Assembly: GCF_001953175.1 (NCBI RefSeq)
Contig: NZ_CP018258.1
Location: forward strand, 710,210-774,209
DNA from: Dehalogenimonas formicexedens
GTDB lineage: Bacteria; Chloroflexota; Dehalococcoidia; Dehalococcoidales; Dehalococcoidaceae
Length of the DNA: 64,000 nt
Direction of reading: 5' to 3'
Shown piece after piece: positions 1 to 64,000 of this stretch. The position numbers and the translations under genes were made by a program. The notes below the pieces were generated by a model that saw only the letters and a list, made by a program, of their open reading frames with translations, did no database searches and was not told where the DNA came from. The stretch's first letter is position 1, and every line of letters begins with the position of its first letter.

Positions 1-50
1 GCCTTTCATGTCGTTTTTGCCAAAAAATTATTTTTCGGGAAAACCTCGCT

Positions 51-67
51 TTTTGTACAGTACAAAA
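51..67. promoter_or_regulatory. perfect 17-bp palindrome, candidate operator
   Basis: TTTTGTAC-A-GTACAAAA is an exact inverted repeat with 8-bp arms around one base. It lies 75 bp upstream of the ATG of the membrane-protein gene at 142, where an operator would sit. I do not recognise the cognate regulator family. The neighbouring gene on the left is outside the window, so the site could serve that one instead. Confidence 0.4.
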
Positions 68-141
68 CCCTCATTTCGCCTGATGCCATAAAGCGTGGCT
101 GAATGTATTATGGCCAAACAAGCAGGTGAAGGAGAAATTCA

Positions 142-537
142 ATGGATACATCAGAGAATGGCGTTTTCACAAGACGAGAAAGGTTCGAAGAACGGTTCTT
201 TAGAAGCAAGAACCCTGCTATTACCTGGGCGGCGGTATTGTTCTGGGGTGCCGTCTCTGTGCTATTAGATACGATACCTTCGGTCAACAATTCGGCTTTG
301 GACGGAGGAGTCATTTTTAGTCTGGGGGCCGGCGCGATATTGTTGATTTCCGCATTGGCGATACTCGCGGGCCCCGGATCCCGCCGCGGAGTGATGTTTC
401 GCTTGATCCTGGGGTTCATTTTCCTTGCCATCGGACTGGGTGAGTTCACGGAACTCAACGAAAATATCGTGGCCGCCGGGATACTGGCAGGGATTGCGAC
501 CGCGATAATGGTGAACGCCTTCAAACACCGGGCGTAG
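142..537 (+). CDS. small four-helix integral membrane protein, unknown function
   Basis: A 131-residue protein with a short charged N-terminus (about residues 8-24, many Arg/Glu/Phe) followed by about four hydrophobic segments (roughly 28-46, 54-77, 82-100 and 106-125). The start is supported by AAGGAG about 9 nt before the ATG. It is monocistronic as far as can be seen. The downstream genes run convergently on the other strand. No family recognised; the protein is presumably in the cytoplasmic membrane. The overlapping reverse-strand reading frames have no ribosome-binding site and look like shadows. Confidence 0.75.
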   Translation: MDTSENGVFTRRERFEERFFRSKNPAITWAAVLFWGAVSVLLDTIPSVNNSALDGGVIFSLGAGAILLISALAILAGPGSRRGVMFRLILGFIFLAIGLGEFTELNENIVAAGILAGIATAIMVNAFKHRA

Positions 538-620
538 AAAAAACGCCAATCTGAATAGCTGCGTCAGTCTGAGACCATTCTCACGTCCAAAAGGATGAGG
601 CAGGTGTGACGATTGACTCG

Positions 621-1445
621 TTACAGGATATTTTGGACTTCAGCGTCAATCTCAGTGGTAAGGTCATAGCCTCCGATGGCCTTGCCGGAGCAGTCGACGA
701 TGACGCCGTTTTTAATCGATACACGGCCGCTGCTGAAGGCTTTGACGGTATTTCCAATGAGGGGTAATTCGCGGCTGGCGCCATGACGCCGGATTTCTCT
801 GAAAAGCGGGTTCGCCTCGCCATCTTCGGATTTGATCTCAATCGAGGTTTTCCCGTCAATTTTACCCCAAAGGGCGTCGAACGCGGGCCCACGAACAGGA
901 TATCGGCAATAACTTACGACCGGGCCTTTATCCAATTCGGGGGTCACCAGGTGCATCATGACGCCGGAAGCCTCGGCTCGTTGATCGATGAGCTTCCAAA
1001 TGACTTCCTGCCAGGTGCCCGCGGGGCCGCCGGGAGCCGCCGGGTGAAGGTTGATAATGTTGTATTGACCACAGAGCTCCGGGCCGACAACCAGCATGTA
1101 ACCGGCCATGACCGAAAGCTCGGGGTGTGGGAACGCGCTCAGCCGTTTGATAACCTCCCGGTCATAATCCAGGCGCCAGTCCGGCAGGTCGTCGACCTTG
1201 GTGCCCTTTTGGGCGCCCCTGAATTCCCGGTATTTCTTATACGAAAAACAGACCAGCGGGATGCCATACGAATTGGCCAGGTCGATGAATTTGTCGGTCT
1301 CGGGAGACTCACCCGGCTCACGGGAGAGGAAGACAAATTCGATTTTAGCGTCGATTTCGCCGCGGGCGATCCGGTCCTGGACGGCGCTCAACAGGTTGCG
1401 TGAGCCCTGACCCTTGGCGGTGGTGAACCAACCGATCGAGTACAT
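621..1445 (-). CDS. formyltransferase-fold protein (PurN-like)
   Basis: A 274-residue protein with the GART/methionyl-tRNA formyltransferase fold. The formyl-transfer signature is visible: Asn and His in 'NLHPAAPGG' and Asp in 'LDKGPV' match the Asn-His-Asp catalytic set of PurN-type enzymes. The Ala-Pro-Gly-Gly stretch and 'GTWQEVIW' differ from the canonical 'HPSLLPxFxG', so the substrate is uncertain: glycinamide ribonucleotide, or a nucleotide sugar. The C-terminal 60-70 residues are an extra beta-rich tail. The ATG directly abuts the stop codon of the upstream PHP gene, so the two are translationally coupled at the end of the dprA-topA-xer-pepQ-PHP run. Confidence 0.8.
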   Translation of the reverse strand: MYSIGWFTTAKGQGSRNLLSAVQDRIARGEIDAKIEFVFLSREPGESPETDKFIDLANSYGIPLVCFSYKKYREFRGAQKGTKVDDLPDWRLDYDREVIKRLSAFPHPELSVMAGYMLVVGPELCGQYNIINLHPAAPGGPAGTWQEVIWKLIDQRAEASGVMMHLVTPELDKGPVVSYCRYPVRGPAFDALWGKIDGKTSIEIKSEDGEANPLFREIRRHGASRELPLIGNTVKAFSSGRVSIKNGVIVDCSGKAIGGYDLTTEIDAEVQNIL

Positions 1446-2102
1446 CTAGGCTTTCTTCAGTTTCTTCTTCAGGCGTTGGGCGGTGGAATGAAAATGCACC
1501 AGCGGTGAATTGCGGCGGCCGCAGATCTCAGCTGTTTTCAGAGACTCCAGGAATTCATCGCGAGTTCGGAAGGGAAGCATATCCAAAAAAGCGTTGCCGA
1601 GTTCCTCGGGACCGTGGGCATCGGAACCCGCAGAGCGCAGTAAGCCGTATTTTTTAGCGAATTTATCGGCGCGACGGACCGCGGACTCTAAAAGGATTCG
1701 GGCGTTCAGCACCTCGAGAACATCGATCTGACCTTTTTCAGCCAGAGCTTCGACGACTTTGCTTTCGAGCGCCGAACTGCGCAGGGGGTCGAAAGGATGG
1801 GGGATGCAGACTAGACCTCCTTGTTCCTTGATGGCGGCGACGGTGTCTTCCACCGACGTTCCGCTGGGGATGGTTTCCTTCAGGAACATGCCCATAATCT
1901 CGCCGAAAGGAGTCAACACTTCTTCGGCGACGATGACGGGAAAAGGGGCGATCTTCTGGAACTCCAGGGCACCGTCAACCGTACCGTGGTCGGCGATGGC
2001 GATAGCACTGAGGCCAACTTCGTTGCAGCGGGCAAGAAGCTGCTCAAACGTAGTTGAGGCATCCATTGAATGGAAGGTGTGGACGTGGAGGTCGACTTTC
2101 AA
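1446..2102 (-). CDS. PHP-domain metal-dependent phosphoesterase
   Basis: A 218-residue stand-alone PHP domain. Metal-binding motifs are in order: 'DLHVHTFHSMD' at residues 4-14, 'ADHGT' near 37-41, Glu in 'AEEV' near 60, 'PHPFDP' near 102, and 'GSDAH' near 160. These match the trinuclear metal site of PHP phosphatases such as YciV/RnaAM- or HisK-type proteins, and a short phosphomonoester or 3',5'-nucleotide substrate is typical. The Lys-rich C-terminus could contact nucleic acid. The stop codon touches the ATG of the formyltransferase gene. The exact substrate cannot be told from sequence. Confidence 0.85.
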   Translation of the reverse strand: MKVDLHVHTFHSMDASTTFEQLLARCNEVGLSAIAIADHGTVDGALEFQKIAPFPVIVAEEVLTPFGEIMGMFLKETIPSGTSVEDTVAAIKEQGGLVCIPHPFDPLRSSALESKVVEALAEKGQIDVLEVLNARILLESAVRRADKFAKKYGLLRSAGSDAHGPEELGNAFLDMLPFRTRDEFLESLKTAEICGRRNSPLVHFHSTAQRLKKKLKKA

Positions 2103-2105
2103 CGT

Positions 2106-2170
2106 AAAATCCTAAATCCTAAAATTCTAAATCCTAAACAAATCCAAAGCACAAAATCCAAAATTGAAAA
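2106..2170. repeat. A-rich degenerate tandem repeat (AAATCCTAA units)
   Basis: The intergenic stretch repeats AAATCCTAA/AATTCTAA about four times, then decays into AATCCAAAGC/AAATCCAAAATT. It lies between the M24 peptidase and PHP genes, which otherwise belong to the same co-directional run. Confidence 0.7.
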
Positions 2171-2189
2171 CAATGTCCCTTCTTTGGTT

Positions 2190-2211
2190 CCTCTCCCGCG
2201 CCGGGGAGAGG
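2190..2211 (-). terminator. GC-rich hairpin downstream of the M24 peptidase gene
   Basis: CCTCTCCC pairs with GGGAGAGG around a 6-nt loop, 13 bp past the stop codon of the peptidase gene. There is no clear T-run, so it may be an mRNA-stabilising or REP-like hairpin rather than a strict rho-independent terminator. Confidence 0.45.
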
Positions 2212-2223
2212 AAAATGATTTGT

Positions 2224-3291
2224 TTATTTTAGCGAAGAGGTCAGCAGCCTTATTTTACCATTTTCCAGTACCGCGTCGTCTTCAATGCGGATGCCGCCCC
2301 AGCCGGAGATATAGATGCCGGGTTCGATGGTGAAGACCATACCTTCCACAAGGACGTCCGAGGAATTCTGTCCGAGACGCGGGTTTTCATGGACCACCAT
2401 ACCCAGGCCGTGACCGAGGCTGTGGCCGAAGGCATCGGCGTAACCGGCCTCGGCGATGTAATCCCGGGCGAGTTTGTCTGCTTCGGCGCCGGTCATTCCC
2501 GGCCGGATGCCCTCTATCGCCGCTTTTTGAGCCTGAAGGACAATCCGATAAATTTCCGCGAACCTGGAGTTGACGTCGGCCAGCCAGAAGGTCCTTGTGA
2601 GGTCGGCGCAATATCCATTAAGTTTGACCCCCATATCGATTACCACCGGACCTTTCACTTCCAACAACCGGTCCGAAGGTTTGGAATGGGCCATAGCCGA
2701 GGCCGGACCGGCGGCAACGATGGTTGGGAAGGACAATTCGCCGCCCGATTCGCGGACATATTTCTCCAGCTCCCAGGCCAGCTTGATCTCGCTGACACCG
2801 GGCCGGAGGTATTTTTCGGTAATGTATACCAATGCCTCGTCAGTAATCCGGGCGGCGGTTTCCAGCGCCTTTATCTCATCGGCGTCCTTGATGACACGAA
2901 GGTTTTCGACGGCATCGGTGATGGGAACCAGCTCGGTTTTTACGCCGGCGGTTTCGAGTGCGGTCTTGAACCTGTCGAAATCGGATAGGGTTGCGTACCC
3001 GGCCTCGATACCTAATCTCTTTAAGCCCGAATCGGAAACCAGTCCGGGAAACCAATTCTTTATAGGACCTTCGATGCGCTGTACGCGGCATCCGGAGACT
3101 TCCCCCTGGGCCTGCTCGACATAACGGAAGTCGGTAGCCAGGACAGCGTCCGCAGCCGATACCAATACGTAACCGGTGCTGCCGTCAAATCCGGTAAGGT
3201 ATTTCCGGTTCTCCGGCTGGTAAACGAACACCCCGTCGATAGCAAGCGATTCAAATTTGGAGCGGAGGTTATTTATTCGAGTTTCAGACAT
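2224..3291 (-). CDS. M24-family metallopeptidase (Xaa-Pro aminopeptidase/dipeptidase)
   Basis: A 355-residue cytosolic peptidase with a creatinase-type N-terminal domain (about 1-125) and a pita-bread M24 domain. The dinuclear metal ligands can be read: Asp in 'VIDMGVK', Asp in 'CADLTRTFW', His in 'HSLGHGLG', Glu in 'TIEPGIY' and Glu in 'RIEDDAV'. The length is that of PepQ/PepP-like bacterial enzymes that cleave X-Pro bonds. Its ATG overlaps the TGA of the upstream xer gene by one base (ATGA arrangement), so it is translated from the same operon. Confidence 0.92.
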   Translation of the reverse strand: MSETRINNLRSKFESLAIDGVFVYQPENRKYLTGFDGSTGYVLVSAADAVLATDFRYVEQAQGEVSGCRVQRIEGPIKNWFPGLVSDSGLKRLGIEAGYATLSDFDRFKTALETAGVKTELVPITDAVENLRVIKDADEIKALETAARITDEALVYITEKYLRPGVSEIKLAWELEKYVRESGGELSFPTIVAAGPASAMAHSKPSDRLLEVKGPVVIDMGVKLNGYCADLTRTFWLADVNSRFAEIYRIVLQAQKAAIEGIRPGMTGAEADKLARDYIAEAGYADAFGHSLGHGLGMVVHENPRLGQNSSDVLVEGMVFTIEPGIYISGWGGIRIEDDAVLENGKIRLLTSSLK

Positions 3292-4262
3292 CAGGTTTCC
3301 TTTTCATCTTCATGTGCCATGGGGTGAGAGGACAAATACACTTTGCGGGCCTGGTTGCGGCTGACGTGGGTATAGATCTGTGTCGTTTGCAGCGAGGCGT
3401 GGCCGAGCAGTTCCTGTACGACCCGAAGGTCGGCTCCGCCGTCCAGGAGGTGGGTAGCAAAACTGTGCCGGAGCAGGTGCGGGTGTACCTCCTGGCGGAG
3501 GCCGGCGGCTTTGGCATAATGCAAGACCTGCTCCTGGATCCAGCGGGCGGTCAGGCGGCTACCCTGGTAGTTTAAAAACAACGCATCGCATTTTCGTTTG
3601 CCAAGAAGCTTCGGTCGTCCATGCTTGAGGTATACTTTGATCGCGGCGGCGGCGGGCTGGCCGATAAGCACCAGCCTTTCCTTCGAACCCTTGCCGATGA
3701 CCCTGAGCTCGCGGCTATAAAGATCGACCTGGTTCACCTGGAGACTTACCAGTTCGGAGATCCGGAGACCGGCGGCATAAAACAGTTCCATGACCGCCCG
3801 GTCGCGAAGGCCCTGGGGTGTGGTGGGATCAGGGGCTTCAAGTAATTTCGCCATTTCATCGGTCGTCAAAAATCCGGGAAGACGCTTATCGAGTTTCAAC
3901 GAAAAAGCCGATAACCGGCTGCCCCGGTGGCGGTTCAATGGCAGAGGGCTTTCGGCAATAAGTTCCTCACGCAATAAATACTTGTACATCGAGCGTACGG
4001 CCGACAATTTCCTGGCCACCGATGATTTAACGATGCCATGGTCAAGGACCCAGGCCATATAGCCGCGCACCACGTGTTTATCCACACCGTCCGGGAAGTT
4101 CAGTTTTTTCATGTCGAGGTACTGGAAAAATCCCTTGGGGTCGCCACCTACCAGGTTACCTTTGAGATCCGCGACATAATTACGCACTGTCCTGGGCGAA
4201 AGATTTTGTTCCGCCTGCAGAAAGTTCATGAAACCGTCGAACCAGCCATCCGGTAGCGTCAT
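3291..4262 (-). CDS. xerC: tyrosine recombinase XerC/XerD
   Basis: A 323-residue site-specific recombinase with a SAM-like core-binding domain (about 5-115) and a catalytic domain. The catalytic set is visible: Arg in 'GLRISELVSL', Lys in 'GKGSKERLV', 'HPHLLRHSF', 'LLGHASLQTT' and the nucleophile in 'IYTHVS'. It sits directly after topA in a dprA-topA-xer order, a common bacterial arrangement, so it is most likely the chromosome-dimer resolvase rather than an element integrase. XerC versus XerD cannot be settled without the second paralogue. It is unrelated to the island integrase near 60 kb. Confidence 0.9.
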   Translation of the reverse strand: MTLPDGWFDGFMNFLQAEQNLSPRTVRNYVADLKGNLVGGDPKGFFQYLDMKKLNFPDGVDKHVVRGYMAWVLDHGIVKSSVARKLSAVRSMYKYLLREELIAESPLPLNRHRGSRLSAFSLKLDKRLPGFLTTDEMAKLLEAPDPTTPQGLRDRAVMELFYAAGLRISELVSLQVNQVDLYSRELRVIGKGSKERLVLIGQPAAAAIKVYLKHGRPKLLGKRKCDALFLNYQGSRLTARWIQEQVLHYAKAAGLRQEVHPHLLRHSFATHLLDGGADLRVVQELLGHASLQTTQIYTHVSRNQARKVYLSSHPMAHEDEKET

Positions 4263-4268
4263 TTGAAG

Positions 4269-6515
4269 CTATTTCTCTTCAGGACGACTTTTGTTCTGGC
4301 CGGCCTTGGTCCGTTTAACCGCGGCCGCTGTCTTTGATCCGGTCGAAACTGACCTGGACCGCGGACTGGTGGAGGCAGTCTTTGATCTACGCAAAAATCT
4401 TTTACCCTTGTAGTCAGCGCACTCCGGGTTCTGGCAGCTTTTTTGACCCGGTTTCAATTCTCCCATCAAACCGCCGCATTTGGGGCAGGGTTCCGGCAGG
4501 GGGCGGGCGTTCATGGCGAAAGAATGCTTGGGGAAGGCGCTGCAGCCGTAAAACAGTTTGCCCTTCTTGGTGTAGCGGCCGATAATCTCGCCTTTTTCAG
4601 GGCAGTTCGGGCACATGACGCCTGTCCGGATACGGAAAGACTGGCGGAAACCGCAGGCAGGACATTCCATGTATTTGCCAAAGCGGCCTATCTTGATCAG
4701 CAACTTTTCTTTGGCGCACTGGGGGCAGCAATCCTCGGATACCTCGACCGGCATGGGTACCCGCTCGAGTTGTTCCTCCGCGGTGGACAGGTCCTTTTCG
4801 AATGGAACATAAAAATCGCGAACGACCTTGACCCAATCCAAGCCTTCATCGGCGACTTTATCCAGCCGATCTTCCATCTGGGCGGTGAATCCGGTGTCGA
4901 TCACTTCAGGGAATTGCTGAACCAGGAGATCACTGACCGCCATGCCCAGTTCGGTCGGCTTGAAAGCGCCTTTTTCCTTGGTGACGTACTCTCTTTCCTG
5001 GACGACACCGAGAATGGGGGCATAGGTAGAAGGCCGCCCGATGCCGAATTGTTCCAGCGTTTTCACCAGGGTCGCCTCGGTGAACCGGGGCGGGGGTTGG
5101 GTGAAATGCTGTTCCGGGCTGACGCTTGCCTTCGGGTCAAGCAGTTTTAATAACTCGCCCTCAGACAGCGGCGGCAGCGGCGGCGTTTTGGCTTCCTCTT
5201 CTTCGTCACGGCCTTCGGTGTAGAGCGCCATAAAACCCGGAAAGGTGTTCCTGGAGCTCTGCGCTCTAAGGGTGTAGCGGGTTTTGGACGGCGTTTTTCT
5301 GGCATCGATATCGATGGTGACGTTTTCAAAAACGGCGGCGGCCATCTGCGAGGCGACCATGCGCTGCCAGATCAGCTGATAGAGTTTGAACTGATTGGGT
5401 TCCAGGTATTCTTTAATGGCTGCCGGTTCCCGCCGGGTGCTGGTGGGGCGAATGGCTTCATGGGCTTCCTGCGCGCCCTTGACCTGGCGGGCGAAAAGGC
5501 GCGCGGTCTTCGGGAGAAAGCCGGAACCGAATTTTTCGGCGATAAAATCCCGGGTCTCCGCGATGGCCGAAGCCGCCACGTGGGTTGAGTCGGTACGCAT
5601 GTAGGTGATCAGGCCGACGCTGCCCTCGGCGCCTACGGGAAGACCTTCATAAAGCTGCTGGGCCACGGCCATCGTCTGCCTGGCGGAAAACCGCAGCTTG
5701 CGGTAGGCTTCCTGCTGCAAGCTGCTGGTAATGAAGGGCGGCGCCGGTTGGCGGGGCGAATCCTTGGAGGTCACCCTGGCCACAGAGTACTCCGCCGGTT
5801 TCAAGTCTGCCACGATGTCTGAAGCCGCAGTCCCGGTGCCTATGGAAATCTTTTTCTTATCACCTGATCCGATGAGGATGGCTTTGAAACTTTTCGGCGT
5901 GGAAGGAACCAGCTTTGAAAGCTCGGCCTCGATGGTCCAATATTCGTCGGCCTTAAAGCCCAGGATCTCGCGTTCTCGATCAACGATAATCCTCAACGCC
6001 ACGGATTGGACCCGTCCCGCCGACAGACCCCGGCGCACTTTCTGCCAAAGGAGCGGCGATAACTTGTAGCCCACCAAACGATCGAGGATCCGGCGCGCCT
6101 GCTGGGCGTTAACCAGGTTCATGTTGACCTCACGCGGCGATTTGAAGGCGGCCGCGATGGCTTCCCTGGTGATTTCGTGGAAGGTGACTCTCCGGCAGGG
6201 CACCGATGGGGTGCAGGCGGCCTCTTTCAGGTGCCAGGCAATGGCTTCGCCTTCACGGTCGGGGTCTGTAGCCAGGTATACCGCTCCGGCTTTTTTAGCC
6301 GCTTCCTTGAGTTCTTTGAGGATAGCGAGCTTGTCCCGCATGTTGAGATATTGCGGGTTAAAGTCATGATCGACGTCCACGCCGAGTTTGCTCTTGGGCA
6401 GATCGCGGACATGGCCCATCGATGCTTTGAGAGTGTATCCTGACCCGAGAAATTTCGCGAGCGTCCGCGCTTTCGCCGGGGACTCCACGATTACCAGCTT
6501 CTTATCGGTTGCCAT
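4269..6515 (-). CDS. topA: DNA topoisomerase I
   Basis: A 748-residue type IA topoisomerase. The Toprim domain opens with 'VIVESPAKARTLAKFLG' (Glu near 10) and continues with 'TDPDREGEAIAWH'. The active-site tyrosine is in 'GLITYMRTDSTH' (about residue 305). The C-terminus carries Cys4-type zinc-ribbon repeats ('CCPQCAKEK', 'ECPACG', 'CPNCPEKG', 'CPKCGG') and a basic Lys/Arg/Ser tail. It relaxes negative supercoils behind RNA polymerase. It is separated by 3 bp from dprA upstream and 6 bp from xer downstream, so the three are one transcript. Confidence 0.97.
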   Translation of the reverse strand: MATDKKLVIVESPAKARTLAKFLGSGYTLKASMGHVRDLPKSKLGVDVDHDFNPQYLNMRDKLAILKELKEAAKKAGAVYLATDPDREGEAIAWHLKEAACTPSVPCRRVTFHEITREAIAAAFKSPREVNMNLVNAQQARRILDRLVGYKLSPLLWQKVRRGLSAGRVQSVALRIIVDREREILGFKADEYWTIEAELSKLVPSTPKSFKAILIGSGDKKKISIGTGTAASDIVADLKPAEYSVARVTSKDSPRQPAPPFITSSLQQEAYRKLRFSARQTMAVAQQLYEGLPVGAEGSVGLITYMRTDSTHVAASAIAETRDFIAEKFGSGFLPKTARLFARQVKGAQEAHEAIRPTSTRREPAAIKEYLEPNQFKLYQLIWQRMVASQMAAAVFENVTIDIDARKTPSKTRYTLRAQSSRNTFPGFMALYTEGRDEEEEAKTPPLPPLSEGELLKLLDPKASVSPEQHFTQPPPRFTEATLVKTLEQFGIGRPSTYAPILGVVQEREYVTKEKGAFKPTELGMAVSDLLVQQFPEVIDTGFTAQMEDRLDKVADEGLDWVKVVRDFYVPFEKDLSTAEEQLERVPMPVEVSEDCCPQCAKEKLLIKIGRFGKYMECPACGFRQSFRIRTGVMCPNCPEKGEIIGRYTKKGKLFYGCSAFPKHSFAMNARPLPEPCPKCGGLMGELKPGQKSCQNPECADYKGKRFLRRSKTASTSPRSRSVSTGSKTAAAVKRTKAGQNKSRPEEK

Positions 6516-6518
6516 ATA

Positions 6519-7631
6519 TTAACTCAAGTTCTCCTTAATCTGGCGCGTCCGGCAGTAGTTCATACCGCCAGTTTGTTTGACCATGCCTTTGAGTTCCATC
6601 ATCGCAAGAGTACTGCTTACCAAGGGAGTTGGCATTCCGGAAGAACGGCAGATTTCATCGATATGGACCGGCTCGACGCCCAGGTACTTTATAAGTTGTT
6701 GCTCAGTGTCATTTTCCGGCAAGACTTCTTTGAATTCAAGCTGGCCGGCAACAGCTCTGACATTGAGTTCCTCCAACACATCTCCAGCCCTGCGGACCAG
6801 CTTGGCGCCCTGCTGGATCAGCCGGTTGGTTCCCGAGCTTTGGGGCGACAGGATGCTGCCCGGTACCGCAAAGACCTCACGGTCCTGTTCAAGGGCATAA
6901 TCCGCGGTGATGAGGGCGCCGGAACCTTCGCCGGCTTCAGTGACCAGTGTGCCTAGGGTTAGTCCGGAAAGTATCCGGTTGCGACGGGGAAAATTCTCCG
7001 GGCGCGGCCCCGCGTCAATAGCACACTCTGAAATCAGAGCCCCGTTTTCCAATATTTGTTTGGCCAGCGCGGCGTTTTCCGAAGGGTAGATGATATTAAC
7101 GCCGCTTCCCATGACCGCGATGGTGCGGCCGCCGTTTTTAATAGCGGTCTGATGAGCGATGGTGTCTATGCCCCGGGCCAGTCCGCTGGCGATAGTGATA
7201 CGGTTGCGGGTCAGTTCAGTCACAAGTTCTTCGGTAACCTGGCGGCCGTAGACGGTGGGTTTTCTGGTGCCGACAACGGCCACCGACAGTTCATCCTCCG
7301 GCAAAATCCCGCCCTTTACATAAAGTACCGGGGGATAATCGTAAATCTCTTTGAGGCGGGAAGGGTAGCCTTTGTCAGCGACGGTCAACACCTGAACGCC
7401 GGAGTTAGCCGCTTTTTCCAGTTCACGCTCAGGATCGATCCTCGGACGCCAGTAGGCGATAGCCTTGAGGGTGCCGGAATCGATGCCGGACATTGCCAGT
7501 TCCGGCACCTCGGCCCGCCAGGCGGTTGCCAGATCACCAAAGTGGTTTTCCAATAGAGATAAGCGTACCCGCCCGATACCCGGGATGAGACTAAACCCTA
7601 CATGGCAGGCGGTTAAAGACAGCTCGCTCAA
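6519..7631 (-). CDS. dprA: DNA-processing protein DprA
   Basis: A 370-residue protein with an N-terminal SAM/HhH-like region (1-70), the DprA Rossmann fold ('VVGTRKPTVYG', 'SGLARGIDTIAH', 'VMGSGVNIIYP', 'LVTEAGEGSGAL') and a C-terminal winged helix (about 300-355). DprA loads RecA on incoming single-stranded DNA during transformation and is also kept in many non-competent bacteria. The start is TTG: an in-frame TAG lies five codons upstream and there is no nearby ATG. First gene of the minus-strand operon, divergent from fabF. Confidence 0.93.
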   Translation of the reverse strand: MSELSLTACHVGFSLIPGIGRVRLSLLENHFGDLATAWRAEVPELAMSGIDSGTLKAIAYWRPRIDPERELEKAANSGVQVLTVADKGYPSRLKEIYDYPPVLYVKGGILPEDELSVAVVGTRKPTVYGRQVTEELVTELTRNRITIASGLARGIDTIAHQTAIKNGGRTIAVMGSGVNIIYPSENAALAKQILENGALISECAIDAGPRPENFPRRNRILSGLTLGTLVTEAGEGSGALITADYALEQDREVFAVPGSILSPQSSGTNRLIQQGAKLVRRAGDVLEELNVRAVAGQLEFKEVLPENDTEQQLIKYLGVEPVHIDEICRSSGMPTPLVSSTLAMMELKGMVKQTGGMNYCRTRQIKENLS

Positions 7632-7694
7632 AGCGGCGCAATTCTAGCACGGGGAAAGAAAATAGAAAAAGTAGCCGGGTCTGCGAACATTCCG

Positions 7695-7723
7695 TTGAAT
7701 AATCATTCAAAAAGTGCTATAAC
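7695..7723 (+). promoter_or_regulatory. sigma70-type promoter of fabF with inverted repeat
   Basis: TTGAAT (7695-7700), 17-bp spacer, TATAAC (7718-7723). The -35 region overlaps the inverted repeat TGAAT-AATC-ATTCA (7696-7709), a possible operator. The predicted transcript starts about 30 bp before the fabF ATG. Confidence 0.6.
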
Positions 7724-7759
7724 ACTGACTAATTTGAGCTTGAGGTGAACGTAAGCGCA

Positions 7760-9022
7760 ATGACCGATAATCGTCTAAAACCTGATTACGCCCGCCGGGT
7801 TGTCATTACCGGAATCGGCATGGTCAGCCCGCTGGGACTGGATACCGCTACTACCTGGGACGGTCTTACCAACGGTAAAAACGGCATCGAGAACCTGACG
7901 CTTTTCGACGCGTCGCCTCTCGAGACCCATTTTGGCGGGGAGTGCAAGGGTTTTGAGCCGGGAAACTATATCAACAAGAAAGACGTTCGCCGCATGGACC
8001 GGTTCGCGCAACTGGCCGTTGCCGCGGCGAGGATGGCGGTCGACGAATCGAAGATCGACGTCGCCGCCAGGGGCGATGAGATCGGCGTTATCGTCGGTTC
8101 CGGAATCGGCGGACTGACCACCCTGTTCGATCAGGCTCGCGTTTACATCGAGAAAGGACCTTCCAAAGTCAGCCCTTTCCTTATCCCGATGATGATCTCC
8201 GATATTGCCGCGGCGCAGATCGCCATTTCAATGGGTCTTAAAGGTCCTAACTTCTGCACAACCTCGGCTTGTTCTTCCGGCTCCGACGCCATCGGCACCG
8301 CCTACGAAAGCATCCGAGAAGGCCGAGCCGATACCATGCTGGCCGGCGGCAGCGAGAGCGGTATGAACCTGCTGGCTTTTGCCGCCTTCAACGCCCTGAA
8401 TGCCCTTTCGACGGCCAATGACGACCCGCATCACGCCTCCCGGCCTTTCGATGCCGGCCGAACCGGATTCGTCATGAGCGAGGGCGCCACGGTGGTCGTC
8501 CTCGAGGAACTCAATACCGCGCTTGCCCGCGGCGCAAACATCTATGCCGAGGTTATTGGTTATGGTTCTTCCTGCGACGCCTTCCATATCGTCCAGCCCA
8601 TCGAAACCGGGGAAGGCGCTGCCAGGGCAATGAGAATGGCGATCAAGCGGGCCGGTATCGATCCGACCGAAATCGACTACATCAACGCGCACGGCACGTC
8701 GACGCAATTGAACGACAAAATGGAGACATCGGCTATAAAGCAAGTATTAGGCGATCACGCCTATAAAGTCTCCATATCTTCAACCAAGTCGATGCTGGGT
8801 CACCTGATCGGCGGCGCCGGCGCTATTGAATGCGCCATCTGCGCGCTTACCATAAAAAATGGTATAATCCCGCCGACGATCAACTACACAACACCCGATC
8901 CGGATTGCGATCTTGATTACACGCCCAATGTGGCTAAGCATAAAGAGGTGCGGACGACCCTGTCGAACTCCTTCGGGTTCGGCGGCCACAACTCCGTGCT
9001 CATTCTGCGAAAATACGAGTAG
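7760..9022 (+). CDS. fabF: 3-oxoacyl-[ACP] synthase II
   Basis: A 420-residue condensing enzyme of fatty-acid elongation. The Cys-His-His triad is visible in 'TTSACSSG', 'NAHGTSTQLND' and 'MLGHLIGGAGA', and the C-terminal 'FGFGGHN' loop is kept. The ATG at 7760 has GAGGTG 11 nt upstream. A GTG at 7745 is in frame but overlaps that ribosome-binding site, so I prefer 7760. It heads a fabF-recJ-plsY run (10-bp and 17-bp gaps). The pairing of fabF with plsY links fatty-acid elongation to phospholipid acylation. Confidence 0.95.
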   Translation: MTDNRLKPDYARRVVITGIGMVSPLGLDTATTWDGLTNGKNGIENLTLFDASPLETHFGGECKGFEPGNYINKKDVRRMDRFAQLAVAAARMAVDESKIDVAARGDEIGVIVGSGIGGLTTLFDQARVYIEKGPSKVSPFLIPMMISDIAAAQIAISMGLKGPNFCTTSACSSGSDAIGTAYESIREGRADTMLAGGSESGMNLLAFAAFNALNALSTANDDPHHASRPFDAGRTGFVMSEGATVVVLEELNTALARGANIYAEVIGYGSSCDAFHIVQPIETGEGAARAMRMAIKRAGIDPTEIDYINAHGTSTQLNDKMETSAIKQVLGDHAYKVSISSTKSMLGHLIGGAGAIECAICALTIKNGIIPPTINYTTPDPDCDLDYTPNVAKHKEVRTTLSNSFGFGGHNSVLILRKYE

Positions 9023-9031
9023 GGGTTTTCT

Positions 9032-10711
9032 TTGCGCGGCGCCCGCTGGCAGGTAGCTTCAACCGAAGTGCCTCCCGAACTTGCCGGGCGCTACCCGGCG
9101 CTGATGGTCCGGATCATGGCCGGCCGCGGCATCAGGACCCTTGAAGCTGCTGAATTGTTCCTCGCCGGGGATGCCCGGTTGTCCCATGACCCGATGCTCT
9201 TGCCTGATATTCATCCGGCGATGGCCCGGATTTACCGGGCTATCCTGACGGGAGAACGCATCGCCGTCTATGGAGACTTCGACACCGACGGCATCACGGC
9301 GACGGCGCTCATGGTCACCGGGCTCAGGTGTCTCGGCGCTGAGGTCAAACCGTACATTCCGCATCGGCTTACTGAGGGCTACGGCTTGAAAACCGAGGCT
9401 TTAAAGAAGCTTGCCGACGAAGGCGTTACCCTGGTGGTCAGCGTTGACTGCGGTATCACCGCGGTAAACGAGGTCAAGGCTGCCAGGGGACTGGGATTGG
9501 ACATTGTCGTCACCGATCACCATTTACCTTTGGAAGCGCTGCCTCCCGCGGTGGCGGTTATCGACCCCAAACGCGCTGATTCTTCCTACCCTTTTCAGGA
9601 ACTCGCGGGTGTCGGCGTCGCTTTCAAGGTCGTCGAAGCCCTTTTCGCGGGGATGGGCAGACCCCTGCCGAAAGAGCATTTCCTCGAGTTGACCGCGATA
9701 GGCACCATCGCCGATATCATGCCGCTGACAGGCGAGAACCGTTATCTGGTCAAAGAGGGATTGAAACACCTCAACGATCATCCGTCGCCCGGGCTGCAGC
9801 AAATCATCAACCTCTCCCACCTCCGCGCCGGGCAACTGAACTCGGAGAGCATTTCCTGGACGGTAGCTCCCAGGCTCAACGCCGCCGGCCGGCTGGAACA
9901 TGCCATGGCCGGATACGAACTGTTGATGGCGCCATCCGCCGCCGAGGCGGGTGACCTGGCTGCGATGCTCGAAGACCGCAACGCTGAACGCCAGCGGCTG
10001 ACCGCAAAGTTTGTCACCCGGGCACGGGAAAAGGTCCTGTCCGGTCCGCTGCCACTGCTGCTTTTCGTTGAGGACGAAGAGTGTCCCCCCGGCATCCTGG
10101 GCCTGGTCGCCGGGCGGCTGACCGATGAATTCTATCGCCCCAGTATCGTCGTCCGCCGCGAAGACGGGGCGGCTATCGCCAGCTGCCGCTCAATTCCCGG
10201 TTTCAACATCACCGAAGCCATCGACCGCTGCGGTCACCTTCTAAGCCATTACGGCGGTCACGCCCAGGCCGCGGGTTTTAGCTTGGGCTCCGAAAAATTG
10301 CCGGAACTCTCACGGCTCATCTCCGAAATCGCGGCCAAGCAGATGGCGAGCGTCGATCTTCAGCCCATACTCATGATCGACGCCGAAGCCCGGCTGCATG
10401 AACTGGGCGGCAACATGTACCAGGTACTGAACCGGCTTGCGCCGTTCGGCGAAGGCAACCGACCGCCGCTGTTCGTGTCGAAATGCGTCACTGTCACCGA
10501 TTACAGGACCATGGGTGCCAACCAGGAACATATCAAAATGCGTCTCACCCAGGGTGGCGCGGTATGGGAGGCGGTAGCCTTCCGCCAAGCCGAGGAGTTG
10601 AAAAAAGTTCTTCCCGATCCGGTGGATGTGGTATATAATCTGGAACTTGACAAGTTCAACGGCCGGGAAACACTTCGACTGAATATCGTGGATTTCGCGC
10701 CGGCGAGCTGA
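9032..10711 (+). CDS. recJ: single-stranded-DNA-specific exonuclease RecJ
   Basis: A 559-residue DHH-superfamily nuclease, 5'-3' on ssDNA, for recombination and mismatch repair. Motifs: 'VYGDFDTDGITATALM' (motif I aspartates), 'SVDCGI', the DHH motif 'VVTDHHLP', Asp in 'IADIMPLTG', and DHHA1 'SHYGGHAQAAGFSL'. An OB-fold lies near the C-terminus. The usual start is TTG at 9032, preceded by AGGGG. It is near the shorter end of the RecJ length range, with no extra C-terminal domain. Confidence 0.95.
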   Translation: MRGARWQVASTEVPPELAGRYPALMVRIMAGRGIRTLEAAELFLAGDARLSHDPMLLPDIHPAMARIYRAILTGERIAVYGDFDTDGITATALMVTGLRCLGAEVKPYIPHRLTEGYGLKTEALKKLADEGVTLVVSVDCGITAVNEVKAARGLGLDIVVTDHHLPLEALPPAVAVIDPKRADSSYPFQELAGVGVAFKVVEALFAGMGRPLPKEHFLELTAIGTIADIMPLTGENRYLVKEGLKHLNDHPSPGLQQIINLSHLRAGQLNSESISWTVAPRLNAAGRLEHAMAGYELLMAPSAAEAGDLAAMLEDRNAERQRLTAKFVTRAREKVLSGPLPLLLFVEDEECPPGILGLVAGRLTDEFYRPSIVVRREDGAAIASCRSIPGFNITEAIDRCGHLLSHYGGHAQAAGFSLGSEKLPELSRLISEIAAKQMASVDLQPILMIDAEARLHELGGNMYQVLNRLAPFGEGNRPPLFVSKCVTVTDYRTMGANQEHIKMRLTQGGAVWEAVAFRQAEELKKVLPDPVDVVYNLELDKFNGRETLRLNIVDFAPAS

Positions 10712-10727
10712 GACAAAATAGTCCTTT

Positions 10728-11354
10728 ATGGATAATACGATGGCAATAATACTTGCCCTGGCGGCAGCCTATCTGGTTGGCAGCGTCCCGCTTGCCTATC
10801 TCATGGGTCGATGGATAAAGCACATCGACATCCGTCAGGTGGGCTCCAAAAACATGGGCACGATGAATACCTTTTACGAGGTCGGATTCCTGCCCGGTCT
10901 TCTGGTCATGACTTTCGACATCGGCAAGGGAGCCGTGGCAATCGCCATCGCAAGGGCGCTCGACACCCCCCAGCTTGTGGAACTGCTGGCCGGGGTCTTT
11001 GCCGTTCTGGGGCACGTGCTGCCCGTATGGCTGAAGTTCAAGGGCGGCAAAGGCGGGGCGACGTGTATCGGGGCGCTGGTGTTCCTCATGCCCTGGGGGG
11101 TCCCGATCTACGCGGCGGCTTTTGGCTTGTTCCTTCTCATCACCCGGTTCCCCACCTTCAGCTACAGCGCCGCGTTTGTGATTTTCCCGGTTATCGGCTG
11201 GTTGATCTACCACTCGGTGGTGTTCGTGATCTATCCGGCGGTGTTGCTGGCCATTCCCGGCTTCCAATACATCGTCAGGGTCAAGCAGATCGGGGAGAAA
11301 TCAACCAGCCTGAAAGACGCTATCTTCCGGAAGAGCCTGCGGGACAGGCGCTAG
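10728..11354 (+). CDS. plsY: acyl-phosphate:glycerol-3-phosphate acyltransferase PlsY
   Basis: A 208-residue integral membrane enzyme that makes lysophosphatidate from acyl-phosphate and glycerol-3-phosphate. The three conserved loops are recognisable: 'GSVPLAYLMGRW', 'VGSKNMGTMN' and 'KGGKGGATCIG'. About six to seven TM helices. The PlsY motif usually reads 'GSGNPGATN', and here Lys-Asn-Met-Gly-Thr replaces part of it, a divergent but clearly homologous form. Its 3' end overlaps the convergent gene at 11351 by 4 bp. Confidence 0.9.
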   Translation: MDNTMAIILALAAAYLVGSVPLAYLMGRWIKHIDIRQVGSKNMGTMNTFYEVGFLPGLLVMTFDIGKGAVAIAIARALDTPQLVELLAGVFAVLGHVLPVWLKFKGGKGGATCIGALVFLMPWGVPIYAAAFGLFLLITRFPTFSYSAAFVIFPVIGWLIYHSVVFVIYPAVLLAIPGFQYIVRVKQIGEKSTSLKDAIFRKSLRDRR

Positions 11355-12088
11355 CCTTGCGTTCCTGAAGATTTCTTCTTCCCCGGTCCGTAGTAACTGG
11401 GATAAAGTTTCTCAAGGCATTCCGGACAGATACCGTGGGTGAACTCCGCCTCGGAGTGGGTGCTGATATATTTCTCCACGGAACTCCAGTAGCCGTTGTC
11501 GTCACGGATCTTCTTGCAGTTGGCGCAGATGGGGAGGAGGCCGGATAGCATCTTCACCTGGGCCAGGGCCTCTCTCAGTTCGCCCTCTACCTTGCGCCGC
11601 TCGACGATGTCCTTCTCCAGAGCAAGGTTGGATTTGGTGAGGTCCATAGTCCTGTCCTTCACCTTGTCTTCCAGGGTGTGCTGGTATTCGATGAGGCGTT
11701 TCTTGCCATTTTCGTAGGCGTTGATCAGAAATACCTCGGCCAGGCCGATAAGGCCGATGATGATCATTTCCAGAAGCAGGTTCGGGTGCCAGTTGGCCGA
11801 AAGATAGACCACCGAGTACGGGATTGTTACCGCGCCGAGGATTCCCCAGAAGAACAACCCGAGCGAGAAGCCGAAACGCCAAGTGGCGAGGGCAATGACG
11901 GACAGGTAGAGCACCTGCTGTAGGGCAAACAGGGTCAACTGGAACTCGTCGACGGAGAGGGCGGCGCTGCCGCGGATGAAATCGGCGTAGACCGTGACCA
12001 CAAACAGCACGCCGAGTAAGAGAACAAGCCAAAATTCCCGTTTGCGATACAGTTTCACAGGGACTCCCGAACGGATATAGGCTAGCAT
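11351..12088 (-). CDS. membrane signalling protein with coiled coil and Cys-pair C-terminal domain
   Basis: A 245-residue protein: about four TM segments (residues 19-37, 48-67, 71-93 and 104-123), a coiled-coil linker (about 125-180) like those before histidine-kinase or PAS modules, then a C-terminal module 'PICANCKKIRDDNGYW ... HGICPECLEKLYP' with two CxxC pairs. This module is familiar at the C-terminus of PAS/receiver proteins in anaerobic bacteria. No kinase or GGDEF domain follows, so the protein is a sensor with unknown output. The two Cys pairs could bind metal or respond to redox. Convergent with plsY. Confidence 0.75.
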   Translation of the reverse strand: MLAYIRSGVPVKLYRKREFWLVLLLGVLFVVTVYADFIRGSAALSVDEFQLTLFALQQVLYLSVIALATWRFGFSLGLFFWGILGAVTIPYSVVYLSANWHPNLLLEMIIIGLIGLAEVFLINAYENGKKRLIEYQHTLEDKVKDRTMDLTKSNLALEKDIVERRKVEGELREALAQVKMLSGLLPICANCKKIRDDNGYWSSVEKYISTHSEAEFTHGICPECLEKLYPSYYGPGKKKSSGTQG

Positions 12089-12223
12089 TTAATCACACAA
12101 AGAGTATTAAGTAAAACAATAATGGGAATCGTTGCTGAGAGCTTCAGCCGGGTTGCTGGAGGTTGACGAATGTTGGTAAAAAGATAACTTAAAGATAATT
12201 AAAGTATACCAACCCAAGCGCAT

Positions 12224-14551
12224 CTAATCAACCATTTTTTCCGCCGGGTGCATCCCCAGCAGGCTCCTCAGCAACACCGCAGCGGCCCGTTTATCCAGCG
12301 GTTCGTTGTTGTTGCCGCACTTCGGGGACTGGATACAGGCCGGGCAGCCGGACTCGCAGGGGCACTCCTCTATGGTTTTCAGAGTGGCTTCCCATAGCTG
12401 GATGATAATCTCGTAGCCCTTCTCGGCGATGCCGACACCGCCGGCGTGGGCGTCGTAGATAAAGATGGTGGCCGAGCCGGTATCCGGGTGCAGGGGAGTC
12501 GACAACCCGCCGATGTCGTTCCGGTCGCACAGGGCGTAAAGCGGTAGGATGCCGATGGCGGCGTGCTCGACGGCGTGAAGGCCTCCGGCCAGGTCGAGCG
12601 CCCCGGTGATCTTCTGAGTCAGGTGTTCCGGCACCTCGAACCAGACGGCCACCGTTTCGAATTTCTGCGGCGGCAAAGACAGCGGCTCTTCACCCAAGAC
12701 CTCCTCGGTGAATTGGGCCTTTCGCTTGAAGCCGATGACGGTCACCGTCACCTCGACCTCGCCGAGATGAACGGGAACGCCCCGGATGAAGACCGAACGC
12801 AGGGTCTTCTTGACCTCCAGCTCGGTGATATCCTTGGTTTCGGTGTAATAGGTATTATCGGTGATCTCGGCTTTGGCGATGCGAGTGTCGGTGTCGAGCG
12901 ACCGGATGAAATAGCTCTCGCCCTGGTGGAGATAGATCGCCCCGGGGTAAAGCTGGAACAGGGCGGTCGAGGAGTCCAGCACTTCGAGGAGAGCCCCGGA
13001 CGACGCGTCAATGACCTCGAACTCGCTGCCGGACATGCCCCTGATGCTGACCTCCTGGGCCGGGTAGGTCAGGCTGGCGGAAAGGAAGTAGTGCCCCTTT
13101 CTCTCCTTGAGCAAGCCGCGGCAGATGAGGTCGGCCAGCCGTTCGCCGTAGGACAGGCAGAAATACTGCTCATCGGCGATGGAGAGCGGCGCTTCCCAGG
13201 CGGCGCACAGTAGGTGAAGGCCGGCGATATACTTGTTCTCGGGGTTCACCAGGGCGGCGTCGCCCGAACCCTTGAAGAAGAAATCCGGGTGGCGCATGAA
13301 ATACTGGTCCAGGGGGTCGTTTCTGGCGATAAGAATCGAAAGCGACCTGCGCCGACGCCGTCCCGATCTTCCCGCCTGCTGCCAGACGCTGGCCGTCGAA
13401 CCGGGATAGCCGGTAAGAACGGTGGCATCCAGCGAACCGATGTCCACGCCGAGTTCGAGGGCTGAGGTGGCCACCGCGCCGTCAAGCCGCCCCCCGAAGA
13501 GCTCCTTTTCTATCCTGCGCCGGTCCTCCGGCAGATAACCCGCCCGGTAGGGCTTGATCCGGTCAGCCTTGTCGGGCGCCAGTTTCTGCAGCCGTTCCCG
13601 GGCGTGGACGAAGATGACCTCTGCCAGGCGGCGGGTGCGGGCGAAGACCAGGGTGCGGATTTCGTGGGCGATGAGCTCGGCGAAGAGCGACGTCGCCTCC
13701 GCAGAGGCGCTCCGGCGGGTCGACTTGGAAGGATCGGTAAAAGGAGGGTTCCAGAAAATGAAGTCTTTGCCGCCGTAGGGTGAGCCGTCCTTGTCGACGA
13801 CGGTGAATTCCAGGCCGGTCAGCAGCTGGGCGAACTCTTTCGGGTTGCCGATGGTGGCCGAGGCCAGGATGAACTGCGGCCTGGAGCCGTACCGGCTGCA
13901 GATGCGCCGGAGCCGCCTGAGTACCAGTCCCAGGTGAGAGCCGAAGACGCCCCGGTAATAGTGCGCCTCGTCGATGACGACGAATTTGAGGTTGGCGAAG
14001 AACCGCCGCCAATTCTCATGGTTGGGCAGGATGCCGACGTGGAGCATGTCGGGATTGGACAGGATGAGCCTCGCATCTCGCCGGATAGCCGCCCTGTCCG
14101 ATGACGGAGTGTCGCCGTCGAAGGTGTCGAAATCGCCGCGGCTGATGACATAGGATGAAAACAGCTCCCTGATGTGCTTCTTCTGGTCCTGGGCCAGGGC
14201 CTTGGTCGGCGCCAGGTACAGGGCGGTGGCCTTCGGGTCGGCCAACAGCGACTCGAAGATAGGGATGTAGAAAGTCAGGCTCTTGCCGGAAGCGGCGGGC
14301 GTGGCGATGAAGACGTTCTCGCCCCGGATGGCGGCATTGACGGCATCGGCCTGGTGGCTGTAGAGCGGCCAGAGATGGTTCTCCTTGAGGCAGGTTTCCA
14401 GCCTGGCATCGAGAGGTTTATCGACACTGCCGAAAACGGCGTCGCGCGGGGGGATAACCTCGAGGTGGGCGATCTGCCCCACCATCTCGGAAGTCGCCCG
14501 GAGGTAATCGACGAACTCGGAGGTGTCCACGTCAGTAGTCGATGATCTCAA
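12224..14551 (-). CDS. DEAD/DEAH-box helicase with DUF1998 zinc-binding C-terminus (MrfA/YprA-like)
   Basis: A 775-residue superfamily 2 helicase. Walker A is 'TPAASGKSLTF', motif II 'VIDEAHYYRG', motif III 'ASATIGN' and motif VI 'QQAGRSGRRR'. The C-terminal 'CPCESGCPACIQSPKCG' four-cysteine cluster marks the DUF1998/MrfA family, DNA-repair helicases related to eukaryotic Hrq1. In Bacillus the partner is the exonuclease MrfB; none is next to it here. The ATG at 14551 overlaps the upstream DUF503 gene by 20 bp. An in-frame GTG at 14530 would leave almost no overlap and is an equal candidate. Confidence 0.88.
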   Translation of the reverse strand: MRSSTTDVDTSEFVDYLRATSEMVGQIAHLEVIPPRDAVFGSVDKPLDARLETCLKENHLWPLYSHQADAVNAAIRGENVFIATPAASGKSLTFYIPIFESLLADPKATALYLAPTKALAQDQKKHIRELFSSYVISRGDFDTFDGDTPSSDRAAIRRDARLILSNPDMLHVGILPNHENWRRFFANLKFVVIDEAHYYRGVFGSHLGLVLRRLRRICSRYGSRPQFILASATIGNPKEFAQLLTGLEFTVVDKDGSPYGGKDFIFWNPPFTDPSKSTRRSASAEATSLFAELIAHEIRTLVFARTRRLAEVIFVHARERLQKLAPDKADRIKPYRAGYLPEDRRRIEKELFGGRLDGAVATSALELGVDIGSLDATVLTGYPGSTASVWQQAGRSGRRRRRSLSILIARNDPLDQYFMRHPDFFFKGSGDAALVNPENKYIAGLHLLCAAWEAPLSIADEQYFCLSYGERLADLICRGLLKERKGHYFLSASLTYPAQEVSIRGMSGSEFEVIDASSGALLEVLDSSTALFQLYPGAIYLHQGESYFIRSLDTDTRIAKAEITDNTYYTETKDITELEVKKTLRSVFIRGVPVHLGEVEVTVTVIGFKRKAQFTEEVLGEEPLSLPPQKFETVAVWFEVPEHLTQKITGALDLAGGLHAVEHAAIGILPLYALCDRNDIGGLSTPLHPDTGSATIFIYDAHAGGVGIAEKGYEIIIQLWEATLKTIEECPCESGCPACIQSPKCGNNNEPLDKRAAAVLLRSLLGMHPAEKMVD

Positions 14552-14816
14552 TATTGGATTCGACCAATTCGAGGTCGAAGGTGGTGGCGAAGGCCAGGGC
14601 CTTGTTCAGTACCTCGTTGGTGTGCTGCTTATCGTTGGAGACGCAAGCGACGCCGATGACCGCCGACTGCCACAGGTCCTGGTCCTCGACCTCGGCCGCG
14701 GAGACGTTGAAGCGGTTGTGAAGCTGGGCCACCAGGGATTTGACGACCATGCGTTTTTCCTTGAGCGAGTGGCTCTCGGGGAGCCGGAGGCTGAACTGCA
14801 GGACGCCGATATTCAT
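14532..14816 (-). CDS. DUF503 family protein (YlxP-like)
   Basis: A 94-residue protein matching the DUF503/YlxP family throughout: 'LRLPESHSLKEKRMVVKSL' near the start, the central 'AVIGVACVSND' strand, and a C-terminal 'LVESNIEIIDY'. The family is usually found near rbfA/infB and has a ferredoxin-like fold of uncertain role. Here it is the first gene before the MrfA-like helicase, overlapping it by about 20 bp, an unusual neighbourhood. Confidence 0.88.
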   Translation of the reverse strand: MNIGVLQFSLRLPESHSLKEKRMVVKSLVAQLHNRFNVSAAEVEDQDLWQSAVIGVACVSNDKQHTNEVLNKALAFATTFDLELVESNIEIIDY

Positions 14817-14860
14817 AGCAACACCTTCGAATTAAGGTTACTGTAGTCTATAAACCGGGG

Positions 14861-15190
14861 CTAGTCAAAGCCGAATCCATCGCTCTCCAACTCTTGCCAG
14901 CACTCGTCGCTTTCCGGCGAGGCGTCGCGGGAGTAGAGATGCAGACGTCCCGTCCCAACCGCAGCCAGGAGTTCGTAGCCGAGGTTGCTCTTGGAAGAAG
15001 TTGTAAATACAAAGGAAATTATACGATGGCCCATCGATTGCTTGAGGGAGGAGCACAGGGGGCCGCCCAGGCCGGTGGCACCCGCGACGAACCGCTTCAA
15101 ATCCCAGCCTTTGGCGACGTCGGCGATCTTATGCAGGAGGACGGTGTAGGGGAGTCCGGTCCAGGAGTCGTGATTGACGATGCGCAGCCC
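14861..15190 (-). pseudogene. C-terminal remnant of a terminase-like (RNase H-fold) protein
   Basis: The last ~105 codons of this frame ('RIVNHDSWTGLPYTVLL ... ATGLGGPLCSSL ... FTTSSKSNLGYELLAAVGTGR ... CWQELE') read like the nuclease domain of phage/prophage large terminases, in which a conserved Asp-Ala-Thr-Gly-x-Gly motif precedes a SKSxLGxxxL helix. In this copy Gly-Ala-Thr-Gly replaces the usual Asp-Ala-Thr-Gly. The upstream half is missing: the frame runs straight into two copies of an intergenic repeat at 15222-15363. Read as a decayed prophage or transposed fragment; assignment from remembered motif shape. Confidence 0.5.
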
Positions 15191-15221
15191 TCTCCCTTTT
15201 GATACCGGACAATTCGGGGGA

Positions 15222-15277
15222 GATTGCCACGGACTGCCATTCAAGGCAGTCCTCGCAAAGACGGAATTATTTGGGGC
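15222..15277. repeat. intergenic palindromic repeat, copy 1
   Basis: 56 bp identical to 15308-15363, 86 bp away. It contains the inverted repeat GGACTGCC-ATTCAA-GGCAGTCC and ends in CTCGCAAAGACGGAATTATTTGGGGC. It resembles the widespread bacterial family 'ATTGCCAC...CTCGCAAtGAC' (a REP/MITE-like intergenic element). The preceding GGACAAT is also shared by both copies. Confidence 0.85.
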
Positions 15278-15307
15278 ACCGGAATTAGATGTCGGACAAT
15301 CGAGGAC

Positions 15308-15363
15308 GATTGCCACGGACTGCCATTCAAGGCAGTCCTCGCAAAGACGGAATTATTTGGGGC
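15308..15363. repeat. intergenic palindromic repeat, copy 2
   Basis: Second exact copy of the 56-bp element, in direct orientation. The two copies sit at the broken 5' edge of the terminase-like remnant. From here to the tRNA-Ser at 15642 (about 280 bp) I see no convincing gene. Confidence 0.85.
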
Positions 15364-15641
15364 TACCGTTTGATTGCGGTTCCTATGGGAGAACGGATAG
15401 CGACGCTGGCATAAACAATGGGCAATAAACTGCTTTAAGAATCGGAGTTGACCGGTACCTGCATACTCCAGGATATTATCCCGGTAACCTTTCCGAAAAT
15501 CGTCCAGGTTGTGTAGACCAAGAATATCGGAAGGGGTTCTGAAATTGACTGGCCGCAAGTGTTTCTATGAACCGTTTGGCGTTTATCGCCAGATGTTTGG
15601 AGATATTCCGGCAGCCGTAGCTGTGGCTTTCGTAAGGGAAA

Positions 15642-15731
<90 letters not shown>

Positions 15732-15897
15732 GCGAGAGCGATATGCTGCCTGTAGAGCCCGCCAATGATAATAAAAGTGCGGTTAATAGTCAAACGAAGA
15801 TCAGATCAAGTCTCATAGCCGGATAGGTGAAAATCGAAGATGGGAAATAGATTTGGGCGATCCGCTGCTATCTAATTTCCATGGTCCTTCTTCTGGA

Positions 15898-15987
15898 TGG
15901 CGGAGAGGGCGGGATTCGAACCCGCGCTCCGCAAAAACGGAGATCGCTTTTCGAGAGCGACACCATAAACCGCTCGGACACCTCTCC
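15898..15987 (-). tRNA. tRNA-Ser (anticodon CGA)
   Basis: 90-nt class II tRNA with encoded CCA. The acceptor stem is the same as in the neighbouring tRNA-Ser, anticodon loop CTCGAAA in stem TCGCT/AGCGA, long variable arm CTCCGTTTTTGCGGAG. It lies 166 bp upstream (in transcription) of tRNA-Ser(GGA), and the two may be cotranscribed. Confidence 0.97.
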
Positions 15988-16061
15988 GCCGGGTATTTTA
16001 GCGGAATAAGCCACGAAAGTGAAACTAACTTCTGGTCGCTACCGGACGTTATAATGGGCAT

Positions 16062-16925
16062 ATGAAGACGCTGGTAGTTTTGTGCGCGATTATCGGGCTG
16101 ATGTTCCCGGTAGCAGCCTGCCAGAATTTCGAACGTTCTCTCGCTCCCATCCAGAGCGTGTCCTTCGCAATTTCGGACGCCGATCCCCTGGCTAACTTAA
16201 CCGTCAACATCGAATACGGTTTGCCGGACGGCTGCTATTCTTTCGACAAAACGAAGACGGTCGAGATCACCGGCGGCTTCGATATCGGCGTCTGGATTAA
16301 AAAACCGGCCAACGCCCAGGCCTGCGATACCGTGTTCACTATCGGAACGACTGCCGTTGACCTTGGCAAGAAATTCAGCCCCGGAAATACCTACACCATC
16401 AGGGTTAATGGAGAGGATCATTCCGTCACCATTCCCGAATCCGGCACTAACCCGGACACGGTCATCAAACCCGCGATCATCACCAAAGTCGAAGTGCGCA
16501 TCGCTGAGTCGTTTCCGCCCCAGGTTTTTATCGACATCCAGGGGCTGCTGACGGATTCCTGCACCACCCTGAACGGCGTCGACACCAGGCGCCAGGGAAA
16601 CGTCATCGACATAACGGTAACCACCCAGCGGCCGAAAGACGCAGTCTGCGCCCAGGTGATCTCCTATTTCAGCACCACCGTCCCACTGGGTTCTGATTTC
16701 GTCGCGGGACAAACCTACACCTTGAGAGTCAACGGACTGTCGCAGCAATTTAATGTGGACAGAAAACCAAACCCGACAACGAGCCCGACTCCAACAACTG
16801 CACCGCCCATCACCAGGCCGCCGTCAAGCGCCACGCCTCCCGATAGCATTCTGCCACCGACGATGCCGGTCCCGGGAGGAACCGGAGTTTCCGGCACCGG
16901 CGCGAACTCACCCGCGGTGGGTTGA
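16062..16925 (+). CDS. secreted lipoprotein with two tandem beta domains
   Basis: A 287-residue protein with a lipoprotein signal (hydrophobic residues 4-18, lipobox 'VAAC', lipidated Cys20). Two homologous domains follow (about 28-127 and 137-233). Each ends alike, 'FSPGNTYTIRVNG' and 'FVAGQTYTLRVNG', and each has 'DGC'/'DSC' near its middle, so the gene arose by internal duplication. Residues 240-287 are Pro/Thr/Ser-rich, a likely extended linker or wall-spanning tail. Function unknown; probably anchored outside the membrane. Upstream are only tRNAs. Confidence 0.8.
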   Translation: MKTLVVLCAIIGLMFPVAACQNFERSLAPIQSVSFAISDADPLANLTVNIEYGLPDGCYSFDKTKTVEITGGFDIGVWIKKPANAQACDTVFTIGTTAVDLGKKFSPGNTYTIRVNGEDHSVTIPESGTNPDTVIKPAIITKVEVRIAESFPPQVFIDIQGLLTDSCTTLNGVDTRRQGNVIDITVTTQRPKDAVCAQVISYFSTTVPLGSDFVAGQTYTLRVNGLSQQFNVDRKPNPTTSPTPTTAPPITRPPSSATPPDSILPPTMPVPGGTGVSGTGANSPAVG

Positions 16926-17026
16926 TTCCCGGATGTCGGGCATCACGGAATGCCTTTATTGAGGCGGGTTGACCAACCGTTTTAATTTGGCAGCAGCCGG
17001 CGTAATCTGATAAAGTTGCCACCGGC

Positions 17027-18310
17027 ATGGAAACCGAAGCTCTTGTCTTTAAATTGATCCTCACCTTCGGGCTGGTGCTGTTGGCCGCCCGTTTGGGTGG
17101 TGAGATCGCCGAACGCTATTTCAAGCAACCGGCCGTCATCGGTGAATTGGCAGCGGGCATTATCATTTCCCCCTTTCTGCTCGGCGGTCTGCTGCACGAT
17201 CCGGTCATCCTCAATTTCGCGACCATAAGCGGGCACCTGGTCGACGGGGGGCTGGAGGTGGATGGGTTCAATCCACTGCAGATCGTTTCAGAGATAGCGG
17301 TCATTGCCCTCCTGTTCGTGGCGGGTCTGGAAACCGACGTCCGGGCATTTGTGAAGAACGCCCTTACCGGCGCACTGGTGGCGGTGGGCGGCGTCACCCT
17401 GCCGTTCATTCTCGGTTTCTTCGCCGCTCGGTATTTTTTCCCTGACATCGGCACCATCGGCTGGCTATTCACCGGGGCGGTGCTGACAGCCACCAGCATC
17501 GGGATCACCGTCCGCATCCTGATGGATATGGGTAAACTCGGCACCCGGGAAGGCACGATCATCCTGGTGGCCGCGGTCATCGACGACATCCTCGGGCTGG
17601 TTATCCTTTCCGTGGTAGTCTCCATGGCCAAGACCGGGGAACTTTCCCTTACCTCCGCGGCAATGACCGGCGCGATCGGATTCGGAGTGTGGCTGGCGAT
17701 CCTGTTTTTGGGGTATTTCGGGCATAAGTACATCTCCAAATATCTCCTGACGCCTTTCAAAGAATCCGGTCTGATGCCGATCACGGCTCTAATCATCGGC
17801 GTGATCATCTCTTATGCCGTCACCCTGGTGGGACTGCATCCGGTGGTGGGTGCTTACGTCGCGGGCCTGATGTTTGCTTCAACGGGCGAAAGGGAAGAAA
17901 TCGTGGCGCAGACCAGGCCGATCATGCTGTTTTTGGCGCCGTTTTTCTTCGCCTACCTGGGCATGCAGGTCGATCTCAAGGAGATCGCAGTGGTCATCGT
18001 TCCCGCGGCGATCATCATCATCCTTGCCGTCATAGGCAAAATAGTCGGCTGCTACCTTCCGGCGCGCTATATAGGTAAGTGCGATACCCGGGGAGCCTTG
18101 GTGGTCGGCATGGGCATGGTGCCCCGGGGTGAAGTGGGACTGATCGTCGCCGGAGCCGGTCTCCTGGTAGGCGCCATCAGTCGCGATATTTTCGGTGTCG
18201 CCGTGGCGGTGAGCCTGGTAACAACATTGATAGGACCTTCCTTAATCAAGCCTTTCTTCAAAAAACAAACCTCGGCCAAAACACCAAGCGCGGCCTCTTC
18301 AAGTCACTAA
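17027..18310 (+). CDS. CPA2-family cation:proton antiporter
   Basis: A 427-residue membrane protein with about 12-13 TM helices and no C-terminal TrkA-N domain. 'QPAVIGELAAGIIISPFLLGG' is typical of the KefB/NapA-type CPA2 family. The paired aspartates in 'AAVIDDILGLVIL' correspond to the two-Asp ion site of electrogenic Na+/H+ antiporters, and 'GMVPRGEVGLIVAGAG' is the conserved late helix. Likely role: sodium or potassium/proton exchange for pH and salt homeostasis. Followed by a hairpin and tRNA-Arg. Confidence 0.9.
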   Translation: METEALVFKLILTFGLVLLAARLGGEIAERYFKQPAVIGELAAGIIISPFLLGGLLHDPVILNFATISGHLVDGGLEVDGFNPLQIVSEIAVIALLFVAGLETDVRAFVKNALTGALVAVGGVTLPFILGFFAARYFFPDIGTIGWLFTGAVLTATSIGITVRILMDMGKLGTREGTIILVAAVIDDILGLVILSVVVSMAKTGELSLTSAAMTGAIGFGVWLAILFLGYFGHKYISKYLLTPFKESGLMPITALIIGVIISYAVTLVGLHPVVGAYVAGLMFASTGEREEIVAQTRPIMLFLAPFFFAYLGMQVDLKEIAVVIVPAAIIIILAVIGKIVGCYLPARYIGKCDTRGALVVGMGMVPRGEVGLIVAGAGLLVGAISRDIFGVAVAVSLVTTLIGPSLIKPFFKKQTSAKTPSAASSSH

Positions 18311-18313
18311 TAT

Positions 18314-18335
18314 GCGTTCCGCCTCAACGGAACGC
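18314..18335 (+). terminator. hairpin after the antiporter gene
   Basis: GCGTTCCG-CCTCAA-CGGAACGC, 4 bp after the antiporter stop, followed by GGTTCATTATTT. The stem is perfect but the T-run is weak. Confidence 0.55.
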
Positions 18336-18345
18336 GGTTCATTAT

Positions 18346-18375
18346 TTGTCACGTTAGCATTAAATAAGTTAAAAT
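18346..18375 (+). promoter_or_regulatory. probable promoter of tRNA-Arg
   Basis: TTGTCA (18346-18351), 18-bp spacer, TAAAAT (18370-18375), placing the start about 8-12 bp before tRNA-Arg. It may also feed the por operon that begins 42 bp after the tRNA. Confidence 0.45.
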
Positions 18376-18392
18376 AGACGTCTATCCCATTT

Positions 18393-18465
18393 GCCCCTGT
18401 AGCTCAGGTGGATAGAGCACCAGCCTCCGAAGCTGGTAGCGAGCGTTCGAGTCGCTCCAGGGGCA
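18393..18465 (+). tRNA. tRNA-Arg (anticodon CCG)
   Basis: 73-nt cloverleaf without encoded CCA. Acceptor GCCCCTG paired with CAGGGGC, anticodon stem CCAGC/GCTGG with loop CTCCGAA, T-loop GTTCGAGTC. Confidence 0.97.
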
Positions 18466-18507
18466 TTTCCTGCGTAGTAACTTTTTTCAAGAGGGGGAGG
18501 AGCTACT

Positions 18508-19083
18508 ATCGACAGCGAGCTTATCGAGATCAGGTGGCACGGCCGCGGCGGTCAAGGCGCCGTCACATCAGCCGAACTTATCGCCCAGGCGGCAATCGCC
18601 GAAGGCAAATTCGCCCAGGGATTTCCCAGTTTTGGTCCGGAACGGCGCGGCGCGCCGGTCATGGCTTACAACCGGATCAATCAACATCATCCCATAAGAA
18701 ACCGCGCCGGCATCACCCAGCCGGACGTGGTGGTTGTGCTCGATCCAAGCCTTTTGGCCATCGGCAAGGTGACTTCCGGATTGAAAGATGGAGGTACGGT
18801 TGTCATAAACACCTCCAAGGCCATCGAGGCTTTCCCGGAACTTTCCGAGCGATGGAACGTGGCCATTATCGATGCCACCCGCATTGCCCGGGAAGAACTT
18901 GGGGTCCCGATTGTCAACACCACCATGCTAGGCGCACTCCTGAAGGCGACCGGTGCCATCGACATTTCAGCCATGACCGAACCGCTTAAAGGCCGTTTCG
19001 GTAGATTGGCCGATAAAAATATCAAAGCGCTCAAGCGGGCATTCGAAGAAACCCAGGTAAAGGAGCTGAAAACCGTTGGCTAA
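18508..19083 (+). CDS. porG: 2-oxoacid (pyruvate):ferredoxin oxidoreductase gamma subunit; apparent ATC start
   Basis: A 191-residue protein. 'EIRWHGRGGQGAVTSAELIAQAA' and 'FGPERRGAPV' are the signature of gamma subunits of the pyruvate/ketoacid:ferredoxin oxidoreductases. The first in-frame ATG is at 18661, which would delete 51 residues including the GRGGQG loop. Back to an in-frame TAA at 18478 there is no ATG, GTG or TTG. The Shine-Dalgarno GGAGG (18496-18500) is 7 nt from ATC at 18508, exactly where related proteins begin, so ATC is the best start. A base error in the assembly is the alternative. First gene of a seven-gene operon. Confidence 0.85.
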   Translation: MDSELIEIRWHGRGGQGAVTSAELIAQAAIAEGKFAQGFPSFGPERRGAPVMAYNRINQHHPIRNRAGITQPDVVVVLDPSLLAIGKVTSGLKDGGTVVINTSKAIEAFPELSERWNVAIIDATRIAREELGVPIVNTTMLGALLKATGAIDISAMTEPLKGRFGRLADKNIKALKRAFEETQVKELKTVG

Positions 19084-19372
19084 ATCGGAATTCGAATTGA
19101 CCTGGCAGGATATCGAGATCGGCGCCGCCGTCACCGAACCCGGCAGCGCAGCGGCTTATAAGACAGGCGACTGGAAATCCCAGCGGCCTACCTATGATTT
19201 CAGCCGGTGCCTGAAGTGCGGCATCTGTTACGTTTTTTGCCCCGAAGGTTGTGTCCGTCAGAACCAGAAGGGACATTTTGAGGCTAATCCATACTACTGC
19301 AAGGGCTGTGGCATCTGCGCATACGAATGCCCCACCAGGGTAATCGTCATGCGGGAAGAGGAGGAGAAATAA
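19076..19372 (+). CDS. porD: 2-oxoacid:ferredoxin oxidoreductase delta subunit (2x[4Fe-4S] ferredoxin)
   Basis: A 98-residue electron-transfer subunit with two CxxCxxCxxxC motifs: 'CLKCGICYVFCPEGC' (about 43-57) and 'CKGCGICAYECP' (about 75-86). The N-terminal extension 'LTWQDIEIGAAVTEPG' is usual for PorD. The TTG start overlaps the gamma gene by 8 bp. It passes electrons from the TPP site on the beta subunit to ferredoxin or to the NuoEFG-like proteins encoded downstream. Confidence 0.93.
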   Translation: MAKSEFELTWQDIEIGAAVTEPGSAAAYKTGDWKSQRPTYDFSRCLKCGICYVFCPEGCVRQNQKGHFEANPYYCKGCGICAYECPTRVIVMREEEEK

Positions 19373-20548
19373 ATGGGGAAACGCGTTGGGGTTGAGGTCT
19401 CCATTGCCCTGGCTGATGCGGTTAAACTGGCTGATGCCGACGTCATCGCCGCCTATCCCATTACTCCCCAGACCCACATTGTGGAGCACCTGGCGGAACT
19501 GGTGGCTGAAGGCGAACTGGACGCCGAATATATCCCGGTCGAATCCGAGCATTCCGCTCTCTCTGCTTGCCTTGGCTCTGCGGCAGCCGGCGCCCGAACT
19601 TTCACAGCGACGGCCGGGCAAGGCCTTGAGTTGATGCACGAAGTACTTTACGTTGCCTCAGGCATGCGCCTGCCGATCATCATGGCGGTTGCCAACCGGG
19701 CATTATCGTCGCCGTTGTCGGTTTGGGGCGACCATTCCGATGCCATGGCGGTGAGGGACACCGGCTGGATCCAGATCTTTACCGAAAACGGCCAGGAAGT
19801 AGTCGATCAAATTATCTGCGCCTTCAGAATCGCGGAAGACCCCAATGTGCTTTTGCCGGTGATGGTTCATCTCGACGGGTTCAATCTGTCCCATGTTATC
19901 GAGCCTATCGAAATGCCGACCGAAGAGGAAGTTTGCGATTTCCTTCCGGTCCGGCGCAACCCCCTGACGCTGCATCCATCCAAGCCGGTGGCCATGGGCG
20001 ATTTCGCTCCGCCGGTGGTTTACACTGAAGCCAAATGGGCGCAGGAACAGGCGATGATGGCGGTAAAGCCGACTATCCTTGATATCTGGGATGATTTTGC
20101 CAAGAAATTCGGCCGGGAATACAAGCCTGTCGAATGTTACAAATGCGACGGCGCCAAGAACCTGTTGTTTACCATGGGTAGTTTCTCCGAGACGGCGATG
20201 ACCGCGGTCGACAAGCTGAGAGACGCCGGGGTGGACATCGGCCTCATCCGGCTGCGCCTGTGGCGGCCGTTCCCTTTCGAGGAATTCCGCGCCGCGGTCA
20301 AGAATGCCGAAACCTTGCTCGTCCTCGACCGCTGCATCTCCTCCGGCGGTCCCGGCGGACCGGTTGCATCGGAACTCAAGGCCGCCCTCTACAATGAAGA
20401 AAAGAAGCCCAAGGTGGTCAGTTTCGTCGGCGGACTGGGCGGCAGAGACATCACTGTCGCCGGATTTGAAAAGATTATACTCGACGGTCTGGAGCTGGCA
20501 GCCAAAGGTCAGGAAAGGGAGTATGAGATCGTGGGGGTGAGGGAATAA
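19373..20548 (+). CDS. porA: 2-oxoacid (pyruvate):ferredoxin oxidoreductase alpha subunit
   Basis: A 391-residue subunit with 'AYPITPQTHIVEHLAEL' and 'VESEHSALSACLGSAAAGARTFTATAGQGLELM', the pyrimidine-binding half of the TPP fold, followed by the C-terminal 'LLFTMGSFSETAMTAVD' transketolase-C-like domain. Starts immediately at the end of the delta gene with GAGGAG in the preceding codons. With beta, gamma and delta it forms the four-subunit enzyme that interconverts pyruvate + CoA and acetyl-CoA + CO2 using ferredoxin. In a C2-assimilating anaerobe it would run as pyruvate synthase. Confidence 0.94.
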   Translation: MGKRVGVEVSIALADAVKLADADVIAAYPITPQTHIVEHLAELVAEGELDAEYIPVESEHSALSACLGSAAAGARTFTATAGQGLELMHEVLYVASGMRLPIIMAVANRALSSPLSVWGDHSDAMAVRDTGWIQIFTENGQEVVDQIICAFRIAEDPNVLLPVMVHLDGFNLSHVIEPIEMPTEEEVCDFLPVRRNPLTLHPSKPVAMGDFAPPVVYTEAKWAQEQAMMAVKPTILDIWDDFAKKFGREYKPVECYKCDGAKNLLFTMGSFSETAMTAVDKLRDAGVDIGLIRLRLWRPFPFEEFRAAVKNAETLLVLDRCISSGGPGGPVASELKAALYNEEKKPKVVSFVGGLGGRDITVAGFEKIILDGLELAAKGQEREYEIVGVRE

Positions 20549-21468
20549 TGCAAAACTTAGGGGTTTACGCCTCACGACTGGTGACCAAAGAAGAGAATTT
20601 TGTGCCGGGACACCGCGCCTGTATCGGTTGCGGCGAGGCACTGGCGGTCAGGCTGGCGGCCAAGGCTTTCGGCAAGAACACCATCGTGGTCAACGCCACC
20701 GGCTGTATGGAAATCGTGGCGTCCCAATTGCCCTATACCTCTTGGAAATTGCCCTGGATCCATACGCTGTTTGAAAACTCCGCCGCGGTCGCCTCAGGTG
20801 TTGAATCGGCGCTGAAGGTCCAGATGCGCAAGGGTAAGATCCCCCAGGAAGACATCAAAACGGTTGCCATCGGCGGCGACGGCGCCACAGTGGACATCGG
20901 CCTGCAGGCCATTTCCGGCGCTTTTGAACGCGGCCATGACTTTCTGTACATCTGCTTCGACAACGAAGCCTATATGAACACCGGCATTCAGCGCTCGTCG
21001 GCGACCCCTTTCGGCGCCTCGACCACGACCTCTCCAGCCGGCCGGGCCAAGGCCGGGCAGATGTCCTGGAAGAAAAATATGCCGGAGATCGCCGTGGCCC
21101 ACAATATTCCATACGTGGCCACAGCCTGCCCCAGTTATCCTTTTGACCTGATCGAGAAGGTCAAAAAGGGCCTGGCGACCAAAGGGCCAGCCTATATTCA
21201 CGTTCTTTCCGTCTGCCCCACCGGCTGGCGCTGCGATACCGAGATCAGCATCATGCTCGGTCGGCTGGCTACCGAGACCGGCGTCTTCCCGTTGTACGAA
21301 GTTGAAAACGGCAAATACAAGATGAGCCTGGTGCCGGAGAAATTGAAGCCGGTCAAGGATTACCTCAAGCTGCAGAGGCGTTTCCGGCATTTGAAACCCG
21401 ATGCCATTGAAGCCATTCAGTCGCGGGTGACCGAGGAATACGAGAAACTACTGGAGAAAGCGGTATGA
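20548..21468 (+). CDS. porB: 2-oxoacid (pyruvate):ferredoxin oxidoreductase beta subunit
   Basis: A 306-residue TPP-binding subunit. The cluster cysteines begin in 'HRACIGCGEAL', the TPP/Mg motif is 'GDGATVDIGLQAISGAFERG ... DNEAYMNTGIQRS', and a late Cys is in 'SVCPTGW'. 'PFGASTTTSPAG' is the form seen in pyruvate-specific enzymes rather than 2-oxoglutarate ones. The ATG shares a base with the alpha stop codon (TAATG). Confidence 0.94.
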   Translation: MQNLGVYASRLVTKEENFVPGHRACIGCGEALAVRLAAKAFGKNTIVVNATGCMEIVASQLPYTSWKLPWIHTLFENSAAVASGVESALKVQMRKGKIPQEDIKTVAIGGDGATVDIGLQAISGAFERGHDFLYICFDNEAYMNTGIQRSSATPFGASTTTSPAGRAKAGQMSWKKNMPEIAVAHNIPYVATACPSYPFDLIEKVKKGLATKGPAYIHVLSVCPTGWRCDTEISIMLGRLATETGVFPLYEVENGKYKMSLVPEKLKPVKDYLKLQRRFRHLKPDAIEAIQSRVTEEYEKLLEKAV

Positions 21469-21935
21469 CGCTGGACACCAAATCTTTCGCCGAGGTGGTC
21501 AATACCATCCTGGCCAAATACGAAAACGACGCGGCCATGCTGGTCGGCATCTTGCAGGATATTCAATCCGAATTGAACTATCTGCCCAGGGAGTGCCTGG
21601 TGATGGTCAGCGAGGGGCTCGATATCCCGCTTTCACGAGTCTACAGCGTATCCACTTTTTTCAAGGCGTTCAGCCTGAAACCGCGCGGGCGCCACAGCCT
21701 GCACGTCTGCATGGGCACCGCCTGCCATGTTCGCGGCGCCGAGAAGGTTCTTGACAAGCTGCAGACGGAACTCTGCCTGTGCGCCGGGGAGACCTCGCCG
21801 GACATGAAATTCACCCTTGAGACGGTCAACTGCGTCGGCGCCTGCGCCCTGGGGCCGGTGGTAGTCGTCGACGGCGAATATGCCGGGCAGGTCACCACCG
21901 ATAAGGTCAAATCCATCTTAGAGGGTTGTAAATAA
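21465..21935 (+). CDS. NuoE/HydC-like thioredoxin-fold [2Fe-2S] subunit
   Basis: A 156-residue protein of the complex-I 24-kDa/NuoE family: helical N-terminus, then the cluster ligands in 'CMGTACHVRG' and 'CVGACALGP' (CxxxxC ... CxxxC). It overlaps porB by 4 bp (ATGA), so the link to the por genes is translational. Paired with the NuoF-like protein next in line it forms the NAD(P)H-oxidising module found in complex I, HydABC hydrogenases and NAD-linked formate dehydrogenases. Confidence 0.92.
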   Translation: MTLDTKSFAEVVNTILAKYENDAAMLVGILQDIQSELNYLPRECLVMVSEGLDIPLSRVYSVSTFFKAFSLKPRGRHSLHVCMGTACHVRGAEKVLDKLQTELCLCAGETSPDMKFTLETVNCVGACALGPVVVVDGEYAGQVTTDKVKSILEGCK

Positions 21936-23809
21936 TGGACATCGAAGAAAAAACCCTCAAACGGTTGAATTCGCCGCAAGAACTGGAAGCTTTGCGCCAG
22001 GAACTGCAACGCGCGTCATCGGCCAAATCCAAGACCATAACCATCTGCTGCGGCACCGGCTGCCTGGCCTACGGGGGCGCCAAGGTAGCCCAGGGCTTCA
22101 AGGATGAGATCAAGGCCCGCGGCCTGGAAAACGAGATCGAGGTCAAAACCACCGGATGCCACGGTTTTTGCGAGCGTGGCCCGCTGGTGGTCATCCGGCC
22201 GGAAAACGTCCTGTATCAACGGGTCAAACCCACTGATATCGGCGAAATCGTTGACACCGTCAAAGACGGCAATATCGTCGACCGGCTACTTTATACCATC
22301 CCCGGGACGAAAACAAAGGTAGCTCATGAGCATGATGTCCCATTTTATAAAAAGCAGATGCGACTGGTCTTCGGCGCCAACGGCTACATCGATCCCACCT
22401 CCATTGAAGATTATATCGGCTGCGGCGGTTATACCGCACTGGCCAAGACTCTCTATTCCATGACCCCCGACGAGGTCATTTCCGAGGTCAAGAAGTCCGG
22501 CCTCAGGGGCCGCGGCGGCGGCGGTTTTGCCACCGGAGCCAAATGGCAGAGCACTCAGGAAGCCCATGGCGATACCAAGTATGTCATCTGCAACTGCGAC
22601 GAAGGCGACCCGGGGGCGTTCATGGACCGGTCGCTCATGGAGGGCAACCCCCATGCCATACTTGAAGGTATGGTCATTGCCGCATTTGCCGTAGGCGCCC
22701 ATGAAGGCTATATCTACATCCGGAATGAATACCCGGTGGCGGTCAAGCACGCCGAAAGGGCTATCGCCCAGGCGGAGGCAATGGGGCTGCTGGGACGGAA
22801 CATCCTGGGCTCCGGGTTCGATTTTACCGTAAAGATCAACCGCGGCGGCGGCGCCTTCGTCTGCGGCGAATCCACCGCGCTGATGGCCTCTCTCGAAGGC
22901 AGGGTCGGAGAGCCGCGGGCCAAATACATCCACACTTCAGAGCGCGGCTTGTGGGACCAGCCGACGGTGCTCAACAACGTCGAGACCCTGGCTAATGTGC
23001 CTCTGATCATCAATAAGGGGTCCCAATGGTACTCCGGCATCGGGACCGCCAACAGCAAGGGCACCAAGATTTTTTCGCTGGTTGGCAAGGTAAACAACAC
23101 CGGCCTCATTGAGGTCCCGATGGGCATTACCCTGCGCGAGATCATCTATGATATCGGCGGCGGTATCCCCAAGAATAAGAAATTCAAAGCCATCCAGACA
23201 GGCGGTCCGTCCGGTGGCTGTCTGCCGGAATCCAGGCTCGATATGCCTGTCGATTTCGATGAACTGACCCGGGCCGGTTCGATGATGGGTTCCGGCGCCA
23301 TGATCGTCATGGACGAAGACAACTGCATGGTGGACATCGCCCGGTATTTCCTGTCGTTCCTTGAAGGCGAATCCTGCGGCAAATGCGTTCCCTGCCGCGA
23401 AGGCTTGAAGCGGATGCGCCAGATACTGGACCGCATCATTTCCGGCCGCGGTGAAGACGGGGATATCGAACTCCTGGAAGACCTGTCCGAAACTCTCACC
23501 TGGGGCGCCCTGTGCGGCCTTGGCAGCGGCGCCGCCAATCCGATCATGTCCACCCTGCGTTATTTCCGAGATGAATACGAATCCCATATCCGGGAAAAAC
23601 GTTGCCCCGCCGGTGTTTGTAAGCCCTTGATCACATACAATATCGTCGAGGCCAATTGCCCCAACTGCACCCTGTGCATCAAGGCTTGCCCGGCTGGCGC
23701 CATCACTGGGAGGGGTAAAAAGGTGCCGGTGGTGCTGGATCAATCCAAGTGCACCAAGTGCGGCGCCTGCTTCGACGTCTGCCGCCTGAACGCCGTGGAG
23801 GTACGATAA
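21935..23809 (+). CDS. NuoF/HydB-like NAD(P)H- and FMN-binding subunit
   Basis: A 624-residue, extended NuoF. An N-terminal thioredoxin-like [2Fe-2S] domain (about 25-115, 'CCGTGCLAYGG', 'CHGFCERGP') is followed by the FMN/NADH domain ('RGRGGGGFATGAKW', 'CNCDEGDPGAF', 'GGGAFVCGESTAL'), an SLBB domain, the N3 cluster site 'ESCGKCVPCREGL', and two C-terminal [4Fe-4S] motifs ('CPNCTLCIKACP', 'CTKCGACFDVC'). This is the HydB/NfnB-type architecture of electron-bifurcating enzymes. Its ATG overlaps the NuoE stop by one base. Confidence 0.93.
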   Translation: MDIEEKTLKRLNSPQELEALRQELQRASSAKSKTITICCGTGCLAYGGAKVAQGFKDEIKARGLENEIEVKTTGCHGFCERGPLVVIRPENVLYQRVKPTDIGEIVDTVKDGNIVDRLLYTIPGTKTKVAHEHDVPFYKKQMRLVFGANGYIDPTSIEDYIGCGGYTALAKTLYSMTPDEVISEVKKSGLRGRGGGGFATGAKWQSTQEAHGDTKYVICNCDEGDPGAFMDRSLMEGNPHAILEGMVIAAFAVGAHEGYIYIRNEYPVAVKHAERAIAQAEAMGLLGRNILGSGFDFTVKINRGGGAFVCGESTALMASLEGRVGEPRAKYIHTSERGLWDQPTVLNNVETLANVPLIINKGSQWYSGIGTANSKGTKIFSLVGKVNNTGLIEVPMGITLREIIYDIGGGIPKNKKFKAIQTGGPSGGCLPESRLDMPVDFDELTRAGSMMGSGAMIVMDEDNCMVDIARYFLSFLEGESCGKCVPCREGLKRMRQILDRIISGRGEDGDIELLEDLSETLTWGALCGLGSGAANPIMSTLRYFRDEYESHIREKRCPAGVCKPLITYNIVEANCPNCTLCIKACPAGAITGRGKKVPVVLDQSKCTKCGACFDVCRLNAVEVR

Positions 23810-23813
23810 TCAG

Positions 23814-24551
23814 ATGGTCAAAATAAATATCAACGGCCGCGACTTCGAGGCCGAGCCCTGCCAGACGGTGCTTTCAGTCGCCCAGTCGGCTGGCATCGAT
23901 ATTCCTACCCTGTGCCACACTGAGGCTGTCGCTGATTACGGCGCCTGCCGCATATGCCTGGTCGAGGTGGAAAGACGCGGGCGCAAGCGCCTGGTGACCT
24001 CCTGCCTGTACCCCGTGGAAGAAGGCATCAAGGTTACCACTGATTCCGAGCGAGTGAAAAAAGTCAGGAAGACGATCATAGAACTCCTCCTGGCACGTTG
24101 CCCGGACTCTCAAGCCATCAGGGAAATGGCGGAGAACATGGGCGTGACCGAATCGCGTTTCGCGCTGGAAGAAAAGGCTGAAACCGGCAGTTGCATCCTG
24201 TGCGGCCTGTGCACCCGTGTTTGCTCCGAAGTTGTCGGAGCATCAGCCATAAGCCTGGTCAATCGCGGTACGGCGCGTGAAGTAGCCTTGCCTTTCTACG
24301 ACGAGGCCAGTTCATGTATCGCCTGCGGCTCCTGCGCCTATATCTGCCCCACCGGCGCTATCAGCCTGGTAGACGCCGGCAGCAAACGGATCATTTCCTG
24401 GCCGAATGGCACCGTTGATTTCCAGATGAAGCAGTGCACCCGCTGCGGCTCCCATTATGCCCCGGTCCGACAGGTTGAATATATGATCGAGAGTTCAGGG
24501 CTGTCGCCGACCGAGTTCGAACTCTGCCCCGATTGCCGCAAACTCGACTAA
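23814..24551 (+). CDS. NuoG/HoxU-like iron-sulfur subunit without catalytic domain
   Basis: A 245-residue protein with an N-terminal [2Fe-2S] domain (Cys in 'LCHTEAVADYGACRICLVE' and 'TSC'), then two 4Fe-4S motifs ('CILCGLCTRVC', 'CIACGSCAYICP'). The C-terminus is a separate Cys4 patch, 'CTRCG' and 'CPDC', near the end. It stops where HydA would continue into an H-cluster domain or NuoG into a molybdopterin-like domain, so it cannot by itself reduce protons. Last gene of the operon; likely the scaffold that joins the NAD(P)H module to another enzyme, plausibly the Por complex. Confidence 0.9.
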   Translation: MVKININGRDFEAEPCQTVLSVAQSAGIDIPTLCHTEAVADYGACRICLVEVERRGRKRLVTSCLYPVEEGIKVTTDSERVKKVRKTIIELLLARCPDSQAIREMAENMGVTESRFALEEKAETGSCILCGLCTRVCSEVVGASAISLVNRGTAREVALPFYDEASSCIACGSCAYICPTGAISLVDAGSKRIISWPNGTVDFQMKQCTRCGSHYAPVRQVEYMIESSGLSPTEFELCPDCRKLD

Positions 24552-24654
24552 CCCTTGTCGAAACACTATTTTACAAGATACAATATCCAAACGAACCGAG
24601 CCTGATAAACTGTCCCGTACGGAAGTTGGTCGTTGGTGTTCGGGGTTTGTTCTC

Positions 24655-24727
24655 CGGGGTGTAGCGCAGTTGGTAGCGCGCAGCGTTTGGGACGCTGAGG
24701 TCGGAGGTTCGAGACCTCTCACCCCGA
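24655..24727 (+). tRNA. tRNA-Pro (anticodon TGG)
   Basis: 73-nt cloverleaf without encoded CCA. Acceptor CGGGGTG/CACCCCG, anticodon stem CAGCG/CGCTG with loop TTTGGGA, T-loop GGTTCGAGACC. Confidence 0.97.
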
Positions 24728-24786
24728 TTTTCCCCACCTTTCCACCCAACCCCGAATTCGCAATGCCTCAATTCCTGAATGCATCC

Positions 24787-24816
24787 AAAGCCCAAAGTTG
24801 AAAGCTGGGCTTTTTT
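24787..24816 (+). terminator. rho-independent terminator after tRNA-Pro
   Basis: AAAGCCCA, 11-nt loop, TGGGCTTT, then a T-run. It lies 60 bp after the tRNA and before the next gene. Confidence 0.85.
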
Positions 24817-24919
24817 ATTTGATACGGATACTTCAACGGTCACCAGCAGACTTAGGATACAGCTCGGATTTGACTTATGGCTACCATCTAATGAAAATGG
24901 AAAGAAACGGAGGGCAGCG

Positions 24920-25225
24920 ATGAGTTCCAAGACGGTCACGTTAAAAGTCAACGATGTCAACATACCGTTATCTTTCTTCGTCCAGACGTATTTCGACCGC
25001 GTTATGGACGGGATCATCGGATCTCTTGAAAACACCGGTTCCGCGGAAACACTTATGCTTGAGGGCTCGAACAACTCAGTCGCCCTGACCGTGAACGGCT
25101 TACCGGTGGCTATGAATGAGTTTGTTCGGCAAATTGTCCGGAAAACAGCCGAGGGAATGATCTCCAGCTTGAGGGGTATCGAAAAGATAGATACCTTCAA
25201 CATCAGCGTCGTTACGGGTAAATAG
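24920..25225 (+). CDS. small protein made of two homologous ~40-residue repeats
   Basis: A 101-residue protein of unknown family. Residues 10-48 ('VNDVNIPLSFFVQTYFDRVMDG') and 58-97 ('VNGLPVAMNEFVRQIVRKTAEG') align over their length: a beta hairpin entering a helix, then 'IIGSLENT'/'MISSLRGI' and a final strand. The ATG at 24920 has GGAGG 6 nt upstream; a longer in-frame extension to 24779 would cross the terminator and is rejected. The stop is one base from the TTG of the flavoprotein gene, suggesting co-expression. Function unknown. Confidence 0.75.
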   Translation: MSSKTVTLKVNDVNIPLSFFVQTYFDRVMDGIIGSLENTGSAETLMLEGSNNSVALTVNGLPVAMNEFVRQIVRKTAEGMISSLRGIEKIDTFNISVVTGK

Positions 25226-25226
25226 T

Positions 25227-26698
25227 TTGTCGAAATCCGATTATGATCTCATCGTAATCGGCTGCGGGGTTTCCGGGTTTACGGCGGCCACGATGGCGGC
25301 GGGGTTGGGTAAGCGCGTTCTGGTAGTGGAGAAAGAGTCATCGGCTAGAGACGCGGCGTTGCAGGGAGGGCTGCCGAGTAAAGCCTTGATCCGGGCTGCT
25401 GTCGCCGCCGAGACCATCCAAACCGGGCGGAAATATGGTTTGGGGTATTCTCCGCCAGAAATTGACATAGAGGGTGTGTTACCTAAAGTGCGATCGGTCA
25501 TTTCCGAAATGACCGTTTTTACCAAGGCAGGCAGATTGCTTCAACTAGGCGCCGATTATATTACCGGCCGAGCGTCTTTTATCGATCGTCACCGTATCAG
25601 TGTTGGAAACCGGATCGTCTCCGCCAGGAAGCTCATCATCGCCACCGGCGCCCGCCCGGCAACACTGGATGTCCTGGAAAAATCAGGTGCCGGTTATCTA
25701 ACCAGCGATACCTTGTTTCACCTTGAGCATTTGCCAAAGACGATAATGGTAGTCGGCGCCGGTCCGACCGGCGTCGAGATTGCCCTGGCGCTACGATTGC
25801 TGGGACTCGAAGTAACCGTCGTCGATTCCGCCGAATCGATCCTGAGTTCTGAAGACCGCGAAGTGGCAGCTCATGTGGCGGATTTCTTAAAGACAAGGGC
25901 ATCGTTATTTACGCCGGTCACGAGGTTACGGGATTGAAACGAGTGGAAGGGTTGGCGCGGCTCAGCATTTCAGGCGAAACGGGAGAATCGGTGATTCAGG
26001 CGGAAGAGGTGTTGCTCGCCGCGGGGCGTAAACCCAATATCGAAGGGCTTGACCTTGAGAAAGCAGGCGTTAATTTTAACCGGCAGGGTATTATCGCCAA
26101 TAAACACCTGAATACCTCGACCACGAACATATTTGCCTCCGGCGATGTGACTGATCGCATCCATCTGGTGGGCGGCGCCGAGCACCAGGGTCTGGTGGCC
26201 GCCAATAACGCATTATTGCCATTCAAGCAGTCGGTCACCTTAGATGACATAGCATGGACCGTGTTTACCAATCCACCTTTGGCGCATGTTGGACAAACCG
26301 AAGAGCAGGTCAAAGAGGATTATGGTTTCGCATACACGGTGTATCGGCAGGAATTCAAGAACATCGGGCGAGCCCAGTTGGAACAGGAGACCACGGGATT
26401 TGCCAAATATCTTTGTGACCAAAACGGTTGTTTGCTGGGAGCTCACATATTCGGCCCCGGCGCGGAGGCCGCCGCGCAGGAACTCCAATTGCTTAAAGCC
26501 CTTGGAAAACCTCTTTCAAGATTACATAACATAAAGCACGTTTTCCCGACATATTCTGAAGCCACCGTCAAACGATTGGCCGATATCGTGTACCTGCAAA
26601 AAATGGAATCCAACCCAATAGTACGGATGGCACTCAAGTTATTACCGGGATTCCGCAATAACATCAGCGCGGTAATATCACAATTGGAAAATAGCTGA
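25227..26698 (+). pseudogene. dihydrolipoamide-dehydrogenase/mercuric-reductase-like flavoprotein, frameshifted and lacking the redox disulfide
   Basis: Two frames (25227-25937 and 25934-26698) together give one ~490-residue class I pyridine nucleotide-disulfide oxidoreductase: FAD motif 'GCGVSGFTAA', NAD motif 'VVGAGPTGVEIAL', 'FASGDVTD', and C-terminal 'HVFPTYSEA'. The continuous frame is restored by adding one base in the A-run 25889-25891: after TTAAA the other frame reads DKGIVIYAGHEVTGLKR. The usual GGTCLNVGCIPSK motif reads AALQGGLPSK, so both redox cysteines are gone (Ala43, Gly48). Starts at TTG next to the 101-residue gene. Real decay or a sequencing error. Confidence 0.8.
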
Positions 26699-26723
26699 AA
26701 CCCAGGCTGGTAAAAAGCCCCTC

Positions 26724-26738
26724 GGGGTAAATTACCCC
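26724..26738 (+). terminator. short palindrome, possible terminator
   Basis: GGGGTAA-A-TTACCCC, a perfect palindrome 26 bp after the flavoprotein stop, followed by CCGTTTGTT. Confidence 0.4.
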
Positions 26739-26776
26739 CGTTTGTTCGGCGGCTGACAACACGATACAATTAGCCC

Positions 26777-27697
26777 ATGCCTTTTCGTTTATCTTCAGAG
26801 CCGCAGCTCAATTCGCCTGATCTCATCGTCGGCTGGCCGGGCATCGGCAATGTCGGTCTGATGGCGGTCGAAACCCTCCGAAGACAACTCGGCGCCGAGT
26901 ATTTCGGAGAGATCGAACCGGAACCTTTCTTCTATCCCTCCGGCGTGGTCATCAAATCCGGGGTACTGGAATCACTAAGTTTCCCGGGCAGCCGCTTTTA
27001 TTACAAGAAGACAGCTGAACGGGACTTGATCCTTTTCCTCGGTGATGAGCAACCCGCGGAAACGGGTTCCACCTATGCCTCCGGCGGAAAAGCTTACGAG
27101 ATGGCCAACCTGGTACTCGACGTGGCGCAAAAATTCGGCTGCCGCCGGGTATTGACCTCCGGCGCCGCGGTTTCACCCATCCATCACAACTACACTCCGG
27201 GGGTCTGGGCGGTCGCTAATGACGCGTACCTGCTCAAGGATATTGAAGAAGCCAGCGACAGGCGATTCGAAAGCGAATTACAGGGAAAAGCTGCCCAGGC
27301 GAATATCAGCGGGTTGAACGGGCTGCTGATCGGCGTCGCCGCCCAGCGCGGTATTCCGGCGGCCTGCCTCATGGGTGAAGTTCCGGACTACCTGGCTCGG
27401 GCACCCATGCCTTACCCCGCGGCGAGCCAGTCGGTGCTTGGACTGATCTCGCGTTTTTATGGCCTGAACCTGGATCTAAAAGAACTCGACGAGATGCGCC
27501 GTCAATTGGGCGACATGATAGACCAGTTCTTCAACCAGTTCCCTGACGAACTGAAAGAAAAAATTTCTCAGCGGGCGCAGGTCAGGGCTGAGATTGAAGA
27601 CGGAGAAGCCATTACCGACGAAGACAAAAAATGGATGGCCGATCATATCGAAGACCTGTTCCGGCCGGCTGGAGGCAGCAATGACCGGGCTGCTTAA
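26777..27697 (+). CDS. PAC2-family protein
   Basis: A 306-residue protein of the PAC2 (proteasome-assembly-chaperone-like) family. 'PDLIVGWPGIGNVGLMAVETL' is the opening strand-loop-helix, and 'ERDLILFLGDEQP', 'VLTSGAAVSP' and 'GLNGLLIGVAAQRGIPAACLMGE' follow as in archaeal and actinobacterial members. The C-terminal 60 residues are helical and acidic. Function is poorly known in bacteria. Start ATG at 26777. Overlaps the second PAC2 gene by 17 bp. Confidence 0.88.
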   Translation: MPFRLSSEPQLNSPDLIVGWPGIGNVGLMAVETLRRQLGAEYFGEIEPEPFFYPSGVVIKSGVLESLSFPGSRFYYKKTAERDLILFLGDEQPAETGSTYASGGKAYEMANLVLDVAQKFGCRRVLTSGAAVSPIHHNYTPGVWAVANDAYLLKDIEEASDRRFESELQGKAAQANISGLNGLLIGVAAQRGIPAACLMGEVPDYLARAPMPYPAASQSVLGLISRFYGLNLDLKELDEMRRQLGDMIDQFFNQFPDELKEKISQRAQVRAEIEDGEAITDEDKKWMADHIEDLFRPAGGSNDRAA

Positions 27698-28496
27698 ATA
27701 CGCAGCCGCCCCTCAACTGGTACGGCCGGTCCTGGTAGCGGGTTGGCGCGGCGAGGCTGGAAATATCGGCGAACGAGTGGTGTCGTTCATCAACGAAGCA
27801 CTGGATCTCCAACCTCTGGCGGAGATCGAACCCGTTGGCTTTTTCCAGTTATCAGGGGTAGAAGTCTCTAAAGACCTGGCGCGTTTACCCGATTGCCGTT
27901 TTAAATATTCAGAGACCGCCCATTTGATCACGCTGCTGTCTGATGCGCCTTCGTTTGAGGTTCACCAATTTCTTAAAAATATCCTCGATCTGGCCTCAAA
28001 GTTCGTTGTAGGACATGTTGTGGTAGTTTCAGGATTTCCCGCGATGTCCTCGCACAATACCCCGAGCCAAATGCTGGCGAATTTTTCTACGCCGCTTCTG
28101 AAGGACTGGTTGTCAGGCGGAGCCGTAAACACGGCAATCGATTACTCTTCGCCCCCGGGACAGAAACCGCCCATCAGTACATATCTGACATGGGAGGCGA
28201 AGCAACGCGGCATCGAAGCGGTATCCCTGTGGCAGCCGGTGCCTTACTACCTGGCGCCTTTTACCGACGAAACCGGGGCTCAGAAGGTAGTTTCGTTGCT
28301 CAGGGACAAGCTGGCAATCCCGGTTGATTTAGAGCCCGTTTCTGAATCTGCCCAGCGGCAAAGGGAAAAGATCGCAGCAGTTCGGCAATCGACACCGGAA
28401 ATTGAAAAATATCTGACGATGCTGGAAAGTAACCTGAGCCTCACGGAGTACGAAGCCAGCGCGCTGGCTGCAGGGGTGCGCCAGGCGCTGATCTAG
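27681..28496 (+). CDS. second PAC2-family protein
   Basis: A 271-residue divergent paralogue: 'PVLVAGWRGEAGNIGERVV', 'AHLITLLSDAP', 'VVVVSGFPA' and 'YLTWEAKQRGIEAVSLWQPVPYYLA' align with the elements of the gene before it. The start at ATG 27681 has GGAGG 5 nt upstream, inside the 3' end of the first PAC2 gene; the frame is open further upstream only by chance. The pair probably forms a heterodimer, as eukaryotic PAC1/PAC2-type chaperones do. Convergent 4-bp overlap with the next gene. Confidence 0.85.
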   Translation: MTGLLKYAAAPQLVRPVLVAGWRGEAGNIGERVVSFINEALDLQPLAEIEPVGFFQLSGVEVSKDLARLPDCRFKYSETAHLITLLSDAPSFEVHQFLKNILDLASKFVVGHVVVVSGFPAMSSHNTPSQMLANFSTPLLKDWLSGGAVNTAIDYSSPPGQKPPISTYLTWEAKQRGIEAVSLWQPVPYYLAPFTDETGAQKVVSLLRDKLAIPVDLEPVSESAQRQREKIAAVRQSTPEIEKYLTMLESNLSLTEYEASALAAGVRQALI

Positions 28497-29185
28497 CCTT
28501 CACCGGCAGGTTGTCCTGTTTCCGTTTGAGCTTCCGCGTCTCCGGAGTCTGCCCTGGTGTCTGCCGCCTCGTTTTCCTCGACCGGACGGTTACGCATGAA
28601 CCGGTGAACCTCGTCGAGCGACGGGGGGAATACACTGAATATCTCTATGTCCCTGGGGAATTGGATAGGATGCCCTTCGCGGATGAACAGGACGCCAGCT
28701 TCGTCGGGATCCAAGGTTTCATCGATCTGCCTGACGATATGATCATAGCGGTTTTTCATCGCCTCGCGATATTGTTCGGTGACCAGTTTAGCCACTTTGG
28801 CGCTGGAAAAACCCATCATGATACATCGTTCCCAATCCATCGTTTCGGAAATAAGTTCCCGTTCCTCGATCGAATTCAACACCGCGCCACGTTCGATAAA
28901 GGCGCGAGACAAATTGTAGCTCGATGGGTTGTACTCTTCGAGGGCTTTAAACGATTCTTCACCGGTGTCGTCGATGCCTTCGTGATAAATCTGTTTTACG
29001 GCGCCGATGCGCTGTTCCAGGTGTTTCAACTGGCTTTCGACATCTTTCCAGTATTTATCGAAAAGGGAAACGTATTCTTTAGGCGCCTCAGGCCACCGGT
29101 AAAGCAGAGGAACGACGTATAATTTGCGTTTACCTTTGAAGGTGGACACTTCCGGTCGTTGGATTTTTCCCAGCTCTTCGGCCAT
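28493..29185 (-). CDS. conserved-looking hypothetical protein, mainly alpha-helical
   Basis: A 230-residue cytosolic protein I do not recognise. The first ~180 residues are charged and helical ('YWKDVESQLKHLEQRIGAV', 'REAMKNRYDHIVRQIDETL'), with a compact 'EAGVLFIREGHPIQFP' strand pair near 165 and an acidic, low-complexity tail (about 200-230). ATG at 29185 has AAGGAG about 6 nt upstream. 48 bp downstream of a ferritin-like gene on the same strand, so the two are probably cotranscribed. Confidence 0.7.
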   Translation of the reverse strand: MAEELGKIQRPEVSTFKGKRKLYVVPLLYRWPEAPKEYVSLFDKYWKDVESQLKHLEQRIGAVKQIYHEGIDDTGEESFKALEEYNPSSYNLSRAFIERGAVLNSIEERELISETMDWERCIMMGFSSAKVAKLVTEQYREAMKNRYDHIVRQIDETLDPDEAGVLFIREGHPIQFPRDIEIFSVFPPSLDEVHRFMRNRPVEENEAADTRADSGDAEAQTETGQPAGEG

Positions 29186-29233
29186 GTGATCTCCTTAAGC
29201 GTTTGATTAGCGGAATATATGGAAATGGGCGGA

Positions 29234-29692
29234 TCAGTCCTCGGTGTACACGATGCGGTCATAGAGTAATTCAAGCTTGGCCTTGTGGGCCATTTCCTGC
29301 CAGGCGAGGGCCTGACACAGGTTTTTGGCGCCTTCATCGCTGAAAAGTCCCATCAGGGAGGTATAGAACCCCACAGAATCTGCTTCCCGTTTGATGGCAA
29401 ATAAAAGCGCTTCGGTAAGTTCAGCTCCGGGCAGTTCGGAGGGACCCTTAAGATGGTCGGTCAATTTGAGATCAACTATTCTTGAAGGCAAAACCGGGGT
29501 GTACCTGACGTTTTCGGAGTTCAGGTTTTTCAGGACCGCCAGGTGATGCCCTTCTTCCTCGGCGAGCTCTTCAAGCAATGTAGCCACCGCCGGTTCAGGA
29601 GCCAGGGTCACCGCCTGGCGGTACATGGCCGCTGACGCCACTTCCTTGAGCATAGCCGTTTCCAGGATTTCAGATAGTTCCGCGTTCATCAA
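29234..29692 (-). CDS. ferritin-like diiron protein (rubrerythrin-type, no rubredoxin domain)
   Basis: A 152-residue four-helix protein with two diiron-type helices: 'EELAEEEGHHLAVL' (about residues 40-53) and 'CQALAWQEMAHKAKLEL' (about 125-141), plus Glu in helix 1 ('MLKEVASAAMYRQ') and helix 3 ('KREADSVGFY'). It lacks the C-terminal rubredoxin CxxC pairs. Likely detoxifies peroxide or oxygen in an anaerobe. The second codon is also ATG, so the start could be 29689. Confidence 0.8.
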   Translation of the reverse strand: MMNAELSEILETAMLKEVASAAMYRQAVTLAPEPAVATLLEELAEEEGHHLAVLKNLNSENVRYTPVLPSRIVDLKLTDHLKGPSELPGAELTEALLFAIKREADSVGFYTSLMGLFSDEGAKNLCQALAWQEMAHKAKLELLYDRIVYTED

Positions 29693-29773
29693 ACCTCGAT
29701 TAAAATGGTGATATCGTTTTCGCTATTCTAAAAGGCGTAAGCCGCAAGTGTCAATCGAACCCCGGCAACGCCT

Positions 29774-29801
29774 TTGCCGCAACTTTTGATTCAGGTATAA
29801 T
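29774..29801 (+). promoter_or_regulatory. probable promoter of the Usp gene
   Basis: TTGCCG (29774-29779), 16-bp spacer, TATAAT (29796-29801); start about 20 bp before the ATG at 29829. Confidence 0.55.
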
Positions 29802-29828
29802 CAGGATTAATTACGGTTGGAGCTTATC

Positions 29829-30677
29829 ATGGGCTATAACAAAATCCTCATCCCCCTTGATGGTTCGGAATCGGCCGAACTGGCGTTGCCATATTCGCGA
29901 AAACTAGCCGATGGTCAATCAACCCTGGTGTTGTTCAGCGTCTGCCCTGAGGATGAATTACGGCTGTGCCGGCTTAACAGCGCCTACCTTGGGCTGCAGG
30001 CCGAGGCGCTCAAGGCGGCTGGATATCAGGCCGTCAGTCATACGGAACCAGGAGACCTGGCGGAACGGATTAAAGACTATGTCGCCAAAGAAGGCGTGGA
30101 CTTGATCGTCGTCTGCCGGCAGGGCCATTCGGACCTCAGCAAGGAGGAAAAAGTACTTCAGAACCTGGTAACGGAACGCTGTTCCCTGTTTTTGGTGAAG
30201 CCCGGCAGCGGCCAGCCCAAGTTGACCAAAATCCTCCTGCCGCTGGACGGTTCGATCGTATCCGAGAACGCGATTCCTCACGTGATCCGCCTGGCTCAGA
30301 TTACCAGAGCCGAAGTGTTGCTGCTCTCGGTCAATGGCTATCCGGAAATCCCGTCCGACCGCCCGCCGGCAGCCAAGCCGAGCTGGGAGGAATATGCCCT
30401 TATTCTGATGAAAGAAGTGCGGGAACAGGCCCGGGAATATCTTGGCCGCGTTGCCGCTGATTGCAAAAAGGCCGGGGTGACAGCGAAAACAAGCGTGGTT
30501 TTCGGAGGCATCGCCGAGAGCATCGTCAGGGTTGCCGAAGAACACAAGGCGGATGTCATCGCCATGGCTACTCACGCCCGCACTGGGATTGACCGGTGGG
30601 TGTATGGTAGCGTCGCCGCCACCGTGAGTTCGGCAACAACGCTTCCGATGCTGCTCGTCCGCGAGACCGAGGTCTGA
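29829..30677 (+). CDS. universal stress protein with two Usp domains
   Basis: A 282-residue tandem UspA protein. Domain 1 (about 1-130) begins 'YNKILIPLDGSESAELAL' and ends 'CSLFLVKPG'. Domain 2 begins 'LTKILLPLDGSIVSENAI' and ends 'MATHARTGIDRWVYGSVAATVSSATTLPMLLV', containing the ATP-binding GxxG-x9-G(S/T) pattern. Domain 1 lacks a clear GxxG and may not bind ATP. The ATG at 29829 has GGAG 6 nt upstream and is preferred over the TTG at 29817. 21 bp upstream of the rpe-like gene. Confidence 0.9.
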   Translation: MGYNKILIPLDGSESAELALPYSRKLADGQSTLVLFSVCPEDELRLCRLNSAYLGLQAEALKAAGYQAVSHTEPGDLAERIKDYVAKEGVDLIVVCRQGHSDLSKEEKVLQNLVTERCSLFLVKPGSGQPKLTKILLPLDGSIVSENAIPHVIRLAQITRAEVLLLSVNGYPEIPSDRPPAAKPSWEEYALILMKEVREQAREYLGRVAADCKKAGVTAKTSVVFGGIAESIVRVAEEHKADVIAMATHARTGIDRWVYGSVAATVSSATTLPMLLVRETEV

Positions 30678-30698
30678 TATTTCGAACTTGGGGGAAGA

Positions 30699-31352
30699 TT
30701 GAAACGACAAACAAGAGTAGTGCCGGCGCTGCTAACCGATGAAGCGCAGGCTCTCAATAAAATGGTTGAATCTATCTCGGGACAGGTTCCCTGGGCTCAG
30801 GTTGACATAATGGACGGACAGTTCGTTCCGTCGAAGAGCATAGGCTGGCGGGAAATCAAAGCGGCCAAGCTTCCGTTTGATTGGGAAGCCCACCTCATGG
30901 TCAAGGAGCCTGAGTCTTATTTTTCAGGATTCAAATCAGCGCGCGCCCGGAGGGTGATCTTTCATTTCGAGGCGGTAGAGGATCCAAGAACAGTCATCGA
31001 GAAGGCGGTTAAGCTTGATCTCGAAGTGGGCATGGCGATCAATCCCGGCACCCCGGTTTCAGCCGTCGTGGACTTCCTGCCGCTACTGGACAGTGTTCTG
31101 ATCATGTCGGTCATTCCGGGATTCTACGGCTCAAAATTCATCCCGGAAGTGCTGGACAAGGTGGGCGAGATCAGGGCGATCAGACCGGAAATCCCGATTG
31201 GCATCGATGGAGGCATAAAAGAAGCCAACATCCTGGAAGTCACCGCCAGCGGAGTCGATGACATCTGTGTTGGGTCGGGGATATTCCTGAGCGGCGACCC
31301 CGCCGGTTCATGGAGGCGCCTTCAAGCGTTAGTGAACGCCGCAAAACGTTAA
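30699..31352 (+). CDS. ribulose-phosphate 3-epimerase-like protein with changed active-site residues
   Basis: A 217-residue TIM barrel of the Rpe family ('DIMDGQFVP', 'HLMVKEPE', 'MAINPGTPV', 'MSVIPGFYG', 'GIDGGI'). Asp36, the second His and the late Asp of the metal site are kept. The His that normally precedes by two residues ('VHxDxMDG') is Gln34, and the Ser of 'APSILSAD' is Ala10. The start is TTG after GGGGGAAG. It faces rpiB and tkt on the opposite strand, which supports a pentose-phosphate role, but the missing His makes activity or substrate uncertain. Confidence 0.8.
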   Translation: MKRQTRVVPALLTDEAQALNKMVESISGQVPWAQVDIMDGQFVPSKSIGWREIKAAKLPFDWEAHLMVKEPESYFSGFKSARARRVIFHFEAVEDPRTVIEKAVKLDLEVGMAINPGTPVSAVVDFLPLLDSVLIMSVIPGFYGSKFIPEVLDKVGEIRAIRPEIPIGIDGGIKEANILEVTASGVDDICVGSGIFLSGDPAGSWRRLQALVNAAKR

Positions 31353-31822
31353 ATACCCGGCTGGTTTTTAAGGGCAGCCCGTTCAATCTCCATGACCTTG
31401 TCCAGGCGCCTGCGATATCTTGGCTCATCGCGGAAGGAAGCGCACAAGAAGGTCCTCGATATTTCCAGCGCCAGCGACAGCCCCAGCACCCTGGCTCCCA
31501 GACACAGGACGTTCATGTTGTCGTCTTCGACTGCCTGGCGAGCCGAATAGGTATCATGACAAACAGACGCCCGTATACCGGGAACCTTGTTTGCCGCAAT
31601 ACAGGCTCCGGCGCCCGAACCGCAAATAAGGATGCCCCGCCGCGAACCGCCGGAGTTAATTTCCCTGGCCACTCTTTCGGCGTAGTCGGGGTAATCGTCA
31701 TCCTGCAAAAATTCATTGGCGCCGAGATCGATGACCCTGTGGCCTTCGCTCTGGAGCAGGGGCACCAGCATCTGTTTGAGCGAAAATCCGCCGTGATCAG
31801 CGGCAATAACCAGGTTAACCAT
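31349..31822 (-). CDS. rpiB: ribose-5-phosphate isomerase B
   Basis: A 157-residue RpiB/LacAB-family sugar isomerase: '[12 protein letters not shown]' at the start, '[11 protein letters not shown]', '[22 protein letters not shown]' (active-site Cys and anion loop), and '[11 protein letters not shown]'. The ATG at 31822 overlaps the tkt 3' end by 8 bp. The longer frame upstream lies inside tkt and is not needed. Ends convergently with the rpe-like gene (4-bp overlap). Confidence 0.93.
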
Positions 31823-33830
31823 CGCCCTGCCTCGATAAATACTCAGCGGTTTGTATAACATGTTCTGCGGTAAAACCGAGTTTTTCCATAACGATGTTTC
31901 CGGGAGCCGAAGCGCCGTAATGATCCAGGCCGATGATGACGCCCCGTGGACCGGCATAACGTTCCCAACCCAAAGACCTGCCAGCCTCAATGGTTATCCG
32001 GCGCCAGGTTTGCGGCGGTAAAACCTCGTTGCGATAAGCCTCTGGCTGGGAATCGAAAACCTCCCAGGACGGCAGCGATACCACCCGGGCGGATATTCCC
32101 ATGTCTTTGAGTTTCTTGCCTGCTTCCAGAGCCAAATGGACTTCGGAGCCTGTGCCGATAATTATCACCCTCGGATCGGCATCTGATTGCCAAAGGATGT
32201 AACCGCCTTTACGGATGAGTCCAACATCGCTCATTCCGGAGCGATCGATGGTGGGTACTTTCTGCCTTGTGAGAACGAGTGCCGTCGGGCCATCACGGCG
32301 CTCTATGGCCATCTCCCAGGAAACAGCTGTTTCAGCCGCATCGGCCGGCCGCAGGGTCACCAGACCAGGCACTGAACGCAGCCCCAGTATTTGTTCGACC
32401 GGTTGATGGGTTGGCCCGTCTTCTCCCAGACCGATGGAATCGTGGGTGTAAACAAAGATCACCCGCAAACCCTGGAGAGCCGCCAGGCGCACCGGAGGGC
32501 GCATATAATCGTAAAAAGCCAGGAAAGTCGCGCAGTATGGGATCACGCCGCCGTGTAACGCCAGGCCGTTGCAGATGGCGCCCATGGCATGCTCGCGGAC
32601 CCCGAACTGGAGGTTCCGCCCGGCACCGTTGCCGGCTCCGAAAATGGTATCGAATTCAAGGACTGTTTTGGTTGACGGCGCCAGGTCGCCGGAGCCTCCG
32701 ATCAGGTTGTCAACCTTCTTACCAAGCAAGTTCATTGCCTTACCGGAGGCCTCACGGGTCGCCAGGGGCTTGTCGGCGGGTTTGAACATTGCCTCGACAC
32801 CCTCATTCCATCCTTCAGGCAATTTGCCGTCGATGAAAGACTTGAACTTTACCGCCTCCTCAGGGTAGACGGCGGTGTAGGCATCGAAGATACTTTGCCA
32901 TTGTGCCTGCCCCGATTTTCCAGCTTCGACAGCAGACATGTTTCGCCTGACCTCTTCAGGAATGAAAAACGGCTCGGTGTAAGGCCAGCCAAGGTTTTTC
33001 TTGGCGGCGGCCAATTCGGCTTCGCCTAGCGCTTCGCCGTGCGCGGCACCCGTATTGGCTTTAGTCGGTGCCCCGTAACCGATGACAGTCCGGCAGATAA
33101 TGAGTTTCGGTTTTTCTGTCTCTTCATGGGCTTCAGCCAATGCGGCTTCGACCTCGTTGATTTCCATACCGTTGATTGGTCCGATAACGTGCCAGCCGTA
33201 AGCTCGGAAGCGAGTGCCGACATCTTCGCTGAAATAATTGGAGGTATTACCCTCTATGGTGATGTTGTTATCGTCGTAAAGATAGATGATTTTTCCGAGT
33301 CTAAGAGTCCCGGCCAACGACGCCGCCTCGGCGGAAACACCTTCCATAAGATCGCCATCGGAACAAATAGCGTAAGTGTAATGATCGACAATGGTGTGAT
33401 CCGGCTTATTGAACCTGGCGGCCAGCCAACGTTCTGCGATGGCCATGCCTATGCCGTTGCCAAAACCCTGGCCCAAGGGTCCTGTGGTGGCTTCGACACC
33501 CGGTGTCAAACCATGTTCCGGATGTCCGGGAGTTTTTGATCCCCACTGGCGGAATTGTTTGATTTCATCCAGTGAAAGGTCATAACCGGTGAGGTGGAGT
33601 AGTGAATATAACAACGCCGATGCGTGCCCGGCCGAAAGAACGAAACGGTCCCGGTTTGTCCAGGCGGGGTCCGCAGGGTTGTGTTTCAGAAATTTCTGCC
33701 ACAGTACATAAGCCATGACCGCGGCGCCCATTGGCGCGCCTGGATGACCTGAAACTGCCTTTTGTACCATGTCGGCGGAAAGGAAACGGATGGTGTTTAT
33801 CGACAGATCGTCCAGCGCGCTGTTATTCAT
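31815..33830 (-). CDS. tkt: transketolase
   Basis: A 671-residue full-length enzyme. The TPP motif is '[20 protein letters not shown] ... DDNNITI' style ('CSDGDLMEG'), with '[18 protein letters not shown]' at the N-terminus, '[19 protein letters not shown]' and '[17 protein letters not shown]' in the pyrimidine domain, and '[12 protein letters not shown]' in the C-terminal domain. With rpiB and the rpe-like gene it completes the non-oxidative pentose-phosphate branch, used here for nucleotide-sugar synthesis. Confidence 0.97.
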
Positions 33831-33917
33831 GATTTTCCTTTACGGCTGATCTAGATTATTGTTGCCAAAACTGATTATAACGCCAAAGGTCAGGATACAG
33901 TAACGGTTGGGGCGGGA

Positions 33918-34568
33918 CTATTCCGGGTTGGGGGTTCCATCGGGGTTGTGCTGTTCCATAAGGCGGGTGTACTGGGGCAGCAGCGTTTCTTTATACAGCT
34001 CTTCCAGTTTACCGAGCAGGTTTTCCGGATCGGTATCGTATGTGACGATGGCTCCGGTATTTTTGTCGATCATCCGGATAATGTCCGAAAGATGATCGGT
34101 GATGCCGCCGGTGCCTTTCAGAATACCGATGATCTTACCTTCATCGAAGGCGATGGAAAATTCGCCTAACGTCCCCGAACGGCCGCCGGCGAAGATCACG
34201 ACATCGCATGACCGAATGTTTTCTATTTCGCGGCCCATCAGACCGCTGCCGGTAAAAACAATGGCCCGGTAGCCCCTGGTGGGAGACAGGTATTTGGTGA
34301 CGTGTTCTTCCAGGTTGAGCGCCGGCGAGACGCCGACCACGATTCCGTCAGATTCAAATGCTCCGAGCACCGTTTCATGAGGCATCCCCGGAGCGGCGCC
34401 GGTTATCAGCACGTACCCCCGCCGGGCTACACAACGCCCCAACTCCCTCAGCTTGGCTTTGATTTCCTCGGCGATGAACCCTCCAGCGGAACCCATGATA
34501 CCGACGGTCATGACCGGGAAGGGGTATTTCTGAGCAGCCAGGGTGACGGCGCAGCCTTTCGTTTCCAT
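33918..34568 (-). CDS. SLOG-family (TIGR00725/LOG-like) nucleotide-binding protein
   Basis: A 216-residue Rossmann-like protein: 'VGIMGSAGGF', 'LITGAAPGMPHETVLGAFESDGIVVGVSPA' and 'VVIFAGGRSGTLGEFSIAFDEGKIIGIL'. The last matches the PGGxGTxxE phosphate-binding motif of lysine-decarboxylase-like/LOG proteins, with a Gly-Gly-Arg-Ser change. Could bind nucleotide-derived ligands or act as a phosphoribohydrolase. The C-terminal ~40 residues are a charged tail. Confidence 0.8.
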   Translation of the reverse strand: METKGCAVTLAAQKYPFPVMTVGIMGSAGGFIAEEIKAKLRELGRCVARRGYVLITGAAPGMPHETVLGAFESDGIVVGVSPALNLEEHVTKYLSPTRGYRAIVFTGSGLMGREIENIRSCDVVIFAGGRSGTLGEFSIAFDEGKIIGILKGTGGITDHLSDIIRMIDKNTGAIVTYDTDPENLLGKLEELYKETLLPQYTRLMEQHNPDGTPNPE

Positions 34569-34680
34569 AAAACCTCAATAAGCTGATGAGAGTATTTTAC
34601 AGAAATCCGGATTAACAAGCCAACGATCATCCAGACAGCCTGAACACTGTCTAATACGTTACTTTCCGTACCTAATTTCA

Positions 34681-34709
34681 TTGACACCCTGTTGTCATAA
34701 AGGTAGAAT
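34681..34709 (+). promoter_or_regulatory. strong sigma70-type promoter
   Basis: TTGACA (34681-34686), 17-bp spacer, TAGAAT (34704-34709). The -35 lies in TGACA-CCCTGT-TGTCA, a short inverted repeat. The position rules out the TTG at 34709 as start of the next gene. Confidence 0.75.
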
Positions 34710-34756
34710 TGAACACATTCGCCGATGTCTCAGCAGTGGGGAGGCTCCTCATCTCA

Positions 34757-35320
34757 ATGATCGAAATGACTATAGAAAGCATCCGTGTAAGTTTAGTGAA
34801 TTATCAGCGGGTGGTAATGCTTAAGGAGAAGAACACCCTGCGTTACTTGCCGATATGGATCGGTTCCGCCGAGGCGCAGGCGATCGCAATCAGGCTCCAG
34901 GAAGGCATCCAGGTCCAAAGGCCGATGACCCATGATCTTCTGGCAACCACGATTGAAGTTCTGGGAGCCCAGGTAGAACATGTCATTGTCAACGATTTAA
35001 AAAATGATACATTCTATGCCAAAATCCTGTTAAATGTGGGCGGCAACCAAATAGAAATCGATTCTCGCCCATCGGATGCGCTGGCGTTGGCGGTGCGTGT
35101 AGAGGTCCCGATATACGCCGACGAATCGGTGTTAGACAAAGCGGGCATCGTCCTCGAACGCGAAGGGGAAAGCCCCGAAATCATCGAAAGCGTGGATGGG
35201 GCCGGCGAAATTTCCGAGAAACGCAAGAAGACCAGCGAGGACGAAATCAAGAAGATGAGTGCCTTTCGGGATTTTATCGACAATTTAGACCTCGAAGATT
35301 TTGACAAACGTAAGTCATGA
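34757..35320 (+). CDS. bifunctional nuclease family protein (DUF151)
   Basis: A 187-residue protein with the DUF151/BFN domain over residues 1-125: 'LPIWIGSAEAQAIAIRLQ', 'RPMTHDLLATTIEVLGA' and 'SRPSDALALAVRVEVPIYADESVL'. A charged helical C-terminus ends 'FIDNLDLEDFDKRKS', resembling the UVR-like tail of some members. Start chosen as ATG 34757, downstream of the promoter; ATG 34766 is also possible. Single-gene transcript closed by a strong terminator. Confidence 0.87.
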   Translation: MIEMTIESIRVSLVNYQRVVMLKEKNTLRYLPIWIGSAEAQAIAIRLQEGIQVQRPMTHDLLATTIEVLGAQVEHVIVNDLKNDTFYAKILLNVGGNQIEIDSRPSDALALAVRVEVPIYADESVLDKAGIVLEREGESPEIIESVDGAGEISEKRKKTSEDEIKKMSAFRDFIDNLDLEDFDKRKS

Positions 35321-35345
35321 GCCAAAGCTACGCCAAACGAGCTAA

Positions 35346-35377
35346 CTGAGAGGGGTGAAAATCCCCTCTCAGTTTTT
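35346..35377 (+). terminator. rho-independent terminator
   Basis: CTGAGAGGGG-TGAAAAT-CCCCTCTCAG followed by TTTTT: 10 perfect base pairs, 26 bp after the DUF151 gene. Confidence 0.95.
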
Positions 35378-35416
35378 AAACGACACAGGGTTTACACCGA
35401 TATTAAAGCTGATTCT

Positions 35417-35445
35417 TTGAACAAACAGTGCGCCTGAGCTATAAT
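35417..35445 (+). promoter_or_regulatory. promoter of aspS
   Basis: TTGAAC (35417-35422), 17-bp spacer, TATAAT (35440-35445); start about 30 bp before the aspS TTG. Drives aspS-tig-clpP. Confidence 0.75.
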
Positions 35446-35480
35446 TCAATGTTAACATTTTCAATTCAAGGAGCCCATCA

Positions 35481-37277
35481 TTGCTAAAAGACCACCTGTG
35501 CGGAGAATTGACGGCAAATAATGTCGGAGAGAAGGTCACGCTGGCAGGGTGGGTACATCGCCGTCGCGATCATGGCAATTTGATCTTTATCGATGTGCGC
35601 GACCGGTCAGGCATCGTACAAGTTGTTTTTAATCCTGAAAACGCCAGGGAAGCCCATCATGCCGCCGAGGCTCTACGCTCGGAATTCGTTATCCGGTTAA
35701 CCGGCAAGGCGATGCCTCGCCCTGAAGGCACTGAAAACAAAAAAATGCCGACCGGTGCGGTGGAGATTCTGGCCGAGACTCTGGAGATCTTGAACGAGTC
35801 AAAGACCCCGCCTTTTTACGTCAATGAAGAAGTAGAAGTCGATGAGAGCCTGCGCCTGAAATTCCGTTATCTTGATATCCGGCGCGAGCGCATGAGAGAT
35901 AATATCATTCTGCGGCATAAGGTAGTCACCTTTATGCGGCAATACCTGAATGACCGCGGATTCCTTGAAATCGAGACGCCAATTTTGTTGAAAAGCACCC
36001 CCGAAGGGGCACGGGACTACCTGGTTCCTTCGAGGCTTTATCCCGGGAAGTTCTACGCCCTGGCTCAGTCGCCGCAACAGCTGAAACAGCTTCTTATGGT
36101 CGCCGGCGTCGAAAAATATTACCAGATAGCCCGCTGTTTCCGGGATGAAGACCTCCGGGCGGACCGGCAGATGGAATTCACCCAGCTTGATCTCGAAATG
36201 AGTTTCGTCGACGAAGACGATATGATGCAACTTCTGGAGGGTTTATTCTCCAGTCTCGTCGAAACGGTCACTCCGGGAAAGACCTTCCGCAAACCGTTCC
36301 CTCGCCTGTCGTTCCACGATATCATGGATCGTTATGGCTGCGATAAGCCGGATCTCCGTTTCGGAATGGAATTGGCCGATATTTCGGATATCGTGGCCGG
36401 CTGCGGTTTCGGCGTGTTCTCAAACACCGTCGCCAGGGGTGGGGTAGTCAAGGCGATTTCCGCGCCTGGTTGCGGCGCTTACAACAAGAGTCAAATTGAA
36501 GAGTTGATCGAGCTTTCCAAAAAGTTGGGCGCCGCAGGGCTTGTGCCGATCGCTTTGGGCGGGGAAGGCGTTGAACTTGGGCAGCTGTCGATGGACAAAG
36601 TCAAATCGGTAGCCGCCAAATATCTTACCCTCGATCAGGTTAAAGCGATCGCCTCGCGGACCGGAGCCGGGGCAGGCGACCTCATCCTGGTTGTCGCCGG
36701 GGAGCGCGAGCGAACCAACGCCGTACTCGGTCAGTTACGCAATGAACTGGGAGCCAGGCTCAATCTGGCCGACCCTAACGAGTTAGCCTTCGCCTTCGTC
36801 GTCGATTTTCCGCTCTTTACCTGGAACGAAGAGGATAATCGCTGGCAGGCCACGCACCACCCCTTTACCGCCCCCAGGCCGGAAGATATGCCGCTCCTCA
36901 TAGAACAACCCGGGAAGGTACACGGACGCCATTATGATCTGGTATTGAACGGTTACGAGATTGCCGGAGGCAGTATTCGCATTCATCAACCTGAACTTCA
37001 GCGCCAGGTGTTCCGGATCCTCGGCCACAGTGAGGAACGGATCCAAACTTTGTTCGGTCAGCTACTCGACGCTTTTGAATACGGCGCGCCGCCTCACGGC
37101 GGAGTGGCCCCCGGCATTGACCGTGTGGTTGCTATTCTGGCCGGTGAACCTACCATCAGAGAAGTAATCGCATTCCCCAAAAATCAAGCCGGGCTGGACC
37201 TGCTTTTTGGTTCGCCCTCAGAGGTTACTCAAACCCAAATCGATGCCGTACACATTTCGGTGAAGTTGCCGGAATAG
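35481..37277 (+). CDS. aspS: aspartyl-tRNA synthetase (bacterial type)
   Basis: A 598-residue class II synthetase: OB anticodon-binding domain ('VTLAGWVHRRRDHGNLIFIDVRDRSGIVQVV'), motif 2 'FRDEDLRADRQMEFTQLDLE', the bacterial GAD insertion domain (about 285-430), and motif 3 'GGVAPGIDRVVAILAGEPTIREVIAFPKN'. The start is TTG at 35481 with AAGGAG 7 nt upstream; no ATG fits. Whether it also charges tRNA-Asn (non-discriminating form) depends on whether the genome has asnS and gatCAB. Confidence 0.96.
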   Translation: MLKDHLCGELTANNVGEKVTLAGWVHRRRDHGNLIFIDVRDRSGIVQVVFNPENAREAHHAAEALRSEFVIRLTGKAMPRPEGTENKKMPTGAVEILAETLEILNESKTPPFYVNEEVEVDESLRLKFRYLDIRRERMRDNIILRHKVVTFMRQYLNDRGFLEIETPILLKSTPEGARDYLVPSRLYPGKFYALAQSPQQLKQLLMVAGVEKYYQIARCFRDEDLRADRQMEFTQLDLEMSFVDEDDMMQLLEGLFSSLVETVTPGKTFRKPFPRLSFHDIMDRYGCDKPDLRFGMELADISDIVAGCGFGVFSNTVARGGVVKAISAPGCGAYNKSQIEELIELSKKLGAAGLVPIALGGEGVELGQLSMDKVKSVAAKYLTLDQVKAIASRTGAGAGDLILVVAGERERTNAVLGQLRNELGARLNLADPNELAFAFVVDFPLFTWNEEDNRWQATHHPFTAPRPEDMPLLIEQPGKVHGRHYDLVLNGYEIAGGSIRIHQPELQRQVFRILGHSEERIQTLFGQLLDAFEYGAPPHGGVAPGIDRVVAILAGEPTIREVIAFPKNQAGLDLLFGSPSEVTQTQIDAVHISVKLPE

Positions 37278-37305
37278 TCTATAATAATTTTAGATAGGGG
37301 ATTTG

Positions 37306-38667
37306 ATGAAAGTTACCGAGAAAAAGATCGAAGGCTGCGAAGCCCTGCTCACTATAGAAATGGACAGCGCCGCCACGGAGGGGGCGCTTGATCACGCCTA
37401 CCAGAGGCTGGTAAAAAAGGTGGATGTCCCGGGATTCCGAAAGGGCAAAGCTCCTCGGGCCATTCTGGAAAATTTCGTCGGTCGGGAACGGCTTATCGAT
37501 GAATCCCTTGACGAAGTGCTTCCGCATGCCTGCGCCGAAGCAATCAAGGAAGAAAAACTGCAGAGCTTCGGCACTCCCGGCGTCGAAGTCCTCCAGAACG
37601 AGCCCCTGATATTTAAAGCAAGGGTACCGCTACCTCCCAAGGTGGAACTGGGTGACTATCTAGGCATCAGGTTAGAACCCGAAAAAGTTGAAGTTAAAGA
37701 CGAAATCATCGATGGCATGATCAGGCAGCTTCAACATGAAAAAGCCACGTGGGAATTGGTCGAGCGGCCGGTAAAATCCGGCGACCTGGTTGTCATGGAT
37801 TTAGAGAGCACCATCGATGGGGCGCCTTTTATTAATCAAAAGGGTCTCCAAATCGGTATCGACGAACAGTCAAAGTATCCCGCCCCCGGATTTTCCCAGG
37901 AAATCATCGGCCTTGCCTCCGGTCAATCAAAGGAGTTCAAACTAAGATATCCCGACGATTTCGGCAAACCGGAATTGGCCGGCAAGGAACCGGAATTCAA
38001 AATCAAAATCAATGAAGTCAAGGAGGAGAAACTCCCTCCCACCGACGACGATTTTGCGATGTCTTTAGATGTGGAAATGCCGACTTTCGATGCGCTGAAA
38101 ACCCGGCTTACCGAAAACTATCGAAAGCGCGTTGAACAGCAGGCCGTCCAGGATTACGAAAATCGCCTGGTGGCCGAACTTATTAAAATAAGCAAAGTGG
38201 AATATCCAGCCAACCTGGTCGACATGGAATACGAAAGGCTGGTCAATAACCAGATGGACCGCTGGAGGTCCCAGGTTAACTCTGAGGCTGAACTGGAAGA
38301 ACTGCTTGCCCGGGTGAACCCGGAGGAACTTGCCAAGCAGTTGCGGCCGATGGCTGAAGAGCGCATCAAAATATCCCTTGCCCTGGGCAAACTTGCTTCC
38401 GCTGAAGATATCAAGGTGACCGATGCCGATGTCGATGCCGAGGTTGCCAGGATGCTTGAGCCTGTTCCAGAAGAACAACGCGCCGCCCAACAGCAGCAAC
38501 TGGCGTCTAAAGAGGCACGGGAGCAGATCGTCCAGGTTCTCTTGTCGCGCAAAACGATGGAACGGTTGAAACAGATAGCATCCGGACAGGCGCAATCTGC
38601 CGAATCCAACGAACAATCACCCGCTGCCGAGACCCAAATTGAAAACAAAGAGGAGGTTGCACAATGA
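37306..38667 (+). CDS. tig: trigger factor
   Basis: A 453-residue ribosome-associated chaperone. The ribosome-binding signature '[16 protein letters not shown]' is at about residues 43-58, the FKBP-type PPIase domain is about 150-240 ('[14 protein letters not shown]', '[15 protein letters not shown]'), and the helical substrate-binding C-terminus follows. The ATG at 37306 has AGGGG 5 nt upstream. It is followed by clpP with a 4-bp ATGA overlap, the standard tig-clpP order; clpX is not next. Confidence 0.96.
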
Positions 38668-39284
38668 CAATGAACCCATCCAACATAATTCCCATGGTTA
38701 TCGAGAGCAGCGCCCGCGGTGAGCGAGCTTTTGATATTTACTCGCTGCTGCTGAAAGAACGAATTGTTTTCCTCGGCACCGAGATTAACGATCAGGTTGC
38801 CAACATTATCATCGCTCAATTGTTGTTCCTTGACCGGGAGGATCCGGACAAGGATATCAGCCTTTACATCCATTCTCCTGGAGGGGTCATCTCAGCCGGT
38901 CTGGCCATTTATGATACGATGCAACTGATAAGACCCGCTGTCTCCACCATTTGTGTCGGCATGGCGGCGTCGATGGCGACCGTCCTTCTAACCGCCGGCG
39001 CCAAGGGCAAGCGCTTCGCGCTGCCGAACGCGACGATTCACATGCATCAGGCATTGGGCGGGGCGAGGGGGCAGGCCGCCGATATCGTCATCGCCGCCCG
39101 GGAAATCACCAGGATGCAGGATATCATTCGCGACATCCTCTCCAAGCGGACCGGACAGTCGCTTGAAAAGATCGCCCATGACACCGACCGGGACTTCTAC
39201 CTTAATCCCGAGGGCGCCAAAGAATATGGTCTGATAGACGATATCCTGAAAAAGCCTGAGGAAAAAAAGCCCGCCAAAAGCTAA
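38664..39284 (+). CDS. clpP: ATP-dependent Clp protease proteolytic subunit
   Basis: A 206-residue ClpP serine peptidase. '[19 protein letters not shown]', nucleophile Ser103 in 'VGMAASMA', His128 in 'IHMHQAL', and catalytic Asp in '[22 protein letters not shown]'. Forms the 14-mer chamber fed by ClpX/ClpA/ClpC. Last gene of the aspS-tig-clpP run, closed by the terminator at 39307. Confidence 0.96.
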
Positions 39285-39306
39285 TTGATCTGGTTTGATC
39301 TGTTTC

Positions 39307-39340
39307 ACCCGAGGGCGGAGTAACTGCCCTCGGGTGTTTT
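39307..39340 (+). terminator. rho-independent terminator after clpP
   Basis: ACCCGAGGGC-GGAGTAACT-GCCCTCGGGT then GTTTTATTT. The hairpin also lies 20 bp past the stop of the convergent kinase gene but has no T-run in that direction. Confidence 0.92.
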
Positions 39341-39359
39341 ATTTGCGCGAATTCGATAA

Positions 39360-42300
39360 TTAGCTTTGAGTCGGAAAAAGCACCCGGTCAATCATCCCTT
39401 GAATAGACGCCTGATCGAAGGGTTTGACAAGTACCTTCAAACGATGGCGGTCAATGAAGGTTTGGATATCATCCCCCAGCGCGTCGCCGGTAATGACAAC
39501 CACCCTGCCTTCGAATTCAGGCCGTTGCGAGATAATTTCACGATATAATGCCATGCCGCTGGTACCGGGCATCCTCAAGTCCATGAGAATGATGTCATAT
39601 TTGTTTGACCTTAGGAGTTCGAGTGCCTGCTGGGAATTGCCGGCTATATCGGCATAATGGTTTTGATCGGACAGCGACTGCCTTAATAATCGTTGAATCG
39701 AAATTTCGTCATCGACAACCAATACCCTGGCATGCGAGCTGGCGTGTTGGGGGAGGGCATTTGTTGATTCGAACAGGGCGTTTTCAGATTCCGCGTTCAG
39801 AGGCAGTTCAATGGTAAATGTCGCGCCGTGCCCCAATTCGCTGGCAATATCGATGGTCCCGCCGTGTTCCAGGATGATGGATCTCGAAATTGAAAGGCCC
39901 AGTCCGGTTCCTTCCCCGGGGTCCTTGGTGGTGAAAAATGGCTGGAACAGCTTGGGCAGGAGTTCGGGATCGATTCCTGGCCCGTTATCACTTACCTTAA
40001 CACGTAAATGATCCGTTGTTTTCTCTGCGGTGATTGTTATCACCCCGGGATGCCCGGTCTTCTTGATCGCATGTTCGGCATTGACGATTAAATTCAAGAG
40101 CACCTGCTGCAGTTGGCCGGGATCGGCTACAACCCAGGGAAGATCCGCCTGGTATTTTTTGACGACATCTATGCCGGCTGTTCGAAGGACGTAATTTCTC
40201 AGTTCGAGGGTATTATCGATAAGTTCGGTCACGCTCAGGCTCGTTTTGAAGGGTTTGGTCTGGCGGGCAAACGTCAACATCCGCTTAACGATCTCCGCTA
40301 CTCGTTTACTGCCATCGGCAATGACTTTGACTTCCTCCCTCAATTCATCGGGAAGGTCTTCGGATAGCATCAATTCGGCGTAGCCCAGAACGCCGGTGAG
40401 CGGGTTGTTGATTTCATGGGCGATGCCCGCGGCCATCTCCCCAACCGCGGCCAACCGGCTCGACAATTCCGCCTTTTCCTTTAATCTCTTTTGTTCGGCC
40501 TCGGCATTCTTGACCGCGGTGACATCTCGGGCAATATGTACATACCTGCCGGACGATTTTCCGTCAGTGTTAAGCGTGGAGATGTTAATCTGATATACGC
40601 TCCCGCATCTTGCCATCTCACTCCCGGGGCTGCAACCTTTGCCCACCGAAAGACCGGGACAGTTGATCGGCGGCGCCTCGGTGTTGTGCATCAGTTCGTA
40701 ACATTTTTTACCGATGGTCTGAGCCGGAGACAATCCCAATTTGTCAGCCATGGCGCGGTTGACCCTGATTATGTTGTGATTGGCATCTAAAATACAGATT
40801 AAGTCCGGGATAGAGTCGAAGGTGCTCTCCCACTCCTGCTTTGCATTGAGTATGGCCTGTTCATGGCGCCTGCGCTCGGATATATCTCGCTCGGCGATTA
40901 ATATGCCGTGTAATGAAACGGCGGCAACCGATGCCAAGCCTTGAATCAGGTAAAAATCAGAGCCGCTGAATTCCTGGCGCGATGTCTTTCCCGAAATGAA
41001 CAGTACGCCCACTTCTTTGTCGGCTGCGACCAGCGGTATCACGAAAGCTATTTCCGGATTCGGGTTTTCCCCGAGATTTGGGAATTCCTTTCCGACGTTC
41101 CGGCGCACAATAAGTCCAAGCAGTTCCTTTTGGCTGGAATCAGTTGAAAATATTCCCCTCGCCGCCCCGACCTCAAAGGAACCATTTTCGGTGGCAACGA
41201 AAAGGCAAGCCCCGGCCAGATTGAGCGCACTCACCGGTGCTTCGACGATCAGAGAAGACGCTACTTCTTTATCGTTCGTAGCGCTCAGTGATGTGCTCAG
41301 GTTTTGAATCGTTTTTCGATAATCGAAGCGGTCTTCATAAAATGCCTTATCTATTATGTTCTCGGCGAGGTTCTTTGTCGGGCCGAGCAAGAACACTGCC
41401 AGCGTGGAGAGCCCTAAAGCCAAAAGGAAGCGTTCAAATGCCCCCGAGGCTACCCCTCTGGAAAACACTAATGCGAAAGCCCCCCAAAGCACCACGGTCA
41501 GCGCAATGGTTACGGCAGCGTAGACGAAACTGCGGCGTATTACGATATCGATATCCAATAATTGCTTGGCAACCACAGCGTAACCCAGTGATAAGGGGAT
41601 GAACGAAAGGAAAGCCAACCCAATGTCTGAAGGCAGGACTATCGCTCCCGTCACGGCTGCCGGAATCGCGTTCAAGGCTATGAAAGGCACCAAGCCAAAA
41701 ATGCTGCCGATTAGCACGATTTTCATTTGTTGGCGGGTCCGAGGCAGGCGAGCGCGGACATAGTTATATATTGCGACGCCAACAACTCCAAGAAAACCCA
41801 AACCATAACTAAAGAGCCTAAACATTCGGAATTCGGGTAGGGGCTGACCATTAGAGTACCCAATTAACGGGTAAGCAATGATCGCAATCAATGGAATCAC
41901 ATATATAAGTAGCAAACGTGGGTCATTACGAATCGGAGTCCTTTCTTCCGGTAAAACAACGAAAAAGTGAAGTAACAACCATGGGCCAACGAGTGGTGCG
42001 ATTACACTGAAGTGCAATGCAGATGGGATTAAACGTTCCGCGGCTAGAGTTGAACCGAGCGCCAGAGACAGGACGACACCGCACAGAAGAAGTATAAGCG
42101 TCGCGTTGTTACGTGAACTCTTTGCGAAAATATATATCCCGGTTACAAAAAATGCTGCGCTCAACGCGAACCAGGTGGCGGTTTCGAAATAAGATATCCC
42201 AGGCTGAGGATCTGTATTTACATTTGAGGAAATTATCTGACCACTCGGGTTTATCACTTGAAGTTGCTCAACAAGCCTGAGTGTATTTATTGCTTGGTAT

Positions 42301-42581
42301 TTTTCCGATAATGCTTGGATCGGTTGACCATTGATTTGTAAGGGCACATCTCCGGGCTTAATCCCAGCCGAAAACGCTGCACCATGGGTATCGACACTCT
42401 CCACAACCCATTTATTTTGGGAGTGCGATATAACTACACCCATATACGGTTTAGTGATGGAGAGCGTAAAAAAAGTAAGGGACAACGCTAGAATGATAAA
42501 AGATATCAGAACTATAGTGGTATGAAAAGAACGATTGGACTTTACTTTTTTATTCATATTTATTGAAGCCGTAATTGTCAT
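39360..42581 (-). CDS. ComP-like hybrid sensor histidine kinase (TM-PDZ-7/8TM-GAF-PAS-HisKA-HATPase-REC)
   Basis: A 1073-residue protein. TM1 about 19-42; a PDZ-like domain about 45-112 on the outer face ('VESVDTHGAAFSAGIKPGD'); seven or eight further TM segments about 133-373; a GAF-like domain about 425-563; PAS about 580-690; HisKA with phospho-His722 ('AHEINNP'); HATPase with Asn834 and 'DNGPGID' 865-871; receiver with Asp957/958, phospho-Asp1001 and Lys1053. TM-PDZ-TM is the layout of Bacillus ComP, and the stretch near 311-372 ('AVVAKQLLDIDIVIRRSFVYAAVT') matches ComP as I remember it. ComP ends in a HisKA_3 kinase; this one does not. No DNA-binding output. Starts 8 nt after the comQ-like stop, with GAGGG. 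Confidence 0.85.
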   Translation of the reverse strand: MTITASINMNKKVKSNRSFHTTIVLISFIILALSLTFFTLSITKPYMGVVISHSQNKWVVESVDTHGAAFSAGIKPGDVPLQINGQPIQALSEKYQAINTLRLVEQLQVINPSGQIISSNVNTDPQPGISYFETATWFALSAAFFVTGIYIFAKSSRNNATLILLLCGVVLSLALGSTLAAERLIPSALHFSVIAPLVGPWLLLHFFVVLPEERTPIRNDPRLLLIYVIPLIAIIAYPLIGYSNGQPLPEFRMFRLFSYGLGFLGVVGVAIYNYVRARLPRTRQQMKIVLIGSIFGLVPFIALNAIPAAVTGAIVLPSDIGLAFLSFIPLSLGYAVVAKQLLDIDIVIRRSFVYAAVTIALTVVLWGAFALVFSRGVASGAFERFLLALGLSTLAVFLLGPTKNLAENIIDKAFYEDRFDYRKTIQNLSTSLSATNDKEVASSLIVEAPVSALNLAGACLFVATENGSFEVGAARGIFSTDSSQKELLGLIVRRNVGKEFPNLGENPNPEIAFVIPLVAADKEVGVLFISGKTSRQEFSGSDFYLIQGLASVAAVSLHGILIAERDISERRRHEQAILNAKQEWESTFDSIPDLICILDANHNIIRVNRAMADKLGLSPAQTIGKKCYELMHNTEAPPINCPGLSVGKGCSPGSEMARCGSVYQINISTLNTDGKSSGRYVHIARDVTAVKNAEAEQKRLKEKAELSSRLAAVGEMAAGIAHEINNPLTGVLGYAELMLSEDLPDELREEVKVIADGSKRVAEIVKRMLTFARQTKPFKTSLSVTELIDNTLELRNYVLRTAGIDVVKKYQADLPWVVADPGQLQQVLLNLIVNAEHAIKKTGHPGVITITAEKTTDHLRVKVSDNGPGIDPELLPKLFQPFFTTKDPGEGTGLGLSISRSIILEHGGTIDIASELGHGATFTIELPLNAESENALFESTNALPQHASSHARVLVVDDEISIQRLLRQSLSDQNHYADIAGNSQQALELLRSNKYDIILMDLRMPGTSGMALYREIISQRPEFEGRVVVITGDALGDDIQTFIDRHRLKVLVKPFDQASIQGMIDRVLFPTQS

Positions 42582-42589
42582 TCGAGCCC

Positions 42590-43552
42590 TCAATTTATGA
42601 AACAACTCAGAGGTGAAGTTGAAATTCCGAGGTTTTGGAGTTTAGGAATTATTTCTTTGGCATTTTCTTGATATAAGCTCATTTGGATGGAAGTATACTG
42701 CATCGCCCCAGAATTGAATAAAATGGCCTTGATCATTTCGCAATCACTATTGTTCGACGATTCCGTGATGTACGCATTTTTCAACGTTGCGATAGATTCT
42801 TTATCAGAATGGCGCAGGGCAAATAACAATGGAAGTGTAATTTTACGTTTGATAATATCATTGTTATTAGTTATTCCCTTTATGTCGTTGCTGATCTGTG
42901 CTGCTATCCCCAGGTTCCGCCCAAAGAGACATAACAAATCGATTATCCTTTCGTCTGCAGTGGACAAAGCGGCACCCGCGTAGCAACAGCATTCAATTTG
43001 AGATGCCGACTTGAGGTCTATCATATCGAAGTATGTTTTTTCGGTGCTATCCATGGATGTGTTTGATAAATCAAAATGCTGGCCGATGCAGGACTTTGTA
43101 AAATAGGAGTTGATTTGCTTTATTACTTTTGATACATCCAAAGGATCATTCCCTTTTGTTTTCAAGGAGGTCAATGCCGTCTCGCCTAAAATCAACATGG
43201 TTGTCGCTAGGTTGATTGCAAGGGGGATCCCATAAGTAAACGGTATTGAGTCTATTGCATCAGAGTCTTCAATGTCGTCAAACACATCCCCGGCAGCCAT
43301 TAGTAGTTGAATCGCCATAGCTGCTGGCGCGACATGTTCATATTTCCCAGAAATTGATTCAGCCACCGTTAATGGCAGTATCGGCCAAGGTTTTTGTGAT
43401 GTTGTGATAATAAGATCGTTTAACCGTGTAGAAAGTGCCTTCTTGATTGGTATAAACATATCTGGCATATTAACCAAAGGAGCTAGAATCTCTTCTAGCT
43501 CCTTTCTGAGCAAACCTGTTTTCTTATCGTGATTTGATGACAATGATTCCAT
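42590..43552 (-). CDS. ComQ-like isoprenyl diphosphate synthase / peptide prenyltransferase
   Basis: A 320-residue all-helical isoprenoid synthase. The first Asp-rich motif is 'DDIED' (92-96), but it is not followed by the Arg-Arg used by ordinary chain-elongating synthases. The second is reduced to 'SNDIKG' (221-226) with 'KRKITLPLLFAL' after it. Both features recall ComQ, which makes a farnesyl/geranyl donor and attaches it to the Trp of ComX. It is 21 bp after the small Trp-terminated peptide gene and 8 bp before the ComP-like kinase gene. It appears clearly AT-richer than the backbone, suggesting transfer. A plain polyprenyl synthase is the alternative. Confidence 0.75.
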   Translation of the reverse strand: MESLSSNHDKKTGLLRKELEEILAPLVNMPDMFIPIKKALSTRLNDLIITTSQKPWPILPLTVAESISGKYEHVAPAAMAIQLLMAAGDVFDDIEDSDAIDSIPFTYGIPLAINLATTMLILGETALTSLKTKGNDPLDVSKVIKQINSYFTKSCIGQHFDLSNTSMDSTEKTYFDMIDLKSASQIECCCYAGAALSTADERIIDLLCLFGRNLGIAAQISNDIKGITNNNDIIKRKITLPLLFALRHSDKESIATLKNAYITESSNNSDCEMIKAILFNSGAMQYTSIQMSLYQENAKEIIPKLQNLGISTSPLSCFIN

Positions 43553-43573
43553 TGCCTTTAATTATCTTCTAGT

Positions 43574-43783
43574 TTAAAACCACCCGGCCATCGGACCCAC
43601 ACTGGACTGCAGGGAAACACCATCTGCTGTAACCAAGCCGGTCTTTGCCTGAAGAGAAAGAACCGCGCGTTTCTCGGTCTCCGTCAAATTCATCGCAGAA
43701 ATGAACTTCTCGGGATCAGCCTGAAATTCCTTCTTGGTTTCCTCGCTGCTGAAGATCTTTTTTACCAGTTCGGCCAGCTCCAT
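43574..43783 (-). CDS. ComX-like pheromone precursor peptide (candidate)
   Basis: A 69-residue peptide. A charged helical leader (1-45, 'LVKKIFSSEETKKEF', 'DPEKFISAMNLTETEKRAV') is followed by a small-residue C-terminal segment ending 'SSVGPMAGWF', with its only Trp at position 68 of 69. ComX pheromones are cut from the C-terminus of a ~55-73-residue precursor and prenylated on a Trp near the end. Perfect Shine-Dalgarno AAGGAGG 7 nt from the ATG and a consensus promoter 30 bp further up show that it is expressed. First gene of the X-Q-P operon. The leader also resembles RiPP leaders. Confidence 0.65.
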   Translation of the reverse strand: MELAELVKKIFSSEETKKEFQADPEKFISAMNLTETEKRAVLSLQAKTGLVTADGVSLQSSVGPMAGWF

Positions 43784-43813
43784 CAATGATCCTCCTTCGC
43801 AAATTTGTTAAGG

Positions 43814-43842
43814 ATTATAAACTCATCATAACGTTTAGTCAA
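43814..43842 (-). promoter_or_regulatory. strong promoter of the ComX-ComQ-ComP-like operon
   Basis: Read on the minus strand: TTGACT (43837-43842), 17-bp spacer, TATAAT (43814-43819). Transcript start about 25 nt before the ATG at 43783. The only promoter-like signal before the three genes. Confidence 0.8.
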
Positions 43843-43958
43843 AGGGTGTTTTAATAGGAGTAAGGATCATTAATGCCAACTATGCCTAAGGAGACAAGAC
43901 GTAGAAACCGCATGACTTCTGGAGGATGAGTAGCCGAATATTGTGGGAGGGGAGGGTT

Positions 43959-44008
43959 TGGTCGGGGTGGACGGATTTGAACCGTCGGCCACCTGAACCC
44001 CATTCAGG
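43959..44008 (-). repeat. att repeat: displaced 3' end of tRNA-Pro (left end of island)
   Basis: 50 bp identical to 60552-60601, the 3' part of tRNA-Pro(GGG) from the anticodon stem (nt 28) through CCA. It has no 5' half and is not a functional tRNA. Same orientation as the intact gene, so the two copies flank the island as direct repeats. Confidence 0.95.
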
Positions 44009-44021
44009 GTCGATAAAAGGC

Positions 44022-44038
44022 GGAGGCCGCTTGCCTCC
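44022..44038. terminator. hairpin just inside the left island end
   Basis: GGAGGC-CGCTT-GCCTCC followed by TTTGTT on the plus strand. The rest of 44039-44270 holds no gene I can support; it is spacer between the att site and the first island gene. Confidence 0.4.
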
Positions 44039-44270
44039 TTTGTTACATTCTAGCTAAAACAGAGGAGATTTTCAAAACCTGCCGACCTGCCTCAAAGAAG
44101 GCGATATTCGGCCTTTGGTAGAGGATGAGGCTCCAAATCGATTCACTGCGCCCTAGATTCGGCTCCCAAAGCGTCGCGACCAAGGATTGAAAATCTCGGT
44201 GAAGTAATAACCTTCAGGGGTCGCGCCGTGAGGTCATGGTGACACTTGCTACCATCGCCAATAATCCAAC

Positions 44271-44885
44271 CTATCCACCAACTCCCTTACCATTATGAAC
44301 AGACTGTTTTATCTCCAGAATGGTATGGCCTGTCTTGTGTTGGAGGAAATACACTCTCAATACGGCTCTTAAATCTTTGCTTGGTAGTGTGTACGGATTC
44401 AAACTGGATAATTTCCCCGGTAGGGACAAGGTCCTATGTATTGCACCTGCTAAAGCGGCTTCGTCATCAAATCCCTCGCTCACATATTGCGATTCACCGT
44501 TTACTAGGTCTTTACCGATGTCGGCCACAACGAAAATCTGACAACCTTTCAATAGATTGGGTTTATTGCCATCATTCAGATTGCCGTGGGCTTCGTCCCA
44601 TCTCCTTAATATTTTGGAGAGAAGGGCGAACACATCTGAGCTTAACCTATCGTAGGGTAAGACAACGAACAGCGAATCGTTCTTAACGAGCTTTGTAATC
44701 TGTTCGTCTGTCAGTTTCTCCCCAATAGTGAAGAGGGTTAAATCGATATCAGGCAAATCCGGATGGTATCTAAGCTGGATGGCGCCTCCATCCTCGGTGC
44801 GAACGAATCGTTTTTTACCGCGCCCTCCCAACCAGGTCGAATAATAGGCGGCGACCTCGGCTAAGTCCGTCTTGCTGAGTTTCAT
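44271..44885 (-). CDS. hypothetical island protein
   Basis: A 204-residue protein I do not recognise. It looks globular alpha/beta: 'DSLFVVLPYDRLSSDVFALLSKILRRW' and 'GCQIFVVADIGKDLVNGESQY' are strand-helix units, and 'FDDEAALAGAIHRTLSLP' a helix. ATG at 44885 with AGGTGG 7 nt upstream. Divergent from the XRE regulator at 44995, which may control it through the ~110-bp shared intergenic region (this contains two AGGAATAT direct repeats at about 44957 and 44971). Confidence 0.6.
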   Translation of the reverse strand: MKLSKTDLAEVAAYYSTWLGGRGKKRFVRTEDGGAIQLRYHPDLPDIDLTLFTIGEKLTDEQITKLVKNDSLFVVLPYDRLSSDVFALLSKILRRWDEAHGNLNDGNKPNLLKGCQIFVVADIGKDLVNGESQYVSEGFDDEAALAGAIHRTLSLPGKLSSLNPYTLPSKDLRAVLRVYFLQHKTGHTILEIKQSVHNGKGVGG

Positions 44886-44994
44886 TGTTTGTCCACCTGC
44901 TCAACGTCTTGACTTTGACGTGACTCAAGGAATTATACACCTAATTATTCTCCTCAGGAATATATGCTGAAGGAATATTTTTTATGATTAAGCT

Positions 44995-45228
44995 GTGGAA
45001 GCAAAGAACGTCGTTGGTAGTCGGGTCGTAGAGGCTAGGCGAAACGCGAAGCCTAGAGTTACCCAAACCGACCTAATAGCTAGGCTGCAAACTCTGGGTG
45101 TGAACCTTGAACAGAGCGCATTGAGCAAAATAGAACACGGGCAACGTCCGGTGAACGATAAAGAGATTATTGCGCTCGCACAAGCTCTTAGAGTGTCAGT
45201 CGTATGGTTGCTTCAAACAGAGCGGTAG
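44995..45228 (+). CDS. XRE-family HTH transcriptional regulator
   Basis: A 77-residue single-domain Cro/CI-type repressor: 'VGSRVVEARRNAKPRVTQTDLIARLQTLGVNLEQSALSKIEHGQRPVNDKEIIALAQALRVSVVWLL', with the recognition helix around residues 36-48. GTG start at 44995. Likely controls the divergent gene 44271-44885 and perhaps island excision. No sensing domain. Downstream to 45411 (about 180 bp) nothing is seen. Confidence 0.8.
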   Translation: MEAKNVVGSRVVEARRNAKPRVTQTDLIARLQTLGVNLEQSALSKIEHGQRPVNDKEIIALAQALRVSVVWLLQTER

Positions 45229-45411
45229 GGGCAACGGTTTCCTAATTCTCGACAACAATATAACACCCGGTGGATTAGCTTCAAAATGGGGTATGCGTGT
45301 TATTTTTGGTTTGGGGATTTTGAACCTGGCCGAAAAAACACTCAAGTGGCAACAACGCCAAATTAACGGCAGTTGAAGTTCTGCCATAATACGAACGTCG
45401 GTGGTTTTAAT

Positions 45412-46164
45412 TCAGCGATTCCGTTTAATTAAGATTTGAACTTTCCCATTCCCTAAAGTGGTTGTGTTAGATGCTGTGAGAATCGACTTAACTACGGCAA
45501 GTATTTTTTTCGCATTGTCTTCAGTCAGATATTCTTCTTTTATATTCAACTCTAAGTCACTTTCACTCCCTTGAGTGATTTCAACTTCCGTACCTCTCGG
45601 CACAACCCCAATATCGGCAACATATTTCCCAGTGGCAATAAGGTAGATAGCGGATAATATCCGCCGCCATGCGACCTCAGCAAAAGGATACCAAACGGGT
45701 TGGCTTACTTGGGCGACGAGCGAAGCTACTCCCAAGATGAATTCAACCGAATGTTCCGTATGGATAGATTTTACGATGAAATGAGGTCCACTATAATCTG
45801 GACCAGCCTTCAAATCCATCAAACCTCTGAGCGCCGCTTGCAACCGGACCAGAATGTTGCCTAGCTCTCCGGCCGTGACATACTCAAATTCCATATGTGT
45901 GTAGAGCCAAGGTCCATCTTGCATATTCCATCGGCTTTCCATTTGCGCATCGTCTCCTTTTATTTCAAGCTCTGCCCCCAATTCTCCAACTATTGAAAAC
46001 ACTTTTGCCTTGGGAGCATTTTCTTTGACAGATTCAATCCCAGCTAACGCACTAGCTTTGGTTTTGTATCCTTCTGATATCGCAATAACTTGACCGTTAG
46101 TCGCGACCAATCTGAACCGAAATTCCCCAGATTTGTCTTTGTAGACTTGGAATTTGCCAGCCAT
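45412..46164 (-). CDS. DUF1508-domain fusion protein, unknown C-terminal domain
   Basis: A 250-residue protein. Residues 2-52 are a DUF1508 (YegP-like) domain: 'GKFQVYKDKSGEFRFRLVATNGQVIAISEGYKTKASALAGIESVKENA'. Residues 85-250 are a separate alpha/beta domain I cannot place, with a hydrophobic patch (140-180, 'EFILGVASLVAQVSQPVWYPFAEVAWRRIL') and a C-terminal 'GTEVEITQGS ... VQILIKRNR'. The N-terminal 30 residues are nearly identical to those of the gene at 48523, whose C-terminus is wholly different. ATG at 46164 with GGAAGGTG. Confidence 0.75.
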   Translation of the reverse strand: MAGKFQVYKDKSGEFRFRLVATNGQVIAISEGYKTKASALAGIESVKENAPKAKVFSIVGELGAELEIKGDDAQMESRWNMQDGPWLYTHMEFEYVTAGELGNILVRLQAALRGLMDLKAGPDYSGPHFIVKSIHTEHSVEFILGVASLVAQVSQPVWYPFAEVAWRRILSAIYLIATGKYVADIGVVPRGTEVEITQGSESDLELNIKEEYLTEDNAKKILAVVKSILTASNTTTLGNGKVQILIKRNR

Positions 46165-46244
46165 TTGGTCACCTTCCTAATGGGGGTCGAAACAGCTTGA
46201 CTCTGAAACGACTAATTCGAGTGCCTGGGACCTGTGTTTAGTTA

Positions 46245-46499
46245 TTACGGACTTAAACGATTCATTCCCCCGAAGCCCTTACCTTTGTTGCGGGAGTGTT
46301 TGTAAGTATTAGTTAATGTGTGTTCATCAATCTTTTGAGCTAATTTCAATGGGTCCGGAGAATCCCCGACTTCATTAGGTGTGGGCATTCTCGGACCCTT
46401 ACTTCTATTTTCGTGTGGAGAGACCTCCCGTTGATTCCATGGCTTCTTGGGTCCCCCTTCAGACTGTGGCCAGATTTCATCAGTGTCAGTTTTTTTCAT
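46245..46499 (-). CDS. small hydrophilic hypothetical protein
   Basis: An 84-residue, Pro/Lys/Asn-rich, probably disordered protein; no family recognised. It is kept because AAAGGAGGAGCC directly before the ATG is the strongest ribosome-binding site in the island. Co-directional with and between the DUF1508 and GIY-YIG genes. Confidence 0.6.
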   Translation of the reverse strand: MKKTDTDEIWPQSEGGPKKPWNQREVSPHENRSKGPRMPTPNEVGDSPDPLKLAQKIDEHTLTNTYKHSRNKGKGFGGMNRLSP

Positions 46500-46548
46500 G
46501 GCTCCTCCTTTAACCCTATAACGCCATTACACCTCAATCTTGTGGAGT

Positions 46549-47358
46549 TCATTTTCTGTTATATCCATTCGGTACTCTGGTAAAAAGGACACTTTTCCAG
46601 TAGTTTTCGCGACCAATAATCACATCATCGTTAGTTAGCATTGAATTATGTTCAAGAAGTGTAAAAATAAAGTTGGACCTGGCATAATCGATTCCTTGTT
46701 CGTCGATGACCGCTTTAAGTTCAGCATTTCCCCCATGACCATTTTCGGCATAACTTTTCCATCGTGCCCAAATTCCGACCTTCCCATAGGCGGAACCGAT
46801 ATATTTTTTCCCATTACTCTTATCGGTAATGAGGTAGACTCCCTTTTGGTACTTCAATGCTTGTTTCCAACTAGCCTTACCGTTTTCAATCATATTCTCA
46901 ATGAATGTGAAGGGCCGATTGAGACTCTCGTATCCACAAAACTCTTCCCCTGAATAACTTTCCTTGAGAATTTCCGAAACGATAAACTGGTCATAGTAGT
47001 TCTCAAGATTAATCGCCTTGGCCATACCCGGCCGATGGAAGTTGATTTTCAGTCTCCCGACCAACCCTCCACAATATTCAAGAAGTCTAACTTCGTATCC
47101 CTTCTTGTTTTTCGATAGTACTTCGTAAATTCCACCAAATAGCCAAGAATTTTGTTCGTGGTAGAACTTAGCCAAGGAATAAATATACTTTCTATTAAAG
47201 CAATCATTAATTTTTCTATAAGAGTTCCAGCCTTTCCACTCCTCTTTGCTCCTGACAAACACATCAAGGGGTTCGTCATTCCCATCCCAGCTCGCAAGAT
47301 GGACTTTGTACTCGTCTGGATTCTCAATAGGTATTAGCTCACTTAGTTTAATGTCCAT
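46549..47358 (-). CDS. GIY-YIG nuclease-domain protein
   Basis: A 269-residue protein with a GIY-YIG endonuclease-type domain at about 170-269: 'KGVYLITDKSNGKKYIGSA' (GVY ... YIG), Arg in 'ARWKSY', Glu in 'GRENYWKSVL' and a final 'GYN'. The N-terminal ~165 residues are unknown. I start at ATG 47358 (GGGGG 11 nt upstream); the longer frame to 47454 would overlap the CoiA-like gene by 65 bp. Nicking or cutting of foreign DNA is likely given the neighbours. Confidence 0.75.
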   Translation of the reverse strand: MDIKLSELIPIENPDEYKVHLASWDGNDEPLDVFVRSKEEWKGWNSYRKINDCFNRKYIYSLAKFYHEQNSWLFGGIYEVLSKNKKGYEVRLLEYCGGLVGRLKINFHRPGMAKAINLENYYDQFIVSEILKESYSGEEFCGYESLNRPFTFIENMIENGKASWKQALKYQKGVYLITDKSNGKKYIGSAYGKVGIWARWKSYAENGHGGNAELKAVIDEQGIDYARSNFIFTLLEHNSMLTNDDVIIGRENYWKSVLFTRVPNGYNRK

Positions 47359-47389
47359 ACAATACAATCCCCCTATTTCTACGAACGTG

Positions 47390-48496
47390 TCATTGAATTT
47401 TAGTGTTTCTGTCCCGCATGAGTTGGTGGAGTGTTGAGCCGAGCTTGTACCCATTGTTCACTGCGTTATTAATGGATTGTTCTTCCCAATGAGTAAGTTC
47501 AAAATGGACGGTGACGGTCTTGAAATCATCCAGGTCACTCTCGTATTCCATTATGCTTTGTTTAATGAAAGCATCTGGAATCTTACAGCCGCAATGACAG
47601 TGGTTCATAATGTAGAATCGTTTATATCCTGAAGGTGTGGAGGAAAAATCGTTGGCAAGATGAGTGCCATGCTGCTTGTTTAATTCTTGCCAGAAGCCAG
47701 CAGGTATATAGGCTATCGAGATGTTATTATGAATTGGACCTAGTCCAAACTCGGCATAACCTATCTCCTGCAAACCAACCCAACATGGGAACCATGTCGA
47801 GAACAAAGCAACCTGTGTTTCCTGCTTACAACGAATGCACGTATATTTCCCAATCGAAGCCGTCCCCCATGGCTTACATACATGGTTAGCGGGAGCGAAC
47901 GAAGCTAGTAAAATCAAAGATTCCCCGAAATATTTCTTGAGGTCTGCCTCGTTGTAGTCATCTTCGTCCCAATTCGGTTGACATATACTCGGCACCTCTT
48001 CAATAGAACCCCCTATGAACCAAATAAGAGCTGCTGTCTTGTCCCTCTTATACCTCTTTAACTTATCTCCTAGAGGATTCCGATATACGACCTCACATTC
48101 AATTATCTCATCGTTTTCAAGCCTTATTCTGGCGTCAGGCCGGTGTTCGACGTCGCCTTTCTCTACCTCAACTCGGGCGACGGTTTTAGTTACCTCTTGG
48201 GTATAATGACAAGACTGACAAGTCGCTTGTAATGTAATTTTCGCTTCCTTTTCAAAGTGATAAGCGAGCAGGTGTTTGGCAAGTGCGTGGTACCCGCTCT
48301 CCCCAGAGCAGACACCTTGGGACCCTGATTTATGTGCGAAATGATGTTTATTGATATCGCCTAGTCGGGGAACAAACCGCGCATCACACTCGGGGCAGAA
48401 GACTGGATTCTTTGCGTTGGTTTCAGTGATTTCGCCAATGTGAATCCATGTGCCATCGGCGTCTTTTGCCATCGGGTAATGGATAGATTTGACCAT
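47390..48496 (-). CDS. CoiA-like zinc-finger nuclease protein
   Basis: A 368-residue protein. The N-terminal 'FCPECDARFVPRLGDINKHHFAHKSG ... ESGYHALAKHLLAYHF' matches the CoiA competence/nuclease family: zinc finger, HFaH, and Glu/His before the nuclease. 'HRPDARIRLENDEIIECEVVY' gives the PD-(D/E)XK-like Asp and Glu. A second cluster, 'CIRCKQE' and 'CHCGCK', lies in the C-terminal half. ATG at 48496 with AAGGTG; a GTG at 48502 is possible. 20 bp from the upstream DUF1508 gene. Confidence 0.75.
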   Translation of the reverse strand: MVKSIHYPMAKDADGTWIHIGEITETNAKNPVFCPECDARFVPRLGDINKHHFAHKSGSQGVCSGESGYHALAKHLLAYHFEKEAKITLQATCQSCHYTQEVTKTVARVEVEKGDVEHRPDARIRLENDEIIECEVVYRNPLGDKLKRYKRDKTAALIWFIGGSIEEVPSICQPNWDEDDYNEADLKKYFGESLILLASFAPANHVCKPWGTASIGKYTCIRCKQETQVALFSTWFPCWVGLQEIGYAEFGLGPIHNNISIAYIPAGFWQELNKQHGTHLANDFSSTPSGYKRFYIMNHCHCGCKIPDAFIKQSIMEYESDLDDFKTVTVHFELTHWEEQSINNAVNNGYKLGSTLHQLMRDRNTKIQ

Positions 48497-48522
48497 AGTC
48501 ACCTTGCCTTACTCCCGAAGGT

Positions 48523-49371
48523 TTACCGGTTGTCGCTCTGCCACCATTCTTTGAGTGCTACCAAACAGACTCCAATTACGGAGCCTGCAAGCACAATTAG
48601 CCATTCCCAATGAAACTTGTTCCAAATAACTACGGCTATTGCCGATGCATAACCAAACAAAAACAACATTGGATAAAAAAGCCAGGCGAATGGATAGGGG
48701 TTTCTTTTAATTAGGCACGCACCGCATAACCACTTACCGACAAAACGATGTTTATGGTCAGTTGCTAAAAGGGTAAACAATGAATGCCATGGCAGTCCCT
48801 TTCCGCGTAAGGTGATTCTATTTTCGAGAGCATTCATATAGTCGCGCCAAAACTTGGCTTGTTCGGAACCATTCTTCCCTGAATAATAGTTAATCATAAT
48901 GAAGGCTAGACCGAAGCCACTGACGATAAAAATCAATAATGGATTCAAAGTATCACCCGAAATAAAATAAGCAAGGGTTCCAGATATTCCAACCAGGATT
49001 GTCTGAACCGCTATAAAAATGGTATTCCGTTCACTTAATGTCCTGAATTCATGGATTAGTAATTCCATGGAATGGGTGTAGGCTTGTTCCGCTTCGTCTG
49101 CGTCGAGGGAAGCGACGAGTTTATCCAGGTCGGAAGAATTATTCTCGGGCATTTTATACGTTCCTTCGGACTCACACTCCTTCTCAACCTCTCCAGCTAA
49201 AAACCAAACATTGGCTTTGCTCGAATACTCCCTGACAGCTTCAATCCCAGCCATGGCACTCGGTTCAGTTTCGTATCCCTCAGATACTGCGATGATGCGA
49301 CCGTTACCAGCAATTAATCGGAATCGATACTCGCCAGATTTATCTTTGTAAACTTGGAATTTACCAGTCAT
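48523..49371 (-). CDS. DUF1508-membrane fusion protein
   Basis: A 282-residue protein. Residues 1-52 are a DUF1508 domain ('GKFQVYKDKSGEYRFRLIAGNGRIIAVSEGYETEPSAMAGIEAV'). A charged linker with a helix (about 85-130) follows, then two TM segments (about 133-175), a cytosolic loop (175-235) and two more TM segments (about 232-270). The paired-TM layout with a central helical loop resembles membrane effectors of defence systems, but no family is recognised. ATG 49371 chosen to match the paralogue at 45412; GTG 49383 is an alternative. Confidence 0.72.
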   Translation of the reverse strand: MTGKFQVYKDKSGEYRFRLIAGNGRIIAVSEGYETEPSAMAGIEAVREYSSKANVWFLAGEVEKECESEGTYKMPENNSSDLDKLVASLDADEAEQAYTHSMELLIHEFRTLSERNTIFIAVQTILVGISGTLAYFISGDTLNPLLIFIVSGFGLAFIMINYYSGKNGSEQAKFWRDYMNALENRITLRGKGLPWHSLFTLLATDHKHRFVGKWLCGACLIKRNPYPFAWLFYPMLFLFGYASAIAVVIWNKFHWEWLIVLAGSVIGVCLVALKEWWQSDNR

Positions 49372-49470
49372 CTGTATAGACACCCGCCTTTAACTGAGGC
49401 ATACCTCCCCACAAAGTAGTAATCCCTCGCGTCGTGAACGAGGTGAGGATTTTATAGTAGACTGATTTGG

Positions 49471-50214
49471 CTATTGAAATAGCTCCTTTTCAATTAGTTT
49501 GAGATAACTATTTGCGTAAAACATATCTGGTTCGTGCTTTTGTGGTCGCGTTCTTATCTCAAATTCCGGCGCTTCAATGTTCGCCTTATCAAACAAAACA
49601 AGGCCAAGTCCAAATATCATGCACAAAGCATCTAACCTACTAATATCACCTCCGCTAGAATTCTTCGGTATGACGATATAACTTTTATGGCTGAAGACTC
49701 TATACGCACAAGCCTGCCCAAAAGCTGTGATTAAATCATTGGTATCGACTTTTATTTCCGCGGTAACTATCTCGGTTGGCAGTTTGATAATATCGCTTCT
49801 CGATGGTTCCCTGATACCAATCACATCTGGAGTGCCCCACTTGTCTTTGAATTTCTTACCGCCCAACGAGATTGCCCTGCTGCACTCATCCATCCCTATG
49901 AGCCAGTCTGCGAAGGGTCCATAAAACTTACTTTCATCCTGTGTTGGTCTAACGCACCGCTGTTGGGTTTCAGGTGTTCTTGGTAAGATTTCTTCCCTAA
50001 ACGCTACTAACTTGTATACCCCCCGTTCCGGTTTATATATTTTATCTGGCAACTGAACTTCCAAGTCCCACACAGTGCCGTGGATGGTATTAATGGGATA
50101 TTCAGGCAGTTTTTTATGGAGTTCATTTACCAACGACGAATATCTAATTCCATCTGGATTAGTTTTAATAATCTCTAGTGATGCAGCTTGGATGGTTTCT
50201 TTTCTAGTTACCAT
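49471..50214 (-). CDS. winged-helix / PD-(D/E)XK nuclease-like protein
   Basis: A 247-residue protein. Residues 5-75 look like a winged-helix domain ('ETIQAASLEIIKTNPDGIRYSSLVNELHKKL ... ERGVYKLV'). The rest has a restriction-endonuclease-like core: Asp in 'KWGTPDVIGI', 'EIVTAEIKVD' (E-x-K) and Gln-rich 'AFGQACAYRVFSHKSYIVIP'. Function could be modification-independent restriction or a partner of the adjacent DUF6602 nuclease (37 bp away). ATG with AAGGAGCGATAA upstream. Confidence 0.72.
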   Translation of the reverse strand: MVTRKETIQAASLEIIKTNPDGIRYSSLVNELHKKLPEYPINTIHGTVWDLEVQLPDKIYKPERGVYKLVAFREEILPRTPETQQRCVRPTQDESKFYGPFADWLIGMDECSRAISLGGKKFKDKWGTPDVIGIREPSRSDIIKLPTEIVTAEIKVDTNDLITAFGQACAYRVFSHKSYIVIPKNSSGGDISRLDALCMIFGLGLVLFDKANIEAPEFEIRTRPQKHEPDMFYANSYLKLIEKELFQ

Positions 50215-50251
50215 TTATCGCTCCTTGTGCTTGGAATGTCTATAAAGCCTG

Positions 50252-51001
50252 TTAAACGAAGTCTTGGGCGTTTCTACAAATAATTGCGTCGATAACGTGC
50301 CGTTCTTTGTCCGTAGGGAATAGGAACCAGCGTCTATCATTTTCTTCTTTGACCCCGGAAATGTAATCGCATAAGTTTGATATGAAGAATGAATAGGATA
50401 AGGACTCCAAGTGGTAACGCCTATATCCTGGCGACGAATTTTCAGCTCCCCACCGACTCTCCCAATATTTAATAAAGGTATCTCTTCCAAAACAAAAATG
50501 GTTAATGATTCCATTATTGATTTCCAAGTGGGTTTTTAACCTGGATTTGAAACCTTCCTCGTTATTTTCTTCAAATACAAAAATTCCATTAAAAGAACCT
50601 GGTTTAAGCAAGCGTCCATTTTCAGACGATTTATCAATTATATTTTGGACATTGGAGGAGTTGATGCTAGTTTTGACCTCAATGATGCCACGCACATTAC
50701 TTGGCGTCGTTACAATAAAATCTCCTTCACGGAAAAGGACTGAGGAATGGTTATCGTACACTATAATATCTATCTGATTTGAGATATCAAGAGCACCTTG
50801 GTTCCCTTCACGCACAACAAAACCTGTGCCCAAGTCCACCGTCCCGGGCAGAAACCGTTTAATTACACTTCTCAGAATCGCTTCCTTATACCTTCCCTCT
50901 TCGCCCCAATTAGCATCTCCAATGAGAAATCTAACTCGATTTTTAAGTACGTCTAACTCCTCGGTGATAGTTTGTTGAAACGCTTTTGCATCTATTTCCA
51001 T
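50252..51001 (-). CDS. DUF6602-type nuclease-like protein
   Basis: A 249-residue protein. Early Glu in 'WGEEGRYKEAILRSVIKRFLPGTVDLGTGFVV', then 'SNQIDIIVYDN' (Asp) and 'VRGIIEVKTSI' (E-x-K), the PD-(D/E)XK arrangement of the DUF6602 family often found in defence islands. The C-terminal half is helical and unassigned. ATG at 51001 (TTG 51004 is adjacent). 41 bp from the restriction-modification gene upstream. Confidence 0.75.
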   Translation of the reverse strand: MEIDAKAFQQTITEELDVLKNRVRFLIGDANWGEEGRYKEAILRSVIKRFLPGTVDLGTGFVVREGNQGALDISNQIDIIVYDNHSSVLFREGDFIVTTPSNVRGIIEVKTSINSSNVQNIIDKSSENGRLLKPGSFNGIFVFEENNEEGFKSRLKTHLEINNGIINHFCFGRDTFIKYWESRWGAENSSPGYRRYHLESLSYSFFISNLCDYISGVKEENDRRWFLFPTDKERHVIDAIICRNAQDFV

Positions 51002-51042
51002 CAATCGTATCCTCTGTGCTAATTAGCGAAGCGCTTATTTTG

Positions 51043-54000
51043 TCAACGGTTCAACAGCGAAGCTAATGCTACTAGCGTTTTTTCTTGAGTCTCTTCGTCC
51101 GAGGTGCGTTCCTGTACAAGTTCGAGTAATCTTGCGTCCCGCCCCTCGATAAACGACTGGAAGGAGGCTAGTGTTCTCGCGCATTCAAGGTCATCGTGTG
51201 GAACACGTACTAGACCACGCCTGCCTGTCTTAGTAAGTAGCACAATTAATTCTGCTTGTGACGCAGTCAGCGTAGGTATAAGGTTAACTTGGGACTTGGT
51301 CCCTTTCGTGAATTTGACTCCCTGGGGGACCAGCAGGTCAGAGTATTTTATGGCATCCCCCTCGGTAGGCAAGTCATACGAATCGAAGGGTTGGGAGTTA
51401 TCCAGGAAATCCACTTCATAACGGCGGAGAAGTTCCGGGTCATTTTTCGAGATATCTTCATAGATTTGAGATGCAATATCGGCTGGTCGGATACGCTCTC
51501 GCCTTCGGGCGGTATTCTTGTTGATAATAGCTTTCTCTTCTTTTTGCCGAGTAGCTTCAAAGAAGTGTCTAAGATAAGTGTATAGCTCGTCAATAATCTT
51601 ATCGCGTTGCTTTGGCGACTTAACCCCCACCATTTCAAGAACAGCGTCATCAAGGTCCCTTCGGTCAGGCATATCGAGTTCAGTTGCATCGGATAGACTA
51701 TCAAGTTCCTTGACCTTCCCCGCCCCGGTAAAGGCCATAGTGCGCAACCGCTTTTCTGATACGAAGGTAAGTGATTTACGGTCTTTCATAGATGCAAACG
51801 CCTGGCTAATTCTTTGGAGTTGGCTCCTGCTAGCAACTCTGATATCGGGAACAAGCATCATTTTTGCAGAATAAACATCCAGTTGAATATTACCCTCGTT
51901 ACCAAGAATTCGGGCAAAAAGTATGCGACTTAGAATTGATATCGTGCTATTCAATACAGCACATAAAGGGATAACCTGTTCTGCAGGTACGTTGTACAAA
52001 CCTAGAAGTGAACTACCAATATGAACCTGGGAGGGATTCAATATTGATAACAGTCGGTACTGTTGGATTTTTGGCAAGATAATATCCGCCCGCTTTGTTC
52101 TTGTTAAGTCATACCAAGTGCTTTCGGAAGTCGTTCTACCTGCGCAAGTTGGTTCTTTATGAATATTCTTTGATTCCCCCCAAAGAACGTACTTCAGAGC
52201 GGCTGTTCCTTTTAAGTCGGACTTATGTTTTGCTAATAATACAACCAGTCTGGAACAATCAGTGGGGGCGATAGTAAATCGTTCAACTCCCATAATATTA
52301 TGGAGTTCAGGTTCAGTATACTGTGCTTCTATGGGATGGATTTCACCCCGATGGTCACCACATTTAACTAGACGTATATGTCCAGACTCCACCCGTTCAC
52401 GCGGGACTCCGTAATTTCGGATGAATTCTGGTGGATTGTCATATTTTTTAAGACAATCAATGCTACAATCGACCGGGAAAAAGAAGCTATCTTTGCCGCT
52501 CGTTATCCCTCTATGTACAGTACTCATGTTACCGAGGGGAGTAAACAGTTTGCCATAAGAATCAATGAGATTGAACCATAAATCCGGTGCCCGAACATGA
52601 ATCCCCCATTTGCCGCCGTAATACTTGTTGTTGGAAAATCCGGCTTGGTTTTTTTGTTCTTCGTCTTCATCTTCACCATCGGATGAATCGAGATTACTCA
52701 TTAATGCCCCAAGTTCGACGCCTTGTTTCCAAAGGTCATGTTGCTTTACCAGCCTCGCGCGGTATCTTTCGTTTACGCCGTTTTCTGTGAGAGACATGAT
52801 TTCGTCGCGAAACCGGTCGACACTAGTGACAACTCCTGCAGATGTACCATCATGCGCCAATATCTCACCGATTGGTCGGCGCAGCTGAATAAAACGGACG
52901 AAGTTGTTTATCCGTTCGGTTTCATCAACTTCAGCTTGGAGACAGGTAATAGCCGTAGCTACTCTCGCACCCACAAACCAAGGCTCATCTAGGCTCTCGA
53001 AGATTGCCAAAATGCGAAAATTCTGTAGTATCCATTCCTGAAGACGGAACCCGTATTCCACGTCAAGCCATTGCGATGATGTTAATAAGCACAGGAAGCC
53101 ATTTTGCTTGAGAAAAGAGGCTGAATGAGGCCAAAAATAACAGTGAAGGTCGGCTCGACCCGAAAGAGTAATACCAACCTCGTTCTTCACGACTTGTTGG
53201 TAGTACTCTTTCGTCCCCGGCCGTGGTCCGCTTTTGGATTCTTTTTTGGTTTTAGGAATGTCTTCCTGTCTGACATAGGGCGGATTACTTATGACGGCAT
53301 CAAGGGGCGGTATTATAACGTCTCGACGTTTTCCGAGAGTTTTTGCTTCAACTCGTTTTGGAAGCGAAATAAAAGTCTTTTGCGCCGCGACATCGAAAAA
53401 GTCGCTTCGGGCAATCTGAGGATAGTTTTCCTCATCGATGAGGTCGCGTGTCGCAAGGTTGATGGTGGTTAAGTGTGTGGCAAAATGAGAAATATCGATA
53501 CCAAAAAGGTCTGCTAGAAGTTGGACATGTTTTCGAGCAGGTGCTAACTCCTTCTTACGAGCGTAAGCCCGTACTAGGAATGTACCGCCACCACAAGCTG
53601 GGTCCATGACCGTTTCTGTACCATCTCTTATACAAAAGCTGTTTATTAGGTCAACCACCTCGGCGCGGGTATAATATTTCCCGTATTTATGCCGTTCTTC
53701 CGGCGATATCAGTCTCTCGAAGATACGACCTATAACCTCATAGTCAATCTTGGAGAAATCAAACTTGTGTATCTGGTTGATAAGTTCACGCCAATGGACT
53801 GTGGCGCTGTCAGAATAAAAAGGAATCCGATTCTCAATAGCCTTGTGGTCTTCACCAAAAACAGTCTCGTAATCCCCTGTAATGGTCTTGGCTTGCGCAA
53901 AATAAGTCTCCAGGTGAAGTCTTAGCTGTTCTCCCGTGTCAATGTGGTCAGGAACGACCAACCTCGTTAATCTGGAGCTGTATCGTTTCAAGAGGGCTTC

Positions 54001-54723
54001 GTGGAAGACTAGTTTATTGACCAAAGCGTAACAGGCATATTTGGAGGCGCGTTCAAGGTTGTCATTGATTCCTTCCTGGTCGTCCAGGATTGTCCATCCT
54101 TCTTCGCGCATCCATTCATCGAGGTCTTTTTTGAAAGTGTGATTGGGGTAACGAGACAGTAGCACCTCAAACGTCATCATTATTGGCGTAAACAGGGCAG
54201 ACTCAAGTAAATCGATGAACCTTTCATCTGGTGGTTTGAATCCGATTGGAGCTGTGCCCCTGATAATATCCGTGAATTCAACAAGAAATCGGTCTATCCA
54301 GGTTTGGATTTCCATCCGTGTTGGTTCAATATCAAGTCTGCTCTCTTTGTAAACGGCGGTGACCAGCCATGAGCGATACTTTTCGCCATAAGATGTTGTC
54401 TTACCTGGCGTAGTTTCCCATAGAACAAATTCATTAACATTCCAGGTGAAAAAGAAACTGGCTCCGGCTTTAAGTGCTTTAGCCCGAGCGTCAGTGACAA
54501 CAGTGTCATTGTAGGGAGTACTTCCATCTTTGGCGTACGGGAGCTTTACTTCGCCAGTGAGGATTGGAATTTTGTTTTTATCGAGGAATGTTAAGTCTCG
54601 CCGTTTGGAAGAACCTTCACCCCTCTGTTCAACTCTAACTCCGGAAAACAATGACGAGGGGTTTTTATGGATGCGTTCGTTAAACCATCCGGCGGCTTCC
54701 CCGGTAAATTCCCACTCATTCAT
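51043..54723 (-). CDS. type IIG restriction-modification enzyme (N6-adenine methyltransferase fused to endonuclease)
   Basis: A 1226-residue single-chain enzyme. N-terminus with nuclease-type residues ('RRDLTFLDKN ... ILTGEVKLPYA', D-x(n)-ExK at about 43-60), a helical connector (150-340), the methyltransferase with SAM motif I 'MDPACGGGTFLVRA' (about 375) and catalytic 'ISNPPYVRQ' (about 460), then a target-recognition domain (about 700-950) and an unassigned C-terminus. Size and order fit type IIG/IIL or a BREX-PglX-like methylase; the N-terminal ExK favours self-contained restriction. No pglZ or brxC is near. ATG with GGAG 7 nt upstream. Confidence 0.85.
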   Translation of the reverse strand: MNEWEFTGEAAGWFNERIHKNPSSLFSGVRVEQRGEGSSKRRDLTFLDKNKIPILTGEVKLPYAKDGSTPYNDTVVTDARAKALKAGASFFFTWNVNEFVLWETTPGKTTSYGEKYRSWLVTAVYKESRLDIEPTRMEIQTWIDRFLVEFTDIIRGTAPIGFKPPDERFIDLLESALFTPIMMTFEVLLSRYPNHTFKKDLDEWMREEGWTILDDQEGINDNLERASKYACYALVNKLVFHEALLKRYSSRLTRLVVPDHIDTGEQLRLHLETYFAQAKTITGDYETVFGEDHKAIENRIPFYSDSATVHWRELINQIHKFDFSKIDYEVIGRIFERLISPEERHKYGKYYTRAEVVDLINSFCIRDGTETVMDPACGGGTFLVRAYARKKELAPARKHVQLLADLFGIDISHFATHLTTINLATRDLIDEENYPQIARSDFFDVAAQKTFISLPKRVEAKTLGKRRDVIIPPLDAVISNPPYVRQEDIPKTKKESKSGPRPGTKEYYQQVVKNEVGITLSGRADLHCYFWPHSASFLKQNGFLCLLTSSQWLDVEYGFRLQEWILQNFRILAIFESLDEPWFVGARVATAITCLQAEVDETERINNFVRFIQLRRPIGEILAHDGTSAGVVTSVDRFRDEIMSLTENGVNERYRARLVKQHDLWKQGVELGALMSNLDSSDGEDEDEEQKNQAGFSNNKYYGGKWGIHVRAPDLWFNLIDSYGKLFTPLGNMSTVHRGITSGKDSFFFPVDCSIDCLKKYDNPPEFIRNYGVPRERVESGHIRLVKCGDHRGEIHPIEAQYTEPELHNIMGVERFTIAPTDCSRLVVLLAKHKSDLKGTAALKYVLWGESKNIHKEPTCAGRTTSESTWYDLTRTKRADIILPKIQQYRLLSILNPSQVHIGSSLLGLYNVPAEQVIPLCAVLNSTISILSRILFARILGNEGNIQLDVYSAKMMLVPDIRVASRSQLQRISQAFASMKDRKSLTFVSEKRLRTMAFTGAGKVKELDSLSDATELDMPDRRDLDDAVLEMVGVKSPKQRDKIIDELYTYLRHFFEATRQKEEKAIINKNTARRRERIRPADIASQIYEDISKNDPELLRRYEVDFLDNSQPFDSYDLPTEGDAIKYSDLLVPQGVKFTKGTKSQVNLIPTLTASQAELIVLLTKTGRRGLVRVPHDDLECARTLASFQSFIEGRDARLLELVQERTSDEETQEKTLVALASLLNR

Positions 54724-54954
54724 TCAAAAGCTCCTGCGTAGCATTGCGATATAGCTGGACTTTCCTCGGTTAAAGAAGTTAGGCAATTCTACCACTAGAC
54801 AGTGGCACCTTAAAGGGTTATCCTTTTTTGAAAACGATTTGGCACACCTGAGACACGTTTGACCAGACCTCAAGTACACATTTAGGAGCAGCTGAACGAA
54901 ATATTAGCCGGGTAGGTTGAATCCAAAAAAGAACTTCGGATAAAGTAAAACGCG

Positions 54955-55692
54955 ATGTCGACAGTCCATGAGTTAATTTACCTAAATCGAGACTTCCGGA
55001 AATCCCTTGAGATTGGATTGGAACGAGCCAGCCCATTTCCTCCTCATTGTTGGCCGTTGTTGTATTTGGCTGTGAAAATAGCTCGACACCAAGAAGCTCT
55101 CGAAGTCCTCGCTTTGAGGGACTTCGGTAGCGAAGGCGGAATAATCCTGAGAAGTATGTTTGAAGCGACTGCCAACCTACTCTGGATATCCAAAGACCCG
55201 GCACCGCGACTCACCAGATTCGTGGCCTTTCTCGCGTTTGACTCACAGAAGTATCGAGATGCCTCACAAAAATGGGACGCCATGTCCCATCTGAGTGCAG
55301 AGGACCGGCAGCGAATCGAGCAAGAGTTTGAACACCTTAAAAAAGAAGCAAAACAAATCGGAGACGAATTCGGCTTCAAGTCTTATGAACACTGGTCGGG
55401 TCTGAGCCTAAAAACCATGTGTAAGGAGATTGGATGGCTAGAACGCTACGATTTTTTATACAAAACCTACTCAGACGTCAGTCACTCGAATATTATCTCG
55501 TCCAATAAATATCTGAAATTCAGCGAATCAGGTGTCCGGCTTAACCGTGAACCGCAAGCTGATGAATGCGCGATGTGCCTGTGCGAGGCATTTTATTATC
55601 TTTGGGCAGCCTTCAGCTTCATCGATATATTCCTGAACCTTGGAATGGAATCCATGCTCGAACGTGCATACAGTAGAATACCAAAAACGTAG
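54955..55692 (+). CDS. DUF5677-family protein
   Basis: A 245-residue, all-helical protein. 'GSEGGIILRSMFEATANLLWISKD' is the diagnostic segment of DUF5677, with 'YSDVSHSN' in the helix near 170 in the place where HEPN-like RxxxxH or D-x-SH motifs fall. Such proteins are common in islands; activity unknown. 8 bp before the DUF429 gene and probably cotranscribed. The 231 bp before it holds no gene I can support. Confidence 0.7.
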   Translation: MSTVHELIYLNRDFRKSLEIGLERASPFPPHCWPLLYLAVKIARHQEALEVLALRDFGSEGGIILRSMFEATANLLWISKDPAPRLTRFVAFLAFDSQKYRDASQKWDAMSHLSAEDRQRIEQEFEHLKKEAKQIGDEFGFKSYEHWSGLSLKTMCKEIGWLERYDFLYKTYSDVSHSNIISSNKYLKFSESGVRLNREPQADECAMCLCEAFYYLWAAFSFIDIFLNLGMESMLERAYSRIPKT

Positions 55693-55700
55693 AAGGAAAT

Positions 55701-56420
55701 ATGCACATGGACAGTTGGGTTGGAGTCGATGTCAGTAAAGGCCGTTGGTTAGCAGTTCAACTTTTTGACGATGCATCTTGGGACGTCGACCTTTTCCCAA
55801 CCTTCACAGAACTCTGGGAAAGTTACCAAGAAGCGAAATGGATTCTTGTTGATATCCCCATCGGTTTAATCGATGAAGGAGCGCAGCGGGCTTGTGATAC
55901 GATGGCTCGCTCTCTCCTGGGAGACCGCCAATTCTCGGTATTTCAGGTCCCTTGTAGGGCAGCATTGATGGCCAACTCCTGGGAGGAGGCTTGTGAAATC
56001 AACAGTAGTAAAACCGGGCGGCGAATGTCCAAGCAGACGTATGCCATTATGCCAAGAATCCGAGAAGTTGATGAGTTCCTGCAAGCGAAGACTCAAGCGC
56101 GGGAGATAATCCTGGAAATCCATCCTGAGTTATGCTTTTGGGGTTTGAACAATTCCACGCCCATGAAACACAATAAGAAAACGGAATTTGGATTCAAAGA
56201 ACGTTCGGAAATCTTGAAACGGCATTATCCTAAAGCCGACGACATTATTACCTGCGCTCTTGCCCAACCCGGTTGGAAAATCGCAAAGGATGATATTATC
56301 GATGCTCTTGTTGGAGCTATCACAGGTTTGACTAGCCAAGGGCGGTTAAGCACAATCCCAGAAGCACCAGCATCGGATTCCACGGGGCTTCCCATGCAGA
56401 TGGTGGTATTCCAGCCATAG
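55701..56420 (+). CDS. DUF429 RNase H-fold predicted nuclease
   Basis: A 239-residue member of DUF429: 'VGVDVSKGRWLAVQL' (first Asp), 'ILVDIPIGL', 'RACDTMARSLLGDRQFSVFQVPCR', 'SKQTYAIMPRIREVDEFL', 'ILEIHPELCFWGL' and 'KDDIIDALVGAI' (late Asp pair). The acidic residues are those expected for an RNase H-like nuclease. The start could be ATG 55701 or 55707. The second gene of a plus-strand pair opposing the restriction operon. Confidence 0.85.
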   Translation: MHMDSWVGVDVSKGRWLAVQLFDDASWDVDLFPTFTELWESYQEAKWILVDIPIGLIDEGAQRACDTMARSLLGDRQFSVFQVPCRAALMANSWEEACEINSSKTGRRMSKQTYAIMPRIREVDEFLQAKTQAREIILEIHPELCFWGLNNSTPMKHNKKTEFGFKERSEILKRHYPKADDIITCALAQPGWKIAKDDIIDALVGAITGLTSQGRLSTIPEAPASDSTGLPMQMVVFQP

Positions 56421-56642
56421 CCGATGAAGCCGCGCTAAATGGTGTCATTTCTTTTTTAGCCCCTTACGATTGAGTGCCAGAAGCTAGATTTTCTCGGGTC
56501 CTTTAGCCACCGCCTTTTCGCGGTTTGTTATCCTCCCCCGGCTCGCCGCCGTCTGCAGCCACCTTGCCAAGCCGATGCGCTTCCGGAATAGTCCTCTTCT
56601 GCTCCCAGTCACGGGAGATGGCAACACGCTTCCTATGGCACT

Positions 56643-57074
56643 TTATTGGTATCTTGCTCTTACGGTTTTTTCGATGTTCTCAGCAAAAGAACTTGCATAT
56701 TCCGCGATGAACCCTTCGGGATGGTGCCAATCAACTTGGCCGATGGCATGACTCATGGCTTGCCCAAGTGCGGTGTCAACAGAAGATAAGATGAGGCTTT
56801 TCAACACCATTAGTTCGTTTTCGACCTTGGTAAACCGGACTTCCCATTTCTCATTCACCGCTTTGAATTTTGTAAGTTCGGCTTGATACTCGGCTACCTT
56901 AACTTCATGCTTGAGCACAGCCAGCTCGGCATCGTCGTTTAGCGGTCCGGAGTGCTGAGTACTCACCGCTGAGTGCTCACCACTAGAATCTTTGATTTTA
57001 TGAGCCAGTCTTAGGTGCCCCGTTAATGCTTGAGGTGTTTTTACTTCCTTGCCGCAGATTCCACATTTGACCAT
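56643..57074 (-). CDS. C2H2 zinc-finger coiled-coil protein
   Basis: A 143-residue protein: an N-terminal single C2H2 finger 'CGICGKEVKTPQALTGHLRLAH' (Cys-x2-Cys ... His-x4-His), a linker built partly on a tandem repeat (56954-56981), a coiled coil (50-95) and a helical tail. Bacterial C2H2 fingers of this kind are often plasmid- or phage-borne. The ATG at 57074 has GGAG 9 nt upstream; the longer frame to 57110 adds nothing conserved. DNA binding or oligomeric regulation is a guess. Confidence 0.65.
   Translation of the reverse strand: MVKCGICGKEVKTPQALTGHLRLAHKIKDSSGEHSAVSTQHSGPLNDDAELAVLKHEVKVAEYQAELTKFKAVNEKWEVRFTKVENELMVLKSLILSSVDTALGQAMSHAIGQVDWHHPEGFIAEYASSFAENIEKTVRARYQ
56954..56981. 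repeat. 14-bp tandem repeat inside the zinc-finger gene
   Basis: GCTGAGTACTCACC followed by GCTGAGTGCTCACC (one mismatch), encoding part of the low-complexity linker. Confidence 0.85.
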
Positions 57075-57296
57075 CTGGTTACACTCCTTCAACATTATTT
57101 TAAGATACATTCTGTTTTTAACTTCCGAACCAGAGCTGAAAAACTACCAGGGTGGCGCAAACCTAGAGTCCGCGTTTGCGGTGGTCATCGGAAACACTTA
57201 TGCGCACTAGTTATTTCAGTGAAATTCGAGCGTCACCCCCTTAAATGGGTTTATGTCGGTTGTTTGGAACACTTCCCAACCCCTCCGTATCCTCCC

Positions 57297-58163
57297 CTAA
57301 TATGCGCCAAAATCTGGACGCTCTCTGTCAAACAACACAAATTCCCCAGGCGATTTTTTATAGCACATGAAACCGGTTGCGCCTTTCGCCCTAGCTTTAC
57401 ATAATCCTTTCAGATTGTTGAAGAAATGACGCCGAGGTGGTTGGGTGCCCCTCCCATTTTCAGCACCACCACCTCGGCGCAACTCGCGAACCAATCGGCG
57501 ATGCATATGTTTGACGCCAAACTGGCTAGGAGTCCTGAAAGAGTTGGGAAGCCTAGCGGTATAGAAGGGCTGTGATTTGCAAAACTCTGGTGTCACTTGG
57601 CGGCGTATCTGAAAGCCAGTGTCATCGACTAATAAATGGGAGACAGAGGTGACGCCTACCTTCTGGAAAAGCCGGATTTGGGTTCTTCGGGAAACCCCCG
57701 TTTTTTGCTCGATTGTAGCGCGGCTGATGAGCTGGCAACGGTTTGTGGGAATGACCGATGCTAATAGGACGCCTTTTTGGCATTTGATTGTAAAGTCAGC
57801 TAATGGAACTTCGATGAACCGGGTGGAGGTAACTTTGGCTTCGAGTAATTTCGCAACGCGCAGTAAACCCAGAATCAACAGACGACGCTTGCCGTTTTTG
57901 AGTATCACAGACCAGAATCCGTGGTGTTGTGCTAATCGAGCATACGCCCCGGCTCTTGATAATCCGAGTATCAAGAGAGTACGGACCGCTGATTTATAAT
58001 CGACGAATCCATCGCTGCTGATAGCACGAAAAACTGACCAGGTGGCGTATGTTTTGTGCTGGCCGCGTTTCAGCGCCGCTGCTGCCAAATCGGGAACAAG
58101 CCGGACCTTAACTTCTTTGAATTCAGGGGGTATAATAGATTTGGAAACAGATTGGTGACGCAA
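57297..58163 (-). CDS. HTH-containing island protein, possibly replication-related
   Basis: A 288-residue basic protein. 'AVRTLLILGLSRAGAYARLAQHHGFW' and 'LISRATIEQKTGVSRRTQIRLFQKVGV' read as two helix-turn-helix units. The C-terminus is Arg/Lys-rich (about 225-265) and could bind nucleic acid. No family recognised; HTH-rich Rep-like or phage/plasmid DNA-binding proteins have this look. TTG start with AAAGGA 7 nt upstream. A long perfect inverted repeat sits just before it. Confidence 0.6.
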   Translation of the reverse strand: MRHQSVSKSIIPPEFKEVKVRLVPDLAAAALKRGQHKTYATWSVFRAISSDGFVDYKSAVRTLLILGLSRAGAYARLAQHHGFWSVILKNGKRRLLILGLLRVAKLLEAKVTSTRFIEVPLADFTIKCQKGVLLASVIPTNRCQLISRATIEQKTGVSRRTQIRLFQKVGVTSVSHLLVDDTGFQIRRQVTPEFCKSQPFYTARLPNSFRTPSQFGVKHMHRRLVRELRRGGGAENGRGTQPPRRHFFNNLKGLCKARAKGATGFMCYKKSPGEFVLFDRERPDFGAY

Positions 58164-58177
58164 TCTGTGTCCTTTCT

Positions 58178-58218
58178 GGGGGTTCGGTAGCCTGCTGCAA
58201 GTTGTCCACCGAACCCCC
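58178..58218. repeat. inverted repeat before the HTH gene
   Basis: GGGGGTTCGGT (58178-58188) and ACCGAACCCCC (58208-58218): 11-bp perfect arms, 19-nt loop, 15 bp before the TTG start on the minus strand. A possible binding site for the HTH protein, a leader hairpin, or a terminator for 58247 without a T-run. Confidence 0.7.
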
Positions 58219-58246
58219 GGGTTTATTTACAGAGAGCCAGGGCAAC

Positions 58247-58486
58247 TCACGGCGAGTCCGCGTTCTCCTTTCCGTCTTTCAGAGTGCCCATTGGCGTCTG
58301 TGCTGGTTTCTTGGGGCGTCCGCCATGCTTACCCCACTCAGAGGCCTGACCCGGATGCCTGGCTCGCATAACCTCTTGCCCTCTGCGTCCAATAACAGAG
58401 AAATGATGAACGCCCCTTGTTTCAAGCGTCCTCAGGCCTCCTAGCCGACCCGCTTCGGTAACGTCCATGAACTTTCTCGGTTTCAT
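58247..58486 (-). CDS. small basic Gly/Arg-rich protein (KGG-like repeats)
   Basis: A 79-residue protein with repeated 'EAGRLGGLRT' and 'SEWGKHGGRPKKP' turns that recall KGG-type repeats of stress proteins and small DNA-binding proteins. I start at ATG 58486, 7 nt after a GAGGG that is buried in the hairpin 58490-58519; ATG 58507 lies inside the hairpin loop and is less likely. Between two unknown genes. Confidence 0.55.
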   Translation of the reverse strand: MKPRKFMDVTEAGRLGGLRTLETRGVHHFSVIGRRGQEVMRARHPGQASEWGKHGGRPKKPAQTPMGTLKDGKENADSP

Positions 58487-58489
58487 AAA

Positions 58490-58519
58490 AATACCCTCGG
58501 ATTTCATCCCGAGGGTATT
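58490..58519 (-). promoter_or_regulatory. hairpin overlapping the ribosome-binding site of the KGG-like gene
   Basis: AATACCCTCGG-8 nt-CCGAGGGTATT with TTT directly after it on the minus strand: 11 perfect pairs. It can act as terminator for the gene at 58561-59382 and, because GAGGG of the 3' arm is the only Shine-Dalgarno for ATG 58486, it would also mask translation of that gene. Confidence 0.6.
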
Positions 58520-58560
58520 ATAAAAGGCAGCCAGGGCTTGGTTGTAAGTCTAAGAACTAC

Positions 58561-59382
58561 TCAGGAGTTCCTTTCAGGCTGCTGTTTTACCATTTGGTTT
58601 TTGTACCATTCCCAGATACGACCCTCAAGCAACACTAGTTTTTGATATATGCCTTCACCCTTTTTGAGATACCATCTAGCTAGTGGGTAAGAACCTGCTG
58701 TATTATCGGATGTGTAGATTTTGAATTGATAATCGGCCGCTATTTTTTTAATTTTCATGCCCGCGATTTTGGATTCAACCATTTCAAGCGCTTTTTCGGC
58801 ATCAATGTGACGGTGGGTTCCTTCAAGCAACTCTTTTCCGGTCCAGCCAATAGATTTTCGGCAATCCGCGATTGTCTTGTACGCTCGCACGAACCTCTTG
58901 TAAGAGAGGTCAGTTACGTCCAAGTACAACCGGTTCTCGTTCATCGCAGTATGCACACTCGCATCAGGTGGTGGTTCGGGTATGCCTTTTTTGAAAACAA
59001 AGAAAAATGGCAATTCACCCGGTTCATCTCCCCAGTATATTTGTATTTGTAAAGCGTAACCGGATGATTCGGTCAGGCCCCATATCTGAGCTATCATGGG
59101 TCCAGCAATACCCGCTAGTTCTTCAAGCCAAGTATCTTGATAATCCCCGAAACAAACGCCAACCTTTTTGAATTTGAGCAGGTTATCGAGTTCAAGTTCC
59201 TCGTTCTCGATATAAGCCTTGGCTTTCTTTCCGAATTCCCCTTTTCCTGCTTCTTCCAATAGTTGATTCCACGCGAACACGTCGCTTAACTCAACAACAA
59301 GTTCCACAGCCTCTTTTACACCGGGCAAGAAATATTCAGGTTCAGGTTTTGGCTCTGGTTGCTCTTCCTGTGAAGTTCCCAT
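58561..59382 (-). CDS. hypothetical island protein
   Basis: A 273-residue acidic protein; no family recognised. N-terminal Glu/Pro-rich stretch (1-20), a helical region (25-75), and an alpha/beta body with 'GYALQIQIYWGDEPGELPFFFVFKKG' and 'NENRLYLDVTDLSYKRFVRAYK'. The C-terminus is helical and basic. ATG 59382 chosen with GAGGGG about 8 nt upstream. 62 bp after the integrase gene, in the same direction. Confidence 0.6.
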   Translation of the reverse strand: MGTSQEEQPEPKPEPEYFLPGVKEAVELVVELSDVFAWNQLLEEAGKGEFGKKAKAYIENEELELDNLLKFKKVGVCFGDYQDTWLEELAGIAGPMIAQIWGLTESSGYALQIQIYWGDEPGELPFFFVFKKGIPEPPPDASVHTAMNENRLYLDVTDLSYKRFVRAYKTIADCRKSIGWTGKELLEGTHRHIDAEKALEMVESKIAGMKIKKIAADYQFKIYTSDNTAGSYPLARWYLKKGEGIYQKLVLLEGRIWEWYKNQMVKQQPERNS

Positions 59383-59444
59383 TTTCAACCCCCCTCGACG
59401 GCGCTTTTACCGAAATGGCCGCTCGAGCTTGCCAAACACAAAAT

Positions 59445-60440
59445 TCACTTGAGTTTCATCATATCTGCCGGGCTTGATTTTCGATGCGCCTCAATCGCAT
59501 CTTGCATCCCCAAAGCCGAGGTATAGCGTCTTACCATATCTAAGTCAGAGTGACCGAGCAGATATTGAAGGTTAAAAACATTTTTGTCGGCACGGAGGAA
59601 ATTCAGGGCAAACGAATGCCGGAAGCGGTGCACGTTCCCTGAACCTTTCACACCAGCCCTCTTTTTGAGGCTTTCAATCGCACTTTGAATACCCCTGAGA
59701 GCCATGGGCTGACTCTCTTCAGTAAGCCAAAGGTCCGTGCATTGGACGCCGGGGCGAAACATTAGATATTTCCACAAGGCTTTTCTAGCAGTAACTCCCA
59801 GATGGCAAAAGCGTTGTTTATCACCCTTGCCAGTCACCTTGAATTCACCGGTTTGCGAATTCACATCATCTAGGCGCATTCCAGCCATTTCAGAAAGCCT
59901 AATACCAGAGTCGAGAAATACCAACAATAGTGCCCTATTGCGACTTCCAAGGAATTTAGCTCCACAACCAAAATCCTGGTCACAGACTGCCAACATATGA
60001 TTCATTTCCTCGGGTGAATAGGGGGTAATGACCTTCGGCTTGGGTTTGTTTACCTTGATTTTGGCCATCGGTGATTCTGAAAGAAACCCTTCAGCCACCA
60101 CCCAGTTGAAAAAACAGGACAATACGACATAATAATGTCTGACAGTTGCTTGACTAGCGGGGAGTTTGGATGTCTGACTTTCAGTTCCTGTCAGACCCCA
60201 GCGGTCTTTAGCGGAACCGACATAGGCTAAGAACTGCTTAACTTGCCATTGGGTGATGAGCCTGATGTCGTCGCTGAACTGTTGTTGGTCGCAGTACCAG
60301 AGAAAACGGCGTAAATTATCATGGTAATACGAGACGGTCTTTGGACTTTTTCCTTCGGATTGTTTGGTGATGACAAAGTAGGCCGCTAGTGATTTGAGCG
60401 ATTGCCCCAAAGGGACTCCCACTTTAAGCTCGGTATCCAT
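59445..60440 (-). CDS. tyrosine-type site-specific integrase of the island
   Basis: A 331-residue phage-type integrase: SAM-like core-binding N-terminus (about 10-130), then the catalytic domain with Arg in 'SGIRLSEMAGM', Lys in 'TGKGDKQRF', 'HRFRHSFALNFL', 'LLGHSDLDMV' and the tyrosine in 'RRYTSALGM'. It lies 112 bp from the intact tRNA-Pro 3' end and points away from it, the usual place for the integrase of a tRNA-targeted element. It should catalyse recombination between the two 50-bp tRNA repeats. The housekeeping Xer at 3291 is a separate branch. Confidence 0.93.
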   Translation of the reverse strand: MDTELKVGVPLGQSLKSLAAYFVITKQSEGKSPKTVSYYHDNLRRFLWYCDQQQFSDDIRLITQWQVKQFLAYVGSAKDRWGLTGTESQTSKLPASQATVRHYYVVLSCFFNWVVAEGFLSESPMAKIKVNKPKPKVITPYSPEEMNHMLAVCDQDFGCGAKFLGSRNRALLLVFLDSGIRLSEMAGMRLDDVNSQTGEFKVTGKGDKQRFCHLGVTARKALWKYLMFRPGVQCTDLWLTEESQPMALRGIQSAIESLKKRAGVKGSGNVHRFRHSFALNFLRADKNVFNLQYLLGHSDLDMVRRYTSALGMQDAIEAHRKSSPADMMKLK

Positions 60441-60551
60441 ATTCGATTGTGCGGACTCGCCATTTATCGAATCAGGTGCGCTGAACGATGTCCAGCCTAC
60501 CTTTGCAGCCCTAATGATTCAGGTGCGGTGATAGAACCACTTCAATCGTAG

Positions 60552-60601
60552 TGGTCGGGGTGGACGGATTTGAACCGTCGGCCACCTGAACCCCATTCAG
60601 G
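60552..60601 (-). repeat. att repeat within tRNA-Pro (right end of island)
   Basis: The 50-bp segment identical to 43959-44008. It rebuilds the 3' part of tRNA-Pro(GGG), so integration did not break the tRNA. Identity ends at the anticodon stem (G/T difference after 60601). Confidence 0.95.
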
Positions 60602-60628
60602 TGCGCTACCAGGCTGCGCTACACCCCG
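60552..60628 (-). tRNA. tRNA-Pro (anticodon GGG)
   Basis: 77-nt tRNA with encoded CCA. Acceptor CGGGGTG/CACCCCG, anticodon stem CCTGA/TCAGG with loop ATGGGGT, T-loop GTTCAAATC. Host site of the island. Confidence 0.97.
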
Positions 60629-60737
60629 CCGAAATGAGCCTAAAGATGTTAGCATAGACGATAGTCTATCGCAAGCGGTTGTCCCGAATGAGTGGATTAG
60701 ATATAATATTTACATAACTATTAACGAGTGAGGCTCG

Positions 60738-61259
60738 ATGAGCGTTAGACCGATAATAAAATACCCCGATCAGGTCCTCCGGCAAAAAGCGAAAACCGTT
60801 CCAGTCGTTGATAAGAGCATCAAGACCCTGATTGACGATATGATCGAAACGATGAAGGCCGGATCCGGTTGCGGTCTGGCGGCGCCCCAGGTGGGCGTGT
60901 CGCTCCGCTGCATCGTCCTCGGCATGCCCGAGGAAGAGCCTTTCGCCATCATCAATCCTGAGTTCGTCAAACGCGTCGGCGAACGTGAAATCGAGGAAGG
61001 CTGCCTTTCGGTGCCTGACCTCGGCGGCCATGTTAAGCGATCGATATCCGTTATTGTCAAAGGCCTGGATCGCCAGGGGAAACCAATCCGGGTCCGCGGC
61101 AAGGAATTGCTCTGCCAGGCTCTCGAACATGAAATTGATCATCTCAATGGCGTTTTATTCATAGATAGGGTTGAATCGCCAGATAAACTGTTCAAGAAAG
61201 AAAAACCGGTCGAAGTCGAAGCTAAAGACGCCGCCGCCGACCTGGCTGCCTCGCAGTGA
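60738..61259 (+). CDS. def: peptide deformylase
   Basis: A 173-residue metalloenzyme that removes the N-formyl group from nascent proteins. All three motifs present: 'GCGLAAPQVG' (43-52), 'EEGCLSVPDL' (91-100) with the metal Cys, and 'QALEHEIDHLNGVLFID' (131-147) with the two metal His and catalytic Glu. Its last codons overlap the next gene's GTG start by 4 bp. Confidence 0.96.
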   Translation: MSVRPIIKYPDQVLRQKAKTVPVVDKSIKTLIDDMIETMKAGSGCGLAAPQVGVSLRCIVLGMPEEEPFAIINPEFVKRVGEREIEEGCLSVPDLGGHVKRSISVIVKGLDRQGKPIRVRGKELLCQALEHEIDHLNGVLFIDRVESPDKLFKKEKPVEVEAKDAAADLAASQ

Positions 61260-61897
61260 CCAGGATACTCCTTCAATGTGATTTCGACGGCACCCTGACC
61301 GAGGAAGATGTCAGCTTTCTGATCCTCGATCGGTTCGCCGAGGGAGACTGGAAATCAATTCTCAAGGATTACCAGGAAGGCAGAATTCCGGTAGGTCAGT
61401 TCAATTACCGCGCTTTCAAGCTGGTCAAGCAAAACCGGGCCACCCTGGAAAAGCTGGTCAGGAAAGAAGCCAGGCTGCGTCCGGGGGTGCGCGAACTTCT
61501 CGATTATTGTCGCGCGAAGGGCATCGAGTTCAGGGTGGTTTCAAACGGTCTCGATTTCTATGTCCAAACGCTACTTGGGCACAATGGCTTCGGCCAAGTT
61601 GAGATTGCCGCCTCAAGGACACTATTCACGCCGAACGGCCTGGACGCGCGATATTACGACATCGACAATCACGAACTGGTCGACGAATTCAAAGCCTATC
61701 ACACCCGCCGGTTTTTGAACCAGGGGTACCGTGTGCTTTACGCCGGTAACGGAGTATCGGACGTCCCGGCCTCCCGCCTGGCGGAACACACCTTTGCCAC
61801 CGATTCTTTGCTTGATTATTACCGCCGTGAAAAATTGGCGCACACCCCGTTTTCCGATCTTCGTGATATCGTTGAAGGATTGGAAAAGCTGAATTAA
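61256..61897 (+). CDS. HAD-IB phosphatase (MtnX/SerB-like)
   Basis: A 213-residue haloacid-dehalogenase phosphatase: nucleophile 'CDFDGTLTEEDVSF' (Asp8), 'RVVSNGLDFYV' (motif II Ser) and 'YAGNGVSDVPASRLAEHTFAT' (motif IV Asp). The pattern fits 2-hydroxy-3-keto-5-methylthiopentenyl-1-phosphate phosphatase MtnX or phosphoserine phosphatase-like proteins; no salvage genes are near, so the substrate is open. GTG start, coupled to def. Confidence 0.82.
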   Translation: MTRILLQCDFDGTLTEEDVSFLILDRFAEGDWKSILKDYQEGRIPVGQFNYRAFKLVKQNRATLEKLVRKEARLRPGVRELLDYCRAKGIEFRVVSNGLDFYVQTLLGHNGFGQVEIAASRTLFTPNGLDARYYDIDNHELVDEFKAYHTRRFLNQGYRVLYAGNGVSDVPASRLAEHTFATDSLLDYYRREKLAHTPFSDLRDIVEGLEKLN

Positions 61898-62553
61898 GGC
61901 CTCGGCCCGAAAATTGCCGTCCCCAGTCGCACCATATTGGCGCCTTCTCCGATAGCAACTCGGTAGGAATCGCTCATACCCATGGATAAAAAACGGATAT
62001 CGGCGCCCGGAAGACACAAGGCTTTAAGATCTTCGTAGATGGCACGGGTCGCCGCGAAAAAAGTTCTGAGTTCCGGTTGCGGAATGTTCGGCCCCATCGT
62101 CATCAACCCGGAAAGACGGAGGTTGGGAAGTCCTGAGATAAGCCGGGCTAAGGCGATAACATTTTCAGGTAAGACTCCATTCTTCTGAGGTTCCCTGCCG
62201 ATATTTACCTCGATCAACAACGGTATTACCTTGTTAAAGCCGCCCGCGTGCCTGTTGATAGACTCCGCCAAAGCGGCAGAATCAACCGTCTGTATCAGAT
62301 CAAAAAGCTCAACGGCTTTTTTCACCTTGTTCAACTGCAGGTGACCGATAAAATGCCACTCGCCCCGGGATGGCAGGAGAGATCTCGCGGCTTCAGTTTC
62401 CTGGATGTAATTCCCGCCCAGGATGGTGATTCCGGCATCTGCAGCGGCGGCAATCTCCCCGACCGTGCGGCCTTTAACGGCGGCGAGGATCGAAACACCA
62501 GATGGGATTTCAGTCCTCAGGCGGAGCACATTGTCCCGAATTTGTTGGTACAT
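61894..62553 (-). CDS. YggS-family pyridoxal-5'-phosphate homeostasis protein
   Basis: A 219-residue member of the YggS/PLPBP family (alanine-racemase N-terminal-like TIM barrel). PLP lysine is Lys27 in 'ILAAVKGR'; 'EWHFIGHLQLNKVKKA', 'LIEVNIGREPQKNG' and 'SGLMTMGP', with 'FLSMGMSDSYRVAIGEGANMVRLGTAIFGPR', complete the fold. The usual 'GEN' of this family reads 'GGN'. Ends convergently with the HAD gene (4-bp overlap), 1 bp from the zinc-ribbon gene. Confidence 0.92.
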   Translation of the reverse strand: MYQQIRDNVLRLRTEIPSGVSILAAVKGRTVGEIAAAADAGITILGGNYIQETEAARSLLPSRGEWHFIGHLQLNKVKKAVELFDLIQTVDSAALAESINRHAGGFNKVIPLLIEVNIGREPQKNGVLPENVIALARLISGLPNLRLSGLMTMGPNIPQPELRTFFAATRAIYEDLKALCLPGADIRFLSMGMSDSYRVAIGEGANMVRLGTAIFGPRP

Positions 62554-62554
62554 C

Positions 62555-62929
62555 TTATGAGGTTTTTGCGCCGCAGTAAGGGCAGAATTTCATGCCGTGA
62601 TCTATCGGGGAGGCGCAGGTTGAGCAGTGGAGGGGAGGCAGCATGGTCTGAGCCGCAATTTCACCCAGCGTCGTTTTCAACTGTTCCTCGGTCATAAGCC
62701 GTTCGGCGACCTGTGGCTTGAGTCCGTCGGCTATCTCATACCGTTCGTTGCAGTTGAGGCAGGTCATGTACTGCTTGACCTTGTACTGGACGGTAGGCAC
62801 AAAATACAGGGTGAGTTTTTCCCGGACCTGGTGCACGAAGAAGATGCGGTCCGTTTTGCATTTCTGACACCTGGTGACAATATAACCCAGCGGATCGCCA
62901 TAACCTTTATTGCCAAATATGAATACCAT
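62555..62929 (-). CDS. zinc-ribbon protein
   Basis: A 124-residue cytosolic protein with three Cys pairs: 'CQKCKTD', 'CLNCNERYE' and C-terminal 'CSTCASPIDHGMKFCPYCGAKTS'. The fold of the first two resembles small zinc-ribbon domains that precede YggS-like genes in operons. ATG 62929; the frame extends upstream through the tRNA-Leu only by chance. Function unknown. Confidence 0.72.
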   Translation of the reverse strand: MVFIFGNKGYGDPLGYIVTRCQKCKTDRIFFVHQVREKLTLYFVPTVQYKVKQYMTCLNCNERYEIADGLKPQVAERLMTEEQLKTTLGEIAAQTMLPPLHCSTCASPIDHGMKFCPYCGAKTS

Positions 62930-63013
62930 GACAAATGAATATAATCTTATCGGATCGCATGTTGTCAATATCAGGTGCGGCAGTGATGTTGCTGTGTTAG
63001 AATATCTAGCCTT

Positions 63014-63098
63014 GGGGGAGTGCCGGAATTGGCAGACGGGCATGACTTAGGATCATGTGCCGCAAGGCGTCGGGGTTCGAGTCCCCGCTTCCCCACCA
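63014..63098 (+). tRNA. tRNA-Leu (anticodon TAG)
   Basis: 85-nt class II tRNA with encoded CCA. Acceptor GGGGGAG/CTTCCCC, anticodon stem CATGA/TCATG with loop CTTAGGA, extra arm GTGCCGCAAGGCGTC, T-loop GTTCGAGTC. Confidence 0.97.
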
Positions 63099-63165
63099 TT
63101 TGCCATAGATATATGAGTTTCTTATTGCTTTCCAGTATTCCTCTTCCTCGCAGGTGCCTGCGATC

Positions 63166-63921
63166 ATGACTGTTTCCAAGATCGGCGCTTATCGCGAAGA
63201 ATTGAAAAAATTGCGGCACTGGGAGCCGTATCTCCTGGCTCATTCGGGGTTACCCGGGCCGCGCGGTAACCTTGAACTAGCCCGCGCTGTTTTTGAAGAA
63301 GGGGATGAAGCCCTTTTCGATGGTTTTCTTTCATTCACTCCGGATAAAGCGCCCGCCAATTCGCCCGGAGAATTTCTGCATTTCTGCGGAGTTTATGGAT
63401 TGGGGAAATATCTTTCGAAGACTAACGATTCCATCTGGGAGCAACTGAAAACTTTTGCCAGTGATCCATGGTGGAGGACCCGGGAAGCTGTGGCTATGGC
63501 GCTCCAGAGTTATGGAGACAGAGACATTGATGATCTTACTGCCAAGGTGGAGGTTTGGGCCGGGGGGAATCGTTACCAACAACGGGCGGCGGCTGCTACT
63601 CTTTGCGAGCCGAGGTTACTTCAACGACCTGATGTCGCCGGGAAAGTAATCGACATCCTGGACACGATAACCGGCACGATGGTTACCGCCACCGACCGCC
63701 GAGAGGAGAGCTTCAAGGTCCTGAGGCAAGCACTTGGATACTGCTGGAGTGTCGCGGTGGCTGCTGTGCCCCTGCGAGGCAAGAGCGCGATGGAAAAATG
63801 GCTTGTAAAGCTTGAACCGGACATTCGACGTATAATGAAAGACAATTTGTCGAAGAATCGTTTGATCAAAATGGACGCTTGTTGGGTTGAGCGATGGCGC
63901 CGGGAGTTGAGCAAGGAATGA
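63166..63921 (+). CDS. HEAT/ARM-repeat-like protein
   Basis: A 251-residue, all-helical protein. 'DPWWRTREAVAMALQSYGDRDIDDL' and 'QQRAAAATLCEPRLL' look like HEAT-repeat helix pairs, and the C-terminus ('LEPDIRRIMKDNLSKNRLIKMDACWVERWRREL') fits the DNA-alkylation-repair/AlkD-like HEAT family shape. The start ATG 63166 is preferred to GTG 63154. Next gene overlaps by 4 bp (ATGA). Confidence 0.6.
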   Translation: MTVSKIGAYREELKKLRHWEPYLLAHSGLPGPRGNLELARAVFEEGDEALFDGFLSFTPDKAPANSPGEFLHFCGVYGLGKYLSKTNDSIWEQLKTFASDPWWRTREAVAMALQSYGDRDIDDLTAKVEVWAGGNRYQQRAAAATLCEPRLLQRPDVAGKVIDILDTITGTMVTATDRREESFKVLRQALGYCWSVAVAAVPLRGKSAMEKWLVKLEPDIRRIMKDNLSKNRLIKMDACWVERWRRELSKE

Positions 63922-64000
63922 CACCATCAACCGAAGTTATAAATAACCTGGCCGAAGCAGGGTACCGCGCTTGTATCGCTCCGATAGAGCGGTTGGCTGA
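63918..64000 (+). CDS. start of an unidentified gene, cut by the window end
   Basis: 28 codons ('MTPSTEVINNLAEAG', 'ACIAPIERLAE') with AAGGA before the ATG and a 4-bp overlap with the gene before it. Too short to name. Confidence 0.55.
   Translation, partial: MTPSTEVINNLAEAGYRACIAPIERLA

Follow-up and report, generated by a model that had tools for sequence, protein, structure and literature searches.

ComQXPA has so far been treated as a Firmicutes system, and a 2014 census found none outside that phylum (PMC4008528). In Bacillus subtilis and its relatives the genes stand in the order Q-X-P-A with ComA adjacent, the precursor belongs to the Pfam ComX family, and the sensor ComP carries a HisKA_3 output. 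Unusual com-like loci have been described in Firmicutes in which the precursor encoded beside comQ and comP shows no appreciable homology to ComX save for the C-terminal Trp (Dogsa et al. 2014, PMC4008528); these occur in Bacillus, Lysinibacillus and Paenibacillus, and an NHLP leader, a hybrid kinase or an HD-GYP output is not reported for them in the relevant text. The nearest precedent besides ComQXP, judged from its published description without sequence comparison, is PalP-PalX-PalQ of Paenibacillus alvei, i.e., a histidine kinase, an NHLP-type precursor and a trans-IDS-like Trp prenyltransferase (PMC10853753). Assisted by the leader, PalQ prenylates the C-terminal Trp of PalX using DMAPP, GPP or FPP; it accepts a strictly terminal Trp only and does not fall with ComQ in a similarity network, and PalX is described as a RiPP, the neighbouring histidine kinase PalP not having been studied there (PMC10853753).

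The sequence studied here, referred to as the window, is a 64,000-nt stretch of Dehalogenimonas formicexedens (GCF_001953175.1, contig NZ_CP018258.1, positions 710,210 to 774,209), a member of a genus that we take to be organohalide-respiring. A preliminary description, made from the sequence alone, read in it a ComQXP-type operon with a hybrid kinase, in which a 69-residue peptide ending in GWF is followed by an isoprenyl synthase and a kinase. This reading holds overall: the three ORFs lie on the minus strand at the places claimed, in the order X-Q-P, and homology links Q to ComQ and P to ComP.

43814..43842, minus strand: sigma-70-like promoter of the operon (TTGACT-17-TATAAT, 11/12 matches, consensus scan only)
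43574..43783, minus strand: X, precursor peptide of 69 aa with an NHLP-class leader and the C-terminus ...GPMAGWF (homologues, profile, codon selection)
42590..43552, minus strand: Q, ComQ-like predicted tryptophan prenyltransferase of 320 aa with a trans-IDS fold (motifs, hhalign, tree, model)
39360..42605, minus strand: P, ComP-like sensor and hybrid histidine kinase, 1081 aa from TTG (ORF, domains, hhalign)

The promoter, which the preliminary description called strong, has a very similar counterpart upstream of X in locus L005 (TTGACG-17-TATAAT). The start codon of X is the ATG at 43783, closely preceded by AAGGAGG; an alternative TTG start would give 70 aa, one codon longer. For P, the ATG at 42581 (1073 aa, GAGG upstream) is probably the start rather than the TTG at 42605, and an overlap between P and Q is therefore not required. 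The operon of the window holds no gene for a transporter, a protease or a DNA-binding regulator, no LuxR-type, ComA-like regulator was seen adjacent to it, in agreement with the preliminary description, and the Pfam Hpt domain is absent from the genome.

Q shares the fold and the FARM of the trans-isoprenyl diphosphate synthases that make FPP, GGPP or polyprenyl chains, but is without their IPP-binding motifs; the marks of chain elongation that it lacks are GKxxRP, the post-FARM Arg and a DDxxD SARM.

43265..43279, minus strand: FARM of Q, DDIED, residues 92–96, with no Arg afterwards (alignment)
42875..42898, minus strand: degenerate SARM of Q, QISNDIKG, residues 219–226 (alignment with ComQ)

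Both motif departures, DDIED without the following Arg and NDIKG in place of DDxxD, had been claimed beforehand and are upheld. Two of the three SARM Asp residues are lost, and Gln219, Asn222 and Asp223 are invariant in the alignment with ComQ. Q and ComQ have DDxED, GQHxDL and QxxND in common, and GKxxR(P) and the post-FARM Arg are absent from all rows of both. In contrast, GKxxR(P) is present in the compared synthases (this genome, other Chloroflexota, Bacillus), and so is the post-FARM Arg wherever our pattern, which missed IspA-type rows, found the first Asp motif. Alignment of Q with ComQ by hhalign gives a probability of 99.9% over 239 columns, the window's Q shares 21–27% identity with ComQ, and a tree separates 39 Q/ComQ rows from 26 synthases with support 100/99. 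These results show that Q and ComQ share a common origin and that the IPP-binding motifs have been lost. In the tree the 27 Bacilli ComQs all group together, to the exclusion of every Chloroflexota row. Rooted on the synthases, it places the Chloroflexota Qs as deeper and paraphyletic (98/85), a result that hangs on a single long row, L076, whose assembly is 9% contaminated. The structure model of Q (pLDDT 84.8) has GGPP synthases at the top of its nearest PDB folds, which also include Ord1, an enzyme that farnesylates free Trp (PMC13290415). Ordinary synthases often have a Gln before the SARM too, and this residue, an idea from PMC13290415, was therefore not used as a mark of Trp prenyltransferases.

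P combines a sensor of the ComP type with a kinase core of a different class.

41385..42518, minus strand: sensor of P, 10 hydrophobic segments (residues 30–48 and nine more over 143–407; hydropathy)
42279..42449, minus strand: PDZ domain, residues 53–109, between TM1 and TM2, predicted extracytoplasmic (PF13180, 4.9e-6)
40260..40445, minus strand: HisKA phospho-acceptor domain, residues 721–782, with His730 in HEINNP (PF00512)
39795..40124, minus strand: HATPase_c domain, residues 828–937 (1e-29)
39390..39725, minus strand: C-terminal receiver domain, residues 961–1072 (3.1e-20)

Over its full length (TM, PDZ, nine TMs) the sensor of P aligns with that of ComP at 99.7% probability in hhalign, over 410 columns with an E-value of 1.7e-25, which establishes their common origin and bears out the TM-PDZ-multiTM architecture claimed earlier. 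ComP of B. spizizenii (L047) also has 10 hydrophobic segments with similar spacing, and the PDZ domain occupies the same position in the ComPs of L045 and L047. P contains no HisKA_3 core (PF07730), having HisKA and a receiver instead. This difference, too, was predicted correctly for the window, but P-type sensors have three kinds of output in all, hybrid HisKA among them: some relatives have a plain HisKA P with response regulators nearby, and in L042 and L043 the same sensor is joined to HD-GYP, with no kinase.

X is a small precursor with one Trp near its C-terminus in a variable core, like ComX, but with a leader of another class.

43580..43582, minus strand: codon of Trp68, predicted prenylation site (invariant alignment column)

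Trp68 is invariant in 14 X homologues; its column carries 4.32 bits in the X alignment, compared with 1.4–2.0 bits in the two preceding columns and the one following. The Trp is sited between the last residue and the seventh from the end, and the surrounding cores vary (GWF, GWL, TWS, DWSAPEP, PWWAPEP, NWL, YWL, FWM, FWL, GGW, WWWS, LWL, EWT). Position −2, claimed for the window, is correct there and is the commonest, relatives ranging from the last residue to −7; a strictly terminal Trp, the only kind that PalQ accepts, is found in L042 alone (1/14), and in this respect X is more like ComX. Between the X genes of the window and L005, codon positions 1, 2 and 3 differ 8, 4 and 30 times, 25 of the changed codons being synonymous and 10 non-synonymous, and X is therefore protein-coding and under purifying selection. 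A search of the order's 156 genomes with the X profile gives matches at E<1e-24 in 14, the next being no better than 8e-6; given this clean gap, X is not a chance ORF.

The leader was claimed to differ from that of ComX, and by family match it does. NF038399, of the NCBIfam Os1348 NHLP clan, is matched at E≤0.1 by all 14 members; the best value is 5.9e-12, and X of the window reaches only 0.0087, short of the curated cut-off. The NHLP-class precedent of PalX was missing from the preliminary description. Pfam ComX (PF05952) does not match the window's X at E≤1 and is not among the families found for the 14 members, whereas the Bacillus ComX in L045 does match it. Against a Bacillus/Metabacillus ComX profile the X profile gave no match, and against a broad ComX profile only a weak one (score 19.4, probability 13.9%; the maximum of 100 column shuffles was 17.9). 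The structure model of X is too weak to rely on (pLDDT 65.8). Its PDB matches (DesB, a LigAB-type enzyme, and SonA, a RiPP precursor) have E>1 throughout; they fit an NHLP/LigA-like helical leader but are not significant.

The X-Q-P locus was found in about 19 Dehalococcoidia genomes. In every locus with enough contig, X lies directly upstream of Q and P lies downstream, and no locus with Q and P and without X was found wherever the contig permits checking; the gene content and its recurrence are thus shown, and tight linkage of the genes is a trait in common with ComQXP of Bacillus. Full-length P sensors (E≤5e-148) are present in 13 of the 156 genomes of the order, 12 of the 13 inside an X-Q-P locus, and all other sensor matches in these genomes are partial, mostly to the last 100 model positions. 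Two exceptions are G047, which has P and neither X nor Q, and G798, where X is present with neither Q nor P nearby. Within the window's genus, X was found in 4 of 8 genomes. A search of the class with the Q profile at 1e-30 hit 201 genomes, mostly through ordinary synthases, and members were sorted by score and neighbours; in 400 Chloroflexota genomes, which are a sample only, no member above about 200 bits was found outside Dehalococcoidia, a threshold that would miss divergent Qs. The preliminary description had named three outcomes that would refute it, and none was met: Q does not fall among chain-elongating synthases, the kinase N-terminus is not unlike ComP, and no related genome with Q and P was seen to lack X where the contig allows this to be judged. 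Its claim that gene order sets the locus apart from Bacillus holds only in part. Three loci in Bacilli (L164–L166) also have the order X-Q-P, which was therefore dropped as a diagnostic of this group. PalQ and PalX were sought by way of Paenibacillaceae sensors, and of 30 loci examined there most are Q-X-P with ComX-like leaders and none is recognisably PalX; the window's Q groups with ComQ.

We consider it likely that the locus is a self-contained ComQXP-type system that makes, prenylates and senses a Trp-ended peptide, with prenylation, secretion and sensing being inferred. X would be a ribosomal precursor whose NHLP-class leader is bound by Q. The FARM of Q would take up the allylic diphosphate, which is probably GPP or FPP, and its prenyl group would be moved onto the indole of the single conserved C-terminal Trp, held in the degenerate SARM pocket where a synthase would hold IPP. 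Genes elsewhere would supply the proteases that cut the product down to a short prenylated peptide from the C-terminus (core ...GPMAGWF in the window) and the exporter that releases it. Either outside the cell or within the outer leaflet of the membrane, this peptide may then be bound by P through its PDZ and multi-TM sensor, and so switch the output. Here the output would be a phosphorelay via the hybrid HisKA, the onward transfer not being identified; in relatives it would be an HD-GYP domain or else a plain HisKA that has response regulators nearby. The chemistry, prenyl chain length, export, identity of the ligand and purpose in cell-to-cell communication are all inferred, there being no biochemical or MS data. 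We count against this mechanism the lack of a Pfam ComX match, a Trp that is not terminal as PalQ needs, the exceptions G047 and G798, an operon with no transporter, protease or DNA-binding regulator, and a genome with no Pfam Hpt.

The alternative that survives best, which we nonetheless regard as unlikely, is that the prenylated RiPP made by X and Q serves chiefly for something other than communication (e.g., as an antimicrobial or a membrane-active factor), and that P senses the product only for autoregulation or self-protection, as in lantibiotic systems. The NHLP RiPP class of the leader favors it, as does the closest precursor precedent, PalX, being described as a RiPP with PalP left unstudied (PMC10853753). 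However, inspection of the loci by eye shows no recurrent gene for immunity, transport or proteolysis, the sensor is homologous to that of a pheromone receptor, the HD-GYP fusions in L042 and L043 would be odd for autoregulation, and the receptor kept in G047 without X or Q fits a shared signal. Recent horizontal import from Bacilli, with no deeper meaning in Chloroflexota, is very improbable. Its support is the patchy occurrence (4/8 genomes of the genus), the AT-richness of Q and the locus broken in G003; against it, the 27 Bacilli ComQs exclude all Chloroflexota rows, Q-ComQ identity is only 21–27%, the Chloroflexota Qs are deeper and paraphyletic (resting on L076), and the leader class differs. 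That Q is an ordinary short-chain isoprenyl diphosphate or terpene synthase, with X unrelated and P sensing another ligand, is suggested by its Pfam polyprenyl_synt match (8.1e-25), trans-IDS fold and top PDB matches to GGPP synthases, but is made highly improbable by the missing GKxxRP, post-FARM Arg and two SARM Asp residues, by its place with ComQ in the tree, by the X with invariant Trp that adjoins it in every readable locus, and by the two normal synthases (L001, L002) already in the genome.

Taken as a ComQXP-like system, the locus adds three things: the scheme in Chloroflexota, another precursor class, and an HD-GYP output in some species. In the open-access literature searched, no earlier description of ComQXP in Chloroflexota was found, in line with the preliminary description, and nothing relevant was found for ComQ together with Dehalococcoidia or ComX together with HD-GYP. 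To our knowledge no peptide quorum-sensing circuit is known in Dehalococcoidia, and the locus would be a first candidate. The new Qs, as ComQ homologues paired with a different leader class, may help to explain the evolution of a peptide-modifying enzyme from a prenyl-chain synthase, and HD-GYP receptors would join a prenylated pheromone to cyclic-di-GMP within one protein. A bolder reading, for and against which the case is evenly balanced, is that prenyl-Trp peptide signaling is old, was present in Chloroflexota before, or independently of, Bacilli, and is modular, a single kind of Q enzyme and of PDZ-multiTM receptor being combined with varied precursors (NHLP or ComX) and outputs; if so, an HD-GYP receptor would let a prenylated peptide alter the cyclic-di-GMP level directly, a route that we have not found described for this class.

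Some features of the genomic setting may be added. Q is AT-rich, at 40% G+C compared with 52% for the window, and an insertion disrupts the X-Q-P locus in G003. The locus is not cargo of the neighbouring tRNA-Pro island: the repeats do not enclose it, and in G007 and G003 it adjoins the same tRNA gene. In L036 and L038, an IPP isomerase scoring above the curated cut-offs is encoded behind P.

The three genes lie in close succession on the minus strand, and they would be transcribed as a single operon, an inference that rests on gene spacing and the promoter. The genome is assembled as one 2.09 Mb contig.

Features of the X-Q-P locus in the window
43842-43814, minus strand: promoter-like site, TTGACT-17-TATAAT
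43783-43574, minus strand: X, small precursor peptide, 69 aa, MELAELVKKIFSSEETKKEFQADPEKFISAMNLTETEKRAVLSLQAKTGLVTADGVSLQSSVGPMAGWF; first in transcription order
43552-42590, minus strand: Q, ComQ-like enzyme, 320 aa; second in transcription order
42605-39360, minus strand: P, ComP-like membrane sensor, 1081 aa counted from TTG; third in transcription order

The ATG of X is preceded by AAGGAGG. For P, an ATG at 42581 with GAGG ahead, giving 1073 aa, is favored over TTG as the probable start. At 40% G+C, Q (42590-43552) departs from the window's 52%, unlike X (51%) and P (49%).

Q matches polyprenyl_synt. Its structure model (pLDDT 84.8) adopts a trans-IDS fold, and the closest PDB entries are GGPP synthases and Ord1, an enzyme that prenylates free Trp. 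With ComQ, Q aligns over 239 columns at 30% identity (hhalign, 99.9%, single-pair comparison). GKxxR(P) is present in the synthases and missing in every Q and ComQ row; the same holds for the Arg following the first Asp-rich motif (FARM), with the proviso that the first motif of IspA-type rows was not picked out by the pattern. From these two absences we infer that Q does not use IPP. Furthermore, the second Asp-rich motif (SARM) reads QxxND..., not QxxDDxxD, in the Dehalococcoidia Qs and the aligned ComQs. A maximum-likelihood tree was built from 12 Chloroflexota Qs, 27 Bacilli ComQs and 26 synthases (65 rows), and in it one branch parts the Chloroflexota Qs and Bacilli ComQs from all 26 synthases (support 100/99). 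The Bacilli ComQs form a single group (99/95), and the Chloroflexota Qs are paraphyletic (98/85) owing to the sequence L076; since this single long row comes from an assembly that is 9% contaminated, the paraphyly can serve at most as a hint about the root. Beyond Chloroflexota, a Q profile scan of 84,980 genomes retrieved comQ loci of Bacillus and Metabacillus and nothing else; it relied on one peptide pattern, D[VI]FDD[ILV]ED, and is thus biased and not exhaustive.

The N-terminal 430 residues of P align with ComP over 410 columns at 22% identity (hhalign, 99.7%; E 1.7e-25, which, like all hhalign E-values here, refers to a single pair). Both proteins have one TM segment, a PDZ domain and nine further hydrophobic segments with similar spacing, the TM segments being assigned from hydropathy alone. 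Full-length matches to the P sensor (E<=5e-148) occur in 13 genomes of the order, in 12 of them from an X-Q-P locus, and the remaining matches in the order stay under 70 bits and are partial, most of them falling on the final 100 positions of the model; the sensor is almost exclusive to the X-Q-P locus within the order. The output of P varies by lineage, and its HisKA or HD-GYP types differ from the HisKA_3 output of ComP.

Output domains of P by locus
Hybrid HisKA-HATPase-receiver: window, L037, L039, L040
Plain HisKA-HATPase: L034, L035, L036, L038, L197, L199
HD-GYP, HD and GYP motifs intact: L042, L043
L042:6955-9363 and L043:6834-9080: ComP-like sensor fused to GAF and HD-GYP, without kinase, adjoining X and Q

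The L042/L043 protein might be a receptor that turns a prenyl-peptide into a cyclic-di-GMP signal. No Pfam Hpt was found in the window genome, so the hybrid receiver would have to pass its signal on in some other way.

Pro24, Leu33, Ala40 and Trp68 (window numbering) are invariant in an alignment of 14 precursors. Trp68 carries the full 4.32 bits of information, compared with 1.4-1.5 bits at the two preceding positions; ComX pherotypes likewise keep their Trp constant while the residues around it vary. Between the window and the sister locus L005, codon changes in X number 8/4/30 at codon positions 1/2/3. The leader is NHLP-class, as shown by family matches of the members: NCBIfam NF038399 is matched by 14/14 (E<=0.1, best 5.9e-12), leader_NHLP by six and Pfam Frankia_peptide by three (best 6.7e-9). 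The X of the window is itself a weak member of the NHLP clan (0.0087, under the curated cut-off), and it has no match to Pfam ComX, whereas Bacillus ComX does. The X profile did not match a Bacillus/Metabacillus ComX profile; against a broader precursor profile from Paenibacillaceae and other Bacilli it gave a weak, co-linear match of 48 columns (13.9% probability), with a score of 19.4 against at most 17.9 in 100 column shuffles. A distant shared ancestry of the two leader types is thus no more than a possibility.

A search of 101 genomes (the window's own and relatives) yielded Q orthologues (E<1e-30) in ten further genomes, and later searches brought the total with the locus to about 19 Dehalococcoidia genomes; the searches sampled genomes and did not cover all of them.

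Genomes carrying the X-Q-P locus (G000, the window's own)
G000, G003, G004, G007, G013, G034, G044, G064, G085, G086, G093, G096, G107, G117, G131, G138, G304, G817, G841

The titled sister loci are from Dehalococcoidia or 'Chloroflexi'. X lies directly 5' and P directly 3' of Q wherever the contig extends far enough; contig ends truncate the loci in G085, G096, G131 and G093, the last beginning inside X. An insertion with a transposase-like gene disrupts Q and the beginning of P in G003. In G047 (locus L197), P is accompanied by an HTH-receiver gene with neither X nor Q adjoining, and could be an orphan receptor listening without signaling, or belong to a decaying locus. In G798, X is likewise accompanied by an HTH-receiver gene, but the part of the locus that was read contains no Q and the genome lacks a full-length P. 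X is present in 4/8 genomes of the window's genus and in 0/3 of the family's other genus. We infer that these departures and the patchy presence reflect losses.

In the proposed mechanism, Q would prenylate Trp68 of X, guided by the leader. This assignment is inferred from ComQ homology, motif loss, X-Q linkage and the precedent of PalX-PalQ, the Paenibacillus alvei precursor and Trp prenyltransferase, for which prenylation is better with the NHLP leader (PMC10853753); there is no experiment, and the chain length is undetermined. Trimming and export by unidentified factors, as in the case of ComX (PMC4008528), would follow. P is predicted, from homology to ComP and again without experiment, to sense the prenylated peptide, and sensing would switch the lineage-dependent output domain.

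The preliminary description had read the genes as a ComQXP-type system. This holds for Q and P, which are homologous to ComQ and ComP, but ComQXPA as defined differs in precursor, kinase class, gene order and ComA. PalP-PalX-PalQ resembles the window in its three kinds of gene and NHLP-type precursor; however, its Trp is strictly C-terminal, and the Q tree does not include PalQ. A 2014 census found comQXPA-like loci confined to Firmicutes, including unusual loci with non-ComX precursors that retain Trp (PMC4008528). Among 349 sampled Bacilli genomes, 30 have a Q above 150 bits; most of these loci that were read have X and P adjacent, and Q-X-P loci are common in this Bacilli sample. A ComP-type sensor match (E<=1e-15) occurs in 90/199 genomes of the Paenibacillaceae-like family of genome G1146. 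The X-Q-P order is also found in the Bacilli loci L164, L165 and L166, whose short precursors end in KWV, LWV and QWL, look unlike ComX, and whose Qs branch deeply within the Bacilli group of the Q tree. Large-genome, Paenibacillaceae-like Bacilli (L206-L235) often have one or several Q-X-P loci, whose precursor reads ...QLAGVSxxEHKAL... and has Trp among the last residues; such loci seem to far outnumber the 2014 listing.

A regulator of HTH_17-receiver type recurs directly 5' of X in L038, L105 and L107 and 5' of P in L197; its domains were assigned with Pfam in L038 alone. Away from the locus, the window genome encodes a 57% identical copy (G000:C1:514012), whose product is a candidate partner. 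After P and a receiver protein, L036 and L038 encode a type-1 isopentenyl-diphosphate (IPP) isomerase (L036:4371-4922; L038:9775-10341; over NCBIfam cut-offs), and DMAPP supply by this enzyme would suit a locus that uses prenyl donors.

The intact tRNA-Pro lies directly 5' of X in G007 and G003. In the window, a perfect 50-bp direct repeat (43959-44008 and within 60552-60628) corresponds to the 3' half of tRNA-Pro(GGG), which is intact at 60552-60628 beside a tyrosine-recombinase-like gene (59445-60440, by eye). The repeats bound an integrated element of ~16.6 kb at tRNA-Pro, and X-Q-P sits just outside it. Inside, 51043-54723 encodes a 1226-aa methyltransferase-like protein that has an NPPY motif and, judged by eye, resembles type IIG or BREX enzymes, for which a role in phage defense is possible on the same by-eye reading.
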